Source of the DNA: Eucommia ulmoides
Taxonomy: Eukaryota > Streptophyta > Magnoliopsida > Garryales > Eucommiaceae
NCBI GenBank assembly: GCA_016647705.1
Contig: CM028326.1
Location: 3,844,001-3,908,000, forward strand
Reading direction: 5' to 3'
DNA: 64,000 bases
Part shown: positions 1 through 64,000 of the stretch, in pieces
Layout of the letters: every line of letters begins with the position of its first letter
Position numbering within the stretch: position 1 is the stretch's first letter
Program-made: the position numbers and the translations under genes
The notes under the pieces: generated by a model
The model's input: only the letters and a program-made list of their open reading frames with translations
What the model was told of the DNA's origin: nothing
Databases searched by the model: none

Positions 1-25
1 CCATTCCATCCAACCAAACGAGTCG
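1..25. mobile_element. Right end of a Tourist-like MITE (cut by window edge)
   Basis: The first 25 bases match the right terminal repeat of the complete element at 37669-38697: both read CATTCCATCCAACCAAAC just before the end and both are followed by TTA. This looks like the last bases of a PIF/Harbinger-type MITE whose body lies outside the window. Confidence 0.55.
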
Positions 26-994
26 TTATGTTATATGTACTTATATAATATTTTTATATCTAACAAATATTTTATACACAAGTTAGAAACATGTAACTGT
101 GCGAGAGTGCAATGCGTGTGTTGAGCTTTCCGCTTTTCTTTAATGCGTTGGACTAAAACACAAGTTGCAATTGTGTATGGGATTGTTTTAATATTAAGGA
201 TAAACTAAGAGACTTGTCACATAAACACATTTTTTTTTGGGGGGTATTGATTCAAGTATAGTTGATGATTCTGCCCAAGGTGTTCTCGTTGAAATTAGTA
301 GCTGTTATGAGTTAAACGAAGTAAATTAGCTGTTGAAATCTCTTTTCGCCAACTTGTACAGCAAAAAAAAATAAAATTGAATTATATTGCACAGTAGTAG
401 AAATGAACTGTTTTAAGGAATGCCTTTTAGAGTAAACTGGTAGAGGATGCATTTCATACAGGAAAAAAAAACAGAAAAAGAAAAAGAATTGTCCACTCAA
501 GTATTAAAAATTCCAATGCATGGCGTAAAGGGTCGTAGCTCCTGAATATTCAGAAAATAAACAGAAAATGGGTAAAAATACGATTGAGAATTCAATGGTT
601 TCAATAAACTCGCTACAATAGTTCGTCTTGGACCAAATCTCGAACTGTTGTCAATAGTTTGTACAGCCATAATTATTCATAGAGATCTATCGACTTTGTA
701 TAGCATTTTGTTGGTGAACAATGAAAATAGACGGTGAGTGCCTGATTGAATGGATTGGGTCATGTAGGAACAAGGTTTGAGTCTGTTGGTCTGTTAGGAT
801 GTCTGAGCTGCATGCATCATTGCACTCACTTGACACTTATTGTAATGATAAACGCCCACTGAATTGAATTGGGTCCATGAATCTAACAAATAGTGAAATT
901 TTTTTAGCTCTCTCAAGACCATAGGGTTGAATATAGAATTGGGAAATTTATGCTTCATCTTTGAATTTCTACCAGGAAATTGTCGGCTCTTTGG
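26..994. other. Non-coding stretch upstream of the NUMOD3 gene
   Basis: AT-rich sequence with no ORF I can support. A plausible 3' splice site (CTACCAG, ending at 975) opens an exon in the frame of the NUMOD3 gene, so 976-994 may be coding and an N-terminal exon may lie further upstream, possibly outside the window. An ATG followed by a good donor (721-734) was considered, but its phase does not match the exon at 976. Confidence 0.4.
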
Positions 995-3626
995 ATGCCT
1001 AACACCCTTTGGTCATCACATTTCGGTAATGTGGTGGAATGTGCTCAGTTTCAACCAAGTACAACATATTCAATTTACAGTGGATTTCCTCCAAAGACCA
1101 TTCTTGTCTTGAATGGTTTTCGTGGTTCATTCACAAGTCTAGACCCATGTGAAGCATCCTCTACCATTGTGAATACAGGAGAGACATCTGATGCTGTGGA
1201 ATCGTGTGAAAGAAAAATGGAAGGCAATCCTACAGTTGAGAATTCGACCAAAGAGATTCAGTTAGGTATGCATTTCGACTTTTCCCATAAGCTCAGTTAT
1301 GAGGAGTATATAGAATACGAAAGGAAAAGAAAGATTGGATTAGGTAACAAGGGAAAAGTGCCATGGAACAAAGGAAGGAAACACAGTGCAGGTAACTCTC
1401 TGCATATTTTTACTGTTTATACTGAGATAATTGCCTGCATAAATCACCCAAGTTTAATTGACCATATCTGCAGAGACTCGTGAAAAGATTCAACAGAGAA
1501 CTAAAGAAGCCATGAAAGACCCCAAGGTGAAGTCATGTAAGAATCAACAGTATTTGTATGTATACAAGCCTTTTCTGTCTCAATTTGTCTCGCGAGAGAA
1601 GAATAATATAAAGAATATACTATCTACAGCTCCACTATTTTTTTGTAGGTTGACAAAGACAACAAGTATCTTCAGCTTGTTTTCCCTTTGACTAAGATTT
1701 AACTGCAATTATCATTTTTTGGTTTCCTTCACTCTTCAACAATTGTTACTACGTGCTGCCCTGAGTGGTTGTTACTTCCTTGTTGGTGTACTAAATCATC
1801 TAACTCTTCCTCTACGAATTTTACAGATTAGAAAGAAGCTGGCTGTATGCCCACGTGCTCATAGGTATTTCTTGTTCCTATTATTCATTGTGACCGTGTT
1901 ATTTTCATGTTGTCTTTATTTGGTTTCAATGGAAGTGAGAGACTGTTTCTCATGCATAATATTAGAAGACTGCCAATTGTTGAGGCCTTGTGGTACAAGG
2001 TACGTAGAGCATCGAGTCTTAAAATTGTGAGTCTCGTTTTGAAACATGGAGACTACATATTTTTGGAAGCTCATATAAGTTTTAATTTATGCTAAAGTAG
2101 TGATTGGCAAAGGAGGTAGAATTTACCAACTCCTAAGGGGCATTTATTGAAATCGGAAAAACGACATCTTAGATTGCAGCTTCATATAAGGTAGTTGATA
2201 GAATGGATTTTAGAGAGGATGAGGCACGATGGAAGAATGTTGTTTGGAATTCTTCTTCTTTTGTCAAATTGTCATCTTTTTTGCCCTCTTTTGTTGTCTG
2301 ACTGGATGCGACAGTCTTCCATATATAATCAGCGTATAGACCAACAATCATGTAAGCAATTTTTGTAGTGAAAGCTTGCTACCATTAGAATCCTCACTCA
2401 AGTGGTCAAACAAGACTTTATGGTTTAATCTGCATAAATAAAAAGTGTTACCCTTTCAATCATTCAATTGCAAACTGCCTTCCCTTGAAATTTGGTTACA
2501 TATGCATGACTCTCTCTCTCTCTCTCTCTCAGCAAACCGACCAAGAAGAAGATAGGTTCATCTCTCAAACAGATATGGCATGAGCGTTTGAAATGGAAAC
2601 GGACAAGGGAGGAATTCTTGCTATCATGGGCCAAAAGTATTGCTGCAGCCGCCAAGGAAGGTGGGATCGACCAACAAGAACTGGAATGGGATAGCTATGA
2701 AAAGATGAAAACTGAGCTTGCCCTCCAACAGATTCAGTTGAGCGAAAACCAGGCAAAGGCAAAGGAAATGGCGAAAAAATTAGCACAAGAACGAGCAGAG
2801 AGAGCAGCACAAGCAAAAGCAGAAAAAATGGCAAGGCTTGCTCAGAGGAGAGAAGAGCGCGAACAGAAGGAAAAGGCAGCAATGGAACTAAAGAGAAAAA
2901 GACGCAAAAAAAGAGGGGAACATATAGAAGAAGATCCAGCTTTTTTTCAAGAGTTAAGCCTCAAGGATAGATTAAAAGAGGTATTACTCATCCTTGTGAA
3001 ACTAATATATACATATATAATTTGTTGAGGGTTAATTCTTGATCCAAATTTTACATAAAATAAACAAAATTATCCTTTATTTTAAATTTTATTTATTTTT
3101 TTCTTTATTGAAAGAAAAAATAGAAGTAAAGAAAGAAAAAAAAGTGAGTGATAGAGTGAGCATGTCAATTTCTCTGTTTTTTGTTATTAAACATTAAATT
3201 TAAAATATAAAAAAAAAATAAGTTATTTATGCTTTTTAACAGAGTATTAATTTTTTCCTTTAATTAAAAAGTAGACGGGGATTAAAGAAAACAAGATCAA
3301 AGTAAAAGGGGGTAAAAAACAAGTAACCCATTTATATGTATTGCTTTGAAACCAGTTTTATAATCTAGTTTTTTTGCCCCTTTTGACAGATTCAGAGAAA
3401 GAAACCTGTGAGTAATCAAATAACCTCTCAAGATCGTCAAAACTGGGAGGCTCTTGATATGGGGTTCATGAAGAGTGAACTATTACAGAAGGAGGTATCC
3501 CTTGCTGATCAGATCCGTGCTGCCAAGAGCAAAAGATCCGAATTCTCGGGTAAGGATGTTGCGTCTTCTTCTTCAACAAGTATTCTTGAGTTGAAGCATA
3601 AGATGAATCAAAAACAAGGCCAGTAG
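995..3626 (+). CDS. NUMOD3-motif protein with basic coiled-coil C-terminus
   Basis: Five exons reconstructed by hand: 995-1391, 1474-1526, 1827-1864, 2533-2980 and 3390-3626, all GT..AG and in phase, giving about 390 aa. The joined exons 1-3 give the repeat GNKGKVPWNKGRKHSAETRE (about residues 117-136), then EKIQQRTKEAM and RKKLAVCPRAH. This is the NUMOD3 nuclease-associated DNA-binding motif found in a plant-specific family. There is no GIY-YIG or HNH nuclease domain, so nuclease activity is not implied. About residues 205-300 form a Lys/Glu/Ala-rich helix (KMARLAQRREEREQKEK), probably coiled coil, and the C-terminus is Ser-rich. I know Arabidopsis At1g53250 as this type; its function is not established. 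The start is uncertain: ATG 995 is the first in-frame Met after the acceptor at 975, but related proteins usually have extra N-terminal sequence. The second 3' splice site follows a (TC)10 tract. The last two exons are duplicated downstream. Confidence 0.8.
2511..2530 (+). repeat. (TC)10 microsatellite serving as polypyrimidine tract
   Basis: Ten TC units end directly at the AG (2531-2532) that precedes the fourth exon of the NUMOD3 gene. The simple repeat therefore forms the polypyrimidine tract of that 3' splice site. Confidence 0.85.
3026..3335. mobile_element. AT-rich insertion in last intron of the NUMOD3 gene
   Basis: The last intron is 409 bp (2981-3389). The same intron in the downstream copy (4511-4619) is only 109 bp, and the two match at both ends (CATTGCTTTGAAACCAG in the second copy). 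The extra block of about 310 bp here is AT-rich and is probably an inserted or lost mobile sequence. I could not define terminal repeats. Confidence 0.4.
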
Positions 3627-3769
3627 TAGACACTGCCTTTGAATTTCTTTTCAGTTTCTATCGTCGATATTTGTAGTTTGTGACAATAGTAGGTTAGTGC
3701 AAGCAGCCTGCCTAGACTCAAATCTCCATTATGTGGCATGATTTTCATTTCACTGGTTCATCAAACATA

Positions 3770-4227
3770 ATGCTAATTTGTTTCTGTTATGTTCCCAACA
3801 AATTTTTTTTTTGAAATTTATGTGAACGAAATAGAAACACACAAATTTATATAAATTTTACTTCTTTGTTTTTGTTCTGCATTTTTCATTTCCAGGAACA
3901 GAAACAAAAAACTGAAACAGAAACTTAAATAAATGTCATCTAATCAAACGCCACCTTAGGACCCGTTTGGTTTTCTAAATTATTATTATTATCTTATTTG
4001 TGATGAATTGATTTGTATATATATCCATTTTCATGTGATTTAATCTAATTTACATAATCTTTGTCTTGAACATACAATTGTTTTAATTTAGGTAATCTGT
4101 AGTTAAATTTATCTCCAATTACATGAGAAAATAACATATGAAGAGCTAAAATAAGTAGTTATAGAATTTAAATGTTTTTAAATCCTACAACCAAATGCTG
4201 AACTATAGCAATCCATAAATTGACTAA
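3770..4227. mobile_element. Two abutting MITE remnants between the NUMOD3 copies
   Basis: A Tourist-type right end (CAAACGCCACC, ending 3955) is followed by TTA (3956-3958), and a second element begins immediately with GGACCCGTTTGG. That second element resembles the one in DJ1B intron 7 (15457-15772) and the one ending at 6432. It runs to about 4227 without its right terminal repeat, because the partial NUMOD3 duplicate starts there. Confidence 0.5.
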
Positions 4228-4859
4228 TTAAGCCATCAAGGAAGGTGGGGTCAACCAACAAGAACTAGAATGGGATAGGTATGAAAAGATGAACAGTGAG
4301 GTCGCCCGCCAACAGCTTCAGTGGGTTGAAAATGAGGGAAAGGCGAAAAAAAAAGCACAAGCAAACGCAGAGAAAATGGCAAGGCTTGCTCAAAAGACAG
4401 AAGAACAAGAAAAAAAGAAAAAGGAGGCAACAGAACTAAAGAGAAAAGGACGCAAAAAAGAAGATTTAGGCTTTTCTCAAGAGCTAAGCCTTAAGGATAG
4501 ATTAAGAAAGGTATTACTATAATCCCTGTGAAACTAATGCATATATATATATATATATGGTTTGTTTGCATTGCTTTGAAACCAGTTTTATCATCTAGTG
4601 TTTTCACCACTGGTGACAGATTCGCAGAAAGAAACCCGTTAGCAATCCAATAACCTGTCAAGATCGCCGAAATTGGGAGGCTCTTGATATGGGGATCATG
4701 AAGAGTAAACTGTCGCAGGAGGAAGTATCCCTTGCTGATCAAATTCAGGCTGCCAAGATCAAAAGATCGGAATTATCAGGTAAGGATGTTTCATCTTCTT
4801 CTTCTTCAACAAATATTGTTGAACTGCAGCATAAGATGAATCAAGAACCAGGCCAGTAG
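4228..4859 (+). pseudogene. Partial tandem duplicate of the last two NUMOD3-gene exons
   Basis: Two exon-like blocks, 4228-4510 and 4620-4859, match exons 4 and 5 of the upstream gene. They keep the intron phase, the donor AAG|GTATTACT, the acceptor GACAG|ATTCGCAG and an open frame ending QEPGQ-stop. The similarity continues into the 3' flank, with TTTGAATTTCTTTT after both stop codons. The copy starts inside exon 4 and lacks the NUMOD3 exons, so alone it is a fragment. Both exons remain open and the substitutions look mild (for example the extra Ser codon), so it could still serve as an alternative 3' end of the upstream gene. I see no stop or frameshift in it. Compared with copy 1 it lacks a stretch of the EMAKKLAQERAERA region. 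Confidence 0.75.
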
Positions 4860-5079
4860 TATACACAGCCTTTGAATTTCTTTTCTGTTTCCATCTTTGG
4901 TCGTTTTAGTTTGCCGCAATATAGTAAGAAGTGCAAGCAGCCTGCCTAGTCTCAAACTCCATTATGTAGCTCGATTTTCATTTCAATGGTTCATTGTCGT
5001 AATGATACGGGCAGGAAATTTACTTACGACGCGTTCTTAATAAACGTGTTTCTGTTTTGTTCTCACGAAAATAAATGGT

Positions 5080-5440
5080 TAAATTGCACTTTGAACTCTT
5101 GATATTTGAGTGCAATCTCCATGTGCCCCATGAAATTTTGATTCTGAATTTATCTTTTGAGGTTTGATTTTTGCCGGTTCAATTAGCACAATTTGAGCAT
5201 CTGATTGACGGATTAACAAAAAATGCATCACACGTGTATCATAATTGAGGAAGAAAAATGGGGAAAAAGAACAACACTCGATGCAAGTGTTGCTACTCAG
5301 GCTATTAAGACGGTCAAAATGTCTCAATTACATTAGGCAAAATTCAAAATTTAGAGTACATTTGTGAAAATTAAAACATGAGGGAGCACATTGATATAGT
5401 ACTCAAACTTCAAGGGTGGAAATTGTGATTTACCCCAAAT
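5080..5440. mobile_element. MITE of the 'TTAAATTGCACTTTGA' type
   Basis: The left end TTAAATTGCACTTTGAACTC and the right end (reverse complement TTGGGGTAAATCACAATTTC) form an imperfect inverted pair that interrupts sequence otherwise shared between the two NUMOD3 3' flanks. Similar short elements occur near 8985-9195, 10610-10810 and 38820-38905. Confidence 0.45.
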
Positions 5441-6432
5441 AATATACAAGGACAAAACAAAAAACAAAAATACACAAAGTTACATATATGTCTTCTTTGT
5501 TTTTGTTCTAGATTTTTCATACCTGGTAATAAAAATAGAAAATAGAAAATAGAAACGTTAAGATGGCATTTGGTTAGTGTTTCTGCTTTTCTGTTTTTGC
5601 TTCTAATAAATTGGGATGAAAATTCTGTTTCTTTTCTAGCGTATTTCGAGAATAGAAACATGTTTGGTAACGTTTATTGTGCTAAAATTGTTTCTTTTAA
5701 TTTATGGGAATAGAAATAAGAAATATGTTTGGTTGCAACATTTTTTTATTTATTTTTTCTCGTCTTTAAATGTATGATTCGGCGCATGGTGGTGGTGGGA
5801 ATAATTTTGAACAAAATAATAAAAAGAACAAAAATTAACTTCATAATTGAAGAAAAATCACAGTCACACAAGAAGCATCTTATACAAATTAAATAACAAA
5901 TAATTTTTCAAATAACTTGAAAAATACCACAATAATCATCTTTATAACTGCTAAAGATCACAACAAATCACATAGTAAACATATAATTCAAATTAAATAA
6001 CAATAATTTTTTGAATATTTGAAAAATACATGCACACATACAACAACAAAAAATATATCATAATTTCAAAATAATCACAACGAATATTAACAAGTATTGT
6101 ACAACTTGAAAACTGCAACAAAGATCAACTTCACAATTTCAAAAAATCTCAACAAATTATATATATTGTCTATATATGTATCTTTGTTAAGAAAAGAATT
6201 AGGCTTATGATTCATATGAATTTATTTCTTAAAAGTAGAATTAGCTCGGATTATCTCTTACTTTAATTTAGTCATATTTTACCTCAATTACACGAAAAAA
6301 AACATAGCCTCTGAACTAAATCTAAAATAAACTAGTCAACTTAAATGTTTTCGATTCTTACAATCAAACACTAAATTATCATAAATCGATAAAATAATAC
6401 AATTTGCAAATTAAAGAACAACCAAACGGACC
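5441..6432. mobile_element. MITE remnants between NUMOD3 duplicate and BED gene
   Basis: No gene is seen here. A Tourist-like start (GATGGCATTTGGTTAGTG near 5563) is followed by a GTTTGGTAACG motif shared with the elements at 27389 and 43897. A right end (AACAACCAAACGGACC, ending 6432) belongs to the same family as the elements at 3959 and 15457. The centre is AT-rich filler. Confidence 0.4.
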
Positions 6433-6493
6433 ATTACCCTTCATTCCGGTTATCATCAAATTCACTCAATTTATACAAGAGAAGATCGAACCA

Positions 6494-8663
6494 TCACGAA
6501 CCATAGCGAGAAGGGTAGCGACGCTTCAATATCCTCTGCAGCCATCTCCGCCTCGGCTCGGGGCTCAAACAAATGAACGCCTCCCGCATATCAGCCTCCT
6601 CCAAAATCTCAAAAACATCCACATACATTTCGCCCGTCTCCGGTATATCCTTCATTTCGTTCAAACACTTGATAGCAGCAGAAATCGAGTAATCAGGATG
6701 AGCACGCGCCTTGCCCTGATTCTCTCCGGGCTTCATCATCCTGTTCACAACATCAACGAGTTTATACACGCTACAACTCAACTCCTCCATCCACTCGTGT
6801 GTTTGGCTCTCCCCAGACTCTGGCAATGGTTCGTCTTGCTGTGTGGTTGTTGCCGCTTCTTCGTTGAATTTCCATGGAACAACAAAGGTGGCAGCAGTGG
6901 AGGCTGGGGTGGCTTGATTTGAGCTGTCTCTAGCAGGTAGTTTCGACAGCGGCTGTGGTGTATCGCCCTTGTATTCAGGACAAATCCCGCTGGTTATGTG
7001 ACGGAGCAAATGGGTTGTTCCACTTCTGCTGGATGATGAATATGTTTTATTACAATGGTTGCACACGGCCTGACCGTCTCCTTCCTTCTTCGTGAAATGA
7101 TCCCAAACTTTTGACCTTAATTTCGCTTCTCGTTTTCGTTTTGCGCCAGAAATTCCTGTTTCAGGTAGATCGGTGATGCATACAACATCTATGTTGTTTG
7201 CATCCATCATCTAATAGAAGGGAAAAAAAAAAAGGCACGATAAGACAGTTAAGCACTTAAAAAGTTTTAATGTATTTGGATTTAAGGAATTGGGGCATCA
7301 GAATTGAAATTAGAAATGAGCACATGAAAATTCTCAAATTTTTGTATGCATTCTTTCCAAATCCCAGTTCCGTGGCACCAAATTTGTGAATTCAAATTCT
7401 AACTAAATAATTATTAAATTAAGTGTAAACAATCACTATAAGTAGCACTTAAAATATTTCAGAATTTTAAAGAGACATGGAATCCATTTTTTTTTAGCAT
7501 TTATTAGTTAAAACCATCAAACATCTATGTAGAGGTCTAAGGGTGTAAATGGTTTGTTTCAGTTCGATTTTGGCATCAACATGAAACTGAACAGACCATA
7601 AATCCAAAACAAGGTCCGGTTCGATTCGGTGTAAAATTTATAGAAAACCAAACCAAAATCATTCAATTTGGATTCGGTTTACAGATTGAGCTAGTTTGGA
7701 TCAAAGGGTTTTGGGCATGTTTTTTTAAAGATTATTTTCGAATTTTTTCTGTTATAATGGGCTTTTTTTCTAAAAAAAAAAAGAAAGATGGGCTATAAAA
7801 TAAAAAAAAATAAACCATACCAATTGAAAAAATAAAATATACCATACAAGTTAATTGACTATCACCCAAAAAAAAAATCAATTCGGTTCGAACCTAACAA
7901 AAAAATAAATTGCTTCCTCTTTTAAACCGAATCGAACCGCTTGAACTTTTTCATGCCTATAACAATGCCATTCAATTCGGTTCGATTTTACTTACAACAC
8001 ACATCTATCTAATACAATTATCAACTACCATTAACCCAAGACCTCCAACCTAACGGTTATCTGGTTATCTAGTGAGACTCCCTCGTGGGATGTCTAGTGT
8101 TAAAAAACCGTTTCCCAAACTATTTGTACCAACCCCCCCCCCCCAATTTGGAATAAAAAGCTATCCACAAATAATTACTAAGAAAAGTGATAAAGTTTAT
8201 TTTAGAGAGAAAAAATAATAAATAGATAATCCTTTTTTAGGTAGAATCAACAAATTAAAAATAAAACAAAATAAAGACTTAGAACACTTATAAATTTTAG
8301 GGCTCATAGAGGTTTATGATTTGAGGTAAGTTCATATGCATAAGAAATCAACAGAGGAGAAAATGGATTGGATCGGAATGGATTATTTTGAAATGAGACT
8401 GATTTTGATATGGACATAATAGAAATTCAAAAAAAAAATACTGGAAATTTATCGTTTATACTCCAATTTCTTCCTCTGATTTACAGAAAACCAGCTACAT
8501 CTGGAATTTGACAAATAAGAATAGCATGGAATTGATTAAACCTAAAACACTTGGATTATGAAAATCGTGGAAGAAGAGATTGTTATGAATCGATAAAATA
8601 TCTTACCTTCGTGATCGATCTCTGATTTGAATCTTCCATGAGTCTCGAAGTGAACTCTTCCAT
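6494..8663 (-). CDS. BED zinc-finger protein with Myb/SANT-like (LIMYB-type) C-terminal module
   Basis: Two exons on the minus strand: 8663-8607 (19 codons) and 7210-6494, giving 257 aa. The donor is GAAG|GTAAGA and the acceptor CTATTAG|ATGATG. If exon 1 were non-coding, translation would start at the ATG at 7210, giving 238 aa. Numbering from 7210, a nuclear-type KRKREAKLR cluster (about 24-32) precedes a BED finger with WDHF, CNHC and HLLRH ligands (about 36-72). BED fingers are typical of hAT transposases and of host proteins derived from them. A Ser/Thr-rich linker follows. The C-terminal third (AAIKCLNEM, MYVDVFEILEEADMREAF, RRRWLQRIL) resembles the C-terminus of LIMYB and other Myb/SANT-like proteins linked to Harbinger accessory proteins. 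There is no Myb/SANT domain and no hAT dimerisation or catalytic domain. I infer a domesticated DNA-binding protein. Exon 1 is close to a 5' leader that reads AGGGTTTCTTCTCTGGCG in gene orientation. The intron (7211-8606) carries a MITE. Confidence 0.75.
7540..8005. mobile_element. MITE-like inverted element in the BED gene intron
   Basis: The left side reads GTTTCAGTTCGATTTTGGC and GGTTCGATTCGGTGT; the right side reads AACCGAATCGAACCGCTTG. Together they form a loose inverted repeat around an AT-rich core with several A-runs. The same TTCGGTTTCGA-type phrase returns at 9215-9385. It lies entirely within the intron. Confidence 0.45.
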
Positions 8664-8990
8664 GGATTTCAGCAGAATCTTTACCCGATTCAAGCACAAC
8701 AACTTAATTTCTCCGATTCACAGTAAGAATTTGAGCTCCCGTCGCCCTTCGTCACTGAGATCGCCAGAGAAGAAACCCTAATTGAACTGCGCAAATGCAT
8801 ACAGAGGAGAGGACGAATCTCTCACCTTGCCTAAAACGGGCCGAGCTGGGCTCAACATCTCCCGTCAGATCCCGTTCAGGGCCGGGCTTCGGTTTCGGGC
8901 TTGCATCTTGGCCCATGGTTGCATAATATATTGTGTCATACAATAATTTTGGTGTTATTATTAGAGGTTTTTGCACTTTTTACCCTTGAT
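8664..8990 (-). promoter_or_regulatory. 5' leader and proximal promoter of the BED gene
   Basis: Sequence upstream of the proposed ATG at 8663 on the minus strand. It contains the leader-like AATTAGGGTTTCTTCTC and, further up, an AT-rich AATATATTA around 8926-8934 that could be a TATA-like site. No transcript data support the exact start. Confidence 0.35.
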
Positions 8991-9640
8991 GTTTTGGATA
9001 AATTCCACTTTAGCTTCTATATTTTCAATTTGAACACATTGAACATTATCCAAATCGTGTCAATTCAATCATTCTATCATTTTTATGACGGAAATCAGTC
9101 ATATATCAAACGCAAAATTACCCATATGGTTAATCTTGTCATAAAAAATAACAGAAATACTGATTTGACACGATTTGAATACCTTACGGTATAATTAGGG
9201 AAGCCACAAAAAAACGAATCGATTGGCCTAATGGTTCGATTTTAAAACCGACTAAGTGGTTTGGTTGCGGTTTGGGTTTTGAAATTAACAACTGAAGCGG
9301 TTTTGATTTTGGGATAGAAACCACGAAACCGATCAACAAAATCGAACCACGAAATCGAATCGTGAAACTACGAAACCGATATTTTAGATATATTTTTATT
9401 ACATATATACCTTTATTTTTTATATATATTTACAGTTTAACCCTAATATGTGTATGTATATTTTTATTTATTTATTTACACTTTTATCCCTCCTATATAT
9501 ATTTGTAACAAGTATTGGTTACATATATACCTTTATTTTTTATATATATTTACAGTTTAACTCTAATATATATATATGTATATTATTTTTATTACATATG
9601 TACTTTTATTTTTTTATATATATTTACAATTTAAATGAGG
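8985..9640. repeat. MITE remnants and an AT-rich tandem repeat
   Basis: 8985-9195 resembles the TTAAATTGCACTTTGA MITE family (GCACTTTTTACCCTTGATG). 9215-9385 carries alternating GGTTTGGTTGCGG and AACCACGAAACCG phrases. From 9404 to 9635 a phrase beginning ACATATATACCTTTATTTTT and ending TTTACAGTTTAA occurs three times with divergence. No gene is supported. Confidence 0.5.
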
Positions 9641-9779
9641 CTAAGCATTATAGCCACAAAATTTTGAGCTTATTTATTTTATTTATTAGTCTTTTAATTT
9701 TAATTTATGTTATTTATTTAATAATTTATAAGGCATGATTGCTAATTTGTATTTTTCTTTTTAGACTAATGTAAGGTAA

Positions 9780-10290
9780 GATAAGAAAGTTTCTTTATTC
9801 TTTCTTTTGTCTTGTTGTATGAGATACTAGGGTTTCTTTTTTTTCTTTTTTTTTTAATTGTAGTCGCACTGCTCCCCGTTACTGTTCATGCACGGCACTA
9901 TTCACTAGTTAGGGTTTTCCTTTATTGTTAACCACCTATTTAAGAGAGTTGTTTTCCATGAGAAAAACATATTACTTTTGATTAATATAACTGCGAAAGT
10001 TCTCTTAAGTTCTTCAGAGAACTTTTCATGAATTTATCAAAAATTTCTTGTAGCGTTCAAACCTTATATTTTTTGTTCGTGATTCGTTATAATCATCGGG
10101 TCAAGATCATTACTTATACTGTTGGTTCGTATTTCGTTCATAAACGTTGGGTTAAGGTAATCTATCCTAAATTCTGTATTTTCGTATTCTTATTTTTTCG
10201 TTCATAAATTTAATTTAGTTCGATCTTCACGAAGAAATCCTAAATTAATTTTGGGTCTCACTAATTTTTGGTGACATTAGCATTAGTTTG
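9780..10290 (+). mobile_element. Solo-LTR-like sequence
   Basis: A TATA-like CCTATTTAAGAGAG (near 9946) lies upstream of a polar, non-coding, T-rich leader. Before it are GTTACTGTTCATG and CACTATTCACTAG, phrases that also occur in the candidate LTRs near 35000. This layout fits the U3-R-U5 of a plant LTR. I could not fix the ends or a target duplication. Confidence 0.3.
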
Positions 10291-10299
10291 ATAATGAGA

Positions 10300-11562
10300 C
10301 AAATTGTAATTTTTTAGATGGTCATGCAACATCCTTGGAATAAACCTGCAATTTCATTAAAATAAACCTACAATTTGTTTGGATGTATTAATAAAATCCC
10401 AAAACCCTAAATGTACCTATCAATCAAAGTTAATTTTTCTCAAAGTTGTTTGATTTATGGAGAAAAAACTAATAACAATTCAGATAAGCATAAATGATGA
10501 CATCATCACAATTAAACAGAAAAAAAAAATATATATCTAAGAAAAGATCAATATTTTACTTTTATAAATGAGGGTTGTAGTTGAAATTGACCCTGAAAAT
10601 TAAAAGGGGAAAATCACATTTTTAAGCCCTAAAAGATAAGTGTTTATATACATCTTGAGTTTTTTCAAGTTGCACAGTTAATCCCTCAAGTTTCACATTT
10701 ATTTCAACCTAATTTAAAATATTGTTAATAATTTTGTATAAATAACTAATTATGCTCAGCCATGTCCTAATAGAGATATTTTCATTATTTCATCACTAAA
10801 GATTAATGAAAACGTCCTAGATCAAATGAAGCACTGAATATGTTCCCATTTAGTTATTATCTTTGTGTCCTGATTTTTGTTTTTAATCCCAAAATTTTCA
10901 AATTAATGTAAAAAATGCATTTAGTAATTAAGCAAATTTTTGTTCCAAAACATTTTCAAATTTTTGAGAATATTTTTGAACTTCCTTCCAAATCTGAGAA
11001 ATAAAAAAATGTTTAATTCCTATTCGCTCCCAGAAAAATTATTCCCAATTTATTTCATAAAGATAAATGTTAAGAACTACCTCCCCACCGGCCACCACCA
11101 CCCGCCGATATTTAAAAATACAAAAAACATAACATAAACACGTCTTCGTTCTTGTTCTAAAAAAAAAAAAAAAAAAAATATTCCAAGACAATGATCACTA
11201 CCAAATATATTTGCATTCCCAGAATACTCCGGAACAAAAACAAAATTCTCCTCCCAATTTATTGAAAGTAGAATCAAAAAAACAAAAGCACTAACCAAAC
11301 GCCACCGAAATTACTAAAATATGCGCATTAGAATGCCACCGACCTATTTTCTATTAAAAAATAATAATAATTTAAGAGACCAAACGTGCAATTTAGCGCC
11401 GCTCAAGGTCCACATAAACACCATCCCAAACTTTAGGGACCGAAAATATAATTTTCCCAATTAAAAACAAAGTGTGAATGCTAAATGAGATTCATCCAGG
11501 CATCCATGATGGTCAAGATCTAGCTCACCAGAAGAACAAAACTTCACAAGCAAACTCTCCTC
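10300..11562. other. Intergenic DNA upstream of the ABCG gene
   Basis: AT-rich, with a GCACTTTTAAG-type MITE remnant at about 10610-10810 and a Tourist-type right end (CACTAACCAAACGCCACC, ending 11306) whose left end is probably near 10845. The distal promoter of the ABCG gene would lie in 11310-11700. No ORF is supported. Confidence 0.4.
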
Positions 11563-11790
11563 TTGCTCATTTTCTTGACGAAGCTGCTTCCAAACTTCAC
11601 CAATATCCCAGAACAAAAAACCCAAGTCAAGCCCAATATTGAACTACTCACATCTCTATACATTACATTCTCCATGAACCTTAAAAAAACCCACCAAATT
11701 TGTTGCGTTAGCTCATCTTCTTCTACCTCTTCTTTTTGGCCTCACATACCCCCACCCCCCCATTCTCTCTCCATCTCTCTCATCATTCAC

Positions 11791-11814
11791 ACATTCTCTC
11801 TCTCTCTCTCTCTC
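11791..11814 (+). repeat. CT-rich microsatellite in the ABCG gene leader
   Basis: A (TC)n tract lies a few bases upstream of the chosen start ATG at 11818. CT repeats in 5' leaders are common in plant genes. Confidence 0.7.
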
Positions 11815-11817
11815 CAT

Positions 11818-13584
11818 ATGGAATTGCCGGTGAAAACTCCGGTGTTCAGCAGCCGGAAAACACCCTACAGAATAGAAACCAAAAATTTGTCATACAAAAC
11901 ATCAAACACCTATGTTTTGAAGGACGTTACCTGCAAAATTGAACCGGCGGAGCTCACTGCGATAGCCGGTCCCAGTGGCGCGGGGAAAACAACCCTGCTT
12001 GAAATTCTAGCTGGAAAAACGTCACCCCGGAATCCCTCACTCTCCGGCCAAGTACTCGTCAACGGGTGTCCCTTAGATGCCAAGATTTTTCGGCGAGTCT
12101 CCGGTTATGTCACCCAAGATGATGCTCTGTTTCCATTGCTAACGGTTGAAGAAACACTGATGTATAGCGCCCTCTTGAAGCTACCCTGTGGGAAAAGGGA
12201 GGCGGCAACCAGAGTGAAATCGCTGATAAATGAGCTCGGGCTGGAACTAGTGGCGGGTTCACGTGTGGGAGAAGGATCAACCAGCGGAATCTCTGGCGGA
12301 GAGCGGCGGCGGGTCTCGATCGGAGTCGAATTGGTCCACGACCCGCCTATTGTTCTGATCGACGAACCCACTTCAGGGCTCGACTCGGCCTCGGCCCTCC
12401 ACGTAGTGGCGCTGCTCAAATTGATGACAATTCAGAAATTCAAAACCATCGTATTAACAATTCATCAACCCGGATTTCGAATCCTCGAACTGTTCGATCG
12501 GCTCGTTCTTCTCTCTGACGGGAATGTGATTCACAACGGATCACTAAAGCTTCTCGAAGAACGACTCAAAATTTCCGGCCACTTCATTCCTCCGCACATC
12601 AATGTTCTTGAATTCGCCATTGACGTTGCCTGTGGCCTGACGATTCAAACCACTGAAACAAACCACACCAAATTCTTCACAAATGGAAGAAACGGCCAAA
12701 CAGAAGGTATAAACGTCGAAAATCGGGGTCGTCATAATTCCATATTCGACGAGGTTGTGATACTAGGAGAGAGATCCTGCAAGAACATATTCAGAACAAA
12801 ACAGCTATTCGCTACAAGAGTGATACAAGCATTATTTACCGGATTTACCCTTGGAACAATTTTCATGAACGTGGGCGATGATCAAAGACAGATCGCTCTA
12901 CAAGCCCGAATTGGGTTCTTTGCGTTCAGCCTCACGTTCTTGCTCTCCTCCACGACAGAAGCCTTGCCCATATTCCTGCAAGAGAGAGGAATCTTAATGA
13001 GAGAGACATCAAGAGGTGCATACAGAGTATTCTCATACGTTTTATCGAGCACCCTAATTTTCCTACCTTTCCTCTTGCTGGTTAGCCTTCTGTACGCCAC
13101 CCCTGTCTACTGGCTCATTGGCCTGAGGCGAGAAGCAGACCGTTTTCTCTATTTTACCCTCGTGGTCTGGATGGTCATGCTGATGTCGAATTCGTTCACA
13201 GCCTGTTTCAGCGCCCTACTGCCAGACTTCATCATGGGCAATTCGGTCATTTCAGGGCTGATGGGCTGTTTCTTCCTCTTCTCGGGGTACTTTATATCTA
13301 AGGAAAACCTACCCAAGTACTGGATTTTCATGCACTACTTGAGTATGTTCAAGTACCCTTTCGAATGTTTCATGATAAATGAATATGGAGGGAAACAAGA
13401 GGGGAGATGCCTTGTGAGCGAAAGAGGGGAGTGCAACCTGAATGGGGAGGTGTTCTTGAGACAACAGGGTCTGGAAGAGTCGCAAAAATGGAGCAATTTG
13501 GCTGTGATGCTGGCTTTCATTGTAGGGTATAGGGTGATATGCTTTCTGATTTTATGGTACAGATGTTACAGGACCAGAAACTGA
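11818..13584 (+). CDS. ABCG10: ABC transporter G family half-transporter (ABCG10 type)
   Basis: An intronless gene of 588 aa, the usual length for this WBC half-transporter clade. The order is NBD then TMD, as in ABCG proteins. The NBD has Walker [10 protein letters not shown] (51-59), Q-loop YVTQDD (Q100), signature ISGGERRR (158-165), Walker [14 protein letters not shown] (178-190) and H-loop TIHQPGF (H216). A linker of about 90 residues follows, then six predicted membrane segments, starting with [13 protein letters not shown] and ending with [13 protein letters not shown]. All catalytic motifs are intact. Half-transporters must dimerise. The MELPVK start, the intronless structure and the overall sequence point to the ABCG4/8/10 group, and the neighbouring DJ-1 gene favours ABCG10. 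From memory, legume homologues have been linked to isoflavonoid precursor transport, so the substrate here is open. The frame stays open upstream to 11563 with another ATG at 11674; I chose 11818 because the upstream residues are a CT-repeat translation. Confidence 0.9.
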
Positions 13585-14901
13585 TTTTCACGGTTTTTTC
13601 TATTTTTTATTTTTATTATTCTCTTCATTTCAGAACAGATTGCTTTGTTAAAAGTAGATGAAACTATACAGAACAAATTATTCATTATTGCTTTATAACA
13701 TAACTGTCCGTATTATTTTTCGGGATCGTATTTATAAGAACAAAATAGGCATTCATATTTTTGAATGATTTTTTTTCCCTGTTTTCGAGTATGCAAGTTA
13801 TATTAGAACATGAAAAGAAGAGCACAGAACAACTAACAGCCAGCAGCAGTGATTGAAACACATTTTGTGCTAGCTTTAACACACTACATTTGACCCTTGA
13901 GCAAACAAAAGGCTCTCATTGTATCCCGAGTATGTTTATGATTTGATGAAATTGGTAGACTGATATGAAGTGGAAACAGGCACTTCGAACTTGAGAACGG
14001 CAGAAAATTTGGGATAATGACATTCACGCACCGTGAGAGAAACAACTTGCACTGTGCAAGAAAAGACAGAACTACTCCAATTTTGTGGACAGGCTCAGCA
14101 CGGTGCGAGAGTGATCCTTCTAATTTGCGATTCTTTCTACATTAGTGTAGAACTATCGGTTAACACCAAATATTGTTTTAAGTGGTTTTTAAAAATTAAT
14201 TCTTGATTCATTTATCTTGTAAAAACTAGGATTCTGTTGCTTGTTTCTAGGCATCGGATTTAATACTTGTGGCTTAGAGCCGATGGCTACACAATTGTGT
14301 TCTTAATTAGTTAAGATAGGAACCAAATCTACCTCATAGCCGAACGAAATTGGATAGAAATAGGATTAAAAAGTAAGAGACTATCAAATTACCACAAACA
14401 CATGCCTCAACCCAATTCTCATCTCTATTCGAACTTAACTTTTATTCAGTTTCTGATAATTTAGAAATAGAAGTGACAATACAATACAATCCATGACGAT
14501 TCAACACCCCAGTTCCAGCACAATATTACGATGACTGCGCGCTAGTAATATGGTTCTAATTTGATTCCCATCAAAAAGCAGCAGTATAAAATTCACAACA
14601 CGAGAACATAGATCCGGAACAGCTCAGAAACAATTAAAGTACATAATTAAAACAAATGCATTTAAGATCCCAATAAGGTACATTAATTTCAATCTAGCTA
14701 AGCACAATTTCAATGTATATGGAACACAAAGACCACTGTACATGAGCAACACAACCAACACAATGAACACAACCAAAACATGAACACACTTCTGTTCATT
14801 TTGTTGATATTTTGATAGACTGACAGAAGGAGATTAAAAATTGATTTCACACAGTATTGATTCATGTAGCAGGTCTTATACAAGTAATAATGCACTTAGC
14901 T
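13585..14901. other. Intergenic region between convergent ABCG10 and DJ1B genes
   Basis: This holds the 3' flanks of both convergent genes. It is AT-rich with no repeat ends or ORFs I can support. The ABCG 3' UTR probably ends in the T-rich stretch soon after 13600. Confidence 0.5.
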
Positions 14902-17900
14902 CTATGGACCCGTGAAGAGCATAATCTTTGCAACCTCCAGCCCTTTCTCATGCCCTAAGAACTTCTCAATGATTGCCAGTGCAAATTCCATGGTAGTTCC
15001 CGGCCCTCTACTGGTAATGAGATTGCCATCCACCACAACTCTGTTCTCTGCTTCACTAGGATCGGACAGCTTGTTGCACATTGCAGGAAATGCGGTCGCC
15101 TTCTTACCCTGAATCCAGACCAAACATCTTCAGATAGACTGAACAAATTAGGGTAAAACTTGAAGAAAGAAATACATGGATGGGTTAGAGATGACCCAAA
15201 GTTGCACCGTGTGCGTGGATGCGTGCCTGCACATGGGTGGGAGGGTGGGTGTGTGAGAGAGGGTGCATGGGGTGCTGGAAAATATACATGAGAACATTGT
15301 CAAAAGGCAAGGATTATGTTGTTATTGGAAAAGATGACGATTTCGGTTCTAAGATTATGGTAAATTTTGGAAACATTTCATGACCTAGTAAATACAAATC
15401 AATGGTGGCCAAGCAAGATTTATCCATCCTCCTTTTTGAGTAATTTACACAAGAGCGAGCCAATTTGGTTGTCCAAATTATCCTATTTTATGAATTATCT
15501 TATTTTTTATGAATTGAGTTGTACATTTCTCCAATCACCTATGATTTAATCAAATTTACATATTGTTGTTTAAAGAAAGAAACATATAATTTTTAGCTCT
15601 ATTTTAGTCCATTATAGGAGAAAATAGCATCTAAACTGGAACGACAAAGATTAGCTAGCTAAGTGTTCCTAATTCTTACAACCAACCACTAAAACTAAAC
15701 CATAATAACTCATGAATTGGATAATTAAAAAAATAGTACAATATGCAAACTGAAGGACAACCAAACAGGCCCTAACGAAAATTGATGGATGCAGATATGG
15801 TAGTGACATTACCTTCAATAAGCCATGGGGCTCCAAGACTAAAGCGGGGGATGCACATATCGCTCCATAGGGTCTGCCTGATTCCTTTTGCTTTTTCAGC
15901 AAATTCACTAGTTCTTCAGAATTTGCAAATGCTTGGGCACCTCCAAGACCACCCTGCAAATATATAGGGAACAAAGTTGAGATAAAAGTAGGTATTTATA
16001 TAGCCCTTTCTCTCACAGCAAGTAAATAGTATTTAATTATGGAATGAAATCCCAACATACTGGCAAAACAATAAGGTCGTATGAGCCTTTGGCAGCCTCA
16101 TCAAGAAGCATATCTGCTGATAATTTCACTTTCCGAGAAGCCACTATTTCCAGTTTATCTTCAACAGATGCCACCACAACCTCAGCTTCTGCCCACCGCA
16201 GTACATCAATGATTGTAGCAGCCTCCATCTCCTCTGTGCCATTAGCAATAGGTACGAGAATCTGGAAGGGAAATGATTTCATTAATACAATAATTTAAAA
16301 AATTAAATAAATAATTAACCCAATCTGATGAAAGCAACATACCAATGGAAAGATAAATAACATACTTTAAACATCAAAATTATTAAAGAGATTAGAAGTT
16401 CTAAAACATAACCCTCGTCTCACCTTAGGAGACTTATCAGATGTCCACTTGGTTGGGTTAAATTCAACAATCTTGTATTCGTCCCCATGATTAGAACGCA
16501 TCACCTAGACACAAATAGAAGAGTCATAATCTTTCTTAGAGAGAAGATTGTTGTTGGCAAGCAAGTCAATATAGCATCTGAAAAGACCAAAAGAATAACT
16601 TGATGTATAAAATAAGTTCCATAAGAAATATATAAAAAGATGCATTTGGAAATATTGTTTGAAGGACAACCGAGAAAGAAGAAGAATAAGTAAAAGGTAA
16701 ACAAATTAGAAATAAAAGAGAAAAGAAAAAAGAAAAAGAAAGAACCAGATGACATTACACTATGTTTAACTCCAAAAGGTTTATAAATTTGATTACTGCC
16801 TTCTTTGTGTTTGCGCAATCAATCAAAAGAATAATACACGCTTTTCTTGGTCATGAACTCTAACTTTTTATTGATACTCATTCAAAGGGTTCTGCACTAG
16901 CCTTTGGCAGCACTACTTTACCCAAATCACCTCCAACACCCTAACAACATACGGTCCTTTTTCCAACAATTGCTGAAGTGCCTTGTACATCCTAGCACAG
17001 ACACCCACAATACTATTGTAAAAAATTCTTACCCATTGAATAAAAGGTATACTCTGTTCTCTTATAACATCTACTATCATGAGCAATTTTACTATTTTTT
17101 TGACAGCAAACTTTTTGGGGTTTCTAATTCTGAATATCTCAGAGTATATCATTCACCTAAAATTTTTAAGAAAACGTTGACTCATAATATAAGAATATTA
17201 GTTGTCTTTGCCTTTATGAAGACTGATCAACATAACATGAACAAGAAAGGAATCACAAATAAATAAAAAAAAAAACCATGTACCAGTGGCCCAGACACTT
17301 CCTCTGATTTTTCTTTCCCAAATAAATGCTCAACCAGAGCAACTGCGAACTCCATGGCAGTACCAGGTCCGCGACTCGTCACAACGTTTCCATCCTTGTG
17401 GACTCTGGACTCAGCTGTCTCAGCAGCATTTAACTGATCCACAAAAGATGGATAACACGTTGCCTGTACAAAACAAATAGTTCAGTGACTATAAAATCAT
17501 CAAACCCAACAATGATATACAAAAACATAATTATATTGCAACTCCTTACTTTCAACCCTTTCAGCAGGCCCCACGACCCAAGGACAATTGCTGGAGCTGC
17601 ACATATAGCAGCATAGGAGCGTCCTGCTGCAGCATGTTTTTTCACCATGCTTTCTAACATTTTGCAGTCTCTGAGATTGGTAGAGCCGGGCCATCCTCCC
17701 TGCATGGCCCAATCAGTAAATTTAATCCAAAGAATATATAGATTAAATTCAAAGCTCCAAAAACAATTAAGAGAAACAGACAGGTAGATATAATTTCAGC
17801 TAACTAGATCGCATAAACTCAGTAGGGAATATGTGTGTGTGTGTGTGTGTGTGTGTGGACGCATTGATTTAATTATACTGTAAGACGAGAAACAAATGGG

Positions 17901-18779
17901 CGATAATTTGATAAATGATACCACATCAGTAAAAGGGGTAGAAGCAATTAGAATTTTAGAACAAATTTTACACCACAAGAAGCACCACTGTTTCCTTGCA
18001 GCAAAGTCTTAAGCATTCTTACTGACTTCAGAGAATCAACGGCAGAAGAAAATAAAGAAATTTAGAAAGAAAAAAATAAGGTATCAACCGAAAGCTCATT
18101 ATCTGATGAGTGGACTGGGAAATAACACCAAACAGCAAAGTAAAGCTTAGTTTTCTGCCGTATCTTAATATAAAAACAACATACAAAATCAAAAACAATA
18201 TAAGTCACATAAGATCGCAGTAAAGATAAATCACACAAAATACTATGAACTATGTGTTTCGAGAATTCATTACTTGATTCCCGAAAACAATAAGAATTAA
18301 CACGACTTTTAATCTTTTCACAAGACCGAAACATCAGAAATTGCTTCGTCAAGAGAAATAGATCAAAACTAACCAGTTCCAGTTCAAAGAACATCATAAA
18401 TGGCTACAAAGACTGGCAAAAATTATTTAACTAGAAACATGTTTGTTATTAGCGCAGAAAAGTGATATTATTCACAGATCAAACTAGAACAAAATAGAAA
18501 TTCATCAAAATAAACACGCGCGTCGATAGAGAGAAAGAGAGAGACGATACAGGCACAGAAATGAGATCGAATTCAGTATCAGCACAATCAGCAAGGAAAG
18601 CATCAGCAACAATCTTCACTCCGCCGCACGTCTCAATCTGCAGCTGCTTCTCCACAGAAGCCACGGTGACCTCCGCACCAGCTCTACGCAGTACATCGAT
18701 CGGTACCACCGCCTCAACCGGCTCCGTTCCATTCGCAATCGGAACCAAAACCTACATGCAAACAAGATCAGTGACTAAT

Positions 18780-18814
<35 letters not shown>

Positions 18815-19108
18815 CACACACACACACAACCGCCGAACAAATCAAAAACCGAAAATAACGATGCAACAGACGAGACGAGTGATCCAGCTAACCTTTTTGA
18901 CAGCGGAAGCCATGGCCGAAACTGAGAAACGCTTTCCGAGAGGAGTACAAAAAGTGATGAATGCGCGATGCTGGGATTGTGCCGGTTGCGTGGATCTTAT
19001 ATTGAGGGGAGAAAGCGGGCATGCGATAAATCCGCGATTATGGGAGCGTGACGATGGCGTAGCTCTTAAAAGCGGATAGAGAGGGGTGAGGTGTCGCACC
19101 GCCATCAT
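14902..19108 (-). CDS. DJ1B: DJ-1/PfpI tandem-domain protein with N-terminal transit peptide (DJ1B type)
   Basis: Eight exons on the minus strand, all phase 0 and GT..AG: 19108-18893, 18751-18551, 17699-17550, 17463-17284, 16504-16424, 16261-16061, 15953-15813 and 15108-14902. The product is about 458 aa. Residues 1-65 are Ser/Arg/Pro-rich with few acidic residues, a likely plastid transit peptide ending near FSVSAMAS. Two DJ-1 domains follow. Each opens with (V/I)LVPIANGTE, which carries the conserved active-site Glu, and each has a nucleophile elbow with the reactive Cys: [12 protein letters not shown] in domain 1 and [12 protein letters not shown] in domain 2. The Gly-rich pocket loops PGGWPGS and PGGLGGA are also present. 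The short exon 16504-16424 encodes the linker between domains ([10 protein letters not shown] and on). The exon pattern repeats between halves, showing an internal duplication. Plant DJ-1 proteins are linked to oxidative-stress protection and glyoxalase/deglycase-type chemistry. Introns contain a MITE, a (GT)n tract and a C32 run. Confidence 0.9.
15457..15772. mobile_element. MITE in DJ1B intron 7
   Basis: The terminal inverted repeats are GAGCCAATTTGGTTGTCC on the left and, as reverse complement, GGGCCTGTTTGGTTGTCC on the right, with TAA directly after the right end. The core (CCTAATTCTTACAACCAACC) is shared with the elements at 3959-4227 and near 6350. It lies inside the intron between 15812 and 15109. 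Confidence 0.65.
17831..17859. repeat. (GT)n microsatellite in DJ1B intron 2
   Basis: About 14 GT units lie within the second intron of the DJ1B gene. Confidence 0.8.
18781..18812. repeat. C32 homopolymer followed by CA repeat in DJ1B intron 1
   Basis: An uninterrupted run of 32 C, then a short (CA)n tract, lies inside the 140-bp first intron. On the transcribed sense strand this is G32 a short way downstream of the donor site. The exact length could be a consensus error, since homopolymers of this size sequence badly. Confidence 0.7.
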
Positions 19109-19378
19109 ATCGCGGGCAATTCACGAAAGCTTTAGCCGGGGTGGTTGCGTTCGAGTGTACATTTCCTGTAGGTCGGCGACTTTTGGGGCCACGCTATACG
19201 GATCTTAGCCCTACCAATTGGGTCGCCCGGCCAATTTCGATCCTTCTTAGGGAGTTATATGTTTCTATCAATGCTTACCTTCTTTTTCAGGTCCCCAAAA
19301 TGGGGCCATGATTTTTTAACGGTATCCAAATAAAAAAAATAAAATCATTTAAATGGTGCTCTACAAAAATGATATTTT
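19109..19378. promoter_or_regulatory. Upstream region of the DJ1B gene
   Basis: About 270 bp between the DJ1B start and the transposon block. It is GC-richer than its surroundings near the start codon (GGGGTGGTTGCGTTCGAG). It should contain the promoter, but I see no clear TATA box. Confidence 0.35.
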
Positions 19379-20250
19379 TCACTCTTGGAATCTTCGAAGA
19401 ATTTTGTCTTTTTTTTACCCCCAAACCTTTACTCTATTAAAAAAATATATATATTATTGATGTCAGAAATTGGATCAACCAGCAGTATGGTCTGACCACT
19501 CTTTACTTGGAAGATTGTAACTGATCTAGAGAGGGCTTTCGTCCTTGCTGGGGTCTTTATTTCAGGCTGGACAGGCGTTTCCGGCCTGAATTTCGACCTG
19601 TCACCTGCACACAGGACGGGCCGAGGTGTTCTTGGCGTGTGTAAGACCCGACCTTTGTATGTGCATATTTTTAATTATATTTTAGAAATAATAATAATAT
19701 TAGAGTATAGAGGGTCATTTAAATATTATAATTATAATTTTTATGGGTCATTTTGGTATTTAAAATTTTGATTTTAGAAATTTGTGGGTTTAATAGGTTA
19801 ATTTAATTTAGATTTTAAAATTTTGGGGGTACAATTGCTATTTAAAAAAAATGTTAACATTTACCTTTGGACTTAAATATAATTTTTAAAGATTCTTGGA
19901 GGAATTAGTGTAACTTATCATAGGAGACTAAACATTGATAAGAAAGTTTAAAAAATTGGTCTTTAAGAATTTTGGGTTGAAATAAAATATTATTGATCTT
20001 ATGGGGTTAATAAGTGTATTTAATCAATAAGAGATACGACAAACTCGTTGAGGCGTTGAAGTTTTTTAATGGAGTAAAAGTTTGGGGGAAAAAATTTATG
20101 GGACCTTTGAAAGAATTTAATGCATATATTATATATACACACATATGTGTCTATATACATATATATCTATACACACACTTGTTCAAGGTTCGAGCATTCT
20201 CCATTTTATTTTATTTTTAAAATCCATCTTGATGAATCATCTTCTTCATT
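19379..20250 (+). repeat. Tandem ~1.0 kb unit, copy 1 (left part)
   Basis: This segment and 25558-26219 are direct repeats: both contain TTGGATCAACCAGCAGTATG, then CGAGGTGTTCT, GTAAGACCCGACCTTTG, and end AATCAATAAG. After two transposon insertions copy 1 continues at 23426-23525 and 25495-25557. It then joins copy 2 directly. The unit is non-coding and polar and may be an LTR or satellite-like sequence. I could not place it in a named family. Confidence 0.75.
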
Positions 20251-23200
20251 GAGTTGTTTACCCAAAAAATGCTATTTAAAAACTTAAATTCTGAAAACGG
20301 TGGATTTAAAACTTATATACCTAACGCAGGTTAGTCGGTATTCGGATCACCGATTAGGCCATTGCCTGTGTTTGGAATGGCGTAATTTAAAACGTTTTTG
20401 GTGTTGCGTATACCGATTATATGGTTTCGATTTTCAATTTTCAAATTTTTTTTCCCATTTTTTCAAAAAAATCGGTGTTCAGTTCACCGGCCATCATTGC
20501 CGACGAACTGAATGCCGGCTGCTTTTTTTTTTAAAGTAGCCGGTGTTCAGTTCATCGGCTATAGCCCATAAATACACCCAACCCCTCCAACTACCCACAA
20601 TTACACTTGCATTCAAACACCCACCCACACCTCTTGAAATAATTGGAACTACCCAATGGAATTGCATTCAAACACCCACCCACACCTCTTAGGTTAATCT
20701 CTCTTTTACACTTACTCATTTTTACTGCCCACAAAACCCACGAAACCGTATTTTTACTGCCCACAAAACCCACGAAACCCACGGTTGATCTCTCCTCCTC
20801 CTCCATCTCGATATTTCCTTTTGTTAAAGCTTGATTTATCTCACAAAAAATGTATGTTTTTTAATTTTTACCGTCAAATAATTTTTGTGTTTTTTTTTTT
20901 TTTTTTATTTATTTATTATTTTGGTGACTTTGTAATTTTATTGATTTTGTGTTTATACTTTTAATTTCAAAAAAATAATGTAGTTCGTAATCAGGTAAGA
21001 CCATGCAATTTTTTTCGGTAACCTTGCAATTTTTAGTTATGTAATATATGATTTGTAATTTCCTCTCCATTATGTTTGTTTTTTTAATTTCAGCAACCTT
21101 GCAATTTTTTTCCACTTTTTTTTTTTTTTTTATCAAATACAACTGTAGCTCCGTGAATACAATTATAGCGTGAAATCCACGAAAATGGTCTTTTTGGTGA
21201 GTCATGGCCTACCTATTTGCTTCGGTTTTGATTTTTTGACCAAATTCTTTTATAACTTTATGAAATGATGTAGAAGGATAAAAGTATCGATAATTATTAT
21301 TTAAATTATATTTATTGATAATTATTTAGAGTTTAAATGGATTAGTTTAAAAATTATTATTTAAATTATATTTATTTAGTATTTAATTATTGTTGTAGAA
21401 ATGTCAACATTTAATTGTATTATTCATTGATAATTATTTAGAGTTTAAATGGATTAGTTTGAAAATTAGTGTTTAAATTATATTTATTCAATATGTATAA
21501 ATTACTCAATATCATTGGTAATAATTCTAAACTTTGAATTTATTGTTTTGTCTTCCTTTGTGAAATACTAACTATTTGAAATGAAGAACGTTACACTGTA
21601 TTTGTACTGAGGTGGTAGGATATTAGAAAGAACTGAGTTTGGGGTGTCGTATAATATGTCTGCAGTAAAATCGATGGATGTCTATCAGGGGATTACATTA
21701 AACAATTTGATTGAGATGTTACGACCTAATGTCTTTGAGGCTGGAGTTGATGGAAATTAAAAGTTAAAGTGTAGGTTGCCTATTGCTCTTATTGGACCGG
21801 GAAATTTTCAATATATGTTATTTTCAATCAGCGACGACACAGCATTAAATCACGTGCTTCAATTACCTCTTAAGATGCCATCACTTCTTGGTGTTGAGGT
21901 GTATGTTGAGGTAGTGCAAGCATTTGATCACGGTCCAAATTTTTTTTCCCATCCTGGTTATTTTACTCAATTTTTGAGCCAGAGTGTTAATCCTTATAGT
22001 ACCACATTATTCAAACCCTTTTTTGGTTATAATATTCCTATGCCAGATCCCTAAGTTGTTAAATCCAATTACACTGTTCGACCCTCCTACATTCCTTAAC
22101 CATATAATTCACCTACTATGATTGACCGTGATGCATGCATCAGTGTTGCCACTCTACAATGTAATTATAGTGGTAGGTATGGTAAGGATGTGGTGGCAGT
22201 TGATAGTCTTCACAATGTAGAACAATCAGTATCAGGATGTTGCATTGGAGGAAGACGAGAATGTTGAGAATGACAACGAATATTTAGATGATAGGCCGAG
22301 TCGGGAAAGGAGTCAGCAATTAGAGTTGCACAGGGTTATTCCCATAATAGAGCAACCATCGTTGCCAATCGTCAGACTACGCCGACCTATTGAGCACCGG
22401 TTGCCAATCGTCAGTGAGTGACACAATTGTCACTCCCATAATAGAGCAACCATCGTCTAGTTCTGTACTGATTCCAGCTATGAGTCATGTCGTACATACA
22501 ACTAGATCGGGGAGACAAGTGTCACTAATACCGTGGTCCACGAATAACGATATTCCGATTCCGATGGAGGAACAACTGTATGCTTCGACCATGGATTTGG
22601 GACACCTGACACGGGTCAAGCATACGGGTGTAGATGAGATGGAGGAACTCCCACTTCCTCTACGCCGACAACGAAGGAATATTAGATGTAGGGGTTGCGG
22701 CACATAGTACTCTGTTTGTAGGTCTTCGTATTAATTTGTATTTCCATATTGTCAGTAAAAGTATGTAGGCGAAGACTGTTACTTTTATGTTATTTCGTAA
22801 TGTTTGTAGCATTTGAATGAAAGTAGTATTTTCTACTTTGTCTTTGAGACATGTATATATATAAACATCGTTAAACAAGTATTCCTTACCACTAAAAAAT
22901 ATATATAAGAAAATTGATGGATGGACGAAAATTAATTACTTAACACAATTAAATGTAAAATATATTTTTTCTAAATATATAATAAAAAAATATTAATTTT
23001 AAAAATCAACTTTTTAATTAAAATTTTTAAAAATACTTAATTTTTAAATAATTAAAATACAGATTTTATTAATTCAAATTACTCGATTTTTTTTATGGGG
23101 TGGGGCTGTAGCCGGCGTTCGAATCGCCGGCTAGATGGCCGGTGAACACATTACCGGGAAAGAAAAAAAATTAAAAGGTGGAAAAAGAAACTGGCGTTCG

Positions 23201-23425
23201 GTTCGCCGGCAATGATAGCCGGTGAACTGAACACCGGCTTTTTTTGGGGAAAAAAGTAAAAAAAAAATTAAAAAAAACAAAATCGTATAACCGGTGTACG
23301 CAACATTGAAGTTGTTTTTGAATAGGTGATCCAAACACCAACTAACTTGCATTGGGTATATAAGTTTTAAATCCACTGTTTTCAGAATTTAAGATTTTAA
23401 ATAGCATTTTTTGGGTAAACAACTC
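20251..23425 (+). mobile_element. MULE1: Mutator-like element with ~330-bp TIRs
   Basis: The left TIR (20251 to about 20580, starting GAGTTGTTTACCCAAAAAAT) is the inverted match of the right TIR (about 23100-23425, ending GGGTAAACAACTC). Both contain copies of a hairpin word of the form GCCGGTG-spacer-CACCGGC. The second copy of the surrounding unit, at 30525-30550, lacks the insertion. I could not find a clear target duplication. The inside carries remnants of a MULE protein. Long TIRs with a MULE-like protein support the class. Confidence 0.8.
21620..22707 (+). pseudogene. Decayed MULE transposase remnant
   Basis: Frames 21630-21760 and 21776-22054 read like the N-terminal part of a MULE protein (YNMSAVKSMDVYQGITLN, and KCRLPIALIGPGN after an in-frame stop). 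22390-22707 carries a C-terminus ending LPLPLRRQRRNI and CRGCGT-stop. The middle, where the DDE catalytic core and zinc knuckle should be, is missing or unreadable. The same C-terminal sequence occurs in MULE2, so this is one family. It is not functional as it stands. Confidence 0.6.
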
Positions 23426-23525
23426 CAGCAGGTGAATTCTTTAATTTTTGTATTATTTTTTTTCATTATATATATATATATATGGGTTCGAAAAATATAA
23501 TGGGTCTATATTGATACATAGATAT
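23426..23525 (+). repeat. Tandem unit copy 1, middle part
   Basis: The sequence between the two MULE insertions, GCAGGTGAATTCTTTAATTT to GATACATAGATAT, matches 30545-30650 in copy 2, where it is continuous. It ends with the first copy of the 9-bp duplication flanking MULE2 (CATAGATAT, 23517-23525). Confidence 0.75.
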
Positions 23526-24192
23526 GGAGTTCTTAACGAATTAAATATATATTAAAAACTTAATTTCTGAAAATAGTACGGTCGAAACTTATTTACGGAA
23601 TGAGAGTAAAACGCAAAACCGATTTGCGTTTTTCGAAAAACGCATAATAAAAAAAAAATGAAAAGTAAAAACGCAAAACCGATTTGTGTTTTTAAAGAAA
23701 CGCAAATCAGTTTTGCGTTTTTCAAAACCCCCCCCCCAAAAAAAAAAAAAAGTTTGAAAAACGCAGAAAGCTTCTGCGTTTTTCGAAAACAAAACAAAAA
23801 AAAAATCTTTGAAAAACGCAGAAAGCTTCTGTGTTTTTCAAAAAAAAAAAGAAGAGAGTAACGGTTAAGCAGCAGTGTGGTTTTTTTTTTTTTCTTCAGC
23901 AGAGAGTCGGTGCAATCCATGCAAATTTGTTTTTCTGTTTTGAAAGAATTTTTGCTTTTTTTTTTTTTTTTTCAAGAGCGTTTTGTTTTTTTTCGTCATT
24001 TTCCCACCGTTTTCCTCATTCATATTTGGCTTAGAAAAACCATTTTGTGATTAGTGTGAAATGATTAAAAAAAAAACGAAAATAATATATGCATTTTTTA
24101 AAAAAAAATTACACTAATTGAAATTAAAATAAAATTACATGTGAATATATAATATATTTTTACAAATTATAATACATTTCGTCATTGAGTTT

Positions 24193-24376
24193 CTATGTAC
24201 CACACCCCCTACGTCTGATGTTTCTCCGTTGTCGCCGTAAAGGAAGTGGAAGTTCTTCGGTGTCCTCTGTCTGGAGATGATCAACTTGAGTAATGTGTTT
24301 CAAGTCCATAGTAGATGGATATGTTGGTTCCTCCACGATGGGCAACAAATATTCATCATTTCGCTCCCATGGGACC
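24193..24376 (-). pseudogene. MULE gene 3' end, left arm copy of MULE2
   Basis: The minus-strand frame reads VPWERNDEYLLPIVEEP, then TQVDHLQTEDTEELPLPLRR and ends RRRGCGT-stop. It is the inverted copy of the right-arm sequence and homologous to the C-terminus in MULE1. Confidence 0.65.
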
Positions 24377-24812
24377 GGGACACCAGATGCCGAGTCCGCC
24401 GTTGGATATGCGAAATCCGCCGTTGGATGACGACGCCAGTGCCGGACCATCTACTTACGGGATGGATAATTTCTTTTCAGATTATGGTACCGAATTGGGC
24501 GTCAGTTCCGGATGGTCAGTGGGTAACACATTTGTCACCCCGATGATGGATGTTCCATCATCGAGCTCAGTATCTGTTCTTAGTGTGACACATGGTGTAC
24601 CCAGAGGAATTCAAAGACGTATGTCACTGGTCCCATGGGAGCGAAATGATGAATATTTGTTGCCCATCGTGGAGGAACCAACATATCCATCTACTATGGA
24701 CTTGTGACACATTACTCAAGTTGATCATCTTCAGACAGAGGACACCGAAGAACTTCCACTTCCTTTACGGTGGCAACGGAGAAATATCAGACGTAGGGGG
24801 TGTGGTACATAG
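24377..24812 (+). pseudogene. MULE gene 3' end, spacer plus right arm of MULE2
   Basis: An open frame through the spacer (GMDNFFSDYGTELGVSSGW) continues into VPWERNDEYLLPIVEEP, hits an in-frame TGA after STMDL, then reads on to RRRGCGT-stop at 24812. The left arm has AAG where this copy has the TGA, so the stop arose after the inversion. No catalytic domain is present. Confidence 0.6.
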
Positions 24813-25557
24813 AAACTCAATGACGACATGTATTATAATTTGTAAAAATATATTATATATTCACATGTAATTTTATTTTAATTTCAATTAGTGTAATTTT
24901 TTTTTAAAAAAACGCATATATTATTTTCGTTTTTTTTGGAATCATTTCACACTAATCACAAAATGGTTCTTCTACGCCAAATATGAATGAGGAAAACGGT
25001 GGGAAAATGGCGAAAAAAAAACAAAACGCTCTTGAAAAAAAAAAAAAAAAAAACAAGCTCTTGAAAAAAAAAAAAAAGAAGCAAAAATGCTTTCAAAACA
25101 GAAAAACAAAATTGCATGGATTGCACTGACTCTCTGCTGAAGAAAAAAAAAAACCACACTGCTACTTAACCGTTACTCTCTTCTTTTTTTTTTTTTTTGA
25201 AAAACGCAAAAGCTTTATGCGTTTTTCAAACTCTTTTTTTTTTTTTTTAGGGGAGGGGGGGGGTTTGAAAAACGCAATACTGATTTGCGTTTCTTTAAAA
25301 ACGCAAATCGGTTTTGCGTTTTTACTTTTCATTTTTTTTATTTCTTTTGAAAAACGCATTTTGAAAATGCGTTTTTCGAAAAACGCAAATCGATTTTGCG
25401 TTTTACTCTCATTCTGTAAATAAGTTTCGACCGTACTGTTTTCAGAAATTAGGTTTTTAATATATATTTAATTCGTTAACAACTCCATAGATATGATGAA
25501 TTTGTGAAGAATTTTAATTAAAGTAAAAATTATAAATTTGATTAGAATAATATTTTT

Positions 25558-26219
25558 TACTCTTGTGACCTTTGAAGGAATTTGTCTTTTTTTTACCCCC
25601 AAACCTTTACTCCATTAAAAAAATATATATATTGTTGGTGTCGGAAATTGGATCAACCAGCAGTATGGTTTGACCACTCTTTGCTTGGAGGATTGTAACT
25701 GATCTGGAGAGGGCTTTCGTCCCTGCTGGGGTCTTTATTTCGGGCTGGAGAAGCGTTGTCTGGTTTGAGCTTCAACCTATCACCTGCACACAAAATGGAC
25801 CGAGGTGTTCTCGGCGTGTGTAAGACCCGACCTTTGTATGTACATATTTTTAATTATATTTTAGAAATAATAATAATAATGGAGTATAGAGGGTCATTTA
25901 AATATTATAATTATAATTTTTATGGGTCATTTTGGTATTTCAAATTTTGATTTTAGAAATTTGTGGGGTTAATAGGTTAATTTAATTTAGATTTTAAAAT
26001 TTTGGGGGTACAATTGTTATTTAAAAAAAATGTTAACTTTTACCTTTGAACTTAAATGAAATTTTTAAAGATTCTTGGAAGAATTAGTGTAACTTATCAT
26101 AGGATACTAAACATCGATAAGAAAGTTCTAAAAATTGATCTTTAAGAATTGTGGGTTGAAATAAAATATTATTGATCTTATGGGGGTGATAAGTGTATTT
26201 AATCAATAAGAAATAAGAC
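25558..26219 (+). repeat. Tandem ~1.0 kb unit, copy 2 (left part)
   Basis: A direct repeat of 19379-20045. The first copy continues straight through the position where this one is broken by MULE3 (AAGAGATACGACAAACTCG at about 20030 against GATAAGACAAACTTG at 30369). Copy 2 resumes at 30369. Confidence 0.75.
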
Positions 26220-26349
26220 GAGTTTTTTACACGATAAATATTTTTTTTTAAAAAAATTATTGGAGGGCTTTTGATCTTATTTACCAAAGGAGAGTATCCC
26301 GGTGTTAGAAATACCGGGATCATTAATTTTTTTTATTTTTTTTTAATTT

Positions 26350-26370
26350 GATGGTCCCGTCGGGACCATC
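26350..26370. repeat. 21-bp palindrome in MULE3 left TIR
   Basis: GATGGTCCCG, one base, then its perfect inverse. The right TIR has a longer relative at 30166-30198. Confidence 0.9.
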
Positions 26371-27388
26371 TGAATAAATAAACGGTTCATCACCGTTTAT
26401 TCAATACGGTGATGAATTGTTTGGATTTGGTCCTGGTGTTAACAACACCGGGACGAAAAAAGGACCGGGACCAAAAAAGGGGGCCAGAGAGGAGAGAGAG
26501 AGAAGAGGGTTTTGGGTTTGGTCCCAGTGTTGTTAACACTGAGACCAAGAAGGAGGCGGCATTGCATGCATGCTTCATGAAGAGAGAGAGAGAGAGAGAG
26601 AGAACTTTTGTACTATTTTCTATTCCTTTTTCTGATTTTAAAGTACAAAATTTATATTTTCTCCCTAATAATTATAATGATGGAAATAATATAATTTCCA
26701 TCATCAACTAATATTAATTTTTAATTTCAATTGAATTTTTATTTAAATTTAATTGAAAAAAAAATATTTTATTAATAATAAAAAAAAAGAATTAATAAAA
26801 AAAATATCCATAATATAATAAAAATAAATAAAAAATATTTTTTAATAGTTGAATTTAATTTTAATTGAATTCAATTCAGTTATAAATTTTTTTACTTGAA
26901 TTCAATTGAAATTAAATTTAATTGAAATATTTTTAAAAATTGAAATTAAAAAATATTTTTTAATAGTTGAATTTCACTTCAATTTTTTAAAGTAAAAATA
27001 GTTTAATTTCAATTGAATTCTTTTTTAAAATTTGTTAGTTTATAATTTGAAATCTAGTTGACTTTTTGTTTGGAACTGCTTGTTTCATATTCTTGTTTTT
27101 AAATTTTTGTTTTTATTCTTATAAAAAATAGAACTGAAATAAAACTTATGAAAACAAAAGATATATTTATTTTGTTCCCACAATTTACTCTAAAAATCTG
27201 AAATAAAATATAATTTTTTTTTTTCCGGAACTTCTCTTTCTGATCTTTTCTGTTTCCAAGACAAAGAACTGTTATTGTTCCTGAAATAAAAATTTATTCA
27301 AGTGTAGGACTATTTTCTCTTTATGTTAAATTTTATTGTAAGTTGCAAATAATTTGCTAAAAGTTGTTAAATTATCGAGGGAATATAA

Positions 27389-28592
27389 GGTGGCGTTTGA
27401 TAACCGTTTCTATTTTCATTTCAGCAGTGGAATGAGAATGAGATAGGATGAGATGAGAATTTTCTTTTCTTTTTGAGAATAGAATCGTGTTTGGTAACGA
27501 TATATTTTTTTTTTTTGTTTTGGGGAAGAGAATTGTGTTTGGTAACGATTTTATCCTAAAATCTTTTTTTTTTTTTTTTTTTGCTGTTTTGGCCTGACGG
27601 CGGGGCGCCGCCACCGCCGCTGGAAGGCAATGGGGCCGGAAGCGGCCAGAAATTTTCTGGCCGGACGGTGACCGGCGACGGTCGCCGGAGATGGCCGGCG
27701 ACGGCCGATGGCGGTCTCCCGGCGGGTGAACAGTGACCATATGTTTTAGGAATAGAATGGGAATAATGAGAAACAACTTTTTTTTGTTTCTTATTTCTTA
27801 ATAAAAAAGTAGGCACAATTCTCAAATGGGAATAAAATGAAAACGAAAACAAAAATTACCAAACGTTATTCCCAAACAGAATTCCCAAAAATCTAGGAAT
27901 GGAATGAGAATTTCTGGAATGGAAATGGTTAGGCCCCGTTTGGTTAGTGTTCCCAACCAAACCCAACTCAATCCAACCCAAAAATTGTGGGTTTGATTTT
28001 TGGGAACGCGTTTGGCAAACACAAAACTCAATTCAATCCAACCCAAAAAATAGGAATTGATTCTCAAAATCCTAAAGAAACCAGAAACAAAAAAAAGTTG
28101 TTTCTTTTTGTGCCCAAAAAATTCAACCCAAAATTCTCAACTTCCGATTTCATCTGCTGGCCGACCACCACCACCCGCCGCCGTCCGGCGACCGACCGCC
28201 GTCTCCCGCCACCTCCCGCGACCTTCCGCTGCCGCCGGCTACCTCTAGCGACCGCCTCCGGCCACCGTCCGGCGACCATCGCCGTCTCCTGCCACCTCCG
28301 GCGACCTTCCGCTGCCGCCGGCTACCTCCGGCGACCGCCGCCGGCCACCTCTGCCGCCGGCCATCCGGCCACCTCACCGCCATCTGGCCGCCACCAAACA
28401 AAAAAATAAATTTAGTTTTAGGATAAAATCGTTACCAAACACATTCTGTTCTCAGCACAAAATAAAAATTGTCGTTATCAAACGTAATTCTGTTCCCAAA
28501 ATTCTCAACCCAACCCAATTTAATCCAACCCATTCCAGTTGGGTTCAAAAAAGTGATAACACTGACCAAACGCCACCTTACCAAATGGGGCC
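27389..28592. mobile_element. Tourist-like MITE (outer), interrupted by an inner copy
   Basis: Left TIR GGTGGCGTTTGATAACCG, right TIR (reverse complement) GGCCCCATTTGGTAACCA, with TAA on both sides (27386-27388 and 28593-28595). This TSD and these termini fit PIF/Harbinger Tourist elements. The GC-rich core (27600-27730) reads as repeats of CCGGCGACGG. Removing the inner element at 27932-28577 restores a continuous right arm. Confidence 0.7.
27932..28577 (-). mobile_element. Tourist-like MITE (inner), GGTGGCGTTTGGTTAGTG family
   Basis: Termini GGCCCCGTTTGGTTAGTG on the left and CACTGACCAAACGCCACC on the right, with TTA duplicated at 27929-27931 and 28578-28580. It has the same body plan as the plus-strand copies at 43897, 59203 and 60502: TIR, AACCCAACTCAATCC-type repeats, then a CCGGCGACC-rich core. 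Confidence 0.85.
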
Positions 28593-28969
28593 TAAGTTAC
28601 TCTCTTTAAGTTTGGCATAAATATTTAAAAATACATGAGACCCCCAGTTCATTTTTTATTTCAAAAATACCATTTGAAAAGTTAAAATTGTTAATGTTAA
28701 TCATCTTCACAAAGTAAAAAGACCATTTTACTCTTATATTAAAAAATATAATGACTCTAACTATAATTGTATAAAACATTTAGGGCACCTAGTGTAATTA
28801 AAACCCATGAGTTCTCTTCCTCTCCGTCTTCCCCAAATCCCCACCACCGGGGAATTCAACAAAGGAACACCACCACTGCCGAACCCCACCAAAACGAACA
28901 TGAACACCGCCGAACAACACCGCCGAAACGAACACAACACCACCTTCAAAAAACACCACCGCCGAAAAG

Positions 28970-29082
28970 TGAACGCCGAAATGGGCACCGAACAGATCTC
29001 GTCTCTTCAAGCTATTCTTGCTCATCTATGGAGATCCTCGACACGATGTCGCCGCTTCAATAAGCCAGATTTGTCTTCGTAA
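28970..29082 (+). pseudogene. Captured BAHD acyltransferase gene fragment
   Basis: One frame reads NAEMGTEQISSLQAILAHLW then RSSTRCRRFNKPD before a stop. BAHD acyltransferases of the At3g50280/At5g01210-like group carry the segment NAE(M)GT..ISSLQALLAHLWRSVTRCRRL in the middle of the protein. The HXXXD and DFGWG motifs are absent, and the sequence on either side is low-complexity ACC/CCG repeat. It lies well inside MULE3, so I read it as captured host exon sequence. It cannot encode an enzyme. Confidence 0.75.
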
Positions 29083-29564
29083 TCGGTGCGTCGGCATACG
29101 GCAAAAGGGTACTTCGGGAAGGGTTGGTTTCGAAATCGAAATCTAAGAAGGGTTCGAAATCGTTTTCGATTTGGATTTCGAAATCGAAATTGAAAAAAGG
29201 TTCGAAATCGATTTATATTCGCTTTCGAAATCGAAATCCCAGAAGGGTTCGAAATCGAAATCCAAATAGGGTTTCGATTTCGAGTTTGTTCTTGAATTTG
29301 TTCGAAGATTTAGGGTTCGATTTGTTTTCTGTTCGGATTCTGTTCGTCGATTTTTTCGAATATTTAGGGTTCGTTCTTCGTCTTCTGTTTGTCTACTGGA
29401 CGAGGGGCCATCGTCTTCAGTTTTTTGCTCGGATTTGTTGGCATTAGGGTGTGTTCTCAGGGTCGATGATTCGTGGATGCAATTGGTGATCTTGGACTGG
29501 AGCTCTGACGCTCTAGCCAAGACTAAGCCAATACGGTCTTAAACCATGGCTACTGTCTCCTCTC

Positions 29565-29602
<38 letters not shown>

Positions 29603-30165
29603 ATGGACTGCGATTGTAGGGGGAGAAGGGAAAAGGGTTTGAAGAATCGCCAAAAAGAGCGGGGCAATGGTGGAGGTGGTGGTGGTGTTCGGCGGTGGAA
29701 GAGACGGTAGTGTGTTGGTGCAGAGAAACAAAGAAGGAGAGGAAAAAAAAAAAAAATGGGGGGAAAAAAAAAAGGGCCAAGGGCAACTACGTAATTGTAC
29801 ATCTCTTTTTCAGTCAGATTTAGTAAAGTCAAAATGGACAATTCATCAAAAATAGCTCCGGTAAGGGGTCGCTGTAGTATTTTTGAAAGTTAGGGGGTGT
29901 ATATGGAATTTTACTATAATTGAAATTGTGTAAATGGTATTTCTCCGGAAGTAGTGCACACACAGAAAGGAATAGAAAATAGTACAAAATTTCTCTCTCT
30001 CTCTGGTCATGAAACATGCATGCAGTCCCCCCCCCCCTCTTGGTTCCGGTGGTGTTAACACCGGGACCAAACCCAAAACCCTCATCTCGCTCCTCTCTTG
30101 TCCCTTTTTTGGTCCTGGGACTAAACCCAAACGGTACATCACCGTATTCACCATTTACTTATTCA

Positions 30166-30198
30166 GATGGTCCCGGCGTTGTCAACGCCGGGACCATC
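30166..30198. repeat. 33-bp palindrome in MULE3 right TIR
   Basis: A perfect 16+1+16 palindrome: arm GATGGTCCCGGCGTTG, one base, then its inverse. Confidence 0.9.
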
Positions 30199-30368
30199 AA
30201 ATTAAAAAAAAAAAAAAACATATTTACTGATCTCGGTGTTCGGAACACCGGGACTAAGATCCCGATGTTTCGAACACCGGGAGGGATATTTTTCTTTGGT
30301 AAATAAGATCGAAAGCCTTCGTTGTCAGTAATTTTTTTTTAAAAAAAAATTTATCGTGTAAAGAACTC

Positions 30369-30715
30369 GATAAGACAAACTTGTTGAGACAATGAAGTGA
30401 TCTGAGCATTTAATGCATATATTATATACACGCACATATGTGTGTATATACATATTTATCTATACACACACTTGTTCAAGGTTCGAGCATTCTTCGTTTT
30501 ATTTTAAAAAAAAAATCCCTCTTGATGAATCATCTTCTTCATCCGGCAGGTGAATTCTTTAATTTTTATATATATTTTTTTTCATTATATATATATATAT
30601 ATATATGGGTTCGAAAAATATAATGGATCTATATTGATACATAGATATGATGAATTTGTGAAGAATTTTAATTAAAGTAAAAATTATAAATTTGTTGAGA
30701 ATAATATTTTTGGTA
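30369..30715 (+). repeat. Tandem unit copy 2 (right part)
   Basis: This continues copy 2 after MULE3. It is uninterrupted where copy 1 has MULE1 (near 30540) and MULE2 (near 30645), so it shows the pre-insertion sequence at both sites. It ends near GAATAATATTTTT. Confidence 0.75.
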
Positions 30716-31732
30716 TTTTAGTGCATTTATGCATTTTACGCATTGCATGTCATTTTAGATTATTTAGATAAATTTTTAGTTTAGCCCATGTCGTTGTTAG
30801 GTTCACAAGCGTCGTTGACCCCGTCAGTGTTACAACGATAGTCTAATAGCAGCGTGATCGCTTAAATTTAATATCCAATTTAAGCGCAAAATATATCACA
30901 GTGTAGTGTGCTTAAGTAAAGATGTTGAATCACAGAAATTGGATTGTAATTATTAATTATTTTTTATTTTGCAGTTGAATTTAATAGAAAATTCGTTTTG
31001 TGTTTTTAATTATAAAAATAGAAAAATTATTAAATTAAAATATAAAATGATAAATGATCGAGTTGAGGGCATGCATTCGTCTTTCGATTGTCCTAATGTA
31101 TTATAATTCTTTATTTTTTTTTGATTCTGTGTATAATGAAATAATTTTCAACTACAAGAAAAATTATAACGAAAGAACAACTATTTAATCGGCATGAATT
31201 ATCTTAGGGATTCGGTTACTAATCTACGGTGAACCAATTCCTACGTATAATTCATTCTATTAGATACGTCGATTAATCGACCGTTTAATCGGTAATGGAC
31301 TATCTTCGAGACTCAATTCTTAATCTACGGTGAATTATTCACTTAGTATAATTCATCATATTAAATCGTATCGATCCCAATAAATACGGATTGTGTAACG
31401 GTTAAATCTGAACTACATGTATTAGATCTAACCCAAAAATACCAATAAATTATTTCTAACATTCATAAAATGATAAAAACAATAATTGATTTCATAAACA
31501 GTGTAAGAACATTAAAACCTTTGTCATAGAATTTTATACATAGATAAAATAAATCAAGAAATTAAAACTATAGAAAGGAAATTTAGAACGAATACAGCCT
31601 AATCAGATATACTCCTTAGCCAATCATGACGATTTTCTTATTTACAAGATGTATTTAACACAAGCCTATAGAAGAACTCATCCCACATACAGTTTTGGCC
31701 GAACCAAAAGAAGCAGCAGAAAAAAAGACTAA
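30716..31732 (-). mobile_element. LTR-like sequence, probably reversed
   Basis: Non-coding. Phrases such as GAATTATCTTAGGGATTCGG and ATCTACGGTGAA recur in divergent form at 51700-51760, and the block near 30815-30930 resembles the reversed end of the LTR-like sequences at 51340 and 53880. Boundaries were not found. Confidence 0.35.
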
Positions 31733-32431
31733 GGGCATGTTTGATAAAAAAAAAAAAAGTTCTTAAAACTGATTATATTAAGCATTTAATTAATTAAGTT
31801 TGTTTGATAAATACAATTAGTATTACTTAATTAATTAAGTTAACTTAAAAATTAAGTCAAAATGTGAGTAAAAAATTAAGTTAATGCCCCTCCACTTATT
31901 TCATTTTACTTAATGCACTCAATTATTTTTCACTTAAAAAAAATTATATTTTGATTATTTTACTCTTGATCCCATATGAGGGTTTAATTAAGGTTAGATT
32001 TAATGAGAATTGGATTAACTTTGTATTATTTTAGGATTTTAATTTTATTTTATATTTAAATTATTGTTATAATTTAATTTAAGTAATCAAACTACATAAA
32101 AAAATATATAATATTATATATTTTTGGGTTAATTTTTACTTTTAATTTTAATATAATTTTTTTTAAAAAAAAATGGCACCTTTATTTTATTGTTTTGATC
32201 TTAATTTTTTTTTCTCTCCATATTATCTCTATTCAAATGTAGTTATGTAAATTAAATAATTTTTAGTATACAAATTTTATACTTATCAAACAAAAAAAAT
32301 TAGCACTTAAATTTTTAGCACAATTTTATCAAACAATTTTCTGATATTTTCAGTACTTAAAATTTCAACACTTAAAATTAAGTACTTAAATTTTCAAAAA
32401 TGTGAAAATTAAGTGGCTATTAAATATGCCC
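31733..32431. mobile_element. Tourist-like MITE, GGGCATGTTTGATAA family
   Basis: Left terminus GGGCATGTTTGATAAA, right terminus (reverse complement) GGGCATATTTAATAGCC, flanked by TAA at 31730-31732 and 32432-32434. The 699-bp AT-rich body contains several AGTACTTAAA motifs near both ends. No ORF. Confidence 0.7.
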
Positions 32432-32434
32432 TAA

Positions 32435-33086
32435 CACTTAAAAAAAATAAAAAAATAAAAAATGAATGCCCTTCTACCGAATAAAAATCTGCATATATGA
32501 AACTACATTTTCTCTTTAATTTCCCCCGTTTCCTTGGCCAACTAAATGGCATTAAAGTGGCCATTATGCCCATTACCTTGAAAATGAATGGCTTTATTTT
32601 TACCAAAAGAAATCCTTCTAATAGCTCAATTTGACCGGCCATTTGATAGGAGTAAAACGGCTCTCAAAAAGGGAATCGTCCAATCGCGGGCCAATTCAGG
32701 TCTGTGGGTCGGGTCACGATTTTGTTCCGTTTTGGCTAGTTGCTTCATCCTTTTTTAGGAATTCTTTATTTCTAGACTTATATCTGCAAAAATAATAAAT
32801 TATATTATTACTAATTAAAAATGATTAAAAGACTATCAAAATTATAAATTAATGGTGTAAATTTGATATAAAATTGAGAACGATCACAGCGCAAGTATTG
32901 AGGTATGTGTATTGTCTTTTGTATAAATTGTCAAATTATATTTTCGTACAAAAATGTGGGGAAAAAAAGGGTTTATTAAAATGATTTATTTTATGACGTT
33001 ATGTGGATCAAGTAAATTTTTAAATGTTAAAAGTGGTTCTATTATCCGACTATATTATAGTGTGATCCCGACAAGATGACATGTCC
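32435..33086. other. Repeat-derived non-coding DNA
   Basis: No gene. GCGGGCCAATTCAGGTCTG and GGGTCGGGTCACG near 32690 recall 52497-52530, suggesting the same LTR-like family. The right part (from about 32930) appears to be the start of the sequence that continues at 35421 after the insertion at 33087. Confidence 0.3.
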
Positions 33087-33566
33087 TGCAGGATATTGTT
33101 GGTCCTTGAACGCGCCCCGATTTTTCAGAGAAAATAAAAAAAATAGATATATAAGCTTGGCGCTGGTAAAATGAGAAGGGTTTTTAAAAACGTCGATTTT
33201 CTCATTAAAATATACTTAAGCCTGTTTTAGAAAAAGGAGTCGCCACCTAGCATTGGGTTTAAATGATGTGCTAGGTCACCATATTTTTCTTTTTTGAAAA
33301 CAATTTTAAAAAAAATGTGGCTTAAGTAAAAATTTGACTCCTAAAATAACATGGTCTGATCAGAGATTCGTTTAAAGAGTTCGGGGGTCAGTTACGCTTG
33401 GGGAAGGTGTCAAGCACCCCAAGACGCCCGTCCAAAGACGGTACCTTATCCGATTAAGTCCAATTAAAATTTAAATCCGAATGTTTTTATTTTATTTTGA
33501 AATAATTTCCTTCTAAAAAAGAAAATCTTTTTGTATTTTTTTTATATATTATCAAAGAATTTATAC

Positions 33567-34067
33567 ATTGAGGGGATAATTCTCTTCTAAGCCATTCAAA
33601 TAGAAGGCGAGAAAATTCCTCCACGATTTGACAACAACATTAAATTTAACAAAAACATAAAATAAAAACACACACACCCATACACATACATTCACACACA
33701 TCGAGGGAAGTATTCTCCCTTCTAAACTTAAACCACTCCAATGGAAGGTCAGAAGTTTTCCACCTCGTATTGTTAGCACATTATATTTAATATAAATTAA
33801 ATAAAACACACGTACACACACACACACATCGAGGGGAGTAATTCCATTCTAAACTTAAACCGCTCCAATGGAAGGTCAGAAGTTTTCCACCTCGTATTGT
33901 TAGCACATTATATTTAATACAAATTAAATAAAACACACGCACACACACACACACACACACCTCGAGGGGAGTACTTCCATTCTAAACTTAAACCGCTCCA
34001 ATGGAAGGTCAGAAATTTTCCACCTCGTATTGTTAGCACATTATATTTAATACGAATTAAATAAAAC

Positions 34068-34100
<33 letters not shown>

Positions 34101-34461
34101 TCGAGGGGAGTACTTCCATTCTAAACTTAAACCGCTCCAATGGAAGGTCAGAAGTTTTTCACCTCGTATTGTTAGCACATTATATTTAATACAAATTAAA
34201 TAAAACACACGCACACACACACACACATCGAGGGGAGTAATTCAATTCTAAACTTAAACCGCTCCAATGGAAGGTTGGGAATTTTTCACCTCGTATTGTT
34301 AGCACATTATATTTAATACAAATTAAATAAAACACACGCACACACACACACACACATCGAGGGGAGTACTTCCATTCTAAACTTAAACCGCTCCAATGGA
34401 AGGTCAGAAGTTTTCCACCTCGTATTGTTTAACACATTATATTTAATACAAATTAAATAAA

Positions 34462-34496
<35 letters not shown>

Positions 34497-34565
34497 TCGA
34501 GGGGAGTAATTCCATTCTAAACTTAAACCGCTCCAATGGAAGGTTGAGAATTTTCCACCTCGTTT
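33567..34565 (+). repeat. Tandem array, ~130-bp unit, about 8 copies
   Basis: Units begin near 33567, 33698, 33827, 33961, 34099, 34227, 34357 and 34497 with TCGAGGGGAGTA, continue CTAAACTTAAACCGCTCCAA, then CACCTCGTATTG, and end in a (CA)n tract of differing length. The first two copies are the most diverged. Apparent ORFs across the CA tracts are not credible genes. Confidence 0.9.
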
Positions 34566-34959
34566 TATTTACTAAAAAAAAAATATATAAATAAAAAAAA
34601 TAAAAAAAATAATAATAAAAATAAAAATAAATAAATAATAAATAAAAAAAGGATTAGTATAATAACAACTTATTTAAAAAAAAAAAGTATTTACCACCTT
34701 CTTGGAGATTTCTTTTCTTCTTCGAAATTACAATAAAATGAAAATAATATTATTTACTTCAAAATTTCTCTTCAGATTTCCTCTCCCTTCAAATCCTCAA
34801 AAAAAATCCCTCCTCCAAAATCCCTCACAAAAATCCCTACCAAAATCCTCTCAAAAATCCCCATAAAAATCCTCCCAAAAATCCTCTTCACAAAATAAAA
34901 ATGAGCCTTCTATTTATAGACTTCAAAAAGGGCAAAATGGGAATTACATAAAAACGCGG

Positions 34960-35220
34960 TTTACTATTCACGCGGCAGATACTATTCACGATCATGTGGG
35001 TACTATTCACGATCACGCGATTACTGTTCACGCATGCGGATACTATTCACGCGGTGTCACTGTTCATGCATGCGGATACTATTCACGCGGTGTCACTGTT
35101 CACGATCACTGTTCGCGCGGTGTTACTGTTCATGCATGCGGATACTATTCAAGCGGTGTCACTGTTCACGATCACTGTTCATGCATGCGGATACTATTCA
35201 CGATCGCTGTTCATACCTCC
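34960..35220 (+). repeat. TTCACG-type short repeat array
   Basis: About fifteen alternating phrases ACTATTCACG, CACTGTTCAC and GCATGCGGAT follow one another. The ORFs of 76-95 aa predicted here are repeats in three frames and are not genes. Confidence 0.8.
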
Positions 35221-35420
35221 GTTTGATTTGTCTTGCTTTGTTTCGTTTTTTCCCGATTTTCTCCAAACAAATGATAATTAGTTTCTTTTCTTTTTCTTAT
35301 TTTTTGCATTTTGTGAAATAAAATAAAATAAAATAAAATAAAACAAAGTTAATTATAACAAAGTTAATTATAAAATAAAGTATAAATTTTTTTAGGGGTG
35401 GTCAAAATGTCGTGTCTACA

Positions 35421-36216
35421 GTCCTAACAGGAGGGCATCTCCTGTAGGATATTATATTGTGACTTGATAGGAGGATAAGTCTTGCAGGTGGTTGATATTT
35501 ATTGTTGTTGTTGTTGACGATGATGATTATCATCTTGATATTGTGGTTTATACCATGTATTGGATGCTACTATTGGAGATATTGAATGACCCTGACACTG
35601 ATAACCACCTTAGATAGCATAATTGTACAGGTTACGGTACCGTCGTAACTCCTGATCATAAGGTGAAACGATCTTATGGTTAGTAGGAAAATATGTGTGC
35701 AATATTTTATTATATACCAGAATAATTTAATTGGTTGATTTTAATGCATTATTTAATTGCAATGATAACTGTTGAGTTTATTTCGGCTTAGTGTGCGGTT
35801 TCCTTTATATTATATTTTGAAAAGTGGTATTTGATAATGATGTTTGATCCATAAATTATTTTTATATTATAAAGACAGTACACCAATAAAACATTTAGTC
35901 TCAGGTATCTCAGATAGAGGCGGGTCCACTACTGGCGCTAGGTAAAGTCGTATGAGGTAATGAGTTTTATTTTGGAGGCTGTTAGGACAGTTGTTGGGAG
36001 TGAGTGATTGAAATATTTTTGTAATCTCGGTACAAAATAAACGGCTTTGTATAAAAACTAAAAATTTTAAATTGAAAAAATATATTATTATTAATTTATC
36101 AAAGTGGGGCAGTGGAAGCGTGGTGGTGGAGTAGTTTGTCTTTTAGCTCTATTTTTTCTTAGGGGAAACCTAGTGACGGCCCTAGGAAACTGGATCGTTA
36201 CAATTGGTATCAGAGC
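35421..36216 (+). mobile_element. LTR 3' part followed by tRNA-Met-type primer binding site
   Basis: The sequence ends GATCGTTACA (36202), then two bases, then TGGTATCAGAGC (36205-36216), the standard primer binding site complementary to initiator tRNA-Met in plant LTR retrotransposons. Blocks such as GGTTACGGTACCGTCGTAAC and CACTACTGGCGCT match the LTR-like sequence at 49500-50050. The LTR is probably split by the insertion at 33087. The internal region is almost gone: another LTR-end-like phrase (AATCGAGTCGTTACA) follows at about 36300. Confidence 0.65.
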
Positions 36217-36855
36217 AAAATTATCAGTATACTAATTTATTTATAAATGGTAGAATATTTGGTGTAAAATTCTCTATAGGAGAAACCGAGTGGCGGCCTT
36301 AGGAAATCGAGTCGTTACAACGTGTCTCCTTTAGCGTGAGAGTAAGAGCTCGGGGGAATAGAAAATAGGTTGTTTGGAGAGATAAAGCTATTACCTCGGC
36401 CTTTATGCATGTTCTCGCTCCTGAAATGTGTTGGCAAAGCCTTCTATTTATAGGCGAGGTGACGATTATCATTCCGTAAAATTAGGGCCTTAAGCTCGGT
36501 TATCAGTCAATCAGTCAGGCGCGCGGGGAATACAACGACTTAGAACTATGGGCCTGGGCCTTGGGCCCTTTGGTTGTTAACAGAGAAGCCCATAGGCTAA
36601 GCCTACTAAAAGTAACAAGTCGGCCCGGGTGCCGAGGTGAAGGTCACATTGTACGCACCGACTTGATCTTCTTAGGAGACATTTAAAGGAGATCCTGTCT
36701 TGGAACTTTGGTGATGCCCTCTGTGTTTACCGACTTGAGAAGTCGTCCTGGCTACATATTCACCGGGCTCTCGAGCCGTTTGGCGAGGTGGCGCTAGTGA
36801 CGTAACTGCTTTGACCTAGGTGGCAGACACGTGGAGGTGGCCGGATTTTACTCAC

Positions 36856-36857
<2 letters not shown>
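36217..36857 (-). mobile_element. Promoter-like LTR fragment on the minus strand
   Basis: Read on the minus strand, 36850 to 36300 gives CACGTGTCTGCCACC, then a TGACG-type site in AGTTACGTCACTAG, then CCTATAAATAGAAGG (near 36450) as a TATA box, then a leader-like stretch. This order is that of an LTR promoter in reverse orientation. No coding sequence. Confidence 0.35.

Positions 36858-36911
<54 letters not shown>
36858..36911. repeat. (AT)n microsatellite
   Basis: About 27 AT units followed by AATTAAATTATT. Confidence 0.85.
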
Positions 36912-36917
<6 letters not shown>

Positions 36918-37668
36918 TTATTATTTTATCTTTTATTTTATTAACATATATATCTTATTAATTTTTTATTTTTATACATTCTTCTCCTTTTTTCTTGCCT
37001 CTCCGACGAACATTTATTATCGGCGCCTACCACCCCTTTTTCCACCACCTCCTCCCCCTTCTTTTCTTTTTCTTCTTTTTCTCTCTCACTCTCTAAAAAA
37101 AACAAAAACAAACAAACAAACAAACTAGGATCTACATATTCGAGCTTTTTTTCTTAATATGTGTGTGTGTGTGTATAGAGAGAGAGAATTTGAGAAAGAA
37201 GAAGAGGCGGTGGACAGGGAGTGTGTGTCAGGCGTAGGGTCGGTTTGGGGGTTTGTGAAATTTTCATAAAACACATGGGTGAAAAAAGAATAAAAAAAAA
37301 ATTATTTTTGAAAAAAAAAATTAAAAAAGATTAATTTAATATTAATTTTGATTTATTTTTAAAATGATTTTTTTTTTTTTACCATAAACTTATGTATAAG
37401 ACTTTAATTAAGATGGAACCCCACAAGTTTCAGCCTAATTGAAAAAAAAAAATATATATTTTTTAATAGAATCCCACTAGTGTAGTTGAGGTGCTTTATT
37501 TATAAGTGGATACATGTATTTGTTAAAGTAATGGGTGTTTGGATTTTTGGGATTTTCATTTATTAATTTTTCATGCAATATATATATATAGTAAGGTTTT
37601 GGTTGATTAATTAATAATAATGGAATAAAACTTAAGTATTTATGGATTTTTGGGTACAAAATAACTTA
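36912..37668. other. Low-complexity intergenic DNA
   Basis: T-rich and C/T-rich stretches (36960-37100), a (GT)n-(GA)n tract at 37160-37190 and homopolymer-rich sequence. I see no gene. Confidence 0.5.
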
Positions 37669-38697
37669 CGGCATGTTTGGTTGAACGGAATGGAATGAGG
37701 GTGGAATGGAATGGAATAAGTAATGGAATGAGAGAAGGAATGGAATGGAATTGTACATAGAATCACTATTCCATTATCTTGTTTTGTTGGTATGGAATGA
37801 AAGAAAGAATGAAATAGTGAAATATAGTAAAATTTCCATTTTGCCCTTATAAAATTATTATTTCATTCTCTTCTTGATTGGTTATAATAAAATTTTATTA
37901 TATTTCATTATTCTATTCATTTCCTCATTTTATTATATTTCACTATTCAACTCAATTTTAAGTTTTTGTTCTCTAATTTCTATTTTTGTTCTCAATTTTC
38001 AGTTTCTATTCTTTAATTTCTGTTTTTGTTCTCAATTTTCAGTTTCCTTTGTCAATTTTCCATTCTCTAATTTTTTATTATCTAATTTTATGTTTTTGTT
38101 CTCAATTTTCAGTTTCTATTCTCTAATTTTATGTTTTTGTTCTCAATTTTTAATTTTCGTTCTCAATTTTCCGTTCTCTAATTTTATATTTTTGTTCTCA
38201 ATTTTCAGTTTATATTCTCAATTTTCTGTTTCTGTTTTCAATTTTCTGTTTTTTAATTTTCTGTTTTTATTCTCAATTTTTAGTTTATGTTCTCAATTTC
38301 TTGTTCTCTAATTTTCTATTTTTGTTCTCAATTTTCAGTTTATGTTTTCAATTTTCTGTTTCTATTCTCAATTTTCAGTTTATGTTATCAATTTTCTAGT
38401 TCTGTTCTCAATTTTCTATTTTTATTCCCAACTTTCTGTTATCTAATTTCAATTTATGTTCTCTAATTTTTGTTTTTGTTCTCAATTTTCAAGAGCTTAA
38501 TTACAAGGGTTATCATGTAATTTAAGATAATGATTCCATTGGGTTGGAATCCCATTTCATCCCATCTCAAATGGAATCTCATTCCATCCAATTTCATTCC
38601 AATAAAATCACAAAAGTGATTCTATTGGAAAACCAAATAACGGAAGAGGAATCGAGGGCGGAATTCCGCCCTCGATTCCATCCAACCAAACATGCTG
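37669..38697. mobile_element. Tourist-like MITE with internal minisatellite
   Basis: The left TIR CGGCATGTTTGGTTGAACGG and the right TIR (reverse complement CAGCATGTTTGGTTGGATGG) are flanked by TTA at 37666-37668 and 38698-38700. Between about 37950 and 38490 a phrase built on TTTTGTTCTCAATTTTCAG is repeated with variation. The long Phe/Ser/Leu ORF over it (37874-38311) is a repeat translation. A perfect 32-bp palindrome lies near the right end. Confidence 0.75.
38648..38679. repeat. Perfect 32-bp palindrome
   Basis: Arm GGAATCGAGGGCGGAA followed immediately by its exact inverse, with GAATTC at the centre. Confidence 0.95.
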
Positions 38698-38700
38698 TTA

Positions 38701-39035
38701 CTCTTTTTAAAAACGGGCCCGTATTTAATAAAAAGTGTACATATAAAAGCTCTCTCCTTTTTATTATTATTTTTGGAGAAAATTATGTTTATGTCCAGTA
38801 TGGCATGGGGTAGATGTCTACATGGACCCTAAATGTGAAACTTGAGGGATGAAATATATAATTTATCAAACCTTAAGGTTGATAATATGTAATTTTCCCT
38901 TAATTTTTACTAAAGAATCATCATTCGAAAAAAAACGTCGAATTTGATAAAATCGATCCTAATATTTGCATGTTGAGTCCCACTGGATCCGGGACCACGG
39001 GCAGTTAGATGTGGACTGGTAGTGGGCCTGAGTAG
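38701..39035. other. Intergenic DNA with MITE remnant
   Basis: Non-coding. 38815-38905 contains the GTAATTTTCCCTTAA and GTGAAACTTGAGGG phrases of the small MITE family seen at 5080 and 10610. Confidence 0.4.
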
Positions 39036-39686
39036 TAGGGTTGGTCATGGGCTGGGCTGGACCGGGCTTGGGTTGGGCTCTAGGTAGGGTATTACAAAAA
39101 TATACTAGGCCCTAATCCGACCCGACCCTAAGATCGGACCTTATTTTCATTCCCAAGCCCGATCCTATCAAAATAATTAGGGCCCAAGTTCAGCCATCGG
39201 GCCGGCCCCACTCTATAATTTGTTTTTTTGAATTTAAGAATTAAACAAAAACAAAAACACCAGGCCATTTATTTCTACCATAAAAATAGGGTATATCTAT
39301 GCATTGAAATTAAGATATTTGAACAAAATGATTTCCTATTGCCGAACAAGTGTAGGTTTCAGTGGAAGAGATTTAAATTACAAACGAAGACCTAAATGGA
39401 GGTGGTTAAATAATGCATGAGAACACATGTTAGGAGAAACTACGAAATTGTCATAAAACTCATCTTTTATAATCTCAAGATAAGATATATATATAAAATA
39501 AAAAAATAATTTTCGGGCTGGGCTCGGGTCGGCCCTATAAATTTTGGCCTAGTCTAAGCCCAGCCCTAGATTTAGTCGAGCCTCAAAACTTGAGTCCAAA
39601 CCATGTCCATGGACTCGAAGTTTAAGCTCAAGCCCTAAAAATATAGGGTTGGGTTGGGCGGGCCTCCAAGCCCATGACCATTCCTA
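39036..39686. mobile_element. hAT-like MITE, TAGGGTTGGTCATGGGC termini
   Basis: Left TIR TAGGGTTGGTCATGGGCTGG, right TIR (reverse complement) TAGGAATGGTCATGGGCTTG. GGGCTGGGC-type words near both ends extend the inverted repeat. The 8-bp flanks CTGAGTAG and CGGAGCAA match only partly, so the class is tentative. No ORF. Confidence 0.6.
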
Positions 39687-42600
39687 CGGAGCAATAGATT
39701 TTTCTAAAGTGCAATTATCTGGAGACAAAGTGTAGGTTTTGGGAAAGATTAGCGGGTGATTTCAATTTAAGCATAAAGACGGTTTGAAAATATAAGACCC
39801 TTATTTTTCTTATACGCACATTTTGAGCCGTATTTGAGTACATTTGAAAATAACGGGGTGAATGGAGAGATTAATTATGTGATTTAAAAAATAAAAAAAT
39901 AAAATTAGGGGGTCAAATTGTAGTTTTCAAAATATTAAAATTAGAATTTGGTTTAATAAATAACTTAACAAAAATGAAGGGGGAGATTTATGTAATTACA
40001 ACTAAATTAATATATATATCTATAAGATAGAGATTAAAGAAAAAAAAAATGCGGGAGAGAGAGAGGTAAGGGCAGTATGGGGCTTGGCCTCTTTTCAACA
40101 CATATATATATATAATAGCATATAACCCGTGTCTAAAGGCACGGGACTAAAATAATTGGACCCAAAAAAATTAACAATACATCTTCTATTCATGGAACAT
40201 TCTACACTTGTTTTATCTAGAAATAAACAATAATTTAAATTTAAATATCATCACCAACTAACAATCTACATCACAAATACAACACTATCAATATGATATT
40301 CAAGTATTAAAATAATGCCACAATCGTAAATTGTTTTAGCAATAACCACCTAACAAATATATTCATTCAGCTGAAGCAACATATTGCACATCTAATACCC
40401 ACATGACATTTTTATTTCACTTATTCAGTTCTGACAAAACGAACACCACTTGCTTTATGGTGCCAACAAACATCTAAGCTAACATATTGCAAATATACCA
40501 TGAAAGTTGAAGATGAGCTACCTAATGAAAAATACAATTTAGCATAATTCATCCAGATAAAAAACAAATGAATTAAATAAGTATCTAAAGAAATGCAAAA
40601 GTTAACAAAATTCAAAATTGAAACACTTCAACAAAATTCAGGATTGAAACATCTTTACATTTGGGTCTCCAAAACCCTAAAGATCATTAATGCTCAACAA
40701 TATTGTATTTTTATTAGAAACAAAAAATTTCGAACATAAAAAGTCCAAAATTCTAGAATGGAAACATAAGCAACCCATATCAAAGTGTTTACTTAGAATT
40801 AACACTTAAAACAAAACATATGAATTCTAAGTTTTGTTTAGAGTTTAAATTAAAACCGGCAACTTGAATTCTTTGTAAATATAAGCAACCCATATCAGTA
40901 CCTGATTTATTAAGAATTCTTAGTAAACATATGAGTTCTAAGTTTTGCTTAGAATTCAAGCTAGTTAAAGTACTTAAAAATTAGTAAACGAATATCAGTA
41001 TCTGATTTATTTGACAAAGAATAAACAAACAAAATGCAATTCAAAAAAATAATAAAAGAACTTGAAAAGTCACTATGAATGTCGTAAATTGAGGAATAGA
41101 AACAACAGATTTAACCAAAGTGGAGAAATAGTGATATTCAGATCCAAAATAATATTTGAAACGAAAAAGGAACAGAAACATAAGATAAACTAATTACATA
41201 GATATTGAGAACTTAAACCAGTAATCGAAGCTCAATTGCTATATCTAAGGGTGGAAGACCAGAAACACCCGATCTGAACGGTTAACAGGTAGTTCGCACC
41301 AAATAACAAATTAAAAGTGAGAATTCAAAGTCGACTTATCAGATCAACGCCACAGGTGGAAGAAGACAACTGGTTAGCTGCGATTTCGCCGGAAAATCAG
41401 ACCATTTTTTGGATGGATGTGTTTCGAAGGCTCGTGAGATAGTGCTATGAATCCCTAAATAGTTCTTCAAATCATAACTTCCTGAAGGCCCAGCAAAAAA
41501 AAAAAATTGAACCTAAAGAAAAACTAATATAATCTTATCTATTTATACAACATTTTGAACTTATTTTATTAAAAATCAACAATAATTAACATTTAAATAC
41601 CAATATCTAATAACACAGATATTCGGCTATTAAAATCATACAACAGTTAAGGCGAAAAAATATGTAATGCCAATCCAAATCTTATTACTATTTATTTTTA
41701 GAAAATTATTAATAATTAATTACATAACAATAATAACATAAAAGTGAAGCAATATATAAAAGTCATTTAAGTCGAGCAAAATTAGAGAATGTAAAAATTT
41801 TATTTTTTCGAATGTGTTCAACAATTCCGTGCAATCAAGCAATACATAAGTCATTTAAAAATAAGTAGCGTTTGGAAGCTTGGAATTGTAGCCCAAGAAT
41901 TTGAATCATACATGTTTCATTTCTACCAACTATTCTATTCAAATAACCACTGTCCGGACTAACCTTATTCCTCTTTCACTAACAATGTACTGACTCAATT
42001 TTAATCCTTGAATTTTTATTTCTTTTTTGAAATATATGTATTCATTTATATATATAGTTTTTTTTCTTTATTAACAAAAAATTCATTTTATTTATTCAAA
42101 TAAAATAAAATAAAAATTCTAGAAGCATTATTCTCCAGATATGACAGATCTTCACACTTGCTAAAGTCCCACAAATGGTCCTACTCACACGCAAAAAAAT
42201 AAAATAAAATAGATAACTTATATTAGGGTCCCACTCATTCTAAAAAGAAAGAGAAAAAGTGAAGGACACGGTAGAAATAATCGGTGGTATTATGAATTAG
42301 GAATCAAATTAACCAGTGCTATACATGAGCCAAGGCAGTGGATCTGGATCAAGCTACACAGCGGAGACAAACCAGTTCTAAACCTGGGCCAATGTAGTGG
42401 ACTGAGAATTAAAAGATTATAAGAAGAAGAAAGGTGCTCACCGTGGGCGGATCTACGGCAGTTGAGTTGTCAAGGCACTGGCGATGGTGATGGCAACGGA
42501 TTGGCCGATCGACGGACGAACGAATACTAATCAACGGACAATTAACAGAGATCGGCCGGAGAGGGATGGATCTTGGCACTCGATTGAGTTTTAACCGTTC

Positions 42601-43896
42601 GCCATTCTCGATGACAATCGTTGGCCAACCACCATCGATTGTCGACTTCCACAATAAGCCAAACTCAGATCTGGCCGAATCGACGACGACGGCTACTGCG
42701 GCAGATTGTAGAGGCATACATCTGTTCAACGACCATCGACGATGGCGGATATGGACCAGCGACATAGAGATGGCACTCTGGCGTTAGGGGTTTTCGGAAG
42801 TGGCGGTGGCGGCCTCCAAATCGGAGACAATGAGTGGACAAATCGGAGAAGCGAGAGGGGAGCGATAGAAAGAAGCGAGAGCGCATGAGTGAAAGAGTAA
42901 AATAAGCCGGTGATGGATTGGGAATGGATCTGAAGATGAAAGGGTATAGAGGTCAAGCTTTAGGAATGGAGATGGCGATAAGATTGAGAGAGCAAAATAA
43001 GTCGGTGACGATTTTGGCTGGACTGTAAGAGATTTAGGGGTTATACTAAAGATTTTTTTACTATAATTTTTGGAACAGGAATATAAATTTTAGAATAGAA
43101 ACAGAATTCTGAAATAAAAGTAAAAATGTCCAGTAGCATGAAATCGATGATCAAAAAAAAAAAAAGAAGAAACAAAACTCATCAAAAAAAACCTATTTAG
43201 TTGTATGAAATCGATGATCAAAGGCCAAAAATCCCCCCCCCCCCATCGATGATCAAAGGCCAAAAATCTCCCCCCCCCCCCAAAAAAAAAAACAAAAAAA
43301 AACTACTTACCTAGTTAGGATTTAGAAGAATCCAAATCAAAATCAAATCAAATCAAAATTCAAGAAATTATACGCGAAGAGAGAATCAAAACAGAACATT
43401 TGTAGCAAAGAAATAAACTACATATTGAACAAATCGCAAAATCTCAATTGTAAGCCAAATCGCAAACTACATTTTGAAGAATCAAGCGAAGAAATGTCTC
43501 TGTATTGCGCAAGAGATTTTACCTCTATATCTATATGCTTCAATCCCCATCTGCAATCAAATGAAAATTCAAGAACAGGCACTCAACCACTGTGATTTGC
43601 AAAAAACCTCATATAAATTAAGCCATAAAACATCACATTTATGTATATCAAAACTATCCACAATAACAATTGATTGTTGCACGCTCCAAAGTCCTACTGC
43701 TATCAGATGTAGAAGCAACAGAAGCCCCAAAAAGGCATGTTTTACTAATTTATTGCCAATAAAAAATCAAGAAGTCAAACTATCACTAAATTTCAATTAT
43801 AAAAAATAAAACACACTCGCAAGTCGCATGTGAGAAATAAATAAGAAAAATTAAGTAGTAAAATTTTCAAATAAATTCAATCATTCAAGAATCTAA
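39687..43896. other. Transposon-derived or captured non-coding DNA
   Basis: No gene is supported. 40110-40140 has a CCCGTG..CACGGG hairpin. 40400-41520 is AT-rich with recurring ATAAGCAACCCATATCA phrases. 42400-43060 is GC-richer (ATCGATTGTCGACTTCC) and has leader-like or captured-exon character on the minus strand, but its frames match nothing I recognise. 43205-43275 repeats ATCGATGATCAAAGGCC twice with C-runs. Confidence 0.35.
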
Positions 43897-44538
43897 GGTG
43901 GCGTTTGGTTAGTGTTCCCACTTTTCTGAACCCAACTGGAATGGGTTGGGTTGAGTTGAATTGGGTTGGGTTGAGAATTTTGAGAATAGAATTACGTTTG
44001 GTAACGACAATTTTTGTTTTGTGCTGAGAACAGAATGTGTTTGGTAACGATTTTATCCTAAAACTAATTTTTCTTTTTTTTTAATTTTTTTTTTGTTTGG
44101 TGGCTGCCAGACGGCGGCGGCGGCGGCAAGGTGGTCGGACGGCCGGTGGGGGCGGAGGTGGCCGGCGACCGTCGGCGGAGGTAGCCGGTGGCAGTGGAAG
44201 GTCGCCGGAGATAACCGCCGGCAGCGGGAGGTCGCCGGAGGTGGCCGGAATGGCGGCGGCGGAGGCCGGCAATGGTCGCCGGACAGTGGCCGGCGGCGGC
44301 GGGTGGTGGTGGTCGGCCGGCAGATGAAGTCGGAAGTTGAGAACTTTGGGTTGAGTTTTTTGGGCACAAAAAGAAACAACTTTTTTTTTATTTCTGGTTT
44401 CTTTAAGATTTTGAGAATCAATTCCTATTTTTTGGGTTGGGTTGGGTTGGATTTTGTGCGTTGCCAAATGCGTTCCCAACAATCAATCCCTGAAATTTTT
44501 GGGTTGGGTTTGGTTGGGAACACTAACCAAACGGGGCC
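43897..44538 (+). mobile_element. Tourist-like MITE, GGTGGCGTTTGGTTAGTG family
   Basis: Left terminus GGTGGCGTTTGGTTAGTG, right terminus (reverse complement) GGCCCCGTTTGGTTAGTG, TAA on both sides (43894-43896 and 44539-44541). 642 bp, with GGGTTGGGTTGAG repeats near the ends and a core of GGTGGCCGG/GTCGCCGGAG words. The Arg/Gly-rich ORFs in it are products of that GC-rich repeat. Confidence 0.9.
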
Positions 44539-45487
44539 TAAATATTCCATTCCAAAATTTTCAAATAAATAACAAAAATGAGCTAAATAAACAATTGAAC
44601 AAACAAATAATAACATAAATAAACAAAAGAAACAATTAAACAAACAAATAATTACATAAATAAACGATTAAACAAACAAATAATAACCCAAAAAAAAAAA
44701 AAAAAACAGAAACTAAGAAGAAGATAATTAGAAGAAGTGATTGGAAGGAACCAAACAAACACATTTCTATCTCCCACCGCAGTTTACCCTAAGCCTCACT
44801 ATCTCTTCCATTCCATGCCTCTTATCCACACCCCAAAGCTTGAATCTGAAAGAGAAGAAGAAGAGGAAGAAGAAACAGTTGTCGGGCATCTCATTGACGG
44901 GCTTTTGACCGATTAGAAGAGTGATGACTTGAAGATCAATGGCTAAAGTAGTTTCCACTTAAACACTTTAATTGCAGTGGTGTTATTGCCATTGGGTGTA
45001 TTGGGGTTACGATTAGAGGAGACCGATTCGGCTGTAGTTACTGATTTCACTACGTTTTCGTAGAACGACATGAAATGATCCATCATCGGTAAAAGATTGT
45101 TTGGCTTCGGTGTAGAACAAAGAATGGAAAACATTCTGCAAATAAGAGGGAGTTATGCTAAGTCTTAACATAGTGCTTGCAATTTCATTGTCCCAAAAAC
45201 TTGGGAAAAAAACAGAAACATGGGAAGAATTAGAATTTTTTTTGATTCTGTTTAGTTTTTCCCAAGTTTTCAACGCAAATTCCTAGGAATAGAATGGAAA
45301 TTGATTTTCAGATTTTAGTTCCATGTTTATTAGGTACAACAACTATAAGGAGGTGTAGCTTGTTTAGTTTTTGTGTTCCCAAATTTCTGTTGTGTTCAGG
45401 AAAAAGGGAACAAAAACGTAAATATGGGAACAAAAAAATTCCCTAGAGTTTTGGAGCTTTTTTTTTTTTTTTTTTTTTTTTTTGTCT

Positions 45488-45655
45488 TTATGAGAAAATC
45501 TAAGAGTTATCAATGTTTGAGAAGTTGCATTACTGCAATAATTTCTGTTTCTAATCTTTCCATGGTTCTAAATCTTAGACACTCATGAAAGCTCTTGAGC
45601 AAATGTTTTCCTTGCCATAGTCCTATATTCACAAACAGAGACATTAACTGCACAA
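45488..45655. repeat. Direct repeat, copy 1 (partner 46808-46975)
   Basis: It shares GAGAAAATCTAAGAGTTATC, ATGGTTCTAAATCTTAGACA and ATTCACAAACAGAGACATTA with 46808-46975, with about a dozen substitutions. On the minus strand both copies keep a frame reading KSFHECLRFRTM, so an exon-derived origin is possible. Confidence 0.8.
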
Positions 45656-46447
45656 TATATCAAAAAGTACAGAGACTACATGGCAAAGGATCTAGATCAA
45701 ATCCAGTCCATTTTTTGATACCCTAGCACTGGACTCAACAACCATTAACAGTAAATATATTATCTAAACATACCTTGGAAGGTAAATGATTCTACTTTGA
45801 TTTGTAACAGACTTTGTCAAGTGTGTAACTAACCCATACCAACTATTTTTAATTATTTTTTTTCTCAAAATATTTGATGCACACAACCAACAAATTAATA
45901 AGAAATTTTTTTGCTCAATTTTTTCTATCCGAATGAGTGTTTTAGGCTTAGACATTCAACTCAAATAATACTCCATTATGAGTCGAGGAAGAAATTGGGA
46001 CATAGAGGTGAGGAAGATAAATCAAATAACAACACAATTTCTGCAAAAGAAATACACATACAATTCTCAAATATTGCCTATTAACCAAAAAAAAAGAAAA
46101 AAAAAAAAGAAGAGAAATTTACCTAGTTCTAGCATATAAAAATCTTGTTGTGATTATTGCTCCAAGAAACAATATCTGGAATAGAACAAAACATCGAGCC
46201 AAAAATAATAAAATAACACTCCAAGATACAATATATGTATCTATTTATGGGAAATTACCAACAAAATTTGGCACAGAAACACTAAAGTAACACTACAACC
46301 TTCAACAGTAAATTTCAAGTATCAAATAGAGAAGAATTTTGAGGAAAATATAACATGAAGGAAAACCAAATGGTTTAAAGCTTCATACTAGAGAATCTTC
46401 CATCAAATTGAATCCAATTGCTGCGTTTGGATATCACCTTAATGTAA

Positions 46448-46590
46448 AAATCACTACCAGTAATTAAAAAAAAAAAAACTATCTAAATCACCACCAGTAA
46501 TTAAAAAAAAAAACTATCTAAATCATGATCAGTAATTAAAAAAACAAAAAATTCTAAATCATTACCAGTAATTAAAAAAAAAATGTCTCT
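46448..46590. repeat. ~45-bp minisatellite, four units
   Basis: Four copies of AATCAC/AATCAT..CAGTAATTAAAAAAAA followed by CTATCTA or a variant. Confidence 0.8.
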
Positions 46591-46807
46591 AATTTTAAAA
46601 AACTCACCTTGTATTGGTTGATCGGTTCAATGAAAGGTGTTGTCAACTCGATCTAACAGGACATACAAAATAAAACAAAAATTCAAAAATAGAAACAAAA
46701 AATAGAAAATATATAAAACAAAAACACAGTTTAGACTGGAAAGAACTATTACCGAACAACTAAATATATATAAAAAAGAACTCCTGTTTGCTGCTCAAGT
46801 ATACTAT

Positions 46808-46975
46808 GTGAGAAAATCTAAGAGTTATCAATGTTTGAGAAGTTGCATTACAACAATAATTTCTATTTCTGATCTTCCCATGGTTCTAAATCTTAGACAC
46901 TCATGAAAGCTCTTGAACAAATGTTTTCGTTGCCATGGTCCTATATTCACAAACAGAGACATTAACTTAAACTTC
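46808..46975. repeat. Direct repeat, copy 2 (partner 45488-45655)
   Basis: See the copy at 45488. This one continues into a longer minus-strand frame (47040 to 46828) containing GPWQRKHLFKSFHECLRF, which I do not recognise. Confidence 0.8.
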
Positions 46976-47920
46976 TTACAATTGATTCTGTGGTCACAGC
47001 TTCTTCCAAAGCTTGAGCAACAACTGTTGATAAATCCCAAAGTCGTAGAAATTTTCTAAGTCTAGATCTGAAATGCAAACAATTTTTTCAAAATTAGAAT
47101 TTGATAATATTCATATTTGAAATGCAAATATACTTTTTGAAATTAAAACTCTAATCTGTCAATTAGAACCTCGATGTTCAATTGGTGCTATGGAGATGGC
47201 GACTTCAATTGATGCGATGACGATGGCAACTTTAATTGATGCGATGACGATAGCGAAGGATATCTGACAGTGGTGGTGAAGGCGTGCGACGGTGATGTTC
47301 AGAGGTGTGTGACTCGGTGTTGATGCGTATGGTAGAGAGAGAATAGAGATAGGGCGAGCCCAGTGGTGGTGGTGGTGGCCTCTTGCAAGAAAAGAGAAGC
47401 TAAGACTGATAGAGGAGACCCGAGAGTGAGAGAACCGCGAGATGGAAGCGATGGAGGAAACGTGACGGATCTGGGAGGACGTGGCGGTGTGGGTGCGCAA
47501 GGTTGACGACAGTGGCAATCGTCGAGGCGCAATTGATCAGCAGCGATTGGTGGTCGTCGAGAGAGCGATGACGAGAGAGGGAGTGAGAGAGCCAGAAACG
47601 AGAGTAAAGGCTGAGAGAGTGAGTATGTAGAAGAAGAATTTTGTATGATCAGAAAATAGGGAGAAAATAGCAAAATTTAGGGGTTGTTTCGGTAAAGGAG
47701 TGGCAAAATTTTAAGGTGGTTGGGTAAATTTTAATCTAGACCTTTAGATATAATCCAATCCGATGGTTGAAAATGTCTCTTATTATCATTTAATTTTGTC
47801 CGTTGGATATCCATCCAAGGGTTCAAAATGTCTCAAATATAAAATATCTCTAAGTGTAATCTCAAGCGTCAGATATTCGATCCAATAGCTTAAAATATCT
47901 CAAAATGTAAATATGTTGTG

Positions 47921-47978
<58 letters not shown>
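47921..47978. repeat. (TA)n microsatellite
   Basis: About 29 TA units. Confidence 0.9.
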
Positions 47979-47980
<2 letters not shown>

Positions 47981-48890
47981 ACACTCTCGGTAAGGATCGA
48001 GAAGCAATCAAAGAAGAAAAACAAAGGAGAGAGAGAAGAGGTTGTTCCGGCAGTAGGTGTTCGGTCGGTCCGTAAGTTCGGTGGCGGTGCGCTGTTCGTC
48101 GTCGACGGTGGGTATTGCGTTGACAGTGTCATCCGTCCGGTGGTCGGTGATTGTTGCGGTTGTCGACAGAGTGTGTAACTGTGTGTGTTTTGTATGTGTT
48201 TCGTTGTGTGTATGTGATCGGAGTATACGTTTCGTCCGTTCGACGGTGTGGTCGTCACTCTGGTAAGTGTGTGTATTCAGCCACTGCTGTGTGTGCGTGT
48301 GTGCCTACTGTGTGTGCTGTGTGTATGTGTGTGATCAGTGTGTGTGTATGTATGCTCTGTTCGACCGGCGATCATGTGGGTATGTGTGTGGGTCGTCGGT
48401 TGTGCTGTTGGGTTGCCGGCGAAGTGAGTGTGTTGATCGTGTGACAGTAGTGTGTGTGTCGACGGTGCGGTGCAGGTGTATGTACGTGTTTTCCATTTCC
48501 GTTGGGTGATGTCCATGTGTGTGTGTTATGTTATTATTGTGTATGTGTAGTAAGTTTGGCCAGAGGGTGTGTGGCTCCCTCGGTGGTGTGTGTGATTGGG
48601 TGTCGCCGGTGGTGAGTTATAGAGAAAGAGAAGTGTGTGTGTGTGGTGCCGTCGTTCGGTTGGTCTGACGGTGGTTGGTTTATGTGGGTATGAGGGTAGT
48701 TTGTGTGGGGCGAGTGTTTCATGTGTGGGTGTTGGTTCGCCGTCGTGGTTGTAGAGAGTGATTATCGGATTTGAGAGTAGAGTGAGAGAAGGTCGGCGGT
48801 TTGGGTTAAACCAGAAACAGACGCGATGAAGAAGAAAGAAAAAGAAAAGGAAAAGCAAAAAAAATTCAAAAACCACCCCCAATGAAAATC
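47979..48890. repeat. GT-rich, G/T-skewed non-coding stretch
   Basis: Nearly 900 bp of scattered GTGTGTGT words with GTCGGTTG and CGGTGGTG interruptions. All frames translate as Cys/Val or, on the other strand, Thr/His repeats, so no gene is called. Confidence 0.6.
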
Positions 48891-50294
48891 AAAATACTCA
48901 TCTCACGATAAACGGAAAATCCGGGAAAGGTAGAATTTCGAACTCTACTAATATATGTATTTAATGATATTTAATTGTCTCGTGGGTGATTATGAAACTA
49001 ATTACTAGCATCGAAAAAATAAATATTGAGACCGTTCATATGAATAAATTTGATAGAATAAACTTTAAACGGAGCAATATTAGCGGAATAGTAATATTTA
49101 TAATAAAATGTGGGGAATAGGAAATTACGGGATTTAGGGTTGCATGGCATGATTAGGTTATTTTTTTACATAAAATATTAATTTAGACCCTGTTACTATT
49201 AGGTTCGCAGGCACCGGAGTACCGGGAGATGATAGTGGGTAAAAGTCTTTGGAGCGGATAACCAGGTGAGTGTACTGGGGTGGATGTTGATTGTGGGCAG
49301 AGTTGTTGTGATTGAGGTGGAGATGAGTTGTTGTTGTTGAGGTGAGGTGGAGATTGGTGTTGGATATTCACTTGCTTGGCATAGTCCAGCAGAGCGGTAT
49401 TTCACCCGCTTGGCATTGTCCACTGGAGTATTGTTCACCCGCTTCGCATAGTTCAGCGAAGCGTTGTTCACTTGCTTAGCATAGTCCAGCAGAGCATTGT
49501 TATATCCCTCTAGAAAGGCATATCCTACGGGTAGTACGGTACCGTTGCAACTCCCGATCATGAAGTTAAAACAATCACATGGCTAGCCGAGGTGTGGTAT
49601 GGAGTGATGTGGTGTGGTGAGGTGTGGTGTCGTATGTGGTATTTTGTCGTATATGGTGTTTTGTTGTATATGGTGTTTTGTCATATATGACATTATATAC
49701 ACTTTATTTTATACTGACTTGGTGTATCCATTTACGATGATATATCTATTATTTCAGTTGCGTTATACTATATAGTTGCTGTGACGTTCTGGTTGATTTT
49801 TACTGTTTAGTTGAAATGTTATAAACATATAAACGTTGATTCTATGGTGACAGGAAAATGGATGTTTTCCTTGTGATATGATACATTTATATATATTATG
49901 AGATTTTTATTTATTTGAAATGTGATGTTTATATGTTATATACTTGATCCATTTAAAATGTTTTATTAAGAAGGTAATATACTCACAGGTGAAGCAGTTA
50001 GGAGTCGGTCCCCTACTGGCACTTGGTAGAGTACTGCGATAGTGTCGTGTGGGAGTTTTGAGACGAGCTGTCTGAGGCGAACTCGTGAGGGGTTCAGGGT
50101 ATTTTATATCTTTGTTGTTCTTATAATTGAGGACGGGTGTGTCCCCCATATGAGAGGATGTATATGGCCTGTGTATGTGATTGTATATTTAGGTAAACTA
50201 TATTGTTGTTTTATAGTTGGTTAGATATTCAGATGTTGTCGTGTCGACGTCACTCCGGCCCTAGGATGATGGGCGTCCGGGGTGGGGTGTGACA
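48891..50294 (+). mobile_element. LTR-like sequence ending GGGTGTGACA
   Basis: Its 3' half (49500-50294) is related to 35620-36202: ACGGTACCGTTGCAACTCC, then GGTCCCCTACTGGCACTTGG, then a GGCCCTAGG end region. It ends GGGTGTGACA. No primer binding site follows, so this may be a solo LTR or 3' LTR. The 5' boundary was not found. Confidence 0.5.
49367..49501. repeat. 33-bp minisatellite, four units
   Basis: Four units of 33-34 bp, each CACTTGCTTAGCATAGTCCA or a variant plus GCAGAGCATTGTT or a variant. 33 bp is 11 codons, and the minus strand reads an open repeat (NNALLDYAKQV, NNASLNYAKRV, NNTPVDNAKRV). Confidence 0.9.
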
Positions 50295-51339
50295 AAAAAT
50301 TAACTAAACAATTTTAATGTACAATTTTTTTTAATCGTCCAGTCTCAAATTTAAAAATGCAAAAATTTACATGACTAATTTGTCCTTGCGAAATCCATGG
50401 GATTGAGATTTTTCATATTTAATCCTTATTCCCATATGTAACGGTTTTCACAACAAAATTATTTTATTCAAATCAAAATACTATTATTGTACACATTTTG
50501 TTATGATATAATTGTATATTCAGATTTGTCTGAATAAGAACTTTAAAATAATATCACATTCACTATTTTTTTCATCAGTTCTCATATTCGTGTTGCATTA
50601 AACACGGTAATTTCAGAATTTATGATTTTCACATATGTGTTACATTTATCAGTAAATCGTGTTGAATTGAATACATTCATATAATTTGTGCTATTACCAC
50701 ATTATCAGAATTTAGTGTTACATTCAACATTGAAATCACATTTATTAGTAAGTCATATCATTCAACACATTTATATAATTTGTGTTATTATCAACATTAA
50801 TTGATGTTATTTTTAAACATAATAAATTGTTATATGTTTTATTGTTTAATATAAACATCATGATGTTAGTTTTTGTTGCATTGGATGTTATATTCAACAC
50901 TCATAAGAGCACACAGGTTGTAGTTATATTATATATAACTGATCGCACCGCATTTGTGCGACTTTATACTCCTAAACTTAGGTTTGTTAATCGTTCGAAT
51001 AGTGTAAATTATTATAAATAAATTTATTTTATTTATTTCTATATGTTTATGAAAATGGACCAAAGAGACGTTAAGATAGGACAAATTGGATTAAAAAACG
51101 AGTAAACTATAGCATGCCAAACAAAGTCAAACAAAAACCAAAGAAACCGAAATAAATCATTTGATCAATATAAAATATAAAAAAATGAATTATTTTATAT
51201 ATTTTTGTAGGTTTTTGAAAAACGAACGAAATGAAGTTGAGTTTGAGTGAATCGGATGAAAAACGAGCAAACCAAGACGATCCGAAAGAAAACCATAAAA
51301 AACGGCACATGAATAGAAGCCGCTCGTGAACAGTACTGT
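50295..51339. other. AT-rich intergenic DNA
   Basis: No gene. 50560-50900 has loosely repeated GTGTTACATTCAACA and CATTTATATAATTTGTGTTA phrases. Nothing else is visible. Confidence 0.4.
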
Positions 51340-53900
51340 CTGTGAGCAGTACTGATCGCTAAAAAATAATACCTTTAATTGGTACCGCGATACTGATGTA
51401 GTACGGTATTCGAGTAGGGTGTCGAACTACAGGGATCGGTCTTGTAACTATTAAATTCAATTGTTATTTTTTCTTTGACTAAACCGAATTTTGTTTTGAG
51501 TTTTGGGTTTTAAATATAAGACAAATAAAATACTAATCTGAAACAAATGAAAATAGATAACCGGGTTAGGGATTGTGGATTTGTATTTTAAAATTATGTT
51601 TTTCTCGTATTTTCTTTTTAATTTAGATTTGCGTAAACGAACGTTCCTAACTACAAACCATAACTACTCAGAAAGATTCAATTTATTATTCTTTGGCATG
51701 ATTTATCTTCGGGATGCAATTCCTATGTTACTCTAATTTAGGGTGAATTACAATCTAGGCATAAACCATCCAAATAAATAATTAAATCCTCAGAATACAA
51801 TTATATGATCGTTAGATCTAGACCACAGGTACAAGATCTAACGTTCTAGTAATAATTGATTCTAAAATCGAAATCTCTATAAGAACATTTCGAGATTAAA
51901 TTCAATTACGATTTAAATTATATTTCAAGCACATAATTTCTCATCATATAATTGTTTACACATAAACTAAAATTAATCTAAAAATACAATATTGCATAAA
52001 CTAAAATACATACCACAATCCTAACCCGGTTAGGAGAAGATTAGCCGTTCATGGAGTTTTCTTCAAAAATGATATTCCACATAAATTTCATTGAAGAATC
52101 ACCTCTAAAATTCAGCGGTAGAGTATACAAATTTTGAATGAAGTTTTATGAAAACTAAAAAAAAAAGAAAAAGAAAAATCAATAATGTAATGGTCACTGT
52201 TGAAGACCAAAAGAAAATAAAAAATAAAAAAATGAACTCTCCTGCAACCCTACTGCCGGCCTTCTTCTTAAAAAGAGAGAAGAAAATTAAAAAAAATCAA
52301 AATTCAAAAAAACATCCCTTACTGCCGCCACATACAACATATATATAGTGAAAGAAGAAAATAACACATTGCTAGCCCTGAAGGAGAAGAAATGATTGCA
52401 TTTTGACCCCTCTAATCTTGCATTGGTAATGGCTTGGTTCCATAGACTTAAATGACCATTTAATGGTTCTAAATTGATCAGCAAACTGAGTTAGTTCGCG
52501 GGCTGGATCGGGTGGTGGGTCGGGTTTTCAGTTATCTCCATTTTTTTTCAAATTGGACCGTAGGCAGTGCAGGTACAGCCACTTCAAGCTCCATTTTGAC
52601 CATGATATAATCTGATTCTAGCGAAATACAAAACATGAAAGTTGTAGATATTTTTCTTATCTTTTCATATCATCTTGAATCACCTCAATCGGAGTTCGGA
52701 GATGAAAGTTATGGCCTAATTACAAACATGTATCAAAACTTCCTAAAACGCACAATTTATTCCGTTTTGCTCCAATTCCAAAAATCTACAAAAAACAAGT
52801 AAAAATAAATTAATTATACTACTTTAATTTATTTAAGATAATAACAAAATATAGATTAGTGATATTAAATCGCGTAAAATGTGGCACGATCAAGTACCCC
52901 CACTTGCCAACTTGCACCCCAACTTGTTTAACCACTTGACAAGTTGCACCCAAAACTCTCTTTTGAAATTCTATAAATAAGAGTAGAAGCTTAGGCCAAG
53001 GAGGACATTCATATACCATTTTCTTAAAACATATTCTAGCTAGTTTCTTCTTTGTTTTTCTTTTATTTTTATTGTGGAGAAGATCAAGCTTGGATTCTTA
53101 GGGACACAAAGTGTAAAACAGTATTTTTAAGGATTATTTTCAAGAAAACACCGTTTTACACAACGATGAGCGACTAACTTCATCCAATCAGGTTAAGATT
53201 GTGATATTGTATTATTGAAATTATGTAATATTCCATTTTTAATTTAATTTTGGATTTGTATAAACAATTGTGTGACGATGAATTATATTCTTGAAATCGG
53301 TATTATAATCGGATTTATTTTCAAAAGGTTCACGTTTAAATTTTGATTTTAAATTCAATTGTTTCGTTAAATTTAGTACTTGAGGTATAAAATTAACGGT
53401 CACATAATAGTATTCACAGAGATTTATTAGTAAACTTGATGGTTTATGCATCAATTTTAATTCACCCTAGATTAGATTAATATAAGAATTAAATATTATC
53501 GATATATCATGCTTGCAGAATAATAAATTCTATTTTTTTGAGTGTTCCGCCCAAAAAGTTAGGAACACTCGTTTTACAAAAATCCAAAGTAATGAAAAAA
53601 ATAATATGAAAAAGACATAATCTTCGAAATACAAAATCCACAATTCCTAACCTAGTTCCCTATTTTTCTTAGTATTTTTCCATTAATTTTTTACTGTTCA
53701 TTTACTTTTTCATTTCTTAAAAACAAAACAAAATTATTTTTGACTAGATTATAATTAAATTCACTTGGACTGATTAAGTATTTTCTCTCTGATAACAATC
53801 CTCGTGGGATCGACCTTACTTCCGTTAATCTTTACTACGTCTGATTCGTGTGCTTGCAAGTATTTTTAAAGTGAGACATAACAAGTTTTTGTCACAACAA
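51340..53900. mobile_element. Inverted pair of LTR-like sequences
   Basis: 51390-51790 and the reverse complement of 53440-53870 match in order: GGGATCGGTCTTG against GGTCGATCCCACG, GGGATTGTGGATTTG against GGAATTGTGGATTTTG, a GTTCCTAAC block, and AGGGTGAATTA. Between them are two divergent TATA-like boxes: CTATAAATAAGAG (near 52970, +) and CACTATATATATG (minus strand near 52345). The outward ends (GTGTGCTTGCAAGTA near 53855) look like U5 ends. Either two LTRs lie head to head or this is a fold-back element. No protein is encoded. Confidence 0.5.
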
Positions 53901-55336
53901 TAACATTCACATGCATGCCAATTCAGAACTCCAAAAAAATATTAATATTTTATTTTGAAGATCATAATTTATAGTTCACTGTGATGTAAAAAAAATCATT
54001 GAACAACAATCATAATTGAGAGAAATTATAAGTTTCATTAGTAGTTTATTACCATATGTATTCCGTTTTTTTTAGGGAGACAATGGATATAAAGAAGGTA
54101 CCATCTCACGTAATAAGGGTAAATTAGTTCACGAAATGTCATTAAGAGTAATCGGTGGGGAAAAAACCAATTGAGTTTATTTGGTAATTTCCACACCAAT
54201 TTGAGAGTTGGTCGTAAACGTTCCTAGGTTTTAAGAATTACTATATTAATTAATATTAATTTAATAAGAAATTATTTAGTATTACAAATATATATACGAT
54301 AAAATAATACTTGTAAATAATAAAAATTCAATTCTCCTTGAAACATATTATTAAGATATAATTGATAATAAATTAGGAAAGCGTTTGCTGACTAGGACAT
54401 TTCGACGGTCCGGATTGACTCTCAAGGAATGGATGGCTGGGATTTATTAGGATATATAAAATAACCGCTCTCCTAATAACAAAGTAGACATTTGCTGGTT
54501 TGTTGGCAACTCAAGCGTTTGATTGGTGTTATGTTTGGGGTTCGAATCCAACTCCTTTTATTTTTCACCCTTTTTTTTCGGCATTCCAACACCCTTTCAT
54601 TTGCAAATGGCATACCTAACTCCCACCTCCATAGCCAGCAGTTCCACTCCATGATCCTTGTATTGTCCTTAACTCTCACGATCCTTGCCGTCGACGTCAC
54701 CTACCACGTCTCTTCGTTTACCCCCACGTTTGCCGATCATCATTCCCATGTTCGCCGACTACCGCCTTTCCATTTTTCACCAAATGGAACCGATTCTCAT
54801 CATCTTCTTTATTTAAGAACTGAAGGGTTTATTCCAACAGAGGAACACCACCGGCGGCATTACCAAATCCAACACTCATATCCCACAAGTCGGATTTTTC
54901 TCTCCGATTTTCGAAAATCTAGGGTTTAAGGGCCGAACATTGCGAAATCACCATATTCAAGCGATTGGACTGAAATTTTTCAACAAGTGTTTATGATCCT
55001 ACTTTTCATTTAATTGTTGAAATATTTTCATGATTTGCATATATATTACAAAAAATCCTTGGATTTGCAATGTGCCTTAAACCCTTCAATCCCTAGTTTT
55101 GCGTTTTTCATTTTCTTTGGGATTTCGGGTTAATTTTTGGTGCGAATTTTCCTTATTATGCTTAGATACATTATGGGAATAGTATATATTAGGCTACATT
55201 ATGAAACTATTGTTGATTCGGTTTTGGTTGGTATGCGATTGTTATAATGACAATGTGTGTTTAGTGGGTATGATTTGATATGATTTGTTTTGGTGTTCTA
55301 GCTTTGGTATGTGTTGTGATGTTGATTGATAGGAAA
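53901..55336. other. Region upstream of the PF20167-type ORF
   Basis: 53901-54470 is AT-rich and empty. 54539-54549 is an exact RNA polymerase III B-box (GGTTCGAATCC). 54560-54930 is C/T-rich and open in one plus frame (54492-54929), but the translation shows no family I know. 54930-55336 may be the leader or an intron before the ORF at 55337, since TTGATAG|GAAAATG resembles an acceptor. Confidence 0.4.
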
Positions 55337-56440
55337 ATGACGAAGCGTGCTGTCTCGAAAAAACCACGCAAGTTAACATCATCTTCAGCCATGGATTACG
55401 AGTCCTCTCGCTTCGTATCCAAGACAGCAGAAGAACACTTCAACAAGTTCGAGTGTAAGCGCACATGCATCCGCCAAAGGGGGTTTGGGCCTTTGGATGA
55501 CCTTCAGGAAAAATTCAAGGACGTCATAAGGAGCTGGGGTTGGGAACAATTCTGTAGTTCACCTCCCAAAGGCGAGGTGTCCGTGGTCCGAGAATTTTAT
55601 GCTAATATCACCGAGACCGCTGACTACCGAACGAGGGTCAGAAATCACCCAATCATATTCAGTCCGGATCACTTCAACAAAATTTTGGGTTTGAAGAAGC
55701 CGGAACCCTCGCATAATCTGTTTGGGAGTTACACGCCATCTATGGAGACTGTGATCCTGGCCCTGACCACGGGCAACGTTCGATGGACAAACACAGGGCC
55801 GGGTCAAGCGATATTTAAGGCGAGGTATCTGAAACCAGTTCCAAAAATCTGGCACCACTTCGTGTGTGGGAACCTGCTTCCTCCCTCTCATTATTCCGAC
55901 GTCTCCAAGGAGCGGGCTTACATTTTATATGACATCCAAAGGGGGCAGTCAATCAACCTTGGTTGGCATATTTATTTTTCGATACTTCATGCGGCTAAAA
56001 CGATGAAGGGTAGTCTTCCTTTTCCCTCACTTCTGACTGTTCTATTCAGATGCGCTGGAGTCCCCATCACAGAGAACAGCCCTTGGCCCCCTAAAGCTCC
56101 ACTTGATCATGCAATGATTAACCGATTGTGGAAGGGAGGAGCCCTAGACCTAGCTGTGCCGGAAGCAGAGAGAGAGGGGGGCCTGGAAGAGGAAGAAGCA
56201 GGCCCATCTAAGGCCCCGATACCTGAAGTCCACCGCCGCCAACCAAATCCGATTAAGCGTGATATCCAGGATCTCCGGTCTGACATCAGCAATCTTCACA
56301 ATAGTTTTACTCGCATGCGGAATTTCCTGGATCAGTACACGCGGCAGCAAGATCAGAACCAACGGCTTTTATTCGAGCGTCTTGGAGTCGACATAACTTT
56401 CTATTCGCCAGTGCCACATTTTGAGCCGGACGAGTTGTAG
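55337..56440 (+). CDS. Retroelement-associated 'putative plant transposon protein' (PF20167 type)
   Basis: An intact 367-codon ORF. The frame is open upstream to 55280, but the ATG at 55337 (MTKRAVSKKPRK) follows a splice-acceptor-like TTGATAG and starts a basic N-terminus as usual for this family. RGFGPLDDL (48-56), WGWEQF (67-72) and SVVREFYAN (82-90) match the hallmark of the 'putative plant transposon protein' domain, found in Athila-like and related plant LTR retroelements and often the only intact ORF left. A Pro/Glu-rich linker (about 282-310) leads to a C-terminal coiled-coil-like segment (DIQDLRSDISNLHNSF). No protease, reverse transcriptase or integrase motifs occur. The role of the protein is not established. 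A GTTCAAGTTTGGGG stretch and an LTR-like sequence lie downstream, as in related elements. I found no matching 5' LTR. Confidence 0.7.
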   Translation: MTKRAVSKKPRKLTSSSAMDYESSRFVSKTAEEHFNKFECKRTCIRQRGFGPLDDLQEKFKDVIRSWGWEQFCSSPPKGEVSVVREFYANITETADYRTRVRNHPIIFSPDHFNKILGLKKPEPSHNLFGSYTPSMETVILALTTGNVRWTNTGPGQAIFKARYLKPVPKIWHHFVCGNLLPPSHYSDVSKERAYILYDIQRGQSINLGWHIYFSILHAAKTMKGSLPFPSLLTVLFRCAGVPITENSPWPPKAPLDHAMINRLWKGGALDLAVPEAEREGGLEEEEAGPSKAPIPEVHRRQPNPIKRDIQDLRSDISNLHNSFTRMRNFLDQYTRQQDQNQRLLFERLGVDITFYSPVPHFEPDEL

Positions 56441-58124
56441 CCACCATTTCCTCCCCATGAACGGTAGGGGGTTAGACTATTACGTTTTACCTCTTAGGTA
56501 TGTGTCGGAACCCAGTTTTCCATTTTTAATTCTCTATTATGTTGTTGAGTTCACTGCCTAGACAGTGAGGACACTGTCTTGTTCAAGTTTGGGGTTATTT
56601 ATTGAGCATATGAGGATGAAAAAATTTTTTGGGATGAAAAATTTTGTAAGGATTTTTTTTTTTTTTTGTAATTGTATTAAACTAGAAATGTTTAGTTTTT
56701 GTTAATGTATTTTAATTTTTGTTTATGCATGTGTAATGTTTAGTTAGTGTATGCATGCTAGTTTTTAGATTTAGAGTAAATATGTTAATGAATGAAGTCG
56801 TATGTGCATGTTGAGTTGTAGAGTTCGTCTCAGCCATGTCCCGATGATGACAATTATCACCTAATTGTATATTGAGGTCAAGGGTAATGCCATTCATGTG
56901 TGTTTTGTGTGCTTAACATGTCGATTAGGTAAAAATTATTTTGATCCTAAATCGCACGATAACATGGACTCATTGTATAATTATTTGAACGATTTGACGC
57001 TGATTATTTAGTAATAAGTTTATAACAAGAATGAAGAATCTAGAACTTGATTTGGGGGAGGCTTGAATCGAAATTATAAGTGAGGTAATTTCGGAGGCAT
57101 GATTTAGGCCTTCAATTTTTTCGCTTGAAATTTTTTGAAACTAACTTGAAAATTTTATTCCCTCGTTCCCCTGTCAAAGCCATAAACTTTTCAATTTTGA
57201 ACACATATCTATATTTTAGCCAATTAAATCTTTCCAAACCATTGTCGCTAAACCTAAGATTCAAATTGAGTGAAATCAAGTAGCATAGACTAATGCTAAC
57301 TTGAAATAAGCGATCGAGGTTTCGGATAAAAGGTTATTGGTTTCGTATTAACGTATTCACTTGTTAGTCTCTTAGTTCTTCTTGCACGTCCCAATAATTG
57401 TACAAATTCGAATAAGTTTGGTGGTGTGCTTGTCTTGAAAAAAAACAAAACAAACAAACAAACAAATTATGTAAATATAGTTTTTAATTTTGTTTCTTGT
57501 GACAAGTGAATACAAAGTTTTTCAATACTTGTTCAGGGTTGTGTTTTAAACGTGTGGGGTTACGAGAGAGTGATATAACGACAAACGTTTGTGCCTCGGG
57601 TATCGTTCAATCTATAACGATTTTCTGTTTTCTATTCCTACGATACCCTTGGTCGTTCTTCAAAGCCAAACCAAACTCTATTGATCTCTGTGAATATTCG
57701 AACCTACATTAGTGGATAGTTTAGCTCAGTCAAGCGTATGATTTTCCTAAATCTTTTAAAGTTTAAGTCATGAGCTTAGCTACTGAGTAATCCAATCTGG
57801 TGTTTGATTAGTTATACATTTGAGTTCTCACACACACACACACACATTTCAAATTGATCTAGAATGGTTTTAACTAATATTGAGTGTTGAAATTCTAGCA
57901 CACCACGTGGTGTGTGTTATTCCTAAACTTGATCTGATTACGGGTTGTTGAGGGAAAAACCACTTGGTTTCTTTGATTGAACTTGAAACTCACACGTGTT
58001 TACTTCTTGTTCATTAATGTTTATTCATTTTTAGATTAGTGGTAAGTTAATTAGGGTAGTTAGTTTAATTTAGTGTTAGAGTGTTTTGCTCGAGTACTAG
58101 CAAAATTTCAAGTTTTGGGGTATT
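56441..58124 (+). other. Non-coding 3' region of the retroelement
   Basis: AT-rich, without ORFs I can support. GTTCAAGTTTGGGGTT near 56581 and TTGATTTGGGGGAGGC near 57049 are purine-rich phrases typical of the region 3' of such ORFs. A short (CA)n tract lies at 57828-57846. TTTTGGGGTATT just before 58125 could be the polypurine tract. Confidence 0.4.
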
Positions 58125-58319
58125 TGATAGGTGTAAAATACCTATCTACTTTTAAGTCGAATTTGCCAGTTTTCGAGTGTTTTATTAATGTTTTAATTGC
58201 GTTTTAGTTGTTTTTATGTAAATCAAGTGTAGGGACGTAAACAAGCAATAAACGAGCAAAACGGTGGGAAAAAGACAAAGAAAAGTTAGAAAAATACAAG
58301 AGATCAAGACTGCAGTCCT

Positions 58320-58471
58320 ACCGCCTAGGCGGTGAAACGACAAAGAGTTTGGGAGCTGTTCCGTCGCTTATGCGGTTATTCCCACCGCCTAGGCGGTGAA
58401 ACGATAGAGAGTTTCTGAATTCACCAACTTACTGTCTGCCTAGGCGGTGAATCCCATCACCTAGGCGGTCA
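58320..58471. repeat. CCTAGG-centred palindrome array
   Basis: Perfect 14-bp palindromes ACCGCCTAGGCGGT at 58320-58333 and 58384-58397, with near copies at about 58435 (CTGCCTAGGCGGTG), 58458 (CACCTAGGCGGT) and a decayed one at 58362. Confidence 0.85.
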
Positions 58472-59202
58472 GCTCTGCACAGACATAAAGATATTTTTAA
58501 ATATTTTTGAAATCTTGAGCTTATAAATACTTCTTCCCCACTTGTGAAAAAGGGGTTGAACATTCCTAACCTTAGCTTAGGGTTCTTTAGCCATTCTTGA
58601 GAGAGCAAGAAGAGGAGGTTCATCATTTGAGAAGACGAATCATTTGCGGACCGATCCTTGGCGACTGTGGACCATTTCACTCCCAGATTTGATCGTTCTC
58701 CCTTTGTTTTTATCTTTGTAATTACTTTTCATTATCTAATGATGTTAAATCCCTCTTGTTTTGTATGTTATATGGCTAGGATCATGTAGTATTAGATAAA
58801 TATTATCTAGGTGTCGTTTTAAGTCATGTAAATGTTAGTTTGATTGAATATACGTTACTTTAATGGTTGTTTGTCTAAATCCGATTGTGTTTACCGTTAT
58901 TCTTGATATTATGCTTGTTACGATAAACTGAGAATACGGGGTTTGACACTCGGGAGAGGTAACCTCGGATTCGGACTAGGATAAACACAACGCGACGTTT
59001 TAACGACCCAGGAGGGTGTTAGAATGTGTGCAATCCATAATGTTGGTTCACGACTCATGTGACTATGTGTTCGAAAAGACGTTCAAGGGGGACCTCGGCG
59101 TCAACGCGAAGTCATATATTCGTTCGCTTTACACTCGGAAGAGGGAGTGAGCGAATTATAGATATAGAGATTGTCAGATAGGATAAACTCCGTTATAACT
59201 AA

Positions 59203-59720
59203 GGTGGCGTTTGGTTAGTGTTCCCACTTTTCTGAACCCAATTGGAATGGGTTGGGTTGAGTTGAATTGGGTTGGGTTGAGAATTTTGGGAACAAAATTG
59301 CGTTTGGTAACAACAATTTTTGTTTTATGTTTGACGCCGGCGACTGCTGTGGTGTCAGATGGTGGCCGGGCGGTCGGACGTCGGCGACAGCTGTGGTGGT
59401 CGGATGGTGGCCGGCCGCGGCGGACGGACGACAACGCATGGTGTCCGGTGACGGTCGCCGGCCGACGACGGTGGACGGTGACTAGCGGCGGGTGGTCGTC
59501 GGACGGTGGCCGGAGTTGAGAACTTTGGGTTGAGTTTTTTGGGTACAAAAAAAAAGAAGTTTTTTTTTGTTTCTCATTTCCTTAACATTTTGAGAATCAA
59601 TTCCTATTTTTTTGGTTGGGTTGGGTTGAGTTTTGTATTTGCCAAACACGTTCCCAAAAATCAAACTCAGAATTTTTGGGTTGGGTTGGGTTTGGTTGGG
59701 AACACTAACCAAACGGGGCC
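59203..59720 (+). mobile_element. Tourist-like MITE, GGTGGCGTTTGGTTAGTG family
   Basis: 518 bp, termini GGTGGCGTTTGGTTAGTG and (reverse complement) GGCCCCGTTTGGTTAGTG, TAA at 59200-59202 and 59721-59723. Same layout as 43897-44538 but with a shorter, different GC-rich core (GTCGGACGTCGGCGACAG). Confidence 0.9.
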
Positions 59721-59975
59721 TAACTAAACGAAGTCAAATATGTATTACGTGAAAGAAATCAATACCTAGGTAATTAATATAATTAGAACTAATATAATAA
59801 TTGTCATTTATCTTAGTTGTTAATTAAAATACAAATAATTATTAAAAAGTCGAGATAATATGAAGCTATGCAAATTACAGTATTCAACTAAATTACACAA
59901 TCCCCAGTGGAACGATATCCGATCTCACGATCATTATACTAAAATTTGACCTTGTGCGCTTGCGAGTAAAGTCAG

Positions 59976-60501
59976 ACGTGAGCGTCTTAAATGGTCACGT
60001 CCAACCACCAAAACACAGAATATATAGAAATTTGTGAGAGTTCAAACACAAATTCAGTTCGCTGAAGTTTTTGATTTCAAGTGTTTGTACCAGAAATTTG
60101 AATATTATTGCATCTTGTAAGACAGACGTTCATTCAATCATTAATACTAGTGTAAGGGTACAATCTATTTTAAGTACATATACTCAAACTCTAACATCGA
60201 TGTGTTTTGTTTTTATTCATTGTTCGGATATTCGGATAAGTGTTTAACTCTTTATTTAAAGTTTAGTTCACATTATGTTTTTCTTTAGTTTCAATTTTGC
60301 GAACTTTCACGTCCTGTCTCTGTAATTGTTTCTGCTTATATTTTGTGAATGTTCACGCCTTTAATTTGTCTCTTTTTTCGTTTTGTAAATGTTCACAACC
60401 AATACTTGTTTGTGAACAACGTTCATATCCGATATCCGTTTTAATATATGTATTTTATACGTGCCCAAAATTTTCAAAAATTGTCTATACATGTTTAATA
60501 A
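59976..60501. other. Intergenic DNA between two Tourist MITEs
   Basis: Non-coding. The phrase TTCACGTCCTG / GTTCACGCCTTT / GTTCACAACC between 60300 and 60410 repeats loosely. Nothing else is visible. Confidence 0.4.
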
Positions 60502-61085
60502 GGTGGCGTTTGGTTAGTGTTTCCACTTTTCTGAACCCAACTGAAATAGGTTGGGTTGAGTTGAATTGGGTTGGGTTAAGAATTTTGGGAACAGAATTAC
60601 GTTTGGTAACGACAATTTTTGTTTTGTGCTGAGAACATAATGTGTTTGGTAACAATTTTATCCTAAAACTAATTTTTTTTTTTGAATTTTTTTTTTGTGT
60701 TTGGCGGCGGTTGGCGGCGGCGATGGCAGTGGCGGTGGTGTCAGACGGTGGCCGGACGCCGATGACAGTAGTGGTGGCAAGACGGTGGCCGTCGGCGGTC
60801 GTCGGAAGTGGCTGGCGACGGTCGTGCGGCCGGTGGCGCCGTTGACCTGCCGGTGGTCGTCGGATGGTGGCCGGAGTTGAGAACTTTGGGTTGAGTTTTT
60901 TTGGCAAAAATAAAATAAAATAAAATTTGTTTCTCATTTTCTTAACATTTCGAGAATTAATTCTTATTTTTTGAGTTGGGTTGGGTTGAGTTTTGTATTT
61001 GCCAAACGCGTTCCCAAAAATCAAAATTAGAATTTTTGGGTTGGGTTGGATTGAGTTTGGTTGGGAACACTAACCAAACGGGTCC
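60502..61085 (+). mobile_element. Tourist-like MITE, GGTGGCGTTTGGTTAGTG family
   Basis: 584 bp, left terminus GGTGGCGTTTGGTTAGTG, right terminus (reverse complement) GGACCCGTTTGGTTAGTG, TAA at 60499-60501 and 61086-61088. The GC-rich core is GGCGGCGATGGCAGTGG-like. Confidence 0.9.
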
Positions 61086-61659
61086 TAAATGTTTACATTG
61101 AAATTATTTAACTATTATTAGTTTAATTTCATGATTACTTAAAAATTTAATTGAAATTCTTATAATTTTCACTTCAAAATATATGTGTAATGCATGATGT
61201 TCTAAGTTTTATGCCTAAATGATAAATGCAAAACTTATTTATTTATAAAGAAAACAAATGAATAATTACAGGCAGGGCCAACGCTTGCCCAAAGGTGGTT
61301 ACTTTGAACCCCTAAATTTTAGGAGACCCCTCCAAATTGACCATTATATTTTTTATTTCAAAATATTTTTATTAATATATTTGATTAAATAAAAAAATAT
61401 CAAGTTTGGTTTAATCACTATATTAATTATGTTTTCTTTCGATATTTTAATTTATAAAAAAAATATGAATATTTTCTAAAAAATTAAACATTGATGGCCC
61501 CATTTTTAATTTTTGCTTTGGGCCTCTAATTTATTAGGGCCGGCACTAATCATATGTAACTTTTCATTAAAGATGTGTTTATGAAAAGATAAATCTTGTT
61601 TGGTTAGAAAAATTGTAAGAACCAATTTTTAAAAAAAATCTAGAGAGAACTCTATCCAT
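61086..61659. other. AT-rich DNA upstream of a small ORF
   Basis: No gene seen. GGGCCTCTAATTTATTAGGG near 61520 and the reverse phrase CAGGCAGGGCC near 61271 may be ends of a small element. Confidence 0.3.
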
Positions 61660-61980
61660 ATGGATCAACCTAAGTCCAAATTGAAACCTACGATCCATGA
61701 CCTACCACTCGACCCGGGTCCCAATTATAAACATGGATTACAAATGTGGCTCAAGTACTTTTTACTAACCAATGTTGATTATCCATTCTATATATTTCAA
61801 TCAATTTCACGAGCATCCAAATGTTATCGCCAATTATGGCATAACGGGATGAGATTGGGACAACCCGCATCCCATATCTACAATACAATGGAGAGCCTTT
61901 GGGTTTATATGAGGTTTAAAGGTTTTGAATGTTATCTTCAAGTAACACATGTGGACGAGGGGCTACGTTGTTGTGTGTAA
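61660..61980 (+). CDS. Unrecognised 106-aa ORF
   Basis: Starts ATGGATCAACCTAAG and encodes 106 residues with a normal, mixed composition: LPLDPGPNYKHGLQMWLKYF, then YRQLWHNGMRLGQPASHIYN and GFECYLQVTHVDEG. Composition is unlike the low-complexity ORFs around it, which is the main reason to list it. I know no family for it. It is followed by AT-rich sequence. It could be an exon fragment carried by a transposon, a decayed retroelement ORF, or chance. Confidence 0.3.
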   Translation: MDQPKSKLKPTIHDLPLDPGPNYKHGLQMWLKYFLLTNVDYPFYIFQSISRASKCYRQLWHNGMRLGQPASHIYNTMESLWVYMRFKGFECYLQVTHVDEGLRCCV

Positions 61981-63200
61981 TTAGAATGATAGATTTTTCC
62001 AAGGGAAAATTTACATATTATCCTAGCTAATAACACAAAACTTACAAATAATCCCAATCAAATTAAATTGTTGTTTTTAAACCTTCAAATGAGTTTTTAA
62101 ATTACATTTAATCCCATTTTTTTAAATTAAAATTTTCAGATGACTGATTGTCCCCCCTTAAAATCTTCTTCTATTTAGCGGAATGAAAGACCGTGAGACA
62201 CCTTGTGTCTCACTAGACGAAGGTAAGCCTGAATACTATACTATTTTTATGTGAATTTGATTTCATCTTTGCTAGCTTTTAAGAAGAGTGTTTAGCAGGT
62301 GTTTATCAGACATTCATTCATTTTTATAGGGACACACTTCTTATGTATCGAGGTTCTTTAGCTTGCAACTTGATGCGCAAGAGGTATTATTGTCCCAACA
62401 ATAGAGCAACGTCTCAATTTTAGCTTAGTTTAATTTCAAGTTTTCAACTGAAAAACATGAATGCAGTTTCTCCCCACAACTGTAAGTCTTAAGCCAACAA
62501 ACTCTCATAGGTAAGGCGAACCCAAGTCCAGTCCACGAATTGACACACAAGATTCCAGTGGTATTTCGATAGCCCAATCGGTTCCAAGAGCCATTTCTCT
62601 AGATGGTATAGCAACGGTCATATGGAAAAATTGCTCCTAAACCTCTATTGAGAGGCAAATGCTATGGCCTTCGAACTCTTGTAGGGACCCAAGACACTCA
62701 TTAGACAAGTCAAGAGCCGACCCCAGAGTTGCTCCCAAGATTCTCAATTAATGCCAGAAAGATGGCATTAGGGGTTGGTAACTCGTCGATGCTTCCTCTT
62801 ATAATATCCTAAGAAAAAATTTTTCTCATTGAACTGACGAAAATATAATGACAATTTTAGAGTAAACAATCTCTAGTTTACAAAGCGTTTAAACCCTCAT
62901 TTTTTCGAATAACATATGTTTATTCTGTTATAAATTTCATACCGGTTTGAGCCCGAAACATTGTATTTTTTTTTAAAATGTTGAATTTATGGGGTTATGT
63001 TATGTTATCCAAAACCGTTGATATAGGAAGAAAAATTATGAACTTGAGAATTCGAAGGCTTTAGACACAGAAAGGAACGTTAACAATTTAGCGAAAAAAG
63101 AAAGAAAAAAAAACCTGAAAGTCTATTTTTAGTGATGTGAGAGAGTATGTATAACACGCACATGGAGTGATGGAGGTAGAGAGAGAAAGAGAAGTAGACG
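61981..63200. other. Intergenic DNA, partly GC-normal and unidentified
   Basis: 62440-62810 has ordinary composition and reads like old gene or organelle-derived sequence (CCAAGTCCAGTCCACGAATT, GCCCAATCGGTTCCAAGAGC), but no frame stays open. The rest is AT-rich. Confidence 0.35.
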
Positions 63201-63423
63201 GGACCCGTGTTTGTCATCTGACATCTGTTGTGCTCTCGCGCACTATTCGGGCTTCCATCGTAATCTCTTGTGCTAGTGAGGTGTGATTATCTCGTGAATT
63301 GGAGCTGCTGTCTTCATTTCTTCGGACTCATCCCCGCCGGAATCTCGCAATCTCGAGCTGGAACGTGGACCGGCTTCTCTCGAACCCTAGCATTAATCTT
63401 ACTGAGCAAACGGGAGTGGAAAG
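63201..63423 (+). promoter_or_regulatory. Probable 5' leader exon of a gene leaving the window
   Basis: GC-normal, CT-rich sequence (CTTCATTTCTTCGGACTC, CTCGAACCCTAGC) ends at GGAAAG|GTGAGATTTCGG, a strong donor at 63423/63424. What follows to 64000 is T-rich and intron-like (TTTGGTTGTTTTGCGAG). This is the usual look of a non-coding first exon and large first intron. No in-frame coding ATG is convincing, so the gene cannot be named. Confidence 0.5.
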
Positions 63424-64000
63424 GTGAGATTTCGGTAATCAATCTCTGAATGTGACTCAGGACCTGTGTAATTTGATCTGGAGGTGTTAATTTGGTTGTT
63501 TTGCGAGTTTTGATGTGGTTGAGCGTGGGAATTCTCTGTTTTTGTTTGCTTATTCAATTTATTTGCTGAATTGAATGCTTAGGTTATTTCGGTGATGAAA
63601 TGTGATGGATTATTGGTGTGCTTTGGTTTTTGATTATCTTCGTCTTTTATATTTTTTTATAACGAGATGAAAACATGGAATTGGCCCTCCCCTACCTCTC
63701 CTTCATAGTACAGAAACACAGAGGCATATAATAAAACGCTACGCACAAATATAGCTAACAATGCACATCCACACTCCACAGACATTTTAATCAGATCAAT
63801 TTCTTATTGGATGTAGAACTTTGTTGATGTAATTCGATGCCAATTTAAGTTTCCTTCATTTCTAATTTTGACATGTTCCTCTCCCCTCTCGCATCTCCCA
63901 TTTCCCTCCAGTATATCTGTACCTATTTACAGTTGTAATTCTACTTGTAGAGCACTAGGATTCGGGTTAGTTATTTCTTGGTCATTCTCTCATATACATT

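Follow-up and report, generated by a model that had tools for sequence, protein, structure and literature searches.

The window analyzed here is a stretch of 64,000 nucleotides of the Eucommia ulmoides genome (C2:3844001-3908000; genome size 946.67 Mb in 391 contigs). It contains a fold-back element at positions 23527 to 25485, with the terminal bases GAGTT and AACTC. The right arm (24629 to 25485, plus strand) is a MULE 3' end in its original order, i.e., coding sequence ending at about 24812, 3' flank, subterminal palindromes, and TIR. The spacer (24377 to 24628, plus strand) is sense coding sequence that is continuous with the right arm and matches the long copies of the family. The left arm (23527 to 24376, minus strand) carries a second TIR, subterminal palindromes, 3' flank, and C-terminal coding end. 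An open frame starting at 24378 crosses the spacer into the right arm, whose coding part has one in-frame TGA that is absent from the left arm. Spacer and right arm thus form one continuous unit, which marks the left arm as the additional, inverted 3' end.

The inverted repeats span most of the element and end in TIRs of the MULE family, as in fold-back MULEs. Pairwise alignment of the two arms gives 760 matches, 37 mismatches (4.6% of 797), and 114 gap columns, which fall mostly in A/T runs and in the palindromic repeats. The arm alignment and the reading frame bear out a sequence-only reading of this DNA, which had described inverted arms of ~850 bp with the 3' coding end and terminal repeat of a MULE; the spacer of 252 bp given there was likewise recovered. 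Just inside the TIRs, at 23600 to 23850 and 25180 to 25405, short palindromes of the AAAACGCA..TGCGTTTT type are arranged in arrays and are possible binding sites. In many long copies, this stretch has matches at both ends.

The element is flanked by two copies of CATAGATATG on the plus strand, at 23517 to 23526 and 25486 to 25495, which are identical in 10 of 10 bp. MULE target duplications typically measure 8 to 11 bp. The sequence-only reading had proposed a perfect duplication of 9 bp; this was one base short and has been dropped in favor of the symmetric 10-bp reading, which sets the left boundary of the element at 23527 and the right one at 25485. A length of 10 bp also fits the size range of 9 to 11 bp used for MULEs in the available part of PMC3310237. 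The corresponding empty site is found within the window, in a paralogous repeat at 30405 to 30711 (plus strand) that contains neither the fold-back nor the adjoining element MULE1 and carries CATAGATATG once. This paralog runs uninterrupted across both insertion sites; the joined flanks differ from it by 22 mismatches in 305 positions, with 5 gap columns. The target duplication and the empty paralog therefore show that this is an insertion and not a palindrome that arose by chance. Chimeric reads can yield long inverted repeats, so that a false palindrome created during assembly would be another source of such a structure. However, the perfect duplication, the empty paralog, the 37 substitutions between the arms, and the presence of the spacer only once all argue against such an artifact, which is extremely improbable.

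MULE1 is a related shorter MULE that adjoins the fold-back at 20251 to 23425 (plus strand), with 70 to 82% identity in stretches of 66 to 143 bp. Two of its open stretches gave no Pfam match, and no target duplication was found around it (20241 to 20250 versus 23426 to 23435), though the empty paralog continues across the MULE1 site. Both MULE insertions are flanked by a 674-bp direct repeat (19368 to 20040 and 25546 to 26219; 92% identical), whose two copies are perhaps the ends of a host element. The window also contains a tandem repeat region at 33588 to 34571, with self-matches of 75 to 89% identity.

The relatives of the window element were collected by a genome search with the left arm, which gave 152 matches (40 of 904 first-look candidates were scored). 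In four later BLAST comparisons, matches under 100, 150, 250, and 120 bp, respectively, were dropped before listing. The first 20 stretches (L001 and onward) were taken around high-ranking matches, except that L017 lies around a lower-ranked one. Bounds are given for 16 of the 20; L009 is itself a fold-back, and L010, L011, and L017 have no assigned 5' end. Fifteen of the bounded relatives are 6.6 to 7.2 kb long and one is 2.7 kb, with a perfect 10-bp target duplication in 11 of the 16. A Pfam scan of ten open stretches, with L006, L019, and MULE1 among their sources, shows DBD_Tnp_Mut, MULE, and PMD domains in both L006 and L019 and a SWIM domain in L006; the last open stretch of each of these two copies had no Pfam match. 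The domains follow one another on one strand, the transposase first and then PMD. Long relatives with a MULE transposase thus exist in the same genome, and the window element, which keeps only the coding tail beyond the PMD part and has lost both transposase and PMD, is, as judged from these matches, a nonautonomous derivative of this ~7-kb PMD-carrying MULE family.

Alignment of the junction with 16 relatives shows how the two orientations meet. Where the parents read CCGGCGACAC or similar, the left arm, in antisense, closes with CCGG; on the sense side, the junction starts with CCGGGACACC. The tetranucleotide at 24375 to 24378, where antisense arm and sense spacer join, fits a template switch at a 4-bp microhomology. 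A search of the whole genome (947 Mb) for a 28-base junction pattern, with up to 3 mismatches, found a single occurrence and thus detected no second copy of the window fold-back. Because the junction occurs once, the window element is only a candidate for mobility as a fold-back; movement of that kind is shown for another lineage, described below. Many matches to the query stop near its base 858, which had suggested a family of fold-backs sharing this junction; that idea was rejected, because most of the bounded relatives are long elements, and the common stop is an effect of the match at the junction.

The window element is probably a mobile fold-back derivative of the PMD-carrying family that was made by faulty repair. 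A break in an element would have been followed by repair synthesis that copied a 3' end in inverted orientation, with the wrong TIR, in the same or a sister copy, serving as the template. The wrong end could serve in this way because the two TIRs resemble each other. The copied end would then have been rejoined at the CCGG microhomology and would have taken the place of the 5' end and the transposase. Having two TIRs, the product could be moved in trans by the transposase of the long relatives; the window copy either would have jumped as a fold-back or would have been rearranged in place.

The divergence of the arms bears on this origin. In the multiple alignment, they differ at 6.7% of 796 sites. 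L005 differs by 5.8% from each arm and L001 by 6.4 to 6.5%, so that both are nearer to either arm than one arm is to the other. In the best tree, the two arms are sisters, with weak support (55/23), and the window element groups with the older copy L005, with support of 99/99. The fold-back may be about as old as its split from L005 and L001, or another copy may be the source of the left arm. A compound of two family members, in which the 3' ends of separate copies were joined tail to tail and no end was copied, excludes the copied-end origin and would account for arms that are less similar to each other than to L005 or L001 and whose sister grouping reaches only 55/23. However, the best tree still keeps the arms together, and in other family fold-backs the two arms resemble each other closely (92.9% in L026, for example, gaps counted), which makes such a compound rather unlikely.

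Fold-backs of this kind are recurrent in the family. Fifteen long copies carry a 46-base motif at a distance of 487 to 667 bp from their 3' end, with up to 3 mismatches in 14 of the 15. When up to 3 mismatches are allowed, the genome contains 192 sites of this motif, of which 100 are listed; a variant motif has 74 sites at up to 1 mismatch, all of them listed. Combined, they make 160 distinct listed sites, and the pair counts derived from these are lower bounds. Among these sites, at least 26 adjacent pairs lie within 5 kb of each other, versus 0.13 expected in either order, and in all 26 the orientation is plus then minus, the order of a fold-back. All 17 pairs that were read (the window element, L009, and L021 to L035) are inverted repeats. 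When 11 of these were mapped on a full-length copy, they fell into 10 breakpoint types, L021 and L025 having a common center. The different breakpoints suggest separate origins, whereas L026, L034, and L035 might be derived from one another. Seventeen fold-backs, among them L040 (described below) but not L035, were checked for a perfect 10-bp duplication, which flanks 11 of them and is absent from the other 6.

Some larger fold-backs, with arms of ~1 to 2 kb, are close relatives of the young subfamily of long copies. These are L026 (positions 626 to 5405), L034 (472 to 3265), and L035. The center of L026 includes ~0.9 kb without a match to the full-length copy; the left end of L035 and the 3' outer end of L037 were not located. 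At the other extreme, fold-backs with arms shorter than ~500 to 650 bp would escape the motif survey, with the 3' and the 5' motifs alike.

At least 16 of the pairs among the listed 3' sites, with a motif spacing of 527 to 537 bp, represent a single lineage. Its sites include C1:36087502, C2:184475, C3:24437271, C12:16644325, and 12 more. Seven members were read (L027 to L033); apart from 66 to 247 gap columns, they differ by 0.1 to 3.0% in substitutions (97.0 to 99.9% alike). Their centers have an identical position and few substitutions, and five of the seven are flanked by perfect 10-bp duplications that differ from one another. Near-identity, a common center, and different duplications show that this lineage transposes as a unit, and its sequences suggest that it moved recently. 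The four long copies of the young subfamily are 97.3 to 98.8% identical in the main block. Three of them keep an open stop-to-stop frame of 720 to 722 aa where L006 has its transposase frame, an assignment made by position and not by a domain scan. In the tree, L029 of the amplified lineage and L026 group with this young subfamily.

The 5' end of the family has yielded a fold-back as well. A motif located ~633 bp from the 5' end, found with up to 3 mismatches in 15 of 15 copies, has 112 sites, of which 100 are listed. Among the listed sites, a single plus-then-minus pair lies within 5 kb (L040), together with one pair in the reverse order, minus then plus (C8:3187537 and C8:3188950, 1.4 kb apart), unlike the fold-backs. 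L040 (positions 279 to 4591; C14:699778-704090) is a 5'-end fold-back with arms of ~2.1 kb and a center of ~70 bp. The arms extend to about base 2187 of the 7.2-kb element, which takes them into the first part of the transposase frame. Nine of its 10 flanking bases are duplicated if its end is taken at 4591, which is 20 bases beyond the palindrome. The 10 breakpoint types at the 3' end, against one fold-back at the 5' end, amount to an apparent 3' bias among the sites listed, which come from unequal motif sets. The proposed faulty-repair origin of the window element is supported by its anatomy, target duplication, empty site, single junction, and microhomology, by the recurrence of such fold-backs, and by the unit transposition of another lineage.

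The sequence-only reading had gone further and compared the element with a natural silencing hairpin, as a possible independent equivalent of Mu killer of maize. In that case, a spanning transcript would form a hairpin RNA that would be diced and would silence the long family members in trans. This claim concerns function and can be compatible with an origin by faulty repair. The plus strand of the element is predicted to fold almost completely, with 775 arm-to-arm paired positions and an MFE of -1316.7 kcal/mol. After low-complexity words were left out, each of the 20 family loci (one of them a fold-back) contains 118 to 277 of 673 left-arm 21-mers as exact matches, and each of the four young copies contains 153 to 171 of 672; counted per arm, the words common to each young copy number 138 to 171 of 672 to 675. 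The longest exact run shared with the window element measures 49 to 142 bp in 20 of 20 family loci, an identity sufficient for small RNAs. Long perfect matches are shared also with the four young, near-identical long copies. The predicted match to related MULEs holds for these loci, but not for MULE1, which had been named as the example: it has no 20-mer in common with the window element, would therefore be poorly matched by any small RNAs that the fold-back produced, and was rejected as a silencing target. In the available parts of the sources, MULE TIRs can hold promoters (PMC3310237), and long MULE TIRs are linked with siRNAs (PMC6446971).

Several observations speak against a silencing role. 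The window arms represent the end opposite to that in Mu killer, beyond the PMD part and outside the transposase core. They have no C-to-T excess (fractions of 0.30 and 0.27 of the arm substitutions, within the 0.22 to 0.73 of 22 other family rows, from which the consensus was also built), so that methylation hypermutation was rejected as a trace of silencing. No ORF of at least 150 aa was found within 4.4 kb, a threshold that small exons would escape. The family also includes a fold-back lineage that has multiplied. Finally, a later study of Mu killer reported short antisense transcripts and contested the model of a read-through hairpin, according to the part of PMC3440606 available. A Mu killer-like activity of the window element is, accordingly, a doubtful proposition. 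A mobile by-product of faulty repair is favored, because fold-backs are frequent in the family and one lineage has been amplified.

A broader possibility, which also appears improbable, is that the family habitually turns its ends, mostly the 3' ones, into mobile, hairpin-encoding fold-backs and so repeatedly makes its own brake. If so, each fold-back would consume transposase and at the same time be a source of double-stranded RNA directed against the family, and L040 would be an independent structural equivalent of Mu killer, the well-known inverted derivative that silences its parent transposon. Should fold-backs arise frequently in one family, one genome would offer replicates for testing whether hairpins silence their family and could show whether arm length, end, and age matter. 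The family also represents a measurable case of fold-back origin followed by spread.

Among known systems, Mu killer is a derivative of maize MuDR that, as described in the available part of PMC3440606, contains TIRA and the mudrA end, has both of its ends from the mudrA end, and acts as a dominant silencer. The window element resembles it in being an internally deleted MULE with both ends from one parental end and a part of a gene in inverted duplication. The proposed equivalence holds to the extent that the window element is an inverted MULE derivative able to fold; in topology it does not, since the arms come from the 3' end beyond the PMD part and not from a TIRA/mudrA end. An inverted TIRA-type end with a part of the transposase gene is lacking in the window element but is found in L040. 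The latter matches the Mu killer topology better; to judge from its sequence, it has the Mu killer arrangement and is the closest structural match to Mu killer seen in this genome.

FARE of Arabidopsis and MuTAnT of Medicago belong to the MULE superfamily and form fold-backs through their long ends, which are inverted or palindromic, and Tm1 of nematodes is a MULE-related fold-back (available parts of PMC4486113 and PMC3169594). In FARE and MuTAnT, the fold-back arises from long, modular, or palindromic TIRs, whereas the arms of the window element hold 3' coding sequence, and its long parents and ten breakpoint types are found in the same genome. PMD occurs in many plant MULE groups, which, like the long relatives described here, combine it with a MULE transposase in one element (PMC6446971, as far as available); the window fold-back, in contrast, has lost both and keeps the tail after the PMD part. 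Fold-back MULEs, PMD in MULEs, and a single-end inverted derivative, Mu killer, are thus already known. In the literature at hand (PMC3440606, PMC10760457, PMC4486113, PMC3169594, PMC3310237, and PMC6446971 and otherwise mostly the openings of abstracts), recurrent single-end MULE fold-backs were not recognized. As far as this literature shows, the novelty lies in how often one family has produced single-end fold-backs with coding arms, in their apparent 3' bias, and in an amplified fold-back lineage beside young long copies.
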